From Gossypium raimondii (taxonomy: Eukaryota > Streptophyta > Magnoliopsida > Malvales > Malvaceae): a stretch of DNA of 64,000 bases. A program made the position numbers and the translations under genes. The notes below the pieces were generated by a model. That model was not told the DNA's origin. It did no database searches and worked only from the letters and a program-made list of their open reading frames with translations. Positions within the stretch are counted from its first letter, which is position 1; each line of letters begins with the position of its first letter. This document shows positions 1-64,000 of this stretch, in pieces. Location: positions 8,494,001-8,558,000 of the forward strand of contig NC_068569.1 of NCBI RefSeq assembly GCF_025698545.1. The letters run 5' to 3'.

Positions 1-1590
1 AAAACTGTAAAGTAAAACAATGCTGCTTACAGTACCCACCAAATGGTCCCATATTGCATGCATATGGTGCAGAGGCACAAAGAGCCATCATTCTAATAAA
101 TGTAATAAATATTTGAAAATGTCTAATAGAATGCAGTTAACTTAAATTTCAAAAACAGCAACCAAAGAACAAGGTCATAAAATGAAAGCATAGGGACAAA
201 GAAGATGGCAAGCATCCAGGCACAAAGGGTGATAATCGAGTTACATCATGGAGCCTAGAAAAATACCAAACTAAAGTATCCAGTATGTTTCCTTACCACA
301 CAAGGAAAACCCTCACAAGATGATACCACAATATATGAAATAGCATGGAGGTAATAAGCAGGAATTCAACAGGGTGGAATTGAAAGGGTCCTTCCAATCT
401 CGTTATTTAAATACCAAACCTCAGTTAAACACCAGAAAAGTAATTTAAAAAAAACAGAAGAAAATGAAAGAATGAAAAATGCCACAAATGTATTCAATAT
501 TTTTTCCATTCACAGAATTCATAAAAACGTAACTATAGTGGTACTATAAAACAAGAAGTTGACGAAGCACTTGAAAAGAATAAATACCAGAAAGATCATG
601 CGCAGAGGAAGTCATGAGGTAGTTGTGAAGAGAGGATAATCTGCAAACTCAAATCTGGCAGCACAACCAGCAGAATCCAGGTCAGGGCAGCAAAAAGAAT
701 CAGAGGAATTTAATCAAACCAGGAGAGCTAGAATTAATGTGAAATTTAGATATGAAGCAAAGCCTATATTAGTATATACCGAACAGCTACATTCTAAGAT
801 TCTAAATACAAGAAAGTGTTTACTTAGGCTTTGTTTGGTTGTTACTTCTACTACTTTTCCTTTTCTTCATAAAAAAATATTGAAATGAAGAAATTTCATA
901 AATGATTAAAAAGAAGAAAAACTAGACTACAACACGAATTCAAAGACACGCGTTTTCTATTAAAGTAAAACCATGTTTTCATTCTCTAAAAATTTATATT
1001 CTTAAGTTCAAATCCTTCAAAAATATCTATTTGCTTCCGCATCCGACCACTTTTGGAGGGGAAAAAAGAGTAGCAAAAGTAACAACTAAATAGTACCTCA
1101 GTGATTTGCTAATTCTTGCAAACCATCACAGGAAAGAGCGTAATTCGAGAAAACTATATCTACAAGTCAAAACAAAAGTCAATTTAGTAGAATAAGCAAC
1201 TATTCAAACGTAGATTTGAGTTAATGTTTTGTTGTAATTATGAATTAGGCAACCATACAAGCAGATTGTATCTTGGATAATAACAAAGTGACATCCATGC
1301 AAAATGAGTAAACAATTTCAAAAAGAGTAATAAAATTATGAAAAAGTTTGTAAATGAGCCCAATTACAGACCTTTTTTTTCTACCTCAAACTTTCTTAAT
1401 ATCCAAACGGAATAGGAAATTGAGGTGCGGAAGAAGAAAAACATTTCTGAGCAATTCGAATTTTAGAAGATTTAAAAAAAAAACAATAATGGAAAATTTG
1501 TGTTTCTTTGAAAAGGAGAGAATAAAAAGAGTTAATAATAATTTGAAAAGAAAGAAATGCACAGCTAGGGTTTAGCGCGAGAATCGAAAC
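1..1590. other. Left-edge noncoding stretch, possibly an intron
   Basis: No coding frame with plant-protein character is visible here. The stretch is AT-rich and contains one short inverted-repeat element (827-1097). If the leader exon proposed at about 1595-1680 is real, this is the first intron of a minus-strand gene whose coding part lies left of the window. Confidence 0.4.
827..1097. mobile_element. MITE-like inverted-repeat element, about 270 bp
   Basis: The left end reads ggctttgtttggttgttact. The reverse complement of the right end reads ggtactatttagttgttact, and the following bases (ctactctttt-like) also match the left arm. The interior is AT-rich with no ORF. This is the form of a non-autonomous DNA transposon; the 'tttgtttggttg' end is common in plant MITEs. 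The target duplication is unclear, so I do not assign a superfamily. Confidence 0.55.
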
Positions 1591-1594
1591 TTAC

Positions 1595-1680
1595 CTCAAA
1601 TAGAATCGAGAAATATTTGATTATCGTTTGTTAGTTTTTGTGTTGGGCGGAACTGAAACTGAAACTGAAATACCAATCGA
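1595..1680 (-). other. Possible 5' untranslated exon of a minus-strand gene leaving the window
   Basis: On the minus strand the sequence runs through a pyrimidine/purine-mixed leader-like segment and ends with TATTTGAG followed by GTAAGTTTCG at about 1594, a near-consensus plant 5' splice site. No ATG-led frame begins in it. The interpretation as an untranslated first exon is inference from the splice site alone. Confidence 0.3.
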
Positions 1681-1699
1681 GAAATATATGTTTGGGAAA

Positions 1700-4600
1700 T
1701 AGAATTGTTATGGTTAAGGAATTGTTGATTTATTTATTTAGTAATTTTTTGGCATGTGGGAGGAAAGTTACGCTACATTGGGGTGCACATGGGGTCTAAT
1801 TTGAATTTCCATTTTTGCCATTCTTTTCTTTCATTCTATCAAATACTTTCCATGATTTGTATTTCTAAACTATTTTTTTCATTAATTAAAATATATTATA
1901 ATACATTACATTATTAAAATTTGTTACAAAATTTTAAACATTTCATAAATGATCTTATTAAAAAAGTAAAATAATATAAATATTTAATTTTAATAATAAT
2001 AATAGTTCAAATTATAATTAATATAAATTAATAACAAAATTCAATAATTAAAAAATAAATGTATACAATTTAAATTTTAGAGATTTAAAGTATATATAAT
2101 TATTTTTCCAATATTGGAGATTAAAATAATATATAATGATTTAATATTAAGAAAAAATTAAAACTAGACTAAATGTGTACATATTTATATTTTTTTAAGT
2201 AATCTCGACTAAATCAATTATATCGATAATTATTGACATATATGATCCTTATTATATGGATGGGTATTCAATATAGATATAATTTTATAAAGAAGTTAGA
2301 TTGAATTATTTTTATTTTAAACTTTAGTTAATAAAGACATATCACAAATAATTAGCGTGCCAAATGGTAGTTTCTTAATTGTGCCACATTAGAAAGCTTT
2401 TTTTAATTGTATTTTTAAATTGTTGTATATTTTAGATTGGTTTAGAAATGTATATTTGATTTTTTTTCTCTTTCAGATAAATCTCAAATTTAAACACTTA
2501 TTTCAATTTAATGTGTAATTTAATACATGAATTTTGATTCGATGTAAATTTGCACATGAGACTTTAATTGCGACTTTAATATACACTTGAAACTTTAATT
2601 TTAATTTAATTATATGAATTTAGATGAACAAATACATCGATTTAATTTTATATAAAATTAATATATTTTGTAAATATAAAATGATGCTACGTTGATAATG
2701 ATGTTAATGGTTTTTATGAAAATTAAATCAAATCAAAATTTAATTTATAAAATTACATAAATCAAAATTCATACATCATGTTAATATTTGTTTTAGAAGA
2801 GGAGGTGAATGTTGTTTCTGCTCTAAAAAGATAATTAAGTTTATAAAAAACAATAATGTAAGAGGATGAGACTTATACTTCGAGAAGCTTTCCAATACTG
2901 CAATCAAATGGGATATAAATGCTCAATAAAATGTTTTACTAGAGTAATGGTATGTTGAAAAAAGGATACGATAAAAGTAAGCATACTCGAATATTTATAT
3001 CGATGTCTCTCTTGTTCTTTGAGGTTGAAACTATTTCAATTATATAGGATCGATTGGGACATATGCCATAATCTAATAATATTGTCTCCAACCCTTCTTT
3101 TGATATTATTGCTTGGCTTACATCGATTATTGTTAGTGAAGTTGACTATTTGCTTTCTAATTGTTATACTCCGACAAGATATTTATGAGGTTTAGGCTTT
3201 TTGAACTACAAATTCCTTTAGGTATAGGACTCATTTTGTAGATTAATATATCATATTACACTGCGCCAAAATTCACATATATTTTTTTAAAAATTATATG
3301 CATGTTTATCATTAATATTTAAGAAAAATAAATGTTAAAAGGATTAATTGAATTTTCAAATTAGAATATTTAAATATTAGTTAATGCTTGTTGAAATGTA
3401 GATTTAGAATGAAATTAAAGTTTGATGTATATAAATATATAGAGGATTGTTATATTACATTATATATGATTTTAAGTTTTGTCTTAAATTTTTAATGAAA
3501 GTTTAAATCTAATTTTTATGGGACAAATCTTAAAATTATACATGATTTTTAGTCTAATATGTAACATTGTTATATATGAATTTTAATTTTGTATAATTTA
3601 ATACATAAGAAATTAAAAGTTTGATTTTATTCAATTTTTATAGGCTACGAACATAATTATCAATATAGCATCATTTTATATTTATGTTTTATGTACACAA
3701 ATAATCACGTTTACCTAATATAAAAATAAATTGACATATTTATTTAAATGTCTATAATTGAAATAAAATTAAAATTTTATGTATATATTTAAACTAAAAT
3801 CAAAGTATTATATATATAATTACACAAAATTAAAATTCATATATCAAAATACACATTAAATCAATTTCAATATCCTGTAATATTTGGGTCAATATTATTT
3901 AATAGGCTGCTCTATATACAACAACACTTGATTATCATGGACGTGGATACACAGGATAGAAAAAGTAGTGTTAAATATTTTTAAATAGAAAAAAGCTTCG
4001 GGCAGTGAGGTGCTGACCGTTCGACAACTGGAATGAATCAGGGCCACGAAGTAAGTGGGCCCCACGGGGGTGAGAGGATGCGGTTACAGCTGACCGTCGA
4101 TGCTTGACTAAAAGTTGGTGTCAGTATCTTTTAAATTCACAAAGTACCCTTTAGACCTCATTCTTTTCCGTACTCTCTCGATCATTATTGACGAAAATTG
4201 AAAGTTTGTAATTTGAATGAACATTATTTCGGTAAATTTACCACTATAGTTAAAAGTTTAAAGTTTGTCGCCAATTAAGTATTGATATGGACTAACAATT
4301 GCTCCATGTAAATTTATTTTAATTGAGATTTCATTGAATTCTGCTATGAACTCTTTATTTTATCATTCAATTTTAAATTTTAATAATTTAAAACAAAATT
4401 TAATAAAACGGTATTAAAAATTGTAGAAAATTTTTAATTTTTTATTGGTTACGTAAATTTCTCTCCGCTAACTACAAGTAAATAAATATAAAATTAGGCC
4501 TAATAACTTATTTAACTTTCTAATTTTTAATAATAAAAGACATTTTAACTTTCATTTAATTTTTATTTTCTTAGCCTTTAAACTTGTATTTTTATCGAAT

Positions 4601-4799
4601 CATCTCAAAATAAATAAAAATATTAATTTTTTAACTTTGCTAGCCGTCAACATTCAATTAATTTTTAAAATTTAAAATTATAAAAACTCATTTTTAAATT
4701 TAAAATCATTAAAATTATTTAAAAATATAAAATTATTTTTAAATTAAAAAATAATTAAATACTAACATATCATGTACGTGAAAATCCACGTGTATGATA
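1700..4799. other. AT-rich intergenic DNA
   Basis: Mostly degenerate A/T-rich sequence. Short recurring phrases such as 'acattaaattgaaa' and 'aaattcatatat' in both orientations suggest old decayed MITEs around 2480-2780 and 3400-3870, but their ends cannot be fixed. A short GC-rich island at 3995-4130 is the only clear departure. I see no gene. Confidence 0.5.
4055..4065. promoter_or_regulatory. TCP-type palindrome GTGGGCCCCAC in a GC-rich island
   Basis: A perfect 11-bp palindrome with the GTGGGNCC core bound by plant TCP factors sits in a roughly 135-bp GC-rich island within very AT-rich DNA. The 9-mer gctgaccgt occurs on either side of it, at 4012 and 4089. No gene start is visible nearby, so its function is uncertain; it could also be transposon-derived. 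Confidence 0.3.
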
Positions 4800-6834
4800 T
4801 GTGATACCCAATTGTTGCCCGAGCCCAAAACCATTTGCACAGCCCAATAAACCAAATACATTTGGCCCAAATGGCCCAAAGTTAACCCTAGGCCACAACA
4901 TGTTTTCAGCAGCAATGGAAGCAGAAACTGCAGATCGCGCCGCTCGCACGTTCTCCATCTGCAGCAACGGCCCCATCACCCCACGTTCAGCGATTCCTCG
5001 CTTCCACCATGCATGTTCATCCTACAAATGAACCAAGAACAGTATTATAGAGGATATACAGCAAAAAAGGGGGGAGGGTTATAAAAAGCTAAGAGGATTT
5101 CTGTAACAAGGGTTAGAAAAATTTTGTATTGAAAACCATTTAAGAAAATAAAAAAGGAAAAAACAGAAAAGCAAGGATTTTGAAGGTGATTTTCTGGGTC
5201 TATTTTTCTTCTTGCTCATTGATTTCTTTTCTTCTTTTTTTTTTCCTTTGTACACCAAACAAAAATAAAAGAAAGAGGAGAAATCCTTACCAAAAGAGGC
5301 GCGCCGTCGACATCTTTAATTCTCTTCGTCTAAATCGAAGTTGGAAGGGGGGAGTTCGGCTTGAAAAACAGAGGAGAGGATGGAGCAGAGTTTGAAATGG
5401 ATTTGAACTTTTAAACATTGATGGGTTATTTGTGTTTTTAATCCTTCCATTTTATCCTATCATTTCAAAACCTTTTTTTTTTTTTCAAATTTTTCCATGA
5501 AATATCGAATCGGTTTTATTTTAGTCCAGTGCTGTGCAGTGTTTTTGGGTAATTTTCTCCTTCGGCCCTCCCCCTGTTACACGTGTTTTAAAATACTCCC
5601 TTTCTTGTTTTGATTTTCAAATTCAGCTCTCAAATTCTGTTTGTTTTTTTAACTTAATCCTTAATTTGTTATTTTTAGTTTTTTTTATTATATTGTTAAT
5701 ACTGTTTATTTAAATTATTATTACTGTATTATTATTAGTTTATTATTATTATATTATATATTATTATTATTATTATACTTACTTATATATGCGTATATGC
5801 ATATTAATACATATATATATTTTTAACGTTTTAAATATATATACTATATACATATTTTATTATTATTTTGTTTTCACAGTTTTATATATATATATACATT
5901 TATATTTCATAATCTTTATATGTTTTCCCAATTTTATAATTTATATGTTTATACAATTTTTATAACATGTACATATATATTTTATACTCTATTCAAAGCT
6001 ATTATAAATATTTTTCACGTTTTTATATTTACTAATATATTATACTTAATACTTTTTTTAAGAAATGTATGAATATATTTTATATGTATTTTATTATTGT
6101 TTTATTTTTATGACTTATGTATTCATATAGATATATGCATTAACATTTTATAATACTTATGCATTTTTCTCTTATATCCATATATATATTTGCAAAATTC
6201 GTTTATATATCATACTTATGTATACATATAATTAAAATTAAAATTTTTGTTTCATATTGCATTCACATTTTTTAACATATCTTTTAAAAATATATTTTGA
6301 TTTTGTCAAAACATTAAAATCATTTTTTTATGTTTTTTCAAAGGCTTTTAAAATAAAAATGATATTCAAAGTTAGGGATTTTCGAGGAAATTGAGTCCTA
6401 ACGTATTGGGTTCCGATTTTCTTTGTTAATTCCCAAATAACCGAGAATAGTCGTTATTCAAAATGTATAAGTGAAAATCATTTCTAGGAACTTAATTTGT
6501 TGTGTCCTAATGTATTGGGTCTCAGTTTCTTCGTCTGACTTGAATAATTGATTATCCTTTTTCAGATTTCAACATTTGAGTTTTTTAAAAAAAAAACTTT
6601 TTAACCCTCGACACCAAGACATTAAACAATAAAATTGGTACCGATTTTGGGCGTTACGAGGGTGTTAACCCTTCCTCGTACGTAACTAACTTCCGAACCT
6701 GTTTTCTCAAATTTCGTAGACCAAATTTGTTTTAAGGTGAGCTGATCACACCTAAATCACGGATCGGTGGTGACTCCAATTTTTGTTTTAAAGTCGACAA
6801 CTAAATTTTTGTTTTCAAAAAAATGGTTTCGACA
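4800..6834. mobile_element. Solo LTR of a Ty3/gypsy-type retrotransposon (fossil)
   Basis: The 2035-bp segment begins TGTGATACCC, ends in TTTCGACA (5'-TG...CA-3'), and is flanked on both sides by the same 5-bp target duplication TGATA (4795-4799 and 6835-6839). No gag-pol region follows, so this is a solo LTR left by recombination between two LTRs. The 3' part (ttgggcgttacgagggtg, then ggatcggtggtgactcc) resembles a family I remember as abundant in cotton; gypsy assignment is from memory. The intact target duplication and clear ends suggest a moderate age. It carries no working gene. Confidence 0.85.
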
Positions 6835-6839
6835 TGATA

Positions 6840-9579
6840 CATCAATAAAGTTAAAAAAATGTTTAATTTTTTTATTCATTTTAGGGTGTTTTGACAAAAA
6901 ATACAAATTCAAAAATTAAAAAAACAAAAATAAATAAATAAACAACTAAAATAATTTTTTTATAAATTTAAAAGACCAAAAAAATCATTACACTTATAAA
7001 ATTATGTGTCCTACGAAAATTGCATTGGATGTCTTTCTGTCTGTCAAACGTATATATACTCTCTTTTTTTTTTTAATTTTTAAGGAAATTAAGATTATAT
7101 GTATATGTTCGTATTAGACTTAGGAATCTAAATTACGAATGTAATAGCAAAAAAAGTTGAAATCATTCAAGAGTTCTTATTTACAAGAAAATAAATATTT
7201 CTCCTAACAATAATTCGTTAAAATAATATTTTGTTTGATTTAAAAATGATTATGATAATGAAGTTTTATTTAATTTAAAATTATTAAGAAAACTAACAAC
7301 GCCAGCATATTAACATATATTGACTTGAATTATGCTTGTATGTGGAAATAAAAGTAACATATATGGATAGACTTCAACAACGAAAATCATGATGGGTCAC
7401 ATTATAACATTTCTAGACTTAAAATGGAGAGTGTTGTTTCAACATTTATAAAAGAAATCAAATAATTAGACCTCAATAATCATGATTATTGCAGTCACTA
7501 TTATTGTTTTTAATCATAATAAATTTAATACCAAATTTTTTAGATTTATCGTAGATTTGATTTTGACGCCTTGCAATGAATAAATCATCTTGTGTGGAAG
7601 TTTGTTTATATCAAGTATCATAAATTAACCATTTTTCTTATGTGTTGGAATTTTTATCATTTTAACTGAATGATAAAGGCTTGAGACACATTTTTTTCAA
7701 TTTTTCGTGTGACATATCAAACATAATGTTGGAAAATTGTAGCTCTACTAGTGGGTTTTACCGTTAACATAAGTGTGGTATTGAAAGATATTTCATTCGA
7801 TTTGTTTGTATTTATTGCGCACATTCTTCTTGAATAAGATTAAATTCATTACATGTTGGAATGATATTTATGACTGAGAAGCTCAATATATTTTTTTTCC
7901 ATTTGATGCAAATGAAACTAATATCCATCAACATACCAATACTTGCATCTACATGATTTATTGCATCTATCTCCATTTATTAAGCCACTTCGATATGGAT
8001 GATAACGTTTTGTGCTATAATGTTTCGTTACATGGCGCTTTGCAGGGCAGCTTATATGCTTCCCATGTTATTACAAGGTAAAAATATATTTATATTTTTT
8101 ATTTGTTTAATTAGATAGAAGTAAATTTAATTGTTTAATTCAATTAATTTTGTGTAATCTTTTAAATAAAGTGTGTAATTTATTTATCTAATTCAAATGA
8201 TTTTTTTGGATGTGCTATATAAAAAATTAGAAATGTTTATTAACATAACACATATCGGATTACATTTTATAAATAACAAATCAGAATATCAACATTTCTA
8301 ATCAATAAACTAACGTAATTTATCCACGTAGTAAGAGTATCTCCAGTTCATCAAGCAACGTAGCTTTGGGTCTTGTGTTGACTAATCACATTTTCTTCTA
8401 CTACACGAAGCTTTCATTGAATGTGCAGCAAACATTAGCATTAATAAACTTGCCTTTATTGCCGTCACAATGCCTAAACCTAGCAAAAAAAAAGAAACCA
8501 ACTTCTTTAAACCCTAACAAAAAAACCTCCAAACTATCAGTTTTAAATTTAAACTTTAACATCAATTGAAGTCCACCTCCACTCTCTTGATTTTGATAAC
8601 GTTGAGAAAGGGTGTTGAGGTTAGGGTACACCATTTCATAATGTTTTAGTGATGATTCTTCAAAATTTTTTGTGAAAGAAACTTGACATCCACATTTATA
8701 AATATTGAGATTTGGGCAAAATTATTTAAATAAATATTGACACTCGTCGAACTTATTTAATTAAAAAATAATATTTTCTTAAAAATAATCTTCAAATGAT
8801 ATTTAAAACAACAATGTTGATTAAAAACCAACAACAACCATATTTATAGTAAAAAGAACCTATTGATAACTAAAAAACTCAATGATAATAGTTATAAGTT
8901 AACATATATATAGTTATTATTGTTGATGCATAATAACAAACATGGTGGTTGGTGAGTGCTCACACAATGGTGCCACTAGCCAATCAATGTGAGTTTAAAG
9001 GTTTAGGGTATGAGTAAATGGTTTGATGAGTTTTTAAAAATAAAAGCTGTTTTGAGAGAACATGGTTAATAAAATTTTTTTACATATATATCTTGAAGTA
9101 AATCTTTTGAAACAAGTGTCTGGAGAAAAGAAATAATCAGTTAAGTCATGATGGATTTTCATTACATAAACTTGAATGTAAATAGAATAGTTGCTATTTT
9201 GCTATGAAATTTGTAGGTAGAAACAATGTGACTTAACACCTCTATGAATTATACATATAAAAGATTATTGTTAATCAAGAAAACAGTAAACTCATAAGAG
9301 TAGCGTCCAACATATTTGGACAAAAAGCTCATTTGAATAAGGAACCCTGATTATAAATCAAGTAAATCTCTTATTATTATTATTTTATTTAATTGAGATA
9401 TTTGATCTGAGTGAAATTCTCAAAGCTAACAAAATTTATTATATAATTATTATATTGTTGTTATTGAAATTTTGTAATCCTACAAATAGTATTAATAATT
9501 TAACATTTGTCTCTTTTGATGTTTTTCATTTTAAAAATATAAAATAAAGATATGTATCAAACCAAATAAAATATATGCA

Positions 9580-9627
<48 letters not shown>

Positions 9628-11200
9628 AGAGTGAAATTTATTCATCGTTCATATAGACAATTAAATTCAAACTCAAACTTTTAAAATTTAAATTTCATGA
9701 CACATCGAATTTTAAAATTTATTTTAACATCTTGTCGATTAATTTCTTTTGTATTTTTTCTGTTGATTGAATGCAGTGCAACTTTTATTTATTTATGTAG
9801 GTTTTTAATTAGAGATGTATGATTCTGTCTCATGCCTACCTACAAAAAGTAACAAAATCACCCTTTAAAGGGTCTTCTTGGGACATCTTTTGTCTAATAA
9901 TAATTAATTAAAGACGTTACTAATTGTTAGGCTAATTATACACCCACCGAGTTGAGGCTCTAAACACCGGGCAGTCCCTATTCTTCAATTTAGAGAAAAT
10001 AACGAACATCCGTTGTATGCGTCGAAGGACAAGCTCCATCAACACAATAAAAGATTCAGTTCAACATCAATAGAATATTATGGTATATTGACAATTGTGT
10101 TTGTCACAACTCAAGCACAATATATTAGAAATGATTGCAAGCACTTAATACAACGAGGAAATCAGTCCCAAATGATCTAAAGCGATAAGAATAAATAGGC
10201 AAAAGAACTGAGTATCCACCAAATTAGGGAGAACGACAACAAAACCAATTCTAAAATCACTTGCAAAAGCAAAACTGCATGCATAAGTAAGACTAAAAAG
10301 CGTACTACAAGAGTAGACAAAAACTCTTAAAAGTGAAGACTTAATAACAATGGAGAAAAAAAAACATATAAAACTTAAGACAACATGAGTCCAACCAACA
10401 CAATAAAATATTTATTATTCTGAAATACTCTTAAAACAAAAATAGATTAAGAAGTCAACGAAGATATACTCACTTTCTAAAAGAAATTGCCAATGGTTGG
10501 TGGTGTTTTAACGGTGATAGGCATCGTCATTTATTCATTACAACTTGTGAAGACAACAAAGATACCTACAAAGTAGATTTACAAACTGGAAATAAAAAAG
10601 ACGCATAGAGTGAACGAGAAGACGAAAGAAAAAGAGGTTTGATGGGCAGTAGAAAAAGGCGGACGGTAACTAACTTGAAAGCTAACACCGCTACTAGACA
10701 AAAATAAAAAGATAAGAATTCGGTTCGGTAAACTTTTTCAATTAATGTGAGAATGAATTTACTTTAAAAATTAATTTTAAATTATGTAAAATTTTTTTAT
10801 ATTTTATTTAAATAATATAAAAACATCGGTGATAATGAAATTAAATAGTAGCAATTTTATCTGGAGCATGGATGGCTGTTGGATCTACTACTCCAATTCC
10901 TTCAAACTTATGTTTAACTTGAAAGGTTCAGTTATTCTTTTTGGCGTTTTAATCGGTTTTAATGAAAAAAATTCAGTATAAATATAACACCGAAAAATAA
11001 AAAGGATATAAATATAAAATTGTATTAGCTTTCATATTTAATTATTAATTTATGTAAATATAATTATTTTTGGTCTTCATAAATATAAAGTAGTTTAAAC
11101 AATTATTTATTACGTAAGCATCTATGTAAACCAGTTGATTATTATTATTATTATTATTATTAAGTTAACTAGGCAGCCATTCGAATAGGCAAAGCAAAGA
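6840..11200. other. Gene-free AT-rich region upstream of the FNR gene
   Basis: I found no credible coding exons. Short frames at 8366-8634 lack protein character. About 9,940-10,720 is less AT-rich and may be a decayed repeat, but I could not match it to a family. A TA microsatellite lies at 9582-9622. The FNR promoter should occupy the last few hundred bases. Confidence 0.5.
9582..9622. repeat. (TA)n microsatellite
   Basis: About 20 uninterrupted TA dinucleotides, preceded by 'gcaaga' and followed by 'tgatgagag'. Such tracts are usually length-polymorphic. Confidence 0.95.
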
Positions 11201-11406
11201 AAGAGGAAGAAAAGCGTCTTTTGGCAGTCGCCAAAGGATCATCGTTCGAATCATTTCATTGCTCACTCTCATCGATCAAAAATTTATTTTTAAAACCCCA
11301 CTCCCATCCTTTAAATCCTAACTCTAGAGAAGACAACTGAAACGCAAAGCAGAGATCCCCCTAAATTTGCTCTCTTCTCAAAGCATTTTTCTTTCATCTC
11401 TACTTC

Positions 11407-14400
11407 ATGGCCCAGTCTACTGTATCTCAGGTCTTCCCCCCTTTTTTTTATTTTTTTTATTTTGATTCACAGGAAAAAGGAATAAGAGATTACCCAAGAA
11501 ATTATGAAGGGAAAAAAACTATTAGTATCGTTTCTTTAGCTATTATTGGATTTATCGAAATGGGTTTTCTGCTAGACTGACATTTTGGGTTTATTTTTCA
11601 GGTTTCTGTAGCTGTTCCCGTTGGAAACGACATTTCTCTGAGGAGATCTGTAACTAAGGTACGCATTAATTTATCATTCTGAATGTTGCAATAAGATCGG
11701 CGCTGCCGGGTGTAGTTTCAGTAATGGGTGTTTAGATCATTGAAAAGCCGAAAGTCCTGAGTGAGAACAGAGTATAGGTCCATAGGATCTGTTACATGTT
11801 TAAAATCTCATCCCAAAAGTTTATAAGCTTTTTTGGACATCGGATTTAGACTCTATGGCTGAAATTTTAGTCATATTAACTACTCCAATGGACTGTTGGA
11901 GTCAGAATTATGTATGATCATTGATCTTTATCACCAGCAACTATACTTTTGATCATCTTTTTAATGGGCTAAAATGTAGTAATTGTTTTAATATCCGGTA
12001 TTCTCAGAGACTGAGAGTGGCTATGTTCGGCAACACAAGAATAGCATTCTCATCTTTCCTGTCTTATATTACTTATCAATTGTCAAAACCAACTATTCAA
12101 TTGCACTGCCCAATTATTTCTTTCATGTTGAGCTTCAGTTCTTACTTCTATCATGCCTCGAGGCTGAAATGATAAAGTCAAATCATCATCTTTCTTTTCC
12201 TTGCTTCTTTGTTTTAAGAAGTCAAAGTTGCTGACAGCAAAATGATTGTATGACTTTTATTTCTTCATTTTTCTTTTAAAATAGATGCTACTGAACAAGT
12301 TTAAAATCTCCTAAAGTTGAAGTGTGCTGACAGTAAATGAATTAAACAGATTCAAACTTATTCAGATTGTTCTTCTAGTGAGTTTCTATCAGGTTTACGC
12401 CTTGGAATAGGTTATGGACACAAGGGTGCTCAACTTCGTTTGGCAGCTCAAATTTTCTACTGTTTCATTAATGTTATAACGTGCTTGTCTGTTATAAAGA
12501 TGTGCACTTGATGTGTGTATGCATCTTTGAATGTTGACAATATGCTTTTCAAATGCAGCATTGCTTTTACTGATTTGTCCACATGGTAGATGACAGTATT
12601 CGGCAATTTTCTTATGAAGCTGTTTCTTTTATTAAATATTATTTGTGCAAGAACTGAACAAGAGTTGCAGTATTATCTAAGATGACAATTCAGGCTCACT
12701 TTTATTTATCCTGTAAGTGAATTAGTTCGTAATACAGAAGCACTTGGCTTTTATTGCAGAGGGACATTATAAGCTTTGGTAACAAGTCATGGGCTTCCAC
12801 CTTGTCTTTTGATTTGAAATCACGAAATGCACAGAAGAACAAACCGTACATAGTATGCATGTCAGTGCAACAAGCCAGCAAATCCAAGATTGCAGTTTCA
12901 CCTTTGGAGTTGGAGATTGCAAAAGAGCCCCCACTAAATACATTCAAGCCCAAGGAGCCTTACACAGCTACCATCGTTTCTGTTGAGAGACTTGTTGGTC
13001 CAAAAGCTCCAGGCGAGACTTGTCATATTGTCATTGATCATGGCGGTAATGTTCCATACTGGGAAGGGCAGAGCTATGGTGTTATCCCTCCTGTAAGTTT
13101 GTCACTTCTATATATTGCTTTTCTAAATTATTATTGTTTTCAGATGGTTTGGTGCAGTAGAATATTTTAACTTCAATGCATTCATGAAAGTTGCCATCAT
13201 GTTTGGAACATAGGAATCAGATGATTTTTGACTTTCCAATATGAGGATTGCAATGTTTATTATTGCTAATTACAATTCAATATCCTTGTCCAGTTGTATG
13301 CATCAGCAGCTCTCAATCTAATAGAATGAAGTCATGTATTCTTAGAAATTCTTGTTTTATTCTATACTCCATTGATTTCTTCTCTAAAATTTCCCGTCTA
13401 CGATCTGTTTCAATTCTGATTTATTCATGTATCATAGGGTGAAAATCCAAAGAAACCAGGTTCTCCCCACAATGTTCGTCTGTATTCCATAGCATCATCC
13501 AGGTATGGAGATTCTTTTGATGGCAAGACAACCAGTTTGTGTGTCCGTCGTGCTGTCTATTATAACCCTGAGACCGGAAAGGAGGATCCGTTGAAAAGTG
13601 GTGTTTGTAGCAATTTCCTATGCAATTGTAAGCCTGGAGATAAAGTTCAGATCACTGGTAAGATCCTTAAATATAGTAAAAAATCCATGCTAAAGCACAG
13701 GCTTTCTTCACATGTTAATCTTTACTTTAGGGCCCGGCTAGAATTTCCCACTGTACATTTGACACCTAGTACTCAGATTAATTAGAAAGAAATTGCATTA
13801 CAGGGCTAGATTCTGGTGGTTCAGAAAATGAAAAGACCGTTTCTCCTCTGTTGCTAGTTTTTATTGTCCTGATAGCTTTGTAGGCTGTCGGCGATGGTTA
13901 AATTATAGATTTTACAGGTTGATTTGTGATCTAACTAAATATCATGCATTAACTCAAGTAGATTATTTTGGCAGGCCCTTCTGGCAAGATAATGCTTTTG
14001 CCTGAAGGTAACCCAAAAGCCAACCACATAATGATAGCCACTGGAACTGGTGTAGCTCCCTTCAGAAGCTACCTCCGCCGCATGTTCATGGAAGATGTTA
14101 CTTTCAAGTTCAAAGGCCTTGCATGGCTTTTCCTCGGGGTGGCCAACAAGGACAGTCTCCTTTATGATGATGAGTTTACCAAATACCTCGAGGACTACCC
14201 TGATCAATTCCGGTATGATCTAGCTCTTAGCAGAGAGCAAAAGAACAAGAGTGGAGGCAAGATGTACGTTCAGGACAAGATTGAGGAATACAGTGACGAA
14301 ATTTTCAAGCTCTTGGACGATGGAGCCCATATATATTTCTGTGGGCTCAGGGGAATGATGCCCGGGATCCAAGAAACACTGAAGAGGGTTGCGGAGCAGA

Positions 14401-14471
14401 GAGGAGAGAACTGGGATGAGAAGCTTTCACAGCTGAAGAAGAACAAACAATGGCATGTAGAAGTATATTAG
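11407..14471 (+). CDS. RFNR: Ferredoxin-NADP(+) reductase, root-type (RFNR), plastid precursor
   Basis: Five coding exons: 11407-11430, 11602-11658, 12760-13092, 13438-13657, 13975-14471, giving 376 aa. The enzyme moves electrons between NADP(H) and ferredoxin through FAD. The root isoform works mainly from NADPH to ferredoxin in non-green plastids, feeding nitrite reductase and glutamate synthase. Visible motifs are the FAD-binding RLYSIASS (about residues 152-159), the NADP-binding [10 protein letters not shown] (233-242), and the C-terminal VEVY whose terminal Tyr stacks on the flavin. The first 60 or so residues are basic and Ser-rich, as in a plastid transit peptide. The unusually tiny first exon encodes only MAQSTVSQ. 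Root rather than leaf type is chosen from the N-terminal half ([16 protein letters not shown]) by family memory. Confidence 0.95.
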
Positions 14472-15480
14472 TTTTGGTTTGCGTGATTTGACCCCACACT
14501 CCTCCATGCATGCCCTGTTTAAAGCAGCGTACCGTAGCCATGTTAAGTCAAGCTGGTATTTTTCAATTTGTTTAGGGGGTTCACATGTAAACCTGATTTA
14601 TCTTAGTTGTCATCTTACTTTTCTATGATTAAATAATTGAAGCTAGTTTCAGACTTTATGAAGAAAACTTGAGAACATTCCAACATTTATGATTGTTAGA
14701 ATTAGATGTTTTAAATACCATCCATCCGGGATTATTTCCTTTCTTCAAGTTTTACTTTGGAAGATAGAAATAAAGTACAACCAGGCCTTGCATTAAAGAT
14801 TCAAGTTTGAATGATAAAAAACTAAATTTGATATAATTTAAAACTTTTAAAGTCAAGATTCTTATTTATTATTGTTTTAAATTGAAAATGAACCAAATTA
14901 TTTAACCTAAATCTAATCTCTATTTAAACATAATGTATAAGTTTTTTTTATGGAGTATTTTCAGAACTTGTAGTTGTATAGTTTCATTTGTAGCAACTAT
15001 TTGCTTATTTCAATAATTAAAGAAACATCATTATAAAATATCGTGAAGTGTATTATTATCCTTATATATTGCGCAATGAAACAGATCACTATCGTGCTCG
15101 TCCAATTTATTTAATTATTATAAACTTATTTTTATTTTTACATAATTTTCAAATAAAATAATTAAAAATATTATTTTTGAATTAAACGTAAGACTAGTAA
15201 ATTTATATAAAATTCCTTTATCACTGTAGCATTTGTTGAAATATTTTTAATATGTTTGATTACATAATTAATTCGTGAAAATTTAAAATAAAATTCATAT
15301 TTTCGTAATCTTTATTTTATTTTACAACTTAAAATTCATGAAAAACTTGTTTTGGCCAGTCCCTTACTCCTTAGTCCTTAGCATCATTCGATCATTACCC
15401 CTGTTAAAAAAAAGAAAAAAAAGTTCGATCACACCCTAAAGAAAATTTTATACTTTTTTTGGCCAACAAGAAAATTTATT
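14472..15480. other. 3' UTR of FNR followed by AT-rich spacer
   Basis: The first roughly 170 bases are less AT-rich and look like a 3' UTR, with T-rich stretches and attaaataatt near 14630. The remainder is low-complexity AT-rich DNA without ORFs. Confidence 0.5.
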
Positions 15481-16088
15481 ACTTTAAATCCCTAAAACTT
15501 GTCATTTTCTCCTTCTCTCTCTTACCCAAATCTGACACTGGTTTTGGATTTTCCATTTCAATTCAGTGGTAAGTTTGCAAACTCATCTTTCAGATCTTTC
15601 ATTTCTTTATCGTTTCTTTGCTTCTGTCAATGATCGACAAACTTTTCAATTTCTTTTACCTTTTGCGCTTTCAAACGTTTTTCATCTTTTACCCCTTTTT
15701 TTTCCCCCAAAATTGATAAATTGGTTTTCTCTGTTTCTGGGAGAATGAAAATGTATTGAAATATTAAATAAAATATATATTGGGTTCTATATCATTCTCC
15801 CACTTGTAGTTTTAGTGTTCATTTAATTTTTCTATTTGTTTGACAATAACTGATTTTATAGGTAAAATGTTACTCTGGTATTTCCTTTCTCTTAAGAATG
15901 CACTAATTGATTTCGATGCCATGGCGGGAAAAGCGAGTTGGAGATTGTTTAAAACATAAAAGGAACAGAGAAAAGGCTTAACGTTTAGTGAATTACATAG
16001 TTTTCTTTTTTCCTACATTTATCTGATTGAATTTTCTTTTCAGTTTTCAAACCGCATTGTTGGATGATTGTGGGTTTGTAGCAGAGCA

Positions 16089-19000
16089 ATGAGTGGAGTA
16101 AAAAAGTCTACCTCAGGTAGGCTAATATTACATCAATCAGTGATTCTCATATTCAGTCAGTTCAATCAAATGACTTGAATTAGATTATAATCGTGTTCTC
16201 CATGAAAAATAGTAAGAGTCTACGGGATCAGATAGCTTGGGATGTTTTGAGGAAATGTCAATAATTTTTGGTTAAGCGTTCCTTCAAAATGTTGCTAATG
16301 ACGAGTTTGCTATCAACAATTGACAGAAGGAGACAATTTCGCTTATGTAAAAAAATTTTAATTAGTAGGTATGCATCATGCTTGGGACATTTGTGTACAG
16401 GCGCAAACATTTCTCAAGTATTGCTTGAGGTCTTAGAATATTTTGCGGTTGGCCTGTGGATCCAAAGTCAAATAAAATAAGGTGAAAATAATATAATGCT
16501 TGTCTTAAAGAGAAGCTAATCTTTTGGACTCGGCTTTGTAGAATTCAGTTGTCAACTTATTCTCTTCACTGTGAAGGGTAAAACTTGTTTCTATGAAGGA
16601 AATGGGATGATGCTTGAGAATGATGGGATAAATTCCTATCCGTAATGCCACTCATTTATTTTATTTTGTCCTCTCTACAATCCTTGAATAAATTGGATTT
16701 GACACAAAAGGCGAACACTTATAATCTGGTTTTGTGTTCTCAAACACAAAAAACTTAAGGGTTCACTTTTTGGATTTACATTGACTGTATGAGTTCAGAT
16801 AATCTCCATTTTTGTGCATTGAACCTTAATAGGTATAATTGCATTTCTTTTTAAGGTCAATATGCCTGTCATCTTCCTTAATTTTACTGATATATATATT
16901 TTTTTGGAAAATGCGTTTCCTTTGCAGCAAAAATAAGATTGAGGGGCTTATTGAATCAACCTGATAATCGCACTTGTGCTGATTGTGGTGCTCCAGATCC
17001 AAAGTGGGCGTAAGTTTTACTGTTACGGCATATTTTGCTTATTCATCTCTATTCCTATGAATAAGAGATAAGATTACCCGATGAATACATGTCTCTGGCA
17101 ATTTAAAGGATGAATTTTATGAAAAGCTTAGAATCTAACCACATAAATCACAGTTATGGACATAGTCAAGCATGTGTATGTAGGAATGTTTGTAGCATAA
17201 GGAACAATTAAGAAAATCACTTGGAAATTGTTTTTTCAGATCAGCAAATATTGGAGTCTTTTTATGCTTGAAATGTTGTGGTGTGCACAGAAGCCTCGGT
17301 ACACACATATCCAAGGTACTACTATGTTGCATGTAATGCAATATTTTTCCTCATGGAATGATCCCTGATTGGGGAAACATATGAGGGGTTTTCTGTTTGC
17401 TATTTATCACATGAAATTTATTTATCTGATTAGCGTTGAAAGTTCAGTACAATTTGATAAATCAGTAACTGTAGATGATCCAAGTATGAGGTAATAGATG
17501 TTTACATTGATAATAGAACCAGCATCATACCTGTGAAATTTACACAGTTGATAGATGAAATGTTTTAGGATATAAATGAGAACAAAAAACAAATCTAATA
17601 AATCAATATGCTAGCTAATAGTATACTGCTGGCCTATTTTATATAGCCATTTTTTTATCCAGAACATGTGTTTTTGTTTGTTCACGTAGGTGTATTTCTT
17701 GAAAGCTTCCCTGGGCTTAATCTTTCTTACGTTTAACTGAAGTTTTTCACATGTTTACGTCACCTTTGTAGAATCTTTTAACTGTGATATTGTGTTGGAT
17801 TTTCTCATTTAAGGACTTAACTTAGGGTATTATGGTTTTCTTTTTTACTTTCAATGTTACATTAACATTATGACCTCATTGATGCCTATATCATGCTTAG
17901 AACTCCTCTTACATTATCACATGCGATCCTTGTAAACTTTATATTAGTGTCTTGTGGTTTGCTTAGAGTTTCATTTTTATCATTGTAGCTTCTTTTACTT
18001 GCTGATGATTTCAGGTTTTATCTGTGGCATTGGATGAATGGTCTGATGAAGAAATTGATGCCATGATTGAAGTTGGAGGAAATTCCTCTGCTAATTCAAT
18101 CTATGAGGCTTATATACCTGAAGGTTATACAAAGCCTGGCCCAAATGCTAGTAATGATGAGCGGAGGAAATTCATTAAGTAAGATTTCAGACAATTTGAG
18201 CAGTTCTCTCTCATGATAAAGTCACTTATATTGGGTGCCATATGTGTTCAAAAACTACTTTTCATGTCCTTATTTGCCTCTTTTTGGCACCTCTTTACCA
18301 GTGTCAAACTGCAGTAACCTTATTGTGACCTACTGTTTAACCTAGTCTATCATTGCTCCTTCTATGTTTGTCTTCTGGAAGCATATGGCAGCTTTGATGG
18401 ATTACCATAGCTTAGATGTTATTTACTTATTTCAAATATTCCTGCAGGTCCAAGTATGAACTTCAAGAATTTTTGAAGGCCAGCTTGCGGATCACATCAG
18501 GGAAGGATTCCTCTTCTTCTTCTAGTCAATCGAACATTTCTGGAAAGATTTTGGATACTATCCTAACAAATTCAACACAGAAGGTAAATTCATTTGTTCT
18601 TTGTTTTTTTGAATCTGATTCACTGTCTTGGGAACAAGGAAGATCATGCTGCTGCTGATGTTAAGAGATAATATGGTCACTTGTTGAATAGCATGAGCTG
18701 AACATGTATAGATGGGATTGTTTTATATCATCCTGTTTGTAGGCAAATCTAGCATTCAATGTGCTGGTTGTCTACATGATGTGAATATTTGGTTGTGTGT
18801 ACTATTCTGTAAAAGTAAGTGTACCAGTAAAACCTGGTAAAGGCCCATGTGAAGTGTTGTCTGTTGTGACAGTATTTTTGAGAAAAGTTAAGTCAGTATT
18901 AAGACTAACAATTTAAATACCACAATATGGGCTTAATATGGTGCTGCACTTCATAACTTCAATATGTTTGACCTGAAAGTGATAACAGGAAGGCATGGTT

Positions 19001-22000
19001 GAATTTATTGGGTTACTGAAGGTCAAAGTGGTAAAAGGCACAAATTTAGCTGTCCGGGATATGATGACGAGTGATCCTTATGTTGTCCTGACTCTTGGGA
19101 AGCAGGTTAGTTGCTTCAAGTGTTTTGTTTTATTCTCGCTACTGAAACTAAAAGGTTTTGTCAAGGCTATACGTTGTGTTGTTGCTATCTCTGATAAACT
19201 CCAGCTCCAGACCTCTTTATAAGTTATGTTATTCCTTTTGTCTGTCTTTCTGTGTGCATGTGCATTCTAGGATTTATGGGCATTTATGCTTGTAGATTAA
19301 TCAATATTGCTTATGCATGTGGTTAAGCTGTTAGTAGTACCACTCCTTTTTTTGTTTTCTTTCTTTGGCACTCAAGTTTGCCAAGTTTTTACCCCTGGTC
19401 ATTGGAACTAAGAGCTTAGCACCTTATCAATGATCACACAGCTATTGGCAAGCTGTTAGTACGATTCATTTGGTAGTATTGTGGTTCAAATCAGACCTCT
19501 ATTAAAGCTTTTGCTTTACTTTATATGTTTGCCCTTTAATTGGCACCTATGTTACTTGAACTTGGTGTGAATATTGAGTATGTGTCTGATATGGGTATGT
19601 TCAATTTTTTTCAAAGTTTTTCATGTATTTGGTTGGAGGATCTTTGGAAGGTCATATCTCTATACCCATGTCCAGTTATATATCAGAACTGGGATCTTCA
19701 AGAAAAAGAGTCAGAGTAACATAGTATTACATGCATGTATCGTTTGGAATGCTTTACATGTTTTCTTATGTGTTTGTTTTCCTATCAAAATAAGATTTAG
19801 TTGCTTTGAACGGGTGCCTTTTATTGTAACTAATGATAACATTGGGTGTCTTTTGATCTTATCAGACTGTTCAGTCAACTGTAATATCAAGCAACTTGAA
19901 TCCAGTCTGGAATGAGGAATTAATGCTATCGGTTCCTAGCAACTATGGGCCTGTTAAGTTGGTAAGTGTAATTAAAAGAAATGTTTACTAGTTTTTAAAT
20001 AAACATTAGCATCTTTATTTATTTTATATGATTGTTGTGGTTCTACCTCTCGGTGAAATTTGTACATGGTGATGAGGCTGTTTGGGTTGTATTTGGCTCT
20101 GTTTTAAGGATATTTTTAGGTTCAGGTTGGCTTGGTTAGGTGTTGACTGGGTTTTGGTCTTCCAGGTTTTGGGTTGTTCGAATTCATTTTATGTAGGTTC
20201 TGGTTCCTGAAGTTTTAAATCAATTTGACCTGCATGATAACAAGTTTTCAGTGGGTTCTATCATGCCAACATTTGTTGCCTCTAGGTGCATAAAAGCAGT
20301 AATCAGGTGGGACAGTGGTGAGGTCAGGTTATTTCAGTTTAATGCCATTGAGGTCCCTGGCCATTCATCCTAGTTAATTCAGATTTGGGTTGCCTCTGAG
20401 TTATTAAAGTTTAGACTCAATAGTCTGTCTGGTTTTTGACTAGTTAGGTTCATTCGTGACTCCTAGTATTAGAAATGGAAAATATTCCGTATTTAAATCG
20501 CGGTAGTCGGTTCTGCACCAGTTTTGGTTGCACTGGCTGGTGCGCACCATTCCAGTAACAAACTGGAACAACTACTCTTTTCCGCACCGGTGTAAATTCT
20601 GGTCTGTACCGGTTGCACCGGCCTGTTTCGGCCAATTCCGGTTGCACTGACCGGGACATTGCGCACCGGGGGGTGCATGAGTAATGTTAAAAAATAGATA
20701 AAATTATTATTTAACCAACTTTAATATTTTTATTAATCAAATTTAAAATTTAAACTTTAACCTAGGTGAAGGAGCAACTTCAAATTTTTAATATGAAAAT
20801 TAATGAATAATAAAAAGTAAATGATTTATATGACAAACAAAAAAAGACAGAATTTCTAAATGCTTCACGAACACAACTTTTTATGTATGTTTTTATTAGA
20901 CTTTCATTTTATATATTTAGTATTGGATGATTTTATTGTAGATTTTTAAAATAATGTTGTGGATAACTTTGTTGTTTAATGTATGAGATGTTTTTCTTTC
21001 CTTGTTTACTTTAGATTTGTTAAATGATGAAATTTTATTTGTGAAGTTTATTGATGAGTATTTTATATAATCAATTAATATTTTATATTGGAAATTATTT
21101 AATCTAATCATTTGATATATTTAATATTTGATATATTAAATATTTTTCAAAAAATCAGTAAATCCAAAACGATAAACCGGAACAGATTGATACCGATACG
21201 TATCAGTTTTAGTAAAAAAATGGTGCGCCCACCGGTGCGATACTAACTACCTTGATTTAAATTCTGGAATTTAACCATATTCTAGATGTTTTGCTGGTTA
21301 CTTTGCATCTGGAACACTTTTAAGAGTTTTATTTTTTGGTCTCATCTCTAAAACCTTAATGTGCACTTGATTTATAATTTTGTTTTCTAGCCTCTCTTCC
21401 TGTTCGTCTGATATAATTGTCATTAGTGATGCTGGATGAACCATCTTACTAGTGGTTTCAATTCCCCTCTCCCCACCCCCCCCCCAAAAAAAAAAAAAAA
21501 AAAAGAAAAGAAAGAGGGATAAAAGTTATATGTACTGCATAGGAAGAAAAAGGGAACCTATGCTGGGATCATTAGGCAGACCTCCTCCTTTTGTCATTAA
21601 CTGATTAAAAAGGATGGAACTAGAAATTTCAGATTATTTGTCAAGATTGGTTTATTAAAGCTGGAAATTGGTGGGAGGTGAAACAACTGAAGACTGGATT
21701 TGAAGCACCTGTTGCATTCGTTATCTAGTCAGATGAGTTCAGTTTATAATTAAAAAATATTCAGGTAAAAAGGCAATTACACGAGTGTCCAACAGTAGCA
21801 CATGCTGATGTTATTAGTTTATGCAGGAAAATAAAGAAATAATCCAAAAGTTAGCCTTCTGACTAGCTGCATATTTATTGGGCACAGTCTCTAGTTAAAT
21901 ATCTCTTTTTGTTGTAACAATCACTTTCATTTTTTGTTGTTGTTATGAGGGGTTGCTCTGACTTGAATCCGAGCTTACATGAGACATAAGCCTGTCTAGC

Positions 22001-22778
22001 CACTGCATCAAGAAGTTTTTGCAGCTGTAACTATTGCTGTCCGTTATGAATTGCCACGTTTGGTCTCACTTAACTAGGAGTTTCACATAATAACTTCTAG
22101 ATTAGAAGGTCAATTTGTCAACTTTCTGCTATTATCAATTATGTTGCTACGGCTATTCATTTTTTTTTTTTGAAGTACCTATGTCCAGCACCCATATCTG
22201 ATATGGATCCAGACAGGTATGGGATTATGATTCTCCGAATACATGTAAATCTTGGTCAAAATCAAACAGACCTGTGTCAGATACATACCTTGTCTGATGC
22301 TCAACCGAGCCTGAGTAACGTGGCTACACACCTTTTAATGCTTTGACATTGTTATGCTAGTTTCGTCTAAAGTTTCTTTACGTACAACTTTTGTTATTTG
22401 CATTATTCATTCATTCATTCATTCATATGGTATTTCCTGCCATCTCAAGCATAATTACTATGAGTTTCTCTAATCTGTTGGACTTCCATACTGTAGCAAG
22501 TATATGATCATGACACGTTCTCAGCTGATGATATAATGGGAGAAGCAGAGATTGATATCCAGCCCTTGATAACATCTGCAACATCATATGGGAACCCGGA
22601 AATGTTTGGGAATATGCAGATCGGAAAATGGCTGAAGTCCCATGATAATGCCCTTATGGAGGATAGCATCGTCAACATCATTGATGGGAAGGTGAAACAA
22701 GATGTACCACTCAAGCTCCAAAATGTTGAATGTGGAGAACTTTATCTAGAATTAGAGTGGCTGCCTCTTGATCAGTAA
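16089..22778 (+). CDS. AGD12: ArfGAP with C2 domain, AGD12/ZAC-like
   Basis: Eight coding exons: 16089-16116, 16928-17009, 17240-17315, 18015-18178, 18448-18583, 18989-19105, 19866-19961, 22497-22778, giving 326 aa. The leader is probably spliced too (donor gtaagt near 15569, acceptor at 16084). It activates GTP hydrolysis on Arf GTPases and so controls vesicle coats. The N-terminal zinc finger is C26-x2-C29-x16-C46-x2-C49, followed by the GAP arginine in GVHRSLG (R54). A Ser-rich linker (about 140-150) leads to a C2 domain from residue 163, whose loops carry acidic residues ([19 protein letters not shown]) expected to bind calcium and phospholipid. Order and length match Arabidopsis AGD11-13; AGD12 is the closest by memory, but AGD11 or AGD13 cannot be excluded. 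Intron 7 (2.5 kb) contains several transposon relics. Confidence 0.93.
19547..19724. mobile_element. MITE copy A in AGD intron 6
   Basis: A 178-bp segment starts ctatgttact and ends agtaacatag, giving inverted ends of about 10 bp. The interior (tgtgtctgatatg, then aaggtcatat) matches the copy at 26850-27033. It shows no obvious flanking duplication, so it is older or slightly eroded. There is no coding capacity. Confidence 0.7.
20491..21262. mobile_element. Non-autonomous DNA transposon in AGD intron 7
   Basis: The left end atttaaatcgcggtagtcgg matches the reverse complement of the right end, atttaaatcaaggtagttag; both continue into GCACC-rich sequence. The subterminal regions are full of CCGG/GGTGCACC-like words (ccggttgcaccgg, caccggtgcg), while the centre is AT-rich. 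This is the shape of a roughly 770-bp non-autonomous TIR element. The matching outer atttaaat may be part of the TIR or a target duplication. Frames on its minus strand are by-products of the GC-rich ends. Confidence 0.65.
21471..21504. repeat. Poly(C)/poly(A) tract
   Basis: A run of C bases passes directly into about 20 A bases within AGD intron 7. It could mark the 3' end of an old retroposed copy, but no body of such an element is recognisable upstream. Confidence 0.7.
22176..22330. mobile_element. MITE copy C (inverted, eroded) in AGD intron 7
   Basis: Read on the minus strand this begins gccacgttactcaggctcgg and contains gtatgtatctgacac, matching copies A and B in order. The far end (gacataggtac) is only weakly conserved, so the boundary there is approximate. 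Confidence 0.5.
22405..22426. repeat. (ATTC)n microsatellite
   Basis: Five consecutive copies of the tetranucleotide lie in AGD intron 7, about 70 bp before exon 8. Confidence 0.85.
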
Positions 22779-23597
22779 GCATATGTTGTGTAATTTCAGA
22801 CATACCATTGCCAGGGATTTGGCTTCAATTTGCTCTGTCGCTGCTAATTTTGAATATGGGCAATAATTTTTTTGAAGTGCACATTTTATTTGGAGTTGGG
22901 GATTGGAGCAATCATTAAATCAAGCTTTTGATTCGTGTAATATGTTTCAATAAATTAAGGACTGCTTCATGGCAGAGACTGAATGTTCTGAATTTCCGTA
23001 ACATACCATCGCTTTGGATCGTCTTTTCAACCCCTAAATTCTTCTCTTTAGGACTCAAATCAGCTGGATTGGAGTTGCCTTGTTCCACTCATTTTCACAC
23101 TACACCATCAACGATCTATTTCATATACCTTTTAAATCAGTCGTCACTCGTAAATACTGTAATTAAAGAACTTACATAAGTACGTGTCCGCTATTTTACA
23201 TATAGATAATAGAACAAATATAGGAATATAAAGTAAAAATAAATTAGTAATTTATGATATAGAAATATTTTTTTTGTTAAATTACTTTTTAGAAAATATA
23301 CTTAGTTTAACAAAGACTCTTGGTTTTTTTTTTTAAGAAAATGTGAAGTCAAAAAATTTAACTCGGTTAATATCTTCTATAAGATATTGTAAATATTAAA
23401 AAAGGACTTCTGGGGCAATCATTAACGACCAATAAAATGAGTCCGTGAAATGCCAAAGCATCACGGGGCACGAGTAGAAACTATTCACTTTATCCAATTT
23501 ATAAGATAAGCCGCGCTTTCAACGTTCTCCTTGTTTATTATTCAACCTTCGCAAACAGCTTCATTCAATTTCAGCAGAAAGTGAATTCTCTGTTGAA
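22779..23597. other. AGD 3' UTR and AAE14 promoter
   Basis: Only 819 bp separate the AGD stop from the AAE14 start. The proximal part is moderately AT-rich, as a 3' UTR would be. About 23,200-23,400 is very AT-rich. The final 100 bp before the ATG is a C/T-rich leader. No separate gene is seen. Confidence 0.5.
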
Positions 23598-26500
23598 ATG
23601 GGGATTTTGTCAGAGGCCCATATTTGCCAGTGCTTTAGCCGCTTGGCCACCCAAAAACGCAACTCCCTCGTTACCATCAACGGGGCTCGCCAGAAAACCG
23701 GCCAGCAGTTGGTCGATAGCGTCCTAAGTCTGGCTCGTGGCCTGCTCCAACTTGGCCTCCGAAACGGCGATGTCGTTGCAATCTCTGCTTTCAACAGGTC
23801 CTTTCCAACAATTTTCAAGTTCAAACATCAAGTGTCCTTTTTCTTTCATTTTCTTAACACGGGAAATAACGGAAACTGTCCGGAAATTTTCTTTTCTGCC
23901 AAACACAGTCTTAATCTTTCGTTCACCGTGTTAGGTTTGGAATGCTATTTATTGTTTTCATAATGAAGCATCGAATGACATTAGCATAAAAAGTAAACTA
24001 TAATGCGTAATTCTAAGGCGACAAATTTTACATTATTTCCATTGACTCGTTTAATTAATTGGTACTTTTCGAAGTTTATAAATTAGATATTGTTTATTAT
24101 GTTTATGCATGCAAATTATTCCATCAGTCAAACAAAGAAAAGCATGCAGATTATTCTATGCGGTGGTGATGATTTTATTTTATTTTTTAATTTATTTTAA
24201 AGTACTTATAAAAATAAATAAAATTATGAACGTAAGAAAACCATTTAAACTTAGAATTTGAAAATGCTAATTAAATATAATTTTGTATTAGATGATACAG
24301 AAAACATTTATGTATTGAGTAATAACTAATATAAATAATAAATTTTAATGGATATATTATTTTTATACCATATTTAAACTACTCCTTCAATCCTTAAAGT
24401 GAGTGCTTAAGGGCATTCCAATTCATGTTTTTAAGTTTTAAATTGTTTATATAGCAATGATGTAAACCAAAGATTCAGTTGACAATAACTTATTTTATTA
24501 TAATATATGATCTTCGGGTTAGGAGCTCGTTATGCTGAAAAACATGTTTAGGCGGCAAAATTATATTTGTGTTTGGATTTTAACGTTAAATTGCTATTTA
24601 TAAATTCATTTGACTAAATAACTAGAAATTCTAGCCAAGTTTCATTCTGATATTTAAATTTTTGCTGTTTCAGTGATTGGTATCTAGAGTGGATACTAGC
24701 TGTTGCATTTATTGGAGGCATCGTTGCTCCTTTGAATTATCGATGGGTTAGTATCTCAGTTTCTTTTACCAGTCGCTCTTATTGAGTGTTTATTTAATTT
24801 ATTTGAGCAAGAGGGAAAAGTATTTTGTTCTAAACCGAGTTTCTTTGGGATCTTAATTCTTAACTATTAACTAAAATTGCTGCCACATTGGGCTCGAGTT
24901 TCTCTTGGAATTGTGATTATTGTGGTTCGTTTGTTTCATATTTTGATATGTCCAATTCGGGATTGGTTCTTAAACCAGGTCACATAAATTTATCATTCCA
25001 AGGTTGCTGTTATAACCTTTCTTGTCATGAACTTCTTCATAGGAAAGGAATGTAAAATATAGAGCAAGAGATATTGTCTTCTATGAAATATTGTCTTATT
25101 TCTTGCACTGCTTTGCTTTTTCCTAAATATAGAGCTTTGAAGAGGCAAGAATGGCAATGGTAACCATAAGACCAAAAATGTTGGTGACAGATGAGAGCTG
25201 TTACTATTGGCATTCTGCAGCCCAGGGAGATGCTATACCATCTTTAAGGTGGCATGTCTCACTAAGCTCCCCTTCCTTGGACATTATAAACAAATACAAC
25301 AGTATGTATCTTGTTTTCACATCTAAATGTCACATACAATGGAGTCACATTTAGGATATATGATATGTCAAATGCCATGATAGCTTTGTCCTCAATTTTC
25401 TAGTGTTAACTGCTGAAATGCTTGTGGAGCAATCTGTAATAAATGGATCTATGAATTATTCATTTGCGCCAGAGGGTGCCGTTATAATATGCTTCACGTC
25501 AGGTATGTGTTTTATGCATAACTTCTCTTAGAACTTTACTTATGGGTAATATGATTGTAACTCAAGTTAGAATGTTATCCTTCTCTTACAACTTTACTTA
25601 TGGGTAATATGATTGTAACTCAAGTTGGAATGTTATCCTTCTCTTAGAACTTTACTTATGGGTAATATGATTGTAACTCAAGTTGGAAAGTTATCCTCTT
25701 AGAACTTTATTTATGGGTAATAAGATGTAACTCAAGTTGGAATGTTACCAGCCAGTGGAAACACCAAAAAAGAAGGGCAGGTGAAGGGAGGAGAAGAAAC
25801 TTACTTCCCTTTAATCTATGCTTTTTCCTTTTTCCAATTATAAAATTTCTCTTCTACCTGCTCCTAGAAAAATCCCAAGGTTATCTATTGTTGCATATAA
25901 TTTGATTAATCATTGCCTCAAATCTTACCTGTAGGAGTTCTACTCTGCTTCTTTTTGCATCATTAAGGAGTGCATACTATTAGGTCTTTGTCCATACTAA
26001 TTATGTCATAAAAGCAAGATTCTGGCTACTTTGAAAATTTGATCTTCTCACATGTTTCTCAAACTTGGGACTCTATAGGTGCTGCACATAATTTCTTCCC
26101 TTTATAAACACATATAATCTGGTGGCCAAATATCAATGATGAACTATAAAATTAGAATGATGTGCCATGAAAAGCCTGTAAATTTGAGTCACAACAAAAG
26201 ACAGATAGAGGTAACATCATAAAAAATCTAATTAGTTTTTACAAAATGCGTAGTACAACTTCTCAGATTTTAATGCTTCCTGCTGATAATATATGGGGAG
26301 GACAGGATCCTACTGGCTTGTTAGATATCTTTTATTTGCTAATTTGGTTCCTGAATATTGGAGAAAATGTGGTGGTGTTACTGTAATGCATGATGCACAT
26401 CATTTCTTGGTTGAGAATATTAATCTTTATTTTTAATTGAGAAATCATCTATAGCTTTTAAGTAATGTTTTGTATTTTTGCTCTCCATATTTCCCCTTTC

Positions 26501-29359
26501 ACTTTTTTTTTATCTCTTCATTATTTGTCATGAATCAAAGCAAAGAGGAAAATGAAATTTGCATCTTAATTATAAACTTAAGTGTTAAGTTTTGCTTTTT
26601 ATTCCGTCAAATATCCTTAAATGTGCAAACTATCTTAGTGCTTGGTTTTCATTTTCCTTGGCTATATATAGGAACTACTGGGAGGCCAAAGGGAGTTGTC
26701 ATAAGCCATACAGCTTTAATTGTACAATCCCTGGCAAAAGTTGCAATTGTTGGTTACAGTGAGGATGAAGTATGCCTTTCTTCTAGAAATATGTATATTC
26801 ATTGTTGTTCCAAAGTCGAGTTACGTGATTAGTATGGATAGAATCATACCTATGTTACTCAGACTCAGGTGTGCATCAGATACATGTATGTGTCTGACAT
26901 GAGTATTGTAAGATTTTTTAAGTTTTTCATACATTCAAAGGATTTTTGAAGGTCATATTCTCATAGTTATGTGTCAGGCATGATTACCAGACATGGTTAC
27001 TTAAAGAAAAATGACGAGTCGGGAGTAACATAGAATCATACAGCTCAAGGAACAGTGCATCGTAAATTTTTTGGTTTGTCTTTTCCTTTTGGTCCCACTA
27101 ACCTTTTAATTCTTTACTTTCTGGTTATTTCCAGGTTTATTTACATACTGCTCCCTTGTGCCACATTGGTGGTTTGTCCTCAGCCATGGCCATGCTAATG
27201 GTAGGAGCTTGCCATGCCTTCATACCGAAGTTTGAAGCTACACTAGCCCTTGAAGCCATAGAACAACACCATGTGACTTCTCTTATTACTGTCCCAGCAA
27301 TGATGGCTGATCTAATCTCATCAGTCAGGTAAATATAGATGATTTTGGTTAGTGAGCTCTTTAAGACTTTGATTATCTTCATTTATTCCTCAAAAATAAG
27401 TTTGAAAGTTTTATGAAGGAACTGGCTACGTAAAGTTATTCATCATACTTATGTTGCGTGAGTTACTCATTTTACATTGATGCCCTAGGTTTTCATGGGG
27501 AGCTTCTGTAGCCTCTCTTCTCTATTTTGTTTTCCCATGGATAATGTCCTATTTAAATACATCTGCATTTTCCTTGTGAATGCTTCATGCTAACTCCATC
27601 CCTCAAATATATAACTTTTGATCTACTTAATGTTGATGATACTTAAGTTGTATCATATGGTTGTTTGATCTGGTTGTTTATGTAATATTCAAGGCTGAAG
27701 CGAATTCAGAAGGGATGTGACAGTGTGAAGAAGATATTAAATGGAGGAGGAGGCCTATCGGACAACCTTATTAAAGATGCAACCAGATTATTCCCCAGAG
27801 CAAAACTTCTTTCAGCTTATGGTTGGTTTAATTTATTCATTTTTGCTTGTTCATGTATTACATAATACATAATAGATTCTAGCCCTAAATTTTTAGTTCA
27901 ATCTAGATGTTTTTATTTATTTATTTATTTCTTCTAAACCAGAATAGGACATCAAGATGAAACCTCTTAGAAGAGTTTAGATTTGATTATCTCATCATCC
28001 TTTACAACTTTCATTAGGTTACCCTTAACTTGAGCCAACTTTGATTTAGGAATGTGAACTAGATTCTTCAGGATAAGGTACATATAAGCTTTTGTAGAGT
28101 ATTATAGGAAGCTAATTTACCAGTTCAAGCACTGTCATATGTGAATTTGCTAAGTAGAAATTCACCTTATTGAGCTGCTGTGTGAAACCACACAAGCTAG
28201 AAATTGTAGGTCAGTTTGTGGTTGTTCAAAGTTCGCACAGTCATAATTTAGATGAATATACATATTTTAGTAGCTAATAGTTTGGATATTCCTTACGTTT
28301 CTGGTACACATTCTAAATTTGCTAAGGGATGACGGAGACATGTTCTTCTCTAACCTTCATGACCCTCTTCGAGCCAATGCTTGAGGCATCTGGTACATCA
28401 CTTCAGATGTTAGCCATAACTAGTTCAAGTCCGGTCAAGGCACGAGGGGTTTGTGTTGGCAAGCCTGCTCCACATGTTGAAATAAAGATATGTGTTGATG
28501 GCTCTTATAATGTCGGAAGAATTCTCACCAGAGGTCCGCATGTAATGCTAAGATACTGGGATCAAATTCCAGAAAAGGCATCAAATTCTGTAGAAGAAAC
28601 TTGGCTAGACACGGGTGACATCGGGTTTATTGATGACCATGGTAACTTGTGGCTTGTTGGGAGAACCAACGGTCGAATCAAAAGCGGAGGAGAAAATATA
28701 TACCCTGAAGAGGTAAGCATCAATATGGATTCTTATCGTTTACTGGCGAGTCACTTATTCATTTCTTTGATCGTATAGGTAGAGGCAGTGCTAATACAAC
28801 ATCCAGGGGTTCTTTCCTCCGTTGTTGTAGGAATTCCAGACCCTCGCCTAACAGAGTTGGTTGTTTCCTGTATTCGATTAAGAGAGAATTGGCAGTGGTC
28901 TGATGACAGTTTTAAATACTCAGTTCAAAGCAACGAGCTATTCCTGTCTAGTACAATTCTTCGACTTCATTGTAGAGAAAAGAATTTAACTGGGTATGCT
29001 CTACTAAACTTTTAACTCCATAAGATAGTTTAAAAGTGCATATTTAAATTTTGATTTTGAGTGTCGAATGTATGTGTGTGTCAGACATGAGTATACTTAG
29101 TTTGCCTTCTAAAGATCATACTCCATAGCCACATACAGTCTGCTGATACTTTAGCAAAATAAATAGTAAGGATAACATTGGCAGTGGGTGAATATGGTTT
29201 GTTCACTATTTATTTCGTACTCTTTTCAGGTTTAAAATACCAAAGATATTTATTTTATGGAAGACCCAATTTCCACTAACAACAACCGGAAAGATAAGAA
29301 GAGACCAAGTTAGAAGAGAAGTTATGTCCCAGCAATTATCTTTTCCTAACAAACTTTGA
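23598..29359 (+). CDS. AAE14: 2-succinylbenzoate-CoA ligase (MenE), phylloquinone biosynthesis
   Basis: Ten exons: 23598-23797, 24674-24746, 25133-25301, 25404-25502, 26672-26769, 27135-27328, 27694-27821, 28327-28712, 28779-28993, 29230-29359; 563 aa, against about 560 in Arabidopsis AAE14. It uses ATP to join o-succinylbenzoate to CoA, the step before naphthoate ring closure in vitamin K1 synthesis. The AMP-binding signature TSGTTGRPKGV lies near residues 178-188, then SAYGMTE, LDTGD (about 414) and GRTNGRIKSGGENIYP (about 432), all standard for the ANL superfamily. The N-terminus (HICQCFSRLA...KRN) matches AAE14 closely and is not transit-peptide-like. The C-terminus is NKL, a plausible weak PTS1, fitting the peroxisomal location reported for this step. 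Introns 4 and 5 carry repeats. Confidence 0.95.
25523..25750. repeat. Tandem repeat, 58-bp unit, about four copies, in AAE14 intron 4
   Basis: Copies start at 25523, 25581, 25639 and 25697. The first three are 58 bp and nearly identical; the fourth is shorter and more diverged. Each contains aactttacttatgggtaata and tgtaactcaagtt. The array begins about 20 bp after the exon 4 donor. There are no unique spacers, so it is not CRISPR-like. Confidence 0.93.
26850..27033. mobile_element. MITE copy B with 8-bp target duplication in AAE14 intron 5
   Basis: The 184-bp element starts ctatgttactc and ends gagtaacatag (inverted ends), and is flanked by perfect direct repeats aatcatac at 26842-26849 and 27034-27041. 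An 8-bp duplication with short TIRs points to the hAT superfamily. The intact duplication makes this the youngest of the four copies in the window. Interior motifs (tgtgtctgacatg, gaaggtcata) are shared with copies A, C and D. Confidence 0.8.
29059..29170. mobile_element. MITE copy D (partial) in AAE14 intron 9
   Basis: The sequence tgtatgtgtgtgtcagacatgagta, broken here only for naming, aligns to the left-interior of copy B, and taaagatcatactc aligns to its middle. Neither terminal repeat is preserved, so this is a truncated relic with approximate limits. Confidence 0.4.
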
Positions 29360-31280
29360 TGTTAATCAGAACAATCACCATGGGTGCCTGCATAGGGATG
29401 GTCCAATTTTTATCATCTCTATCAGGCTGCAGGTATGCTTTCATCTAACTTCCCCACTAGACCGCATTGCTCAACTTGTTCTCTTTTCCCTTCAAATGAT
29501 TAGCTTCAGGAACAAATCACAGATGGAACTGCATTTCACACCTTAAATAAATTCATTTATTATGGCATCGGCAGATCAAATGATTAGGTGTTGTAATATC
29601 TCTTATCAATGTGTCCTAAACGAAAGCTGACTCCAGATTTTATGGACTAAACTGGATTTAGATTTGAAATGTATGAAAATAAACATCAAATTTTATTTTC
29701 TTTCTTTATAACCCAACTAATCACTTAGCATTTGTTGCAAGGTAAGAGGAGCTAAAACAATTTTGATACCCCCTTCTTAGGTAAGGCACAAGTATTCTTG
29801 AATCCATCATGCATAACCTTTTTACTCGAACTGCCATGGTTTTCCGAAAAGCAAATGTTCTGCATCCCCTTGGACCCAAATGACATTAATATTTCATCTT
29901 TGTGCGATTTGCCCAATTGAGAATGGCAACATCATATTGCCTTGATCATTCAAACAATGCAGCTTATAAAATCATGTTTAGTTTTTTAACATGGTTAGAT
30001 GAAAATTGGAAATAAAGATGTAATCTATAATTTCTAAGGATAACATTCATAGGGCATTATAACAAGTTCGGCAACATCCCTCCAAGCATGGAAAGATGAA
30101 AGCATAACTATACCCGAACTCTTAAGCAAAATTCTTGACCAACACTCCATTAACCACATAATTTGCATCAAATTAAAAATCAGATAAAACACACACGTAG
30201 TATATGTATATAGTGGGATTAGAGACCAACACACTACAATTACATATAATGAGATTCAAACCTGATTATTTAATAACCAAAGCCTTTGTAATATTTATAA
30301 GTATACCTTTATTTAACTTTTAAACATAAATAATTTAACATTTTCTATATTTATATTATTGTATTGTATAGTTAATTTTCATATGATATAAAATTATATA
30401 ATATTTGAAAATTATATTAAAAATTACATGAAATATAAAAAACTATCTATTTATAAAATTGAAAAAAAAGGCAAACCAAGTTGAGGTCTTAAATGTTTAA
30501 CATTTTTTTATCTAAACATTCATAAATCTCAAATAAATTTTGGAGGGTGCTTATATAGATGTGTTTGGAATTTGAAATGGACATTTAACCACCGTTTGTA
30601 TAGAGTTGGGATTTTGATTTTAGTTTTTCATTTTAGGCATAGATCATAGTTAGGATTGAAATGGTTTGGAAGATTAAATTACGAATTGGAACAAAACCCG
30701 TGTTTGGAAGATGAAAGGGAGCAGTTAGCAGAAAATGAAATTTCTTTTTCGCTTTTGTTGGGGTTTGGTGGTGGGTACATTTTTATTTTAATCATTTTCA
30801 TGCCCTTTCTTATTAATTTTATCCATCAAAAGTAGATTAGTTCTCAATCGATTACTATTAAAAGTAAAAATTAACTAAAACAAAACCTGTTTACTTTAGC
30901 ATAAGAGCATACATCCCAGTCAGATATCAACCAAATAAATCTCTAATATTTATGTTAATAAACCCTTAGCTAAGAGTTTTTATTTATATCAATACTCAAT
31001 ACGAATCAAAATTTTATTTGAAACTTATGCTGTTTTTCACGCCCTTTGAAGTTTGGTAAAAGCAGTGAGGCAGTGCAGTGTTTTAAAAGAGGGAAAGACA
31101 AAGAAAAAGGGAAATTCTTCTAGTTTGGTTGGTAATATTTCACCCTCTGCTATGCTGCATTTTACCAGCTCCTTCTACACAGGGGATGGTTTAGTCTTTT
31201 AGTTGGACACAGAGGGAGAGAGACATTTCATCTTTAATCATTGGTTCTAATTTATACGAAAAAAGAAATATACTAAAATT
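29360..31280. other. AAE14 3' UTR and gene-free spacer
   Basis: The 3' UTR probably spans the first 250-300 bases. About 29,700-30,240 is less AT-rich and has protein-like stretches on the minus strand (for example SSFHAWRDVAELVIMP), but no family or complete frame could be recognised. 30,240-31,280 is AT-rich and featureless to me. Confidence 0.4.
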
Positions 31281-32175
31281 GGGTAAACTATGCTATTATT
31301 CTTTTAAATATGTGCAAGTTTTTGTTTTGATTATTTAAATAAAAAAGCTATAATTTGATCACTAATGTATTCAAGATTATTTTTTTAGTCACCCAACTGT
31401 TAAGTGATTAACGGTGACATTTTTTAGTTAGTATAATAACAATTTTAGTCTTTAACCTTTATATGTTTTGTTAATTTAACCCTAATTATGAAAAAAGCTC
31501 AAAATTATTTAAAAATTTAAAAATTCTATAAAAATTCATGTTATTGCAACAACAAATCTTCAGCATTGCCATAAAACCATGGAATGGATAAAAAACATAT
31601 ATCAATTTCTATCCATAACATAATATTCATCCCATACAAACTTAAATATGATTAAAACTAATGTTTATACAAGAAAAACAAGTTCCTGTTGCAATAACAC
31701 TCAAAGATTGTTCAATATTGAGAAATAAGAATGAAAATAATCATTTAATAGAATTCAATAACAAACTAAAAACAAAACATAACCAAATTAATAATATCAT
31801 CAAGTCGAGTTCCATGTCGTTGAAGAACTTCTTCTTCCGAGCTAATATTACATAGACTTGTAAAATTGACTTTGATGTCATTTTTTAGCAAAATTTTATT
31901 TTTAAACTTAATTCAAAATTTCATTTCATTTAAATTATTTTCAAAACCCAAATTATATTCTGAATATTTTTCTTTTAGGTGAAATTGATATAAAAATATA
32001 AAATTGACAATTAAAATTATTATTGTACCAATTAAAAATTGTTACCTTAACCACTTAAGGATTGAGTGACAAAAAAATTTCAAAAACATTAGTAACAAAA
32101 TTATAATTTTTTTTAGCTAAGTGATGAACATGAAAACTTTCTGATAGTCAAGTGGCTAAAGATAGAATTTACCCT
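31281..32175. mobile_element. Inverted-repeat (foldback/MITE-like) element, about 0.9 kb
   Basis: The left end gggtaaactatgctattatt corresponds to the reverse complement of the right end, agggtaaattctatctttag. Imperfect complementarity continues inward (gtgcaagttttt and gaaagttttcatg). The interior is AT-rich without coding potential. Many plant genomes hold numerous such 'gggtaaa...tttaccct' elements. The superfamily is not determined. Confidence 0.5.
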
Positions 32176-32379
32176 AAAAAATAACACATTGACATAAACA
32201 TGTAGATTGTACTACGTACCATATGTGTTAAAAGTTATATAATACGGGAGATAGATTTCGTATAATAATTGCTGGCTAAGCAAACAAAACAAACCCCTCT
32301 TACCTTTAAATTTAATTAAATCCATCACAGTTGGCATTCAATCTATGCCATTTGTTGCAGTTGGCGTGGGAGATAGATA

Positions 32380-32817
32380 ATGGGGAGCGAGTGCAATCAA
32401 AGCAAGCCCCGTTTCGACATTACAATGTCCAAGAGAACGAGGAAGACTAATGCTATTGCTAATGAGGATCTTAATCATTCAAATTCAACATTTGCTGGTT
32501 CCTCCATCTCTGAGCCTAGGAAACGTGACGACGAACAAGAAGATGAAAAAGAATCAGAAAACGAGGATCGTAAAAGCTTGAAGCAACTCATCAATGGCGA
32601 TGAAACGGCAAGTACTTCTTCTCTGGGTCGTCGTTTCTCGGAAGAAGAAGAGCAACGTTTGCAGTTGGTGAAGAAGCAGCAACACTACGGCAATGGAGGA
32701 GTGAAAGGAATGATGAGTCGGTATGCTAAAGTTTTGAGCCATTTGGTCAAAGTGAAACGTGAGCCCAGTTTAGGGTCCAAGAAAAAACAGCTTCTCCGGC
32801 TAACCAATGTAGGCTAA
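32380..32817 (+). CDS. Unrecognised 145-aa hydrophilic protein
   Basis: Single uninterrupted frame beginning MGSECNQSKPRF. I do not recognise a named family. The protein is strongly charged. Residues about 45-68 are acidic (EQEDEKESENEDRK), followed by a conserved-looking block with LKQLINGDE, RRFSEEEEQRLQLVKKQQ, and a basic C-terminus MSRYAKVLSHLVKVKREP. There is no signal peptide or membrane segment. The basic tail could be a nuclear localisation signal, and the EEEQRLQLVKKQQ stretch could form a helix; both are inference. The codon pattern and the ATG following an AT-rich, promoter-like upstream region favour a real gene. It converges on the GH31 gene. Confidence 0.6.
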   Translation: MGSECNQSKPRFDITMSKRTRKTNAIANEDLNHSNSTFAGSSISEPRKRDDEQEDEKESENEDRKSLKQLINGDETASTSSLGRRFSEEEEQRLQLVKKQQHYGNGGVKGMMSRYAKVLSHLVKVKREPSLGSKKKQLLRLTNVG

Positions 32818-33975
32818 GCTATTCATATTTGCCTGTCTTCACATTAATTCATTTCTCGGATCTCATCATCATGTCTCATAAGCATCTCATGCATGCATGC
32901 ATCGACCATGCGCGTATGTTTACATATATGTTATATATGTGTATATATGTGTATATATATATGGACATAATTAAGATCTTGTGCTTATGCGTGATTCTAC
33001 CTTTTTCTCATTGGATTCTATTGATATGATTAGTATTTTTTCAAAATAATTTATTATTACTGGGTGGGATTCTTAATACTTCTTTTTGTTATTAAATTAG
33101 GAGGTTGTTTGCTTTGATTATTATCCTTTTTACCTTTTAATATTTAGCATTTTTAATTTTTTTTTAGTTTCATTGTTTTATTTTCCCTTTGAATTATTAG
33201 TGATTTTTTAGGGTATTTATTAGTAATTTTTTTCTCAGCAAATAGGGTAATTTATGAAAAAAATTGAACAATTTATTAATCATTCATATTTAATATACAA
33301 ATTAATCTTCGATATGATCATATAAATGAATGTCAAAACCAATTGAACTGTGGTTGGGGAATCAGGTTCGGGTTTAGATGAGCGATTGGGTGCGGTGCGA
33401 TGCGGTACGTTTAGCTTACTTTTTGTCTCACGCTACAATATCGCTACAGTATCTAATCTCACCGCCTCCGCTGTTTACATTAACCGCAGGTAAACGCACC
33501 ACTCATCCAAACTCACTCTTAGTTTATCAGTGTAAAATTGATAAGTAGAACACATTTGTTATTTAAATCCAGTAAATATTACCATCTAAATCTAACGCTA
33601 TTAGTGATATTGAAATAATAAGCATGTGGTAATAACTAATAAGTAAATTAAGATATTGGATAAATTAGTTTTTGGATATTTCAAAAATTACCTATCAACT
33701 CTAAATAAAATTTAAATGGAAATAAAAATTATGGATCTCTGAAGAGTGGCAAAGAACTTAATGCCCCTTAAACTGAATATTAAGGTTAAGTTTTATAAAT
33801 GAAAAAAAAAACACTATTGAGAGAGCTTTTCTCCGACCCCATTCATTTTATGAATTCTAAAAGAAATTGGCAGTAGAAATTGGTGCCACGGATATTAACT
33901 TATTTTATTGATTCTGATTTCGAGGGAAAATGAGTGAGTGAGACACCATAGATGTGGCTCTTACTAAAAATCTAA
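32818..33975. other. Convergent intergenic region
   Basis: Holds the 3' ends of the 145-aa gene and of the GH31 gene, plus one small inverted-repeat element at 33368-33517. There is a short TA/TG-rich patch near 32,920-32,960. No further gene is seen. Confidence 0.5.
33368..33517. mobile_element. Short MITE-like element, about 150 bp
   Basis: The left end gggtttagatgagcg pairs with the reverse complement of the right end (gagtttggatgagtggtgcg). It is GC-richer than its surroundings and contains internal inverted motifs (gcggtacgttta and taaacgcacc). The size and palindromic build fit a MITE. No coding capacity. Confidence 0.6.
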
Positions 33976-36900
33976 CTAACTTTGGGGAGTTTTGAGTTGC
34001 AAATTGAACTCCTCTCCGACAGGTAGCATCAGTCTTGTTATCTCCACAACTTGGAATTGGGCATCCTTGCCTAATTTTGGCTTCAAAATTGGCTTTCCAT
34101 TCAAAATTCTTGTGTTTCCAGGGCTTAACTCATACCCCTTCACCCTCCTCCTTTTTTCCAACCCCACGAATGTCACTTTATTTATCATCCATTTTTGACT
34201 CAAAGCATACTCTCCATTCTCAACCTCCGATCTAACAGATACGCTATCACCGGAATCTGCTCCATGAAATCTCACAAAACTCCACTTTCCCCCACCTTCT
34301 CCCATCTCCACTGCCTCTCCGTCGTCCAAGAATAGTTCCCCAGTGATGTTCTCCGTGTTGCTGACGGCCACCAGGAGTTGGAACGGCGTTTCCCGAGCGG
34401 CTTTCGTCGTCATTGCCTCTCCTTGCATGGCTATGATGTTTCCTTCTCGGACATGAACGTTTATATGATCAGGTGGTGCAGCGAGTGTGAAGTATTTCCC
34501 GGATGTTGCGCTCACTGAGTTGGAGTAATTGAAGAGGTCGAACCAGTTTCCTGTCGGGAAATAAGCATCGACTGAAACTACTCCCGGATGTAATGCAGGT
34601 GAAACCATTATACCTTTACCTACCAGAAACTGTGAATTGATTTCGTAAGTGTGAACATCTTGAGGGAATGTGAAGAACAGAGGCCTTGCAATGGGAGTCC
34701 CTTTCGTGTGTGCCTCGTACATTAGGGTGTAAAAGTATGGCAACAGGCGGTACCGGAGGCCCAGCACTTTCCTAGCTGTGGCAGCCACTGAATCCCAGAT
34801 ATAGAGCTCTTGCCGGATTGAATGAAGCTCCGAGTGATCTCTAGCGAAAGGGTAAAATGCCCCTAGCTGCATTAATGTACACCAATAAATAATGAATCAG
34901 TTGCGCAATGCTTCATTTTCTCTTGAAGTATGCTCCTAAATGGTATGAGATACAACCCTTTAAAAAACAAGATAAATTTAGGAACTTACTTGAATCCATC
35001 GCCTGCACAGCTCTTCAGTGGTATTCCCCGAAAAGCCGCATATATCAGCGCCAACCATTGGAATTCCAAAGAGTCCGAAGTTCAAAATGGATGGAATTGT
35101 ATAAGCCAAATCCTCCCAGGTGGCTGCATTGTCACCAGTCCAGTGTGCTGTATATTTCCCAGAGCTTACAAACGTTGATCTGCTAAGTATAAATGGGCGT
35201 TTGCCGGTCAGATTGGTCAATGCCGCATGAGTTGCTTTGCATTCCAGTAAACCATACAGGTTATGAACATCGTATTCTGTCAGGTTACCAAAATGCAGAG
35301 CAGTTGCAGGAACTGTTTTGTTATTAATGGGTCGTTGAATTCCCTGGTTGTTGATCTTGTAAGGAGGATCATCCAAGGCTGAATTTGGCGTTGGAGGGGA
35401 TGTTATGAAGTTGGATACCTCATTCATGTCGAGCCAAAGACCATCAACAGGGAGAATGTCTCGAAACAACTTGATCTCACCACCCCAATATGTTAGTGTT
35501 TGAGGGTTTACAAAATCTGGAAAGTAGACTCGACCAGGCCAAACTTCACCCAAATAAGGGATGCCATCTCTTTTTATGAATATATCAGCTTGCATCCCTC
35601 TGATGTAGCTTCCATATGAACTGTTTACACTGATACCTGTCAACATTGTAATCATAATGGTCATTATTTTATTATTTCCGTTGTCTCTGTCACCACCAAT
35701 ATATATATATGCATGTATCTTAATTTACCGGGATCTATGATGACCACATATTTTTGACCATTCCGATGAAGCTTATCGACGAGTTGTTTCATCTTGTCCT
35801 CCGGGAAGTTGACGGGGTCAAGAGTGAAGTCCTTAAATCCATCCATGTAATCGATGTCCGTCCACATAACTTCCAGAGGGATGTTAGCTTTGGCGTAGCC
35901 AGCAACCACACCCTCGAGGTCAGAAACGTTTTTGTAACCATATCGGCACTGATGGAATCCTTTGACAAGCAATGACCAAATTGGTGATGATTAATGCAAT
36001 AAGTCAAAGATATAGACACCGAGTCTAGCAATCAACGTTATTGTTGATATCAACATACATGATATGGTAGTTATTTCTTTACAGAAATAAATAAAACATA
36101 TAATGGAGGTGAAGGGAAAAGAATGGTGTTGTACAAAGGCTTTTGATACCACTTATTGTTGACTATTCGCATCTAAATGCTATGAGAAGTTTTCCTAAGC
36201 ATGGATTTTTATGGGTTTTTTTCAAGGCTGGATCCTTGCATTTTGAATCAATTATAAATTACATATATCCCTCATTTTTAATCTCAACAAAAGCAACAAG
36301 CCAATATCTAGCTAATGTTTATTTAGATTTGAGAGAATCATATATGAACATGTGTCTAATATGAAAATATTACTTATAGAAAAAGTCATATATCGTATCA
36401 TTATAAATATGATTTTTAAGACTAATTACTACAACCTTACTAAACCTTTAAATAATAGATCAAAGTTGAATGGTCATTATTTCAATTATTCTCCAAGAGT
36501 AGAAAAAGAACATATATATTCTTAAAAAAAAAACCAAACCTACGACGTAACGTAAGGACTAAGAAGACAACTAGAAAGGAGACGATTTATGTTTCCCTAG
36601 AGCGACCGGCTACAAAAATTCTTGTTTACTTTTTGGCCATGACTGATTATTGTAGTTCATTTTGGCTGAAACAACAAAGGTCCCTGGCTCACGTTGTTTC
36701 ATCCTAAAGAAAAGGACTCTTTTGTTTTTCATTTCACTTTTTTAGGCTATTCATAAAAATCCGTTTTTAATATTCCGATCATCATAAAAATTAAAAAATA
36801 GAAAAGAATTGGGTAGTTACCGAAGGACCAATAAGGCATGGGAGCAGGGCGGCCAATAAGTTCAGTATACTGCTGCACGACGGTGTGGGGCAATGGTCCA

Positions 36901-37858
36901 CCAAAAACATACAAGTCTATAATACCTCCAATGACCTTGTAAGTTATCCGGTTTGCTCCATAGACTATGTCCATTCCGTTGCTATTAAACAACAATACTC
37001 CATGGCTAGTTCCTGCCGCAATTCTGCCACTACCAGATGCTGATCTTACGTCAATGTAAAAGGGATGCGATCCATAAAGATTGAAGTCAAGATTAGCACT
37101 CGCTAAATCCGCATTCCATAACGTCAACGTGTCGTCGTGTTGTAACTTGAACGATCTCTTCGTGTGTTCCCCGAGTCCGTACAGAGACGACCTGTTTTCA
37201 GGCAGCGCCGAGGAGAGTTGGATGTATTGTTCCTTGAACACCAAGAAAGTGCGTGGGTCCGATGGGTCCGGTGATGCGTCGAAAAGGGTGTCGCCGGAGG
37301 ATCGGCGTTTCACCGTGAACCCGAATGGTGTGGTGTTTTGGAGAGTGAAAATGAGGTCCGATGTTGGGTCCGACACCGAGCGTGTTTCCATTAGCTTCCG
37401 TGTCTGGTAGTTTGCTGGTGAGCCGAGGCTGAAAGGATTTTGGGATTGACGAGGAATAATTTCTTGTGGGATTTCCCATCTTTGATGCCCTGAATCTGTA
37501 ACTCTGATTCTCAAACGATCGCTTGTCTCGAAGCTTCACACAGCAATTTTAAATCACTACGAATTGAGCTTGAAAATCTTTTAAGTTATAAAAAAAAAAC
37601 ATCTCAGTTGAAAAATTACCTGACGAAAAGATTGAGATTTTGAATATCAGGTCCATAAACAGAGGAGTTGCGGATAAGAGAAAGATCGGCGGCCAACCAT
37701 TTTTGCTCCGGGTCAACGGAAACAGATTTCAGTTTGTAGCCATAACCAACTGCTTCATTAACCCCATGAACAACGGCCAAGTAAGAAGAAGTAGCAGAAA
37801 AGATAATAAAAAACAATAAAAGATGATGTAGCAAGTCCTTTTTTTGTGTTGTATTCAT
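33976..37858 (-). CDS. Secreted alpha-glucosidase, glycoside hydrolase family 31
   Basis: Five exons on the minus strand: 37620-37858, 36821-37533, 35729-35959, 34990-35636, 33976-34866; 906 aa, the usual length for plant GH31 enzymes. The N-terminus has a hydrophobic signal peptide ([14 protein letters not shown]), so the product goes to the apoplast or vacuole. The GH31 catalytic motif [13 protein letters not shown] lies near residues 455-467 (nucleophile Asp in LDMNE), and the acid/base Asp is in [10 protein letters not shown] (about 563). Several Asn-X-Ser/Thr sites suggest glycosylation. It should release glucose from maltose, starch fragments or similar alpha-glucosides. It is closer to Arabidopsis alpha-glucosidase At5g11720 ([34 protein letters not shown]) than to alpha-xylosidase XYL1, by memory of both proteins, so a xylosidase role is less likely. 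Confidence 0.94.
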
Positions 37859-40800
37859 GGTTTTTGGGGTTTCAGACTGGATTGTCTGTATGAACTACTG
37901 GTTTTATTCCAATGGAGGACCAAGAGGATAAGGTGTCGCTTTCGTAGTCTGCCATATAATGCATATTTTATTTAATAGGTCTTCGTCTTCAATGATTCAA
38001 TTTGAGATCCTAAGATGTATGCATAAGAAAACAATATCTGGCGATATCTCTGCAATCAGCCATGGAGCTTTTATTGGGTGAAGAGATTGTTGGCGAGAAT
38101 ATAAAATATTGAAAGAACTTTAAGAAAAGATTGATAGTCGGATTCCCTTTCCGCATTTTAGTTTGTTTATTGAAGTATATTTTTATCAGTGGGTAAAAAA
38201 TATTAGGAATGTTTTATATTATGAGTGGGGTTATATTTTGTTTTGTTTTGCTCAATAAATTTATAATTTAGTTATTATATATTAGATCAAAAAGTAAATT
38301 TATGGTGTTTAAATGTTTTATATTAGTGGTCTTTAAATGTCTCAAACGTGTTCGTCATTTTATTTGGTTGATGTTTAAGGAATGCATTTTTACTAATAAG
38401 AAAAGTTGTAAAAAAAGTTTCTCGGAAGACTCTTCATAAGCGTTGAAGAATCTTGTCTCTACATGTTAAGAGATTGTTGTCAAGCAAAAGAAGTGTGGAA
38501 GTAATTAATTCCATCGAGGATTTCAACCCGATTCTTCTCTTCTTTGTTGGAGGTTTGGTTGTTTGCTAACTTGAAAATTGTATTTGATGTTGTATTTCTT
38601 CTCTTTTTGATATTATTTGTTGGAAGATTTAGAGAGAGTGAAATTTATGTGTGTTTCAAGGCGCCCATTTTAACATATTTAGTATGATCAATTCGTCGTG
38701 GTGGTAGGCAAGATCCATTAAGCAATGGCAGGTTACTATAGGGGGAATAATGTGAGTCGAATCAGGGATTAAAGATGGATTCTTCTGCCTACTGGTTCTT
38801 TAAACTAAATATAGATGGTGCTCAAAATCTGAATTCGAGTATTGTTTGGTCGATAGTAATAGCACAGGATGAGCAAGGTAGATGGATGTGAGGATTAGGA
38901 AGAAATATTTGAAGATAAAATGTGCTACAAGTTAAGCTACGGGCCATTTATGATGGCCTCCAATTAGCTTGGGAGACTAAATAGATTAACGTTATTATTA
39001 AAACAAATTATATTTTAACATTCAGCTAAAAATTTAATTTTACGTATCTAAAAACTATGCAGACGCGAATAAAAAGTGCTAGGAAAATTAGCATTGATTC
39101 CCTATCACAAGTCTGAAGCTTCATTTGTTCTCGTCTTTTCTTTTCATATATTGTGTCCAATTTCACTTTTGTAATCATTTGATTTGATTACTTCAATTTG
39201 GGACCCTCCGTCGCTTCATTCCTAATCAGCCTTTTTTACATCGCCAATCTCCTCCATTGGACTAATCTGTCAATTCCAACTCATCCAAGGCCCTGATCTT
39301 TGCTAACATTTGCCCACTTCTAATTTAGTCCCTCCTCTTTAATCCAAGCTCACCACTACTTCAAATTGTTCATTACATCTTCCACTGACACTGCTTTTCA
39401 TCTCAATTTTTACCTCCTGCCATCCCTTTCTCTCTTATTATTATACCCATTTTATATTTTATCAACTTTACAACTTTTTTAATTTAGCCCCTTATCGTTA
39501 ACCATTTTCATCTTACAGTCTCTTCATTTATCTCATTGAAGTTGACCTGACATTTTTGGGTTTGGCGAGGATTTTTTTTACAAGGTTTATTGCAATAATG
39601 TTTCTTAAGTTAGCTTTACCCTTAATATTAGAGGTAGTTCTTCCACGATCATATGTGTTACACTAATTATAGGTCGTTTTCCTCAAGATTTGTCTCGCCT
39701 ATTATTGCTTGAAGTTATTCATGCCTTACTGCTTCTTTTATGGCACTTACAATCTTTTGTTTTGTGGTCTATATTGCCCTAGAATCCACATAACATGATT
39801 TATTCTTTAAGGCAACTCGACTTTATCAAAGGTGATGTTTCAAGGATCCTTGAATTTTGTACTTCGTTTAAAATAAATACTTGAGACGTTTAACAAGGTG
39901 TAATTGGTGAAATAGTTGTATGGGTAATCTCTTCTTCTTTTATTGTACCGTTCATAATGAACTATATGAGCTCATTGCACCAAATTGCTAATACAAAGTA
40001 TGTGATGGAGGAAGATGTGACATTCCATACGATGGTAGGAGGCCGTGCAAATAGCTAATCTAGGGTAAAGATTTTGATAGAGTTTTGGCTAGTAGTCTCT
40101 CCTTGATGGAGGATATCAGGGATATTTACAATGGAGGGTTTGGCTATTAGCCATCTTCAACTCTTTACACGTGTCAAAAAAGAGGTTTTGTATTGAAATG
40201 CAATTTAGGGAGCAAAAGAGCTTTCTAACTAGGCGGTAATTGGATTTTATGGGTTTTGACGTTCTAAATAGAAAATATGAAGATTTAACGTGTAGACTGT
40301 AGAGTACATCGAAAATTTTCTAATATATATACATAATCAATTTTTATTAGGTAAAATCATTTTTATCATATTTTAATAAAATAAATTAGTTTAATCCGTA
40401 TTTAACTAATAACTATTTATTCAAAATTTTGGACTTGATTAGTCCAATCCAATAATTTTAAATAAAGGTTTAATTATGAATTTTATATTTTATTTTACAA
40501 AAATCGAGAAATAAAGAGATAAATTTTAATATTTTATAAAAATTAAGAAGTTAATTCATGTGTTTGTATATATATGAATTTGAATTATTAATGTTAATTT
40601 GTTACTTATAAATTGTTGAATAATTTATTTTATTGATTTTTACATATTAAAATAGTTGAATAATAACTAAAATCTACTACATTGAACTAAAATCAGTATA
40701 TATTTAAATTTAGATTAAAATAAATTTAAATATAATTCATTTATTATGATACTTAAATCCAAAATAATAATTATAAGAATCTAGTTATCTAAAAAATTAA

Positions 40801-41149
40801 CATAGAGACTGAAACATCAACCGTTATTTATTCCAATTTATTGAAGAGAAAAAATGATAAACAAATTTTATTTATTAAAAAAGGAATTTGTAGAATTTGT
40901 TATTAGTTAATACAATTTTTGTTCTGTTTTGTCATAACAATATTATCTGTCTGTCCCCTGCAAGTTCATCTATTAAAAGCATTGTGATAATTAGCCAACG
41001 CAGTTTTTTTTTCGCTTTCCAATCTTCACTCCCGTCCTCACGTTTCCCAACAAAAAGCGAAGGAAATCATTTTCATCAATCCCCCCTATCACCCTTCTTT
41101 ATCTTTCCCACGGAAACGAAGAGCAATCAGAAAACCTTGTGAAGAAAAA
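37859..41149. other. Intergenic region between GH31 and beta-tubulin genes
   Basis: The two genes are divergent, so both promoters lie here. Between them are a degenerate RNase H-domain fragment (38770-38990), an unassigned mid-GC stretch (about 39,100-40,300) with no usable frame, and AT-rich DNA (40,300-40,900). The tubulin leader is C/T-rich; a TATA-like tattaaaa lies near 40,970. Confidence 0.5.
38770..38990 (+). pseudogene. Degenerate RNase H-like (RVT_3) domain fragment
   Basis: Short protein-like blocks in one orientation, KLNIDGA near the left end and RAIYDGLQLAWE near the right, are hallmarks of the plant RNase H domain carried by LINE-type elements and by some host genes. The copy is clearly broken and isolated, with no reverse transcriptase next to it. 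It is a different, older copy from the one near 63.3-63.8 kb. Confidence 0.55.
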
Positions 41150-43246
<2,097 letters not shown>

Positions 43247-43735
43247 GTGAATAACGATATGTATATGTTTGTTGGGTGATGTTTATGTTGTCAAATCAAG
43301 ATTGACATAACATAATATGTATGGTTGTTGTGGGTTTGTGGGTTCTTCCTTGTATCTTTGATGGATTGATTTCTTGTGTCTCTGCATTTGCTTCCAAAGC
43401 TTATGATGAATGATAAGATTTGAAGGACATGTTATTTGTCAACTACTATTTCTTTTTATATTTAAGAAATAAAACTTAATTTTTTTGAAGTGATGTTAAG
43501 AATTTGTAGTTCTAAAGCCAACTAGTCATTCAAATTCTCATTAACTATTAGAATTTCAATTACAATGCTTCTTTATAACATACAATGAATAGAAGCTAAA
43601 GATATACAAGAACTAATAGTGGCTGTGGCAGAAAGCTGAGCTGGGTTCATAAAGACAAGTTCAAAGAGTAAAAAATCACACTTTTAACACCATCAAACTA
43701 AAGCTGGCTACATAACAGCCTAAATGAAATAACCT
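43247..43735. other. Shared 3' flanks of TUB and the TPR gene
   Basis: A 489-bp gap separates two convergent genes. Both 3' UTRs must lie here; an aaataaaa-type polyadenylation signal for TUB is near 43,465. Nothing else is seen. Confidence 0.5.
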
Positions 43736-46369
43736 TCATGTACTGGTTATGTCCCGGAAAACCTGAAGCCGATTCCTCCTCAATGAAACAGTGTTTGCTG
43801 ATGCGTTATATCCACCCTTCACACCAAATGATTCTAGCTGTTGAGTTATATTCTCAATATGATGCTTAGAACGATCAGGATGTTGATAAATTATGTTGGA
43901 ATTCAGATTTTCATCATTGAGAAATTCGTCCTTTTCTTCCTCTTCAACCATGTCTGCCCAGGTTTTCTTATTCGATGCAGCATCTGCCGGTTTTTCCACT
44001 CCGATTTCTGATTCATCTTTAGAAGAAACCAATGGTTCTACATTAAGACTTTGCACAGAATGAGTAGTCACACTGCTTGATAGCTTGCTAAATGAACCGT
44101 CAATGGATTCTTCAGCGCATCTTCCCCTTCTTTGATCTCTATTATTGAGCCATGACAAAGAGTTTCTTGGCTGAGTGAATAGAACTCCAGATAAGCCTTC
44201 CTGAGCTTCCTCTTCCCCTAGGCCAACTGCAGAATAGTTTTCAGACTTCGCATTACTTGAACTAAGTGGTTCTTCTTTAAGTTTCTGGATCGAAGGTGAA
44301 GGCACACTTTCAGTGGTTGTGGTTTGCTCAAAAGAGAGCTTCCGTATCGAATTTCTAACTGTAGTATCTTCTCCCCATCTTCCTCCTCTCCTCTGATCTG
44401 CAGTGTTGAAACCCCATGAACATCGTCTTGGTTGGGTTAACAAAACTTTTTCCGAGTTCTTCCTACTGGCTGCCAAGGAAGCATACATGTTTTTATGAGC
44501 AGAACCTACTTCTTGTCCAGCTGAATACCTCCAGCTTTCCTTCAGCTTGCTGCTGGAATACACAGACCCTTCACTCGGGCTTTCGAAATAGGAGCCTTTT
44601 CTCCACTTCTCGCTCAACATGGTTTGTGGAGAACATTGAAAACTACCTTTCAGTCCAATGGGTGTGCATTGTGAACTACTTGTGTCATCATATCCAGACA
44701 AGTTACCATTCTTCTCAATACACCAAGGGATATTATCACCATTTCTAGGAAGGAAAACGCTAGCTTCCTTCAAACTTCTATCCCTGCATGATGTCAAACA
44801 TCTTCGAGTTTCATTCCCTTTTTCCGGTTCCTGTGCCCCTGCCGGCTCTAACTTTGACTGCGTTTCTACTTGCATAAGAATTTCCATAGCACGTTCATAT
44901 GATTTGGAGTAAGACTCATCCATCTCTTCAGTTCCAGCTGAAACTTTAACATCCTGAAGCAGTGATTTTGCTTCACCAAGCCTATTCATGTGCATCAAGC
45001 ATATTGCCAAGTTGCATTGCTTATTCTTATCTGGTTCCAGAGACAAAGCTTTTCTGTGATGATACAAACTCAATGTCAAATACATGTATATACACTTTTA
45101 AGAAATATAAACATAGCACACCATAGTATACCTGTAATGTTGTTCAGCAATTCCATAATTATGCTGCTGGAGATAGGCCCAGGCCAAATTCCCTAGTATC
45201 CTATAAAACATAAGACAAATTTGCAGAAAATATGAGTTGAAAGGATGAGGAGAATAAAGGGTAGGAATGCATGTAATATATCCCACCTTGATTTCTCTTG
45301 TTCAATAGTAATCTGAATCTTCTTCCCTTGAGATCTTGCAATCTTTGTCTTCTTCCCACCGAAAACGGTTCCTTCCTCGATGTTCCTCAGTTTGTTCAGA
45401 AGGATTTCAATCTCTTCATCAACCCTTCCAGACCTCTGCAACAACATATCATCATAATATTTTTTCTCTGAAAATTTCAAAATCCTCTTGTATGAAGCAT
45501 AATACATTTCCATTCACTCCAATTAGCTATGACATTATGATCCTTAATCTGAACTAAACTCATTAATCTGAACTCAATTTACTAACAAGCAAATGAAAAC
45601 TAAGCTCAACAGAAACAAATAAACATTTGAAGATAAAGATTGGCATGGTACCTTGTAGAGTTCAACAAGGACATTATCAAGAGACTCCTGAGAATCATAA
45701 GGGCAAAGATGCCGGAAAGATTTGATTGCCTCAATAGCCTCATCAGATCTATTCAATTGTTTCATCACAACAGCCATGTCTTTCAATGCACTATCAACAC
45801 GATCTCCAGCATTAATGGCAGCCCAGAACAGGGAAACGGCCTTACTGGGATCCTTGTCTATCAACTGTGCATCCATAATCCAAAAAAATAAAAGAGCAAC
45901 GTAAGTTCACATGGAATTCTAAAGCCTAAACTAGTAACCTGTAAGGTCACATGCAATTCGGATTTCCAGTTATACGGCCAATGGAGGAAAACAGAAAGAA
46001 ACAAGATAAAATGAATTGGATCATCTCAGATACCAAGAAAATTTAGGGGATTCATCCATGCAAAAGAACCAGTAATCAAGAAAATATCCAGGAAACAGTA
46101 AGAAGAAAAATGGAAGGGAAAAGATAATATCATTTACGATATTGATAATGGGAAATGGTGTAATTAACCTGGACGTGCTTTGCCCTGCCATAAGGAGAAT
46201 CAGAAGCTGGCACTTTGTGAATGACATGAAAGCAATCGCCATTGTTGGCAGGCGAAATTCTTTTCCTCTCTGACATTGGCAAGACGGTGGTGGACTGTAC
46301 TTTCTTCCATGCAGGCGGCTGTGGGGTCAAGAAACCCCTCGCTGGACAGTGTTTGTCGCTTGACCACAT
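43736..46369 (-). CDS. POLLENLESS 3/TDM1-like TPR protein (MS5/SDI family)
   Basis: Five exons on the minus strand: 46169-46369, 45652-45864, 45287-45435, 45132-45200, 43736-45053; 649 aa. I chose the ATG giving MWSSDKHCPARG, because the frame upstream has no ATG. The N-terminal RGFLTPQPPAWK is typical of the family. TPR repeats follow (about residues 68-210: AVSLFWAAINAGDRVDSALKD, NRSDEAIEAI, GNLAWAYLQQHNYGIAEQHYR, NLAICLMHMNRLGEA). The long C-terminal half is low-complexity, with KTWADMVEEEE and a C-terminal FRDIT. Arabidopsis POLLENLESS 3/TDM1 drives exit from meiosis II in pollen mother cells, while the shorter SDI members act in sulfur starvation. The long C-terminal half favours the POLLENLESS 3 branch. 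Exact orthology is inference. Confidence 0.87.
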
Positions 46370-46820
46370 CGATTCTCTGTTTTTTCTCACCAAAATCTCC
46401 AAACCCTTTTCAAGATTTTCCAAGAAAGTGTTTCTATCAGTCGAAAAGAAGAATTTTCGATCAATATACTAACGCTTCTATTACTATTGTAAATAAAGGA
46501 AAAGAGTCTTTATTAATTTGGATCAATGCTGTTGAGTATCTCTTTAATTTTCTCTTGTGGTGGGATTTAGGGAAGGGAAAGCCACTTTATCTCTTGAAAG
46601 TTTCTGTCGATACTTTGATAAAAGATTCGCGGAAACATTTAGAAACTGAGAGAGAAAATTGAAAGAGAAAAAGTGTGAAGACGGTGATGATGATGATAAT
46701 TCGTTTTGGGAGGAGAAATCGGATGACAATCAAAAAGGAAATAGCCGTTATATAATTACTAGCCGTTGGGGTTTTACAGTGGCTTTCACTTACTTTTTAC
46801 TGGGTTTTTATGGCATAATA
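46370..46820. other. Promoter and leader of the TPR gene
   Basis: The region upstream of the minus-strand start has a T/C-rich leader, with (atgatg)-type repeats near 46,685. There is no separate coding frame. Confidence 0.4.
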
Positions 46821-47250
46821 CCGAGTTTAGCCCTAATGTTTAACTCCTTTGTCATTTTGATCCTAATATTATTTTATCACTTTGACTTTCAACTGTCAAA
46901 TTTTAATAAATTTACTTTTCTTTGAGTAAAAAACTTACTGAACTAATAAAATTTTAATGACAGCCACATTAATCTATGTGGCAGTCCTCCGCTATACTTT
47001 ATAAAATTTAAGAAAATTTATACAGTTTTCTTTAAAAAAACTTATGTTAGTAACACGAAATGTCGATTAATGTGATTAAACTTTTAACAATTCGGCAAAA
47101 AAATTTCAACCATTCAATAAGTTTATCTTGTTCAAAAAATAATTTGATTAAAATTTAAAAGCTAAGATCAAAATAATCCAAAGAAAAAGAATTAGATATG
47201 AAGTGATAAAATCAGAAAACATTATGAACTAAATTTATTATTATGTCTTT
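46820..47250. mobile_element. Inverted-repeat (MITE-like) element, copy 1
   Basis: The left arm (taatgttt, then attttatcactttgactttc) is complementary to the right arm (gaagtgataaaatcagaaaacatta), while the centre contains aattttaatgacagccacatt. It is closely related in order and wording to the element at 47565-48305, which serves as a paired reference for the insertion there. No coding capacity. Confidence 0.55.
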
Positions 47251-47564
47251 TTATTACTTATTTTTGATAATTTACTTTTTACTTGTTTATTATTTCTTTT
47301 CTCTCATTCTAATCTCTTTGGAATTTGAATCCCAATTTGAAACATTTTAGGTCACCTTGATTTTATTGAAAAATAAAATAAAACTTTAAAATTTTAAACT
47401 ATATAATTTAAAACTATCAAATTTGAGCACGAGAGTGATTCAACCTAAAGTTCTAAAATCAACCGAGGTATAAAAAAGCGAATGCCACGTATTGATTATG
47501 AATGTGTAAAAATAGCTCAACTCACCGAAAAAAAACTACTTTTTTCATTCAACAATTTTTTTCA

Positions 47565-48305
47565 TAAATTTAACATTTAACATTTACTCATTTTATCAAT
47601 TTGGTCCATATATTTTTATTACTTCGACTTTTAATCTTCAAATTTTAATCAAATGACTTTCTTTTGGACATCTGCTCTTCATAGACAAACTTGGGATTTG
47701 CGATCCCAGGTAAGATCGGTTCAGGATCATGGGATCCTTTTTTATCAGGTAGGAAGGGCTGTTGTACAAAATGTACTTCTAAGTAATTGCCGCTTAGATC
47801 CTATATCTATCTATATGAAGAAGAAATCATGTAACGAAGGGGATTCTTATGTGTACAAATGGTACTTCGAGCTTGGAACGAGCATGAAGAAATTAACGAT
47901 ACCTTCTTTATCTTTTGAGTTGTTCTGCTGGATCGGTCACTCAAGACCTTTGGTCTCTACCCGGACCCGAGAAAATTTAATTGAATTATTAAAATTTTAA
48001 TAACATTAATGTGGTCACTTGTATGATAAACCACATATAATTATAAAAAATTAAAAAATAATAATTCAACAAACTTTAAAAATTTTTATTTTTATTTTTG
48101 GAAAATGTATCCATTCTAACAATGAAGTATATATAAATTATCATACGAGTTACCATATCAATACCATTAAAATTTTAACAATTCAATATTTTTGGTTAAA
48201 ATAATAATTTCACTAATTTTTAAAAGTTAATGGCTAAAGTGACCCCAAAAATAAGAACCAAAATGGTAAAATGGATAAATATTAGTGACTAAATTTATTT
48301 TTATA
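47565..48305. mobile_element. Inverted-repeat (MITE-like) element, copy 2, split by chloroplast DNA
   Basis: The left arm aacatttactcattttatca is complementary to the right arm (tggtaaaatggataaatatt). The arms and centre follow the same order as copy 1, but a roughly 300-bp chloroplast fragment interrupts the left half at 47669-47971. The host element was therefore in place before the plastid DNA arrived. Confidence 0.55.
47669..47971 (+). pseudogene. ycf2: Nuclear plastid DNA insertion (NUPT): ycf2 fragment
   Basis: The translated sequence includes [38 protein letters not shown] and [16 protein letters not shown], which I recognise as the C-terminal part of chloroplast Ycf2. The match begins at atctgctcttcatagac and stops at acccggacccga, inside the plastid gene at both ends. 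One extra base after ACGATAC shifts the frame: the expected [11 protein letters not shown] is out of frame, and the nucleotide match continues. It cannot make a product. A few substitutions against the plastid sequence I remember suggest a moderately old transfer. Confidence 0.92.
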
Positions 48306-49800
48306 CCTATTTTTATACTCAAACTTTTTTTTTAAATTTATACCTATATATCAAAGTGAGATCCAAAGGATCTTCCCTACAAGACACATGTCACACACTC
48401 ACCACGTTTCTTTTATTTTTCACATTTTATAAAAGTAGCTAAATTTCAAATTTGGTTCTTCTAACATGCTTAAATTTGATCTTTAATCTTTATACTTTAA
48501 TTTTAACGATAAAAGTAGCTAATTTTAATTTTGGTCATTTTAATATGTTTAAAATTGAGATTTAATCATTATATTCTGATTTCTAATATATTTTGTTCTT
48601 TATATTTTTATAATATTATTAATTAATTTAATATTTTTATGATGTTATTAATTAATTCAAATAGTTAATATTAATTTTTCAATTAAAATATTACGTGATT
48701 ATGCATATGACTAACTTTTATCCTATGCAATGTATGAATAAATTATATGAATTTATTATAACACGTTAAATTTATTTTAAAATTTAAAAGTTTATAAATT
48801 TTCATAAATTATATAAAACAATATAGGCTAAACATTGTATAAAACATTTTATGTTTCTCAACCCATTGATTGATTGAATAAATAAAATCTTTTGATAAAT
48901 CTTCGTAATCTATGTTTAGGGTTTTATATTATGCTTAAATAATTTTAATTTTTGCAACATTTTAAAAATATTTTATACTAATTTTATTTTAATTTTGATA
49001 TTAATAGTAAGTTCTTTAAACATGTTTTAAATTAAATATTTTATTTTTTATGATTTAAATTAATTATTTTAATTTTAATTGAAAATAGAACAATTTTAAC
49101 TATGTTATTTAATAATTTAAATATGTATTTACTATATTATAAACATATTATAATTAGTATTAAAAATGTTTAAAACAATATTTATAAAGTGTTTTAGATG
49201 TGATATTTTAATCATAAAAATTAATATTTTACACTTCTTAAAACCTGTATTCTAATTCCAATCTTAAGTGAATTTTAAAGTACACTTTAGTTTAAACAGT
49301 TTTAATTTTAATCTTAACTGTTATGATTTTTTAATTTAAATAAATTATTTTAATTCTACTTTAAAAGAGTTTTAATGTTTTAAACTATATTAAAATTTTA
49401 TCTTTTAAGGTATTAAATTATTATTTAACTTATGAGTTTTAAGTTTTTTAGGTAAAGAATCGGATTGTTTTTATAAATAATAGTATAATATTAAATTGTA
49501 TTTTGTATTTAAAATTATTATAAAATTGCCAATATCACCTCATCACTATTTATTTGAATTTATTTTAGTTCATTTTTCTATATTTTATTTTGTTCAAATA
49601 ATAATATTTATCTCTAATTTATATTAAAACTTATGAATAATATTTATAAATTAAAATAGTTATAAATCCGGGTTTGAATTGACTGTTTATTAAGTAAAAT
49701 TATATTATATATCAATTAATATATGCCTGATGATCAAAAATATTTATTATCCCGGTTAGGTTGAAGTTACACTAATCATGTTATTATTTCATTTCATAGA
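48306..49800. other. Very AT-rich spacer
   Basis: Roughly 1.5 kb of A/T-rich low-complexity sequence with repeated 'attttaattttaa' phrases. No ORF with coding character and no clear element ends are visible. Confidence 0.5.
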
Positions 49801-50570
49801 AGTCAGCAATTCCGAATCAAATTGCTATACTGAAAGAAAAGGAGCGAAAGGCGGCGATACCCTCCAAGCTGTGTAATTCCTAATTCTTTTTTCTTTCATT
49901 TTTAAATTTAATTTCACTTTCTTTCTATCTCATGTAAAACTTTATGAAATTAAAAATCTGACATTTCCATAATAATATTTTGAATTTGTTGAAGATTCTG
50001 CTTTGCACTTTATTGAATATATTGAAATTTTCCTTCTATTTGTTGGGAATTTTTTTGTCATAAATATGAAGATTGAAGACGTGGATGTATTTTGTGTACT
50101 GGATTTGGCGTTGACTAATGATATTGATATCAAACTTTTGCGATTGATTTAGAATTCCTGATGCTTTTGTTACGTATGGTCAATGTTTTCTCTTACAGGT
50201 TTCTTTTCCTGCAAAGGTAATTTTTACTTTAGGGTTTTCAGGGAGGCTAAATTAGAATGCAAATTTTGGCTGAATGATGTACCAAAAGTTAAGTTTCTTT
50301 ATGATTAGTTCCTTTTGTTTAAGTAATTATGTATACAAATATTATACTGTGGCTTTTTTCTACTATTTTTGCTGATTTTAGACATTTTTGTTAACGGAAT
50401 ATATTTCAGAGTCATACGATGATTGTTTATTTCTATTTTTTGTTTATTGTATCTTAGAGTTGTGTTTGATCTGGTGTCTTATAGTTTTCAGTTTTTGGCC
50501 CTTGGAAAAGACTTTGGAGGAGAGGAGTGGATCCGCTGGTCCGTCTTGGGCTGGCTTTGTTCATCTAACA

Positions 50571-50741
50571 ACGGCTCTAAGGAGAGAACCTTGTGAAAAA
50601 ATTAGAAGGGGCAAAGAGTGTATGCAGGCTTTTCCTAAATTCTTGATTGCATCCCCTTCATTTCACGGTGGTCGTGGTGCCCTACCTTCAGCTGGTGGGC
50701 ATCCCGCGGATCTTACTTACCTTGCTGGTGGTGGGTGCTGA
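50571..50741 (+). CDS. Upstream ORF in leader of the VTC2-like gene, ACG start, 56 codons
   Basis: An open frame ends 77 bp before the main ATG. Taken from ACG at 50571 it encodes 56 residues beginning TALRREPCEKIRRGKECMQ and ending GGHPADLTYLAGGGC. Plant GDP-L-galactose phosphorylase (VTC2/GGP) mRNAs carry a conserved uORF of about this length that starts at a non-AUG (ACG) codon and represses translation when ascorbate is high; I recall the C-terminal wording as very similar. The segment is far richer in GC than its surroundings. The frame stays open upstream of the ACG, so the start choice rests on the family. A tiny AUG uORF (MEL, 50765-50776) lies between it and the main start. Confidence 0.75.
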   Translation, partial: TALRREPCEKIRRGKECMQAFPKFLIASPSFHGGRGALPSAGGHPADLTYLAGGGC

Positions 50742-50818
50742 TACAAGCATCTGTAAAGCTGTGAATGGAGCTATAGTGTTTTATTGTTGTTTTAGGAATT
50801 AGGACTACTTTTATACAG

Positions 50819-53800
50819 ATGGTTACTGTGAAATGGCTTGAAGATAAAAGCTTTCTAGCGAAGAATGGAAAGTCTAAGCAGCTAGAAGATTCTTTCTCGT
50901 TTCTTCAAGGTTAGTTATTACTTTGTCTTTGTTTTTGTTTTCTTCTCTCTTCATTTATTGAATTCAATGGAGAAAATATCTGAAAGAAAAGCATTCTCGG
51001 AGAAAATCAATATGTTATTGTCAGATTTTGATGCTTTCTACTTGTACTTACATATGTTTTTAGAAGGTACGATGTAAAATAAAAGACCTTGAATCTAGTA
51101 ATTTTTGGCTAATATGCAGTATTTTAGTGTATAAAGGCTTGCTTCTTACCCTAGATGCAAAAGTCAAATTCTTTATTGATTAGCATTATTTATGATGTAT
51201 GCATGTCCCATGCATTTTAGTTCCTCTTGAGAGTAGGAGTTTAGTAAGCTTAATACAATTGCTGCCCTTCATCAAATTAGGCGGCATGCTAATGTTTGGC
51301 ATTTTCCATACAGCATAGCTTCCTAGATATATAAGCGAATAGATATACAATTCCATTTACATTGGAATAAAGAACAGAATTTTCTTCTTAATCTGGTGCG
51401 CAAATAGATTTTATAGCTATATAATTTTAGAACAGGCTAAAAGGGTGAGTTGTTCATTGGACTCTTAGCATATTTATATATATATATTTCCTCCAATCTT
51501 GTTTTGAAAATCTTCAGAAATTTTTACAGGTATGAATTTCCCTATTTACTGCTTCGGTATCCAATCTCTTGAGGAAGACACTTCATTTGAAGGTATTTCA
51601 TGCATCATTGAGGAAGAACAAAGTATATTGGATGCTGTTCTGCTATCTCAGGTATAGAACAAATGTAAAGCATACTTGTTGAGGTCTATCTATCACCTTT
51701 ATTCATCTTTCTTGTTACTTTGGCAGTGGGAAGATCGGATGTTGAAAGATTGTTTCAAGTATGATGTGACAACCTCAGAAATTAAAGTATTATACCTACC
51801 TGTTTCTATCTTCTTTTCTTTTCTTTTCCTTTTTTGCTGTAAAGTTGGAATTACTGTAGTACACATAATTTCTGTGTTGCATTACATAGGTTGTTACTGG
51901 AAAGATGAAGTTTCTTTGTCAACTGAATGAAGGGCAGATAAAAGATCATCTTTCGAAATCTGAGGGAAATACACTCCTTGAATTGGATCCGTTTGTGTTT
52001 GACTGCGTGAAACACCAAGAGGAACTACTTTTTTGTCTTGCCAACAGTAAGAAGGCAAAATCTGAGCTTATTCCTTCAGCTTCTGTGCCTGACAGTGCCG
52101 TCTTAGTGATCATCAATGTAAGGCCCAAGTATTGCTTAACTTTTGACTGTAAGTTTAGTTCCTGTGTGAAGATGGTATATATATCCATATTATCAATATT
52201 GCGATATATGCTCAAAACTATTGTCTGGAAAAGAAATTTGTTTCCTTCTAATCTTTTCTTTCAACACGAGGGACCTAGAGTGTTTAGGGTATTCCACGTA
52301 ACATATATACTAGAAATGTGTAAATGTTGCTTGAATACTTGGATCCTCATTGACTTGGGTTTGGCGTCCTTATATCAAGTCTGAATCACGTTCCCCGTGA
52401 ATGAATTATGTATCTACCTTGATAGCAGCCATGTCAATCTTCATTAGGTTTCAGTCCCTTCTTTTGTTCATGATTTTTCAAGAAAGCTTCTATTTTTGTG
52501 GCATTGGAGTTCTCTTCCTGTATTTTAAGCCTCAAGCCATCATCTTTTAGCATGCTTTGGTAAGAGAACAAGAAAATATTGAAATTTACAGTTATGTAGC
52601 CCAAGAAGACCAGTAGACTTCCCTTTCTGCGTCCCTGATCTTAATGGCTGTTATATTTATTATGGGTGATAAGATATGTCAATGTAATCAGTCAGTTTAA
52701 GTTATATTCTTCTAACCTTGTACACTGGTTTTTAGGTAACCCCTATTGAATATGGTCACGTCTATCTGGTACCTTGTGCCTCAAACAGACTTTATCGTTT
52801 CCTCGATGCAAGATCCACTGAAATAATCGCAAGGCTTGCTGCAGAAATTAATAACCAATCATTTCGCATATTCTACAATTGCTATATACCTAATTGTTCT
52901 GGTGTATATTTTGAGGTATGAATTCAGTTCTGGTTCTTCTATTTTGCTTTATATTTCATGTTATTGTTGAACTCACAGATTGTTTTGTTGTTTTGCCTTC
53001 AAAGTTCGAGGATTATATTTCTCAATATTTCTTACCTTCATATAGTTATGTCTTTCTCTCTCGTTACTGATATGCAACTTTAGTTACTAAAAGTTACCAC
53101 TGATACTTAGTTCTTTTTGTTTAATGTTTTGGATACTTCCACTCTTGGTTGTAAGCGGTGGTTCTTTTAGTCTTGAGGATGATCACTGCACTGTCAAATC
53201 GATGTTTGCATGTTTCTTCTTTTAGTATCTATGTACGTTCTTTGTACATGATGCATGCTTATAGCTATCATGGTTCTCTTATTTGATGTTGCAGGCTTGC
53301 TACTTCCCTCACCCTTTACCTGTGGAGTTCAGGCCTGCAGGTACTTTATTTGGTGCTAGTGGTAGGAGAGGGATTCACATATGTTCTATCATAGACTATC
53401 CTATTAAAACCCTCTCTTTCCAGACCACCCAAAATCTCAAAATACTGGCTGCAGCTATTTCTGAGATATGTTTTCAGTTAGAGGAAAAGAACATTCAATA
53501 TAATCTGATGATTTCTGGTTCTGGCAAAAAGATTTTTTTGTTTCTTCAGGTAAGTAAGTTTGTTCATAGCTTGTAGATCTATCTCCTACTGCTGAAACTT
53601 GATATCTCATTAGTTTTATTGCGCACACACACATTTCATTGTTATAGCTAAAAAGGAGACTGTGTAGTTAGTTATTTCTACCTTGTCTAGGCTGTTGTTT
53701 TTTAAAATTTTAGTTTAGTCGTGCAATTTTGTACTTTCAGTTATAGTAAAATATTCAATAGTTTTAAAATTTGAAAATATGTAATTGAAATTGATTAATC

Positions 53801-54756
53801 AAACATCCATCTAACTCTGTAATGCTAAAGTATGACATGTCATATATAGCAAATAAAAACATGCTATGTGTCCATATAAGGTCACATAAAAAATGGGGTG
53901 CACTGCCGTGTAATAGATTATAGCCTAAAAGGTTGAAAGATTCCACATTTATGATGTGGTATGGTATGGACCTGTACATTTTTATTAAGTATTTTTAGAA
54001 AACATCGTACTTGGACCAACAGAGTAAATGGGATGTGCAAAATGATGAGTGAAGCAAATATGTCCTATGTTAGTATTACCCACTAAAAACATCACTTGTC
54101 AATATAATGCCATGTGATGGGTTATAGTCTAAATAGGGAGGAAAATTACACTAGAGATGTGGCAGTATATGGACGTGTGGCAAATTTTTATTAGTTATTT
54201 AAGAACATAATATATTTACCTATCATGGGATCTGCAATACTAGCAGGAAAGCAAAGTTTTGATATCATTAACTGGACAGGCTTACTGGTTGTCACATCAA
54301 ATTATAATAGTTAATTTTAAGCATGATAGGGTACTGCAGCATCTGTAGAGCTTTATATGTAGACAATCATCATTTATGAAGAACAAGGAGACAGAAAATG
54401 TAAAACAGAACAGCCTTATGAGTGTATGATTTTGTCATCTTTAATTTCAGAACATAACAGTCTAGATTGTGGTAGGTTTGTTTTATCAAAATTGATGTCA
54501 AATTGGAGGATTCAATATTGTTGAAAACTTACTGATGGATTAATTTTAATCCATCCAACAGAAAACTTGTGCAGCCTCTCATGCCATCTCAGCCTGGGAA
54601 TGTGGGGGCTACTTGTTGTTCAGGAATAGGTACCAATTTGATCAAGTTACTGAGGATGCCATGGTTAATAGACTGAGCAGTTTCTCCCTTGACGATAACA
54701 ACTTTGAAGCGGTGAAGCAGCTTTGTTGCAGCATTGCCAGTAAATTTGATGTTTGA
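50819..54756 (+). CDS. Divergent GDP-L-galactose phosphorylase (VTC2/GGP)-like protein lacking the HIT motif
   Basis: Seven exons: 50819-50909, 51530-51651, 51727-51786, 51890-52117, 52736-52915, 53295-53549, 54562-54756; 376 aa, against about 440 for VTC2. Family landmarks are in order: IYCFGIQSLEED, WEDRMLKDCFKYDVTTSEIK (from residue 72), KFLCQLNEG, LVIINVTPIEYGHVYLVP, FRIFYNCY, PLPVEF, YNLMISGSGKKIFL, and a C-terminal WECGGYLLFRNRYQF. True VTC2 uses a histidine triad (HLHFQ) to make L-galactose-1-phosphate for ascorbate synthesis. Here the aligned residues 223-227 read GVYFE, so both histidines are gone. All splice sites and the frame are intact, arguing against a plain pseudogene. It may be a non-catalytic regulator or a gene in early decay; I cannot tell which. 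Confidence 0.85.
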
Positions 54757-55945
54757 TCTAAAAGTTTTTAAATGCATGTTTATATATTTTGGAATTATGT
54801 TGCTACTGGAATCTTGTTTTTCTCCTATTGCCTATTGGGAACTTAGGCTTGTAATAGGGGGTTGACTTGTTTGTTTATGAGGATGACAGGATCAAATGCT
54901 ATATTTGGAAGTTGTTTTGCTGATCAGGATGGCTTTTATTTTGCTGATAAATGGAGAAATCAGTTGAAGTATTTGAAGGATATAAGAAAAGAGCTTTACA
55001 TTACTACTTGTTCAATATCATTAATATAGCATTTGGAAAAGCTTGCACGAAAATTAATTCGCACCATTGATTTCAAAGTAATGTTGTATTTTATCTCTAG
55101 GTACGAAGTGAGATGATCTAAAAATAGAAGATAAATTTTGTTCACATTAAGTCTTTTGAGTTTGATCCCAAAAGTAAAATACTATTTCTGATACGCTAAG
55201 AAAAATACAAAAATAAAATGACCAAAATTGTTCAATCTAATAAACTAAATTATCTAATACTCCCTCTCCAGCTGGTTTAAAATTTTCTCCATTGCCAACT
55301 TCAGTCAACCTCTCAAAAGTGTCGGTTGTAGTCCTTTTCTAAGTATTTGAGCAACTTGGTAGGGCATATAAACCAATCTATTGTCAAACTTCTCTTCAAT
55401 AAACTGCTTGTAACTTCCACATGCTTTGTTCTATCAAGAAGAACCAGGTCACGAGCAATAAAAATTGCAGCTTAACTTCAATAAATGCTTGAACTTGTAG
55501 CAATACCCATTCGGCCAACCAAACAGGCGTGCTACCGTAGCATGCCGAATAGGGCCGGTAAGGAATGGTCATTCAAGGCAACCAAACATTTTGTGAGTTC
55601 CAATTCTAATTCACCATTACATTTATGCAGTGAAAGTACCCCTTCCGTTCAATTCTAAATCACCATCACAAGTTAAAAAGGGGGGGGGGGGGAACTTAAA
55701 ATACCAGCATTGTATGTTATTTTCACAGAACAAAACAAAAACCATGCATGCTCACAATACAAAAGTAAAAACCAATTAAAACATTGAACATTAACGTGAT
55801 TTATATCATTTTACTGCATACTTGGGAAGGAACTTACACCAGGAAACTCTTCAAGCTTAATACAACAAAAATAAAAAGAATTTTCAGCTACTAGTAGTTT
55901 TATATTGTAAAGGAATACAATTACCAGCTCTTCAACTGTCCGTCA
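54757..55945. other. Convergent spacer between VTC2-like and HERK2-like genes
   Basis: Contains both 3' UTRs and about 600 bp of ordinary sequence. A poly(G) run lies at 55,679-55,692. The segment near 55,500-55,560 (ccaaccaaacaggcgtgctaccg) looks repeat-derived but has no identifiable partner here. Confidence 0.4.
55679..55692. repeat. Poly(G) tract
   Basis: A run of about 14 G bases preceded by aaaaa. Homopolymers of this kind are prone to length variation and sequencing error. Confidence 0.85.
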
Positions 55946-58498
55946 TTAGACAAGCTCACCATGAGAGTTCGATGCCCCTAAACCAGAGTTTCCATCAAAC
56001 TGCCTATTTTCAGCTTCTTTCACTTCCAAATCCCTCAAGGCCTGACTGCTTGAGAAGGAATTATCCGTGGTGTTGGACCCAATCCATGCTTTATGAAGTT
56101 GCAGCACATACTCCAAGTGCCATAGAACATCCCCCATTGTAGGCCGGTTCTTCCCCTCGTCTGCAAGGCATTTCTCTGCTATCTCTCCAAACTTCTCCAT
56201 TGATTCTGCAGAATAGTTTCCCCTCAGATGTGGGTCAATAATGGTTTCAAGCGACTTTTGTCTCTGCCATTTCATTGCCCACTCTGCAAGATTTATCTGC
56301 TCTTTTGGCAAGCTGGGATTTATAACAGCACGAGCACAAACAACTTCGAACAACACCACACCAAAAGAGTAGACGTCAGATTTCTCGGTCAACTGTTGCC
56401 TGCGAAAATACTCAGGGTCTAGATATCCGAAGCTCCCCTTCACTGCAGTACTAACATGAGTATGCTCCAAAGAAGGACCAGCTCTTGACAGCCCAAAATC
56501 TGACATTTTAGCCACAAAATTTTCATCCAACAAAATGTTGGTTGTTTTAACATCCCTGTGAATAATTCCCCGCTCTGCTCCTGTATGAAGGTAGTGCAGT
56601 CCCCGGGCAGCACCAATGCATGCTTCTAATCGCTGCTTCCAAGTCAATGGCGGGACATCATTTCCAAACAGATGACTCCTAAGAGTTCCATTTGCCATGT
56701 ATTCATAGACCAAGATCATCTCATTTTGTTCATCACAGAATCCAATCATGGAGACCAAATGCCTATGTCTAAGCTTTGAAAGCATCTCAATCTCAGTATG
56801 AAATTCAGCAAGCCCTTGCTCAGATTGTGGATTTGCTCGCTTTATGGCTGCAAGAGTGCCATCTCCAATCTCCCCTTTAAATACTTTGCCAAAGCCCCCT
56901 ACACCAATCACTAAACTTTCATCAAAATTATTTGTTGCTGCCCGAATCTCAGCAAGCGTAAATTGCCTACCAACTCCAGTGGAGGCCATAGATCCATTTA
57001 GATTTTGAAGTCTAGATGATCGCTTGGCATTGGCAGAGCTATTTAAAATAGAACCGTTGAGGAATAATGGCCGCCACCCAGCATTACTGTTGTTTTTCGT
57101 GTCACCTGATTCTTTTCCTCGATTTTTGCAGAAACAGCATACACGCGTAACAGCAACTGCAAGAATGGCAACAGTAGCTACACCTGCAGCAATTCCCACC
57201 CAGAGAACCCAGAACCTTGAAGCATGACTTGAACTTTTTGTTGAATCGTATCTCTGCACATGGGCAAGGTTTCCATTTCGGCTAAGCTTGAAAATCTCCA
57301 GCCCATTCAAGAGAGCATCAGTGCCTGAAGCACCAGCTGCTGTGTCAGGACCGAGCTGAATCCAGAGGGTGTCGATTTTTGAAGAAACCGCATCAAAGTA
57401 ATCCTGATGATAAGCTTTATTCATTCCACCTGCCTTCACAAAAAGGTCATAATTATTCACAGCAGTCCGGTTGTTTATGTAGATTCTGAAAATCCTAAGG
57501 CTTGGCTTATCAAATACCAGCTCACAGAAGTGTAGGCGGATTAAGTAATCAAAATCGGGATCCACTTCAAACCTCCATGACATATTGAACCTTTTCTCCA
57601 AGACTTGGGTGTTAGACATGCTTCTTGCTGTTTCATACACAAGAAGAGGAGCCACTGAAGAATCATTTGTAGAAGCATAGGTAATATTAGAACTGTTATT
57701 TATTTCAGAACCTGCATTTGCTGTGATCATATATCCAGAATCCACATCCCATGCTCTCCAATAATCGGAATCATCGTTGGGGTTAATCTCCGGACCCCCA
57801 ACATTCAACCTATACATAGTTTCAATTCCCCTTCCACTTAGATTCAGATTCACATCATTTCCACCCACTTTACTGACAGAATCAGCGAAAAGTTTATCGG
57901 TCATAGGGATCATCTCTATGGCATTAATGAAACCAAATGATCCTTTTGTCGGGGTGAACTCAATCACAAGTGAATTCGAATTGATGGGTAAAATATACTC
58001 TTTAACCAAAGAGAACGAGCTGGAATTGCTCCCTGAATTCTGGAGGTACAAATTCTTGTGTGCAATCTCACCGACAACATTAACCTGTGCTAAGAGTTTC
58101 AGACCATTTGCCGCAACATCGAAAGAAGATTCATTTACATTATGGTCCTCGAAGGAGAAGGGACAGAAATGAAGCCTCAAGAAATAGTTCCCTTGGATGC
58201 CATAAAACGTGTAGTTCAATTCATCACCGAAAAGCCGAGCAGATCTGTAGAGTGGAGAAAAGATTGTATCACCACTTAATGCAGGAGTAGTGGAAACAAC
58301 ACCAGGAGAACTAAGGGTGAGATTGTTATCAGGAGCCAAGTCACCAACCCATTTTCTACCCTCCACATTCACACTGGAATTTGTACCACAATTTATCAGA
58401 AAAGACTTTGACTGAGCTTCGCCACTTCTAAAAACTGCACATAATACAACAAGGAGCAAAGGCAACAACTCCCTGCCTTGGACCTTCCCCATTATCAC
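55946..58498 (-). CDS. HERK2: CrRLK1L receptor-like kinase, HERK2-like (At1g30570 type)
   Basis: One uninterrupted frame of 850 aa; lack of coding introns is usual in this family. It has a signal peptide (LLPLLLVVLCAVFRSGEA), two malectin-like domains across about residues 30-410 with many N-glycosylation sites, and a transmembrane helix near 430-453 (VLWVGIAAGVATVAILAVAV). A Ser/Thr kinase follows, with GVGGFGKVFKGE, AIKRANP (lysine), HRDVKTTN (about 648), DFGLSRAG and GSFGYLDPEYF; all catalytic residues are present. FERONIA-family kinases sense cell-wall state and RALF peptides and control cell elongation. HERK2 is favoured over HERK1, THE1 or FER by ARAVINPSLPKEQINLAEWA and SFSSSQAL, from memory. 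The start has two nearby ATGs (MIMG), either of which could be used. Confidence 0.95.
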   Translation of the reverse strand: MIMGKVQGRELLPLLLVVLCAVFRSGEAQSKSFLINCGTNSSVNVEGRKWVGDLAPDNNLTLSSPGVVSTTPALSGDTIFSPLYRSARLFGDELNYTFYGIQGNYFLRLHFCPFSFEDHNVNESSFDVAANGLKLLAQVNVVGEIAHKNLYLQNSGSNSSSFSLVKEYILPINSNSLVIEFTPTKGSFGFINAIEMIPMTDKLFADSVSKVGGNDVNLNLSGRGIETMYRLNVGGPEINPNDDSDYWRAWDVDSGYMITANAGSEINNSSNITYASTNDSSVAPLLVYETARSMSNTQVLEKRFNMSWRFEVDPDFDYLIRLHFCELVFDKPSLRIFRIYINNRTAVNNYDLFVKAGGMNKAYHQDYFDAVSSKIDTLWIQLGPDTAAGASGTDALLNGLEIFKLSRNGNLAHVQRYDSTKSSSHASRFWVLWVGIAAGVATVAILAVAVTRVCCFCKNRGKESGDTKNNSNAGWRPLFLNGSILNSSANAKRSSRLQNLNGSMASTGVGRQFTLAEIRAATNNFDESLVIGVGGFGKVFKGEIGDGTLAAIKRANPQSEQGLAEFHTEIEMLSKLRHRHLVSMIGFCDEQNEMILVYEYMANGTLRSHLFGNDVPPLTWKQRLEACIGAARGLHYLHTGAERGIIHRDVKTTNILLDENFVAKMSDFGLSRAGPSLEHTHVSTAVKGSFGYLDPEYFRRQQLTEKSDVYSFGVVLFEVVCARAVINPSLPKEQINLAEWAMKWQRQKSLETIIDPHLRGNYSAESMEKFGEIAEKCLADEGKNRPTMGDVLWHLEYVLQLHKAWIGSNTTDNSFSSSQALRDLEVKEAENRQFDGNSGLGASNSHGELV

Positions 58499-58527
58499 AC
58501 TCCCTTCCTCAAGAAACTAAACCCCTT

Positions 58528-58547
58528 TCTCTCTCTCTCTCTCTCTC
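58528..58547 (-). repeat. (GA)n/(CT)n tract in the HERK2 leader
   Basis: A run of CT dinucleotides on the plus strand, read as GA on the coding strand, ends about 30 bp upstream of the ATG. GA-rich leaders are common in plant genes and can bind BBR/BPC factors. A possible leader-intron donor (GAG|GTAAAT on the minus strand) lies near 58,762. Confidence 0.7.
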
Positions 58548-59580
58548 AATTTATAATTTTCTCAAGAAAATAGCATGAACAAACCAATGCTAATAAAAGA
58601 AACAAGTGACTAAGCTTTTTTCCCTTTTTGTCGTCAAGCCTTTAACAGGACAGGAAGGAATTCATTCATCTACAAAATGTAACACAAAATAGCTGGGATT
58701 TATTTCTCAGCAAGCAACTTGAACAACATGAATTCCCCTTTTGGAGCAAGAAACATCAATTTACCTCAATGGATCCAATCTGGGTATTTGAGTTTTCCCC
58801 CTTGAGAACCCCTCAAACAAAGCATAAAAACCTGCCAGAATTTTTTTTCCTTGAAAAGAAAGTTTTCTTGCCCAACTCAAAATGAAAGTAAGTAACCTTC
58901 CAGATCTGAACCAAGTTGAGCTGAAAATTAAAAGAAAAGAAAAGAAAAAAAACTTAATGGGCTGCAATGCAATGGGATTATGATTGGTAGAAAGATACCA
59001 AATCGGGTGAGCAGGAGGACTAAGACAGAAAATGTTAGGAGAAAATCAATTAAATTAAAAATAAAAGAGTGATAAGGTTATCTGAGTAAGAAACTAGAAC
59101 ATGGGGTGTTGCTGGAAACAGATTGGAAAAGTTCGCTTCATCTCACCATTGTCTGCTCAATACAGACAAGACTCTGACATAATTAAATCTGCCAATTATT
59201 TTTTATTCTATTAATTTAAATTCAACAAATAATCATCGTTCTTTTCTAACTTGTGTAACTGTTGTTTCTTGCCGTTGTAACTGCAATGCAAATACAAGAC
59301 CTAACGATGTCACTTCCTTTCACCCTATCCCGGTAAAACAGGTATACATATAATAGCAGTAAGGAAAAATTTAAAACAAAATATAAATTATTTTAAATTG
59401 GAAAGACGCTTTTAACCTTAACATTGTTTTAATTCAATTACAGTGAAGGAATCTATTTTCAGCGCCGGGATTATGGTAGTTTAAATATTGTATTAAGAAA
59501 AAACATATGAATCAGTTTAAACGATCACTCTAACCAATATTTTTGTTTGGGGGCTAAGAGTCACTGCAACGAATTCTGAA

Positions 59581-59691
59581 TCAAGGAGATGTAAGAACGA
59601 TACGCACGTTGAGGTCAGTGATGGCGAGAGTGGTGATATGGAGGCCAAGGATCATGGCTGCCGCGAGGACCACGCTGACCACCGATCCCAT
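59581..59691 (-). CDS. Possible small exon or peptide in a GC-rich patch
   Basis: On the minus strand an ATG-led frame of 36 codons reads MGSVVSVVLAAAMILGLHIT and then TTLAITDLNVR, a single hydrophobic, membrane-helix-like segment. It could be a first exon, because AAC|GTGCGTATC near 59,605 would be a donor, but I see no matching downstream exon on the minus strand. The patch is markedly GC-richer than its AT-rich surroundings, which suggests a coding origin or a gene fragment. I do not recognise the family, and I hold this call lightly. Confidence 0.25.
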   Translation of the reverse strand: MGSVVSVVLAAAMILGLHITTLAITDLNVRIVLTSP

Positions 59692-60555
59692 CTCAGAGAC
59701 TTTGACTTTCCTGGAACCGATGGCGGCCCCATCCCCAGAGATGTTAGTCCTTTGACGAATTTGACTCCCTTGAACCGTGATTTTTTCAAGTCTTCCATGT
59801 TTTACTAATGTTTTAAGGTTAACATAGTAATTTAGCTTCCAGTTTTCAAGGTTTTTTTGTAAATAGTGAAATTATACATCTAACATTGATATAATTTGCA
59901 ATGTTATATATCAACTTTAATTTGGTCTATTTGTGTATATCAAATTTTAATTTTAATTTAATTTTTGCATCAGTGTGTTTATTTAACGTAAATAGAAATA
60001 TAAAATGTTATATCAGTAATTTACATATAATTTAACAAAAAAAACTATGTCACGTAAATCCCGGGTGAATGAATTGTAAAATTTAATTAAAATTACAGTT
60101 TAATGGATACAAATTTATCGGTTAATATAGAATATTATAAATTATATCAAAGTTTACATATAAATTTACTATTTATCCTTCTTAAAATACGTTTTCCGCT
60201 AGATGGATGAATAAAGATATCACCTGTAGTTTTGTAGGGCCTGTCCTTCTCCTTTTGCCTAAAAGAATGAATAAAAATTATCTCGGCAACTATTTTTAAT
60301 AATCTTCTTAATTCGACTTCTACAGTAAAAAGTAATAGGCCTTAACTTTCAATTTGTTTGAAATTTTTTATTAGGCTCGTAGAATTTTTGAAATTTGTAT
60401 TTAAACACTTTCAAAATGTTTGAAATTTCTCATTAAATTTTTCAAAAATTTTAACAATTTTAACTAAATCTTTTAAATTTTAAAATTTCTCATTAAACAT
60501 AAAAATTTTGAAAAAATTAATTAAACTCTTCTTTTTTTTAATTCTCATTAAACTT

Positions 60556-61464
60556 AGGATAATAGTCACTTTTGTTTGCTTCAAGTTACATTTTAGTCAT
60601 TTATGTTTGAAATGTTGCGTTTTAATCACTTATGTTATCGTTTTACTATAATATGGTTACTTTGCCGTTAAGATCTGATATCTCTTAAACAACAGTCCGA
60701 TATGACAGTTAAAATGAGTTTTAATTGCCAAAGTAGATGCCCAACCAAGTAAATTAATTTTTTTATTAAATAAATTTAATTAGTTAAATTTTATAAATTA
60801 ATTAAAGGAAAATGTTAATTTGGTTTCTTGGAATAATCAAAATCAATGCATCAATTTAATCCTTAAACTTGAAAAAAAATCCCTTGGTCTCTTTTTTCTT
60901 TTAGTTTTAGTTTCCATTTTGATTGAAAAAATCATTCATTTTCATAGTTATTTTTGTTAAATTGAAATAGTAGAAATCAAATTGAGTCCACCATCAATCG
61001 GTTGAATTTTTTATTCAAAATGGAAGAACAAATGATTGATTCAATGAAGGGTCCAAACATGTATTACAGTAACTAATGAATTTTTTTTTTGTTATTTACC
61101 TGGGCTTTGGGTTCAAATATTATGTGTTTTTTGGGGCAAAAAAGTGATCCATCTTTTCATATTTTTCTGTATATGTGACAGACAAAAATGATATACTTTA
61201 TCTTTGTTTATTTATATATTATGTGCAACCACAATAGCAAGCAAAGAGGTTGGTGCATCCATTTCTTATTTTTCTTCTTTTCTATCGTTCTGCCCTTTTA
61301 TTTTATTTTCATAACAAAAAATTAACTTTTCTCATCCCAACTAGACATCTACGTTTGCATTTAAAACTCATTTTAATTGTCACATCAGATTACCGTTTGT
61401 ATAATATTTCAAACATAAGTGATTAAAATGTAATCTGAAACAAATAAAAATAATTATTTTAATT
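60556..61464. mobile_element. Inverted-repeat (foldback/MITE-like) element, about 0.9 kb
   Basis: The left arm contains ttcaagttacattttagtca and ttatgtttgaaat. The right arm carries the complementary agtgattaaaatgtaatctg and atttcaaacataa. Both arms also hold ttaaaatgagttttaa-type words in inverted order, so arm similarity extends over 150 bp or more. No ORF lies between them. Termini are approximate, and the target duplication is not evident. Confidence 0.6.
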
Positions 61465-63300
61465 ATTTAATTAAATTTTAATTAAACCATTTCAAACCCC
61501 TTCTTGCTATAAAGCTAAAGCTTTTTTTCTTTTTTCTTTTGTTATTATTTATAAAGAAAATAATGGTACGCCAATTTTGTTTTGGATAAGATTACTTTTA
61601 TTTCAGATCTACTTGACTTGATATGAAATAATATTTGTATTTAATTTGATTATAAATATGTTTTTATTATTTTATAATAATTAAAATGGGTTTTGAAGTA
61701 AACTTTTCTAGTTGTATTTTTGGTTGTTTTTACCAAAATAAACTGATTTGGTACAGATATTTATTTTCTTAAGGTAATTTATATTTTTATACTTTCGTTC
61801 CAATATATACAAGACACAAGTAATGAAATTTCAAATAATATTATCCAAAAGCAAAGGTCAAATATTTTGTTTATATTAAGAAGATAATATACTGAATTTT
61901 CTTTTAAATTTATATACTGAAATATTTGATTTAAGCTAATTAGTGCATTTTCTCTAATTATAGGATTCCAATCCTCAATTTATATATACATATACATACA
62001 AAAATATATTTTGTAGAGAATACTATAAATAATTGATCGTTAGATGTTAATATATCATTTCGCGTCTAAGTTTAATTTTAATGTTTAATTTAATATTTTA
62101 ATTTTTTAAAACCCAATGAAGTTATAGCTTTGTAATTTAATTTTACTAACGCCACATAACAAATATTTGATTGGGCCACATGATTTTATTTAATTTAAGT
62201 ATTAAATTAAACATTAAAACTATATTTAAGTACTAAATAAAAAAACTCAAATATTAAATTAAATATTAAAATTATTATTTTTATTCAGTAGTAGACTAGC
62301 GATATAACTTTTTATTTAATATTTAATGATGTAAGATAGTAATGTATTAACTTTTCTTTGGACGAAATGTATTAATTATTTTTAAAGGGAAAAAGAATGT
62401 TGGACGAAAGCACAGAGATGGACGTGGTGCCCATGCTGGTTTTATTTAAAAGGGCAAAAGGATGGATTCTTTTAAATATGTCAATTCCAAAGTTCAGAAA
62501 TATTTTAATATACTTTTCTATAAAAAAATTAAATAATGATTTTTGTTAAGAAAATTATGTCGAATTTGGAAATTTTTTCTTAAGTCACATTGATTAAAAC
62601 AAAAAATATTATATTGTTTTTATTATAATAAACAAATAATTTTAATTTATCTAACTCAAACTTAACTACAATTATATTGAAATAAATCAAGTTACAATCA
62701 TTTTCTCTATCGTATTTATATATTTTTATGTGTTATAATTTTGTTTAAAATATTATTTTATATAAATTTTGCTATGTTTAATATGTTGGCGTATTTATAT
62801 TATGTTATTTTTTAAAAATTATGTTATATTTTAACTCTATTTTGAATATTGTGTTCATATCTTTTAATAATATCCACAATTATGAAATGCAGACAAAAAG
62901 ATGACGGTGCAAAGCAAGCCGAGATTTTTATTTCATCTGCCCCTTTTTTGGGTGCAATTATTGCAAAAGCTGTATTTTGAATAGTGTGTGTTTTCTTCCT
63001 TCCGTACTGCACAGTACTAATTCTACTCTACTTTGTCCCCTTCAGTTTGGACTTTCCATAATTATTTTATTGTAATTAAATTATGTCACACACAAAGTGA
63101 AAAGAAAAATATTAAATATGTATTTATGAAAGTATTATTCAACAATTGAAGTTAAATTTATTATTAAATATGTATTTATAAAAGTATTATTCAACAATTG
63201 AAGTTAAATTTACTATTTTGTTTTTATTTTTTTAAAAGAAACAAAACAATTGATTTATATTATATTAAACTGAGTAAAAATACCATTTATTTTTATCCAA
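61465..63300. other. AT-rich intergenic DNA
   Basis: No genes are recognised. A roughly 160-bp mid-GC segment near 62,880-63,050 has no coding character that I can support. It contains one tandem duplication (63,111-63,214). Confidence 0.5.
63111..63214. repeat. Tandem duplication, 52-bp unit x2
   Basis: Two adjacent copies (63111-63162 and 63163-63214) of a sequence starting attaaatatgtatttat differ at only two positions that I can see, indicating a recent local duplication. Confidence 0.9.
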
Positions 63301-63304
63301 GTAA

Positions 63305-63735
63305 AAGATTGCTAGCATGTGTCTAGAAGGATCGTCGAACACTTGCAGGCCCTCTTTCCCGTCCAAGGCCATTTTAACTATACAGTAAGCAGCTTGGTGA
63401 TCCTCCCTTGAGACATGTCGTAAATACTAGTGTCTGGCATGCATCAAAAGTTGTCAGTTATGCCTGATCAAAGCAGAGTTTGATGCTCCTAATAGAGTGT
63501 CTTGGAGAACCTTGACCACCTCACTTTGAATCATCACACTTTGGTACCCGAGGCCTTGAAGAAGAACCAAACCATCTAGAATACCCCATAATTCGGCATC
63601 AAAGACTTCACACTGCCCCAAATAACGATTATACCCCATAATACAATCTCCATTCATGTCACATAAAACTCACTCAACTAATGCAGTTCCTGAGTTTGTC
63701 TTAATAGCACCATCGGTGCTTAAATGGACCTTGTT
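63305..63735 (-). pseudogene. Broken RNase H-like (RVT_3) domain fragment, LINE-type
   Basis: In one orientation on the minus strand are the blocks VHLSTDGA, FDAELWGILDGLVLLQGLG and HVSREDHQAA in the order expected of a plant RNase H domain (Asp, Glu, Asp/His acidic-core motifs). This domain is common at the 3' end of plant LINE polyproteins and as stray host-genome copies. The copy is broken and has no adjacent reverse transcriptase in the window; the part beyond is probably lost. It is better preserved than the copy near 38.8 kb, hence younger. Confidence 0.7.
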
Positions 63736-63944
63736 ACTTGGTAGAAAATTTCCAAATCTAGTTTCATGTTGCACTAACGAGTCTTCATTGTGAGCTGAGT
63801 CATACTGTTTAGCTCAACCATAAGAGACTTTAACAATCAAAGGGACTCCAAGTTGCACCCTAGAAAGTGAAAATATTATTATTATTCCATATACGCCAAG
63901 CAAGCAAACCAAAGAGGCAATACCGGTTTACCTCTCCCACGATA

Positions 63945-64000
63945 TGTAGCACCCCTAACCCGAATCTGTCGCAGAAACAGGGTTACAGAGCATTACCGGA
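63945..64000 (+). mobile_element. Start of an LTR, cut by the window edge (fossil)
   Basis: The last 56 bases begin TGTAGCACCCCTAACCCG and run through ggttacagagcattaccgga, wording I remember as the 5' end of a very common cotton gypsy-type LTR. Only the first bases are visible, so length, completeness and age cannot be judged. Confidence 0.6.

Follow-up and report, generated by a model that had tools for sequence, protein, structure and literature searches.

A GGP/VTC2-like gene of Gossypium raimondii with an open seven-exon frame, a lost catalytic motif and a candidate feedback leader ORF

According to reviews, ascorbate synthesis in plants is controlled mainly at the step of GDP-L-galactose phosphorylase (GGP; VTC2/VTC5). 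In this study, we analyzed a gene related to GGP whose predicted protein is devoid of the catalytic histidine motif. This raises the question whether the gene is the relic of a duplicated enzyme or encodes a protein kept for something other than catalysis. The gene lies in a 64,000-nt stretch of Gossypium raimondii DNA (contig NC_068569.1, positions 8,494,001 to 8,558,000), which is called the window; all coordinates below are positions within it.

The gene extends from 50819 to 54756 on the forward strand, and its seven spliced exons give 376 codons plus a stop. Among eight combinations of GT and AG sites tried within 6–8 bases of the boundaries expected from homology, a single one (1/8) leaves the frame open; all six introns are GT-AG, with phases 1, 0, 0, 0, 0, and 0. 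Exon 1 (50819–50909) encodes residues 1–30 and contributes one further base, and is followed by exon 2 (51530–51651) and exon 3 (51727–51786), the latter encoding WEDRMLKDCFKYDVTTSEIK. Exon 4 (51890–52117) retains QLNEG and lacks the KKRP nuclear signal; its last residues are IIN, where the HIT-fold strand begins. The remainder of this conserved strand, VTPIEYGHVYLVP, is encoded by exon 5 (52736–52915) and precedes a degenerate active-site loop, in which FYNCYIPNCSGVYFE replaces GYNSLGAFATINHLHFQ. Exon 6 (53295–53549) runs from ACYFPHPLPVE to KKIFLFLQ. Exon 7 (54562–54756) ends with TGA and shows, in comparison with the working AtVTC2 sequence described below, a 15-residue gap close to its start, near the exon 6/7 junction, and a shorter C-terminus. 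Codon scores, computed with a table trained on the genes neighboring the VTC2-like gene, were above zero for the coding frame in all seven exons and negative in 18 of 18 intron frames. A different, stop-containing frame scored higher in three of the seven exons, so that codon bias by itself does not settle the frame. Stops, frameshifts, and broken splice sites as marks of a pseudogene are absent from the seven-exon model. The uninterrupted 376-aa frame with preserved splice sites, on which the preliminary description of this DNA had been built, was thereby reproduced.

As judged from sequence comparison, the predicted protein is a distant relative of GGP/VTC2, homologous over most of its length to VTC2/VTC5 of eudicot lineage I. 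BLASTP against AtVTC2 gave 105 identical residues in 335 alignment columns (31%; E 3e-50), and identity was 31–33% across alignments; the AtVTC2 reference was an unverified working version, to which all AtVTC2 identities given here refer. It agrees with independent published motif strings, since five of the 20 potato and pepper strings of PMC11222470 align with it. These fragments are 69–88% identical to it, compared with 31–33% for the window protein. For bacterial relatives, bacterial and archaeal genomes were scanned for the active-site region, which gave 52 candidate stretches, ten of them encoding relatives. Nine of these are in records of Proteobacteria (Nitrosomonadales, Gallionellaceae, Gallionellales, Sulfuricella, Sulfurimicrobium, and others), and the tenth is from an Omnitrophota MAG. 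In hhalign, the window protein matched a profile of eight of the ten over 178 columns (E 5.9e-5, probability 65%), so that family membership does not depend on the working AtVTC2 sequence alone. Both comparisons bear out the GGP backbone that had been recognized earlier.

A search of the whole window with the working AtVTC2 sequence returned exons 3, 4, and 5 of the gene and five other matches at chance level (E at least 0.5); no second GGP copy was found in the window by this search. In Pfam-A, neither the window protein nor the peptide of the leader ORF described below was matched, and likewise neither the working AtVTC2 sequence nor the bacterial relative L003. NCBIfam gave no match for the window protein and one chance-level match for the working AtVTC2 sequence, Rfam gave no match, and the PDB sequence search gave none for the single window protein or for the bacterial profile. 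No relative was found in three scans of viral contigs or among plasmids. The predicted structure of a bacterial relative was of poor quality (mean pLDDT 46.1, pTM 0.44). Among its best 20 PDB matches, 19 were HIT proteins (Apa2, aprataxin, Hint); as TM-scores were low and none of the matches reached E 0.001, the HIT-fold similarity of the bacterial relative is only a hint.

The second histidine of the HIT motif is the nucleophile. In GGP, the catalytic motif is described as H-phi-H-phi-Q (PMC6878703). In the window protein, GVYFE (residues 223–227) aligns where HLHFQ stands in GGP, and the position of the second histidine is taken by tyrosine. Exon 5 ends with NCSGVYFE and exon 6 starts with ACY, exactly as the preliminary description had read the exon 5/6 junction in place of HLHFQ and AYY. 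The loop preceding the motif carries a two-residue deletion relative to GGP. The protein contains six histidines, no H-x-H, and no KKRP, and no H-x-H-x-[QH] occurs in the six frames of 50300–54800; a conserved H-x-H-x-Q elsewhere, which had been considered earlier as a way to restore catalysis, is thus found neither in the protein nor in these frames.

By profile, the ten bacterial relatives (L001–L010) belong to the same family as the window protein, from which they differ in that NHLHFQ is present in all ten. The patterns of the bacterial scan were GYNSLGAF and ATINHLH[FY]. Nine of the ten relatives carry GYNSLGAF followed by ASVNHLHFQ and were thus picked up by a pattern free of the histidine motif; the query of the confirming tblastn did contain it, and L001 was found through the histidine-motif pattern. 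The motif comparison also covered the working AtVTC2 sequence and five published potato and pepper motif strings. Among the 11 sequences other than the window protein, 28 columns are invariant, 13 of which are retained in the window protein. Between AtVTC2 positions 224 and 240, it keeps two of 11 invariant residues, nine being changed, compared with 11 of 17 kept in the rest (Fisher, p 0.024); as patterns from the loop had served to select the relatives, these conserved-column counts are purely descriptive. Identity to the working AtVTC2 sequence is 75% in the best-kept 16-residue segment, INVTPIEYGHVYLVPC, and 19% in the segment over the motif. The strand INVTPIEYGHVYLVP shows the best conservation in the window protein, and the WE-GG element near the C-terminus is retained. 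Towards both termini, the match to AtVTC2 is no better than in the loop or is worse, and the bacterial relatives also match poorly there. A profile including the window protein (A1) places the HLHFQ position on HVHFH of 3ksv, which we take to be a HIT protein, judging from its motif; this match is weak (E 0.017). The loss of the catalytic motif from an intact GGP-family gene is well supported by these sequence comparisons. By sequence, the window protein fits the definition of a pseudoenzyme given in PMC10211241, namely an enzyme homologue without the conserved catalytic motif.

Neutral drift of the coding sequence of the gene was simulated with substitutions only and 300 runs per identity level. 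Drift to 80% identity introduced 5.4 stops on average and left two of 300 runs unbroken. At 70%, the mean was 7.8 stops and one of 300 runs stayed open; at 60% (mean 10.9 stops), 50% (13.1), and 45% (14.5), it was 0 of 300 in each case. The frame of the gene is unbroken at an identity of only 31–33%, and drift would have added stops; the young relic that the preliminary description had offered as an alternative therefore fits poorly, with 0–2 of 300 simulated frames left open. Most of the divergence probably arose while the frame was protected. The unbroken frame may also be compatible with a recent loss of function after long changed selection, and the very low identity may reflect relaxed constraint.

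Upstream of the main ATG, the sequence contains a leader ORF that was missing from the preliminary description. This uORF (50571–50741, forward strand) starts with ACG, comprises 56 codons with the peptide TALRREPCEKIRRGKECMQAFPKFLIASPSFHGGRGALPSAGGHPADLTYLAGGGC, and ends with TGA at 50739–50741, 77 nt from the main ATG. The ACG context, ACAACGG, is Kozak-like with A at −3 and G at +4. The string PKFLIASPSFHGGRGALPSAGGHPADLTYLAGGGC may correspond to the conserved peptide of the GGP feedback uORF. The uORF frame has a codon score of 0.487, whereas the two others reach 0.437 and 0.377, a weak margin. Published GGP uORFs are located in the 5′ leader, start with ACG or AUC, and have 47–65 residues overall. 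The rice uORF is reported to be 60 aa long and to start from an ACG in a Kozak sequence (PMC12559526), those of wheat to have 56 and 47 aa with a conserved first isoleucine (AUC) (PMC6878703), and a review gives 60–65 residues (PMC7084844). The window ORF is similar to these in length and place; together with its start, this fits a candidate retained ascorbate-feedback uORF. Such an isoleucine was not seen in the window, the 29 in-frame codons preceding the ACG including no isoleucine codon. For strings of the uORF peptide, no match was found in published text; a DNA pattern derived from that same peptide was found in none of the viral or genome contigs and once in the window.

The GGP uORF has been proposed to stall ribosomes, thereby lowering GGP translation at high ascorbate, and is described as cis-acting (PMC7084844). 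Since the ACG-started leader ORF is open and placed like a GGP uORF, feedback control may persist with catalysis gone. According to a review, a change of ACG to AUG greatly lowers translation of the main frame, so that two AUGs in the leader could reduce output. One is in frame inside the uORF and opens a 39-aa frame, MQAFPKF... (50622–50741, forward strand), in the weak context TGTATGC; the other starts a 3-codon ORF (50765–50776) between the uORF and the main ATG. The main ATG is immediately preceded by TATACAG, which could be a splice acceptor, so that a leader intron is possible.

Seven exons are reported for 73.6% of eudicot-I GGP genes (PMC7640755), and the window gene has the same number. 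For the eudicots II genes of the angiosperm-II lineage, 5–6 exons are given (PMC7640755). The differences from VTC2/VTC5 are the absence of H-phi-H-phi-Q and of KKRP, the two-residue loop deletion, and the 15-residue gap. In wheat, GGP has 430–431 aa compared with 376 aa here, and KKRP is described as a nuclear localization signal in grass GGPs (PMC6878703). Among 35 GGP homologues surveyed in PMC12537018 (2025), the HIT domain is missing in three (rice, Amborella, Physcomitrium) and the NLS in ten. The HIT-less homologues are reported to be without the NLS as well; the window protein, for its part, has neither the HIT catalytic motif nor KKRP. The word 'uORF' is used 0 times in the main text of that survey. 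Among 149 GGP sequences of another survey, motif-lacking members include RcGGP-2 and BoGGP-2 in eudicots I (PMC7640755). The earlier statement that no description of such a paralogue was known has therefore to be given up, HIT-less GGP homologues having already been reported (3/35 in PMC12537018). In titles and abstract openings, no GGP pseudoenzyme with a retained uORF was found among the matches listed. HIT-less GGP is thus known in passing, and its combination with a leader ORF is a variant for which no description was found among these matches.

As a tentative explanation, we favor a GGP/VTC2 paralogue that has turned into a pseudoenzyme and tunes GGP activity by binding. The protein would fold around the kept HIT-type core, and the guanylyl-histidine intermediate could presumably not form, so that no L-galactose-1-phosphate would be made. 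Translation would take place when ascorbate is low and the uORF is not engaged; with a uORF acting as it does in GGP, protein synthesis would fall at high ascorbate. The protein might then bind active GGP as a mixed oligomer. An alternative partner would be the PAS/LOV protein (PLP), which is reported to bind GGP and to inhibit it in the dark (PMC11066804) and could be titrated; either heteromer formation or PLP titration would tune GGP activity. There are precedents for enzyme-like proteins that act on an active relative or partner: KONJAC1/2 (KJC1/KJC2) are relatives of the ascorbate-pathway enzyme GMP and proposed regulators of it, the pseudoenzyme TSB-like acts on TSA, and the dead paralogue prozyme acts on AdoMetDC. 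KONJAC1/2 belong to another enzyme family and pathway step, and their role is backed by mutants, whereas the window gene is known from sequence. A more specific version, in which the pseudoenzyme is conserved in a lineage, low ascorbate switches on its translation via the ancestral uORF, and its product either captures PLP or forms a pair with GGP, is as a whole unlikely.

A decaying duplicate, no longer under selection or about to escape it, with a frame left intact because death was recent or constraint partial until lately, is doubtful but deserves serious weight. The identity of 31–33% to the working AtVTC2 sequence, the poor match of both ends, and the disappearance of loop residues, the NLS, and the segment near the exon 6/7 junction would all be expected of it, and for one angiosperm GGP lineage a possible relaxation of constraint has been described (PMC7640755). 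Against this, an active GGP drifting neutrally so far would have acquired many stops, the leader ORF is unbroken too, and 75% identity in INVTPIEYGHVYLVPC contrasts with 19% in the loop, which is conserved in the relatives, themselves picked by loop patterns. If selection acted on the uORF or the transcript, with the main protein as a passenger, the open uORF of published length and the strong divergence of the main protein would be explained; this is very unlikely, as the main frame should have broken under drift and the uORF is described as acting in cis (PMC7084844).

The kept strand NVTPIEYGHVYLVP and the WE-GG element near the C-terminus could also indicate a neofunctionalized protein, in which a nucleotide-binding strand senses GDP-sugars or Tyr225 or Glu227 serves another reaction. 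This is improbable, given that nine of 11 invariant residues between AtVTC2 positions 224 and 240 are changed in the comparison of 11 sequences and that HIT enzymes are not known to use tyrosine as the nucleophile at the Tyr225 position. Finally, an active GGP whose motif is masked by mis-splicing or an assembly error is barely credible and finds no support in the present assembly: H-x-H-x-[QH] is absent from the six frames of 50300–54800, and the NHLHFQ codon pattern with up to three mismatches occurs inside the gene only once, antisense in intron 4 and with three mismatches. In the whole window this pattern has 26 matches versus a shuffle mean of 16.5, and 26 was reached in one of 100 shuffles. 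A frameshift as the source of the motif loss is not supported by the six-frame and codon-pattern searches.

If true, a dead copy keeping its feedback leader would be a natural case of regulation uncoupled from catalysis. It would allow a non-enzymatic role of the GGP protein to be probed, the nuclear role of GGP being called open in PMC6878703, and likewise the titration of PLP and the working of the uORF away from its original enzyme. A pseudoenzyme switched by low ascorbate would, if it exists, be a protein-level vitamin C regulator equipped with the feedback switch of the enzyme from which it descends. Such a gene would also be a caution that surveys of GGP copy number may be counting dead copies. 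The leader ORF raises the interest of the gene above that of the earlier account.

The GGP-like gene, a seven-exon relative of the GDP-L-galactose phosphorylase genes VTC2 and VTC5, lies a short way downstream of a strongly AT-rich segment (window 48001-50000), whose GC content of 0.182 is the minimum among the 32 two-kb bins of the window. Two AUGs were located in its leader: one at window 50622, in frame within the ACG-started uORF, and one opening a separate ORF of 3 codons (window 50765-50776) in the interval between the uORF and the main ATG.

In convergent orientation to the GGP-like gene, a receptor kinase gene with malectin-like domains, which we take to be of the CrRLK1L type, occupies window 55946-58516 (-) as a single ORF of 848 aa. 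Further genes were recognized by eye, namely an alpha-glucosidase-like gene (33976-37535, -), a beta-tubulin gene (~41150-43246, +), and a TPR (MS5/SDI-like) gene (~43736-46468, -). Since tubulin and CrRLK1L genes presumably also lie near each other on Arabidopsis chromosome 5, there without a GGP gene, synteny could be used to obtain the age of the GGP-like copy in the window.

Among bacterial relatives, the GGP-like proteins encoded by the nine Proteobacteria records L002-L010 (Nitrosomonadales, Gallionellaceae, and others) carry GFGYNSLGAFASVNHLHFQ; the matches are located near position 5001, in L005 near 1371. L003, the sole member of this set scanned, gave no Pfam match. In the Omnitrophota MAG locus L001, the GGP-like stretch is enclosed by a single stop-free frame of 3418 codons (L001:3-10258) occupying almost the entire locus. 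As HAD-, phosphomannomutase-, radical-SAM-, and HD-like stretches, identified by eye, share this frame, it possibly encodes a giant multi-domain protein.
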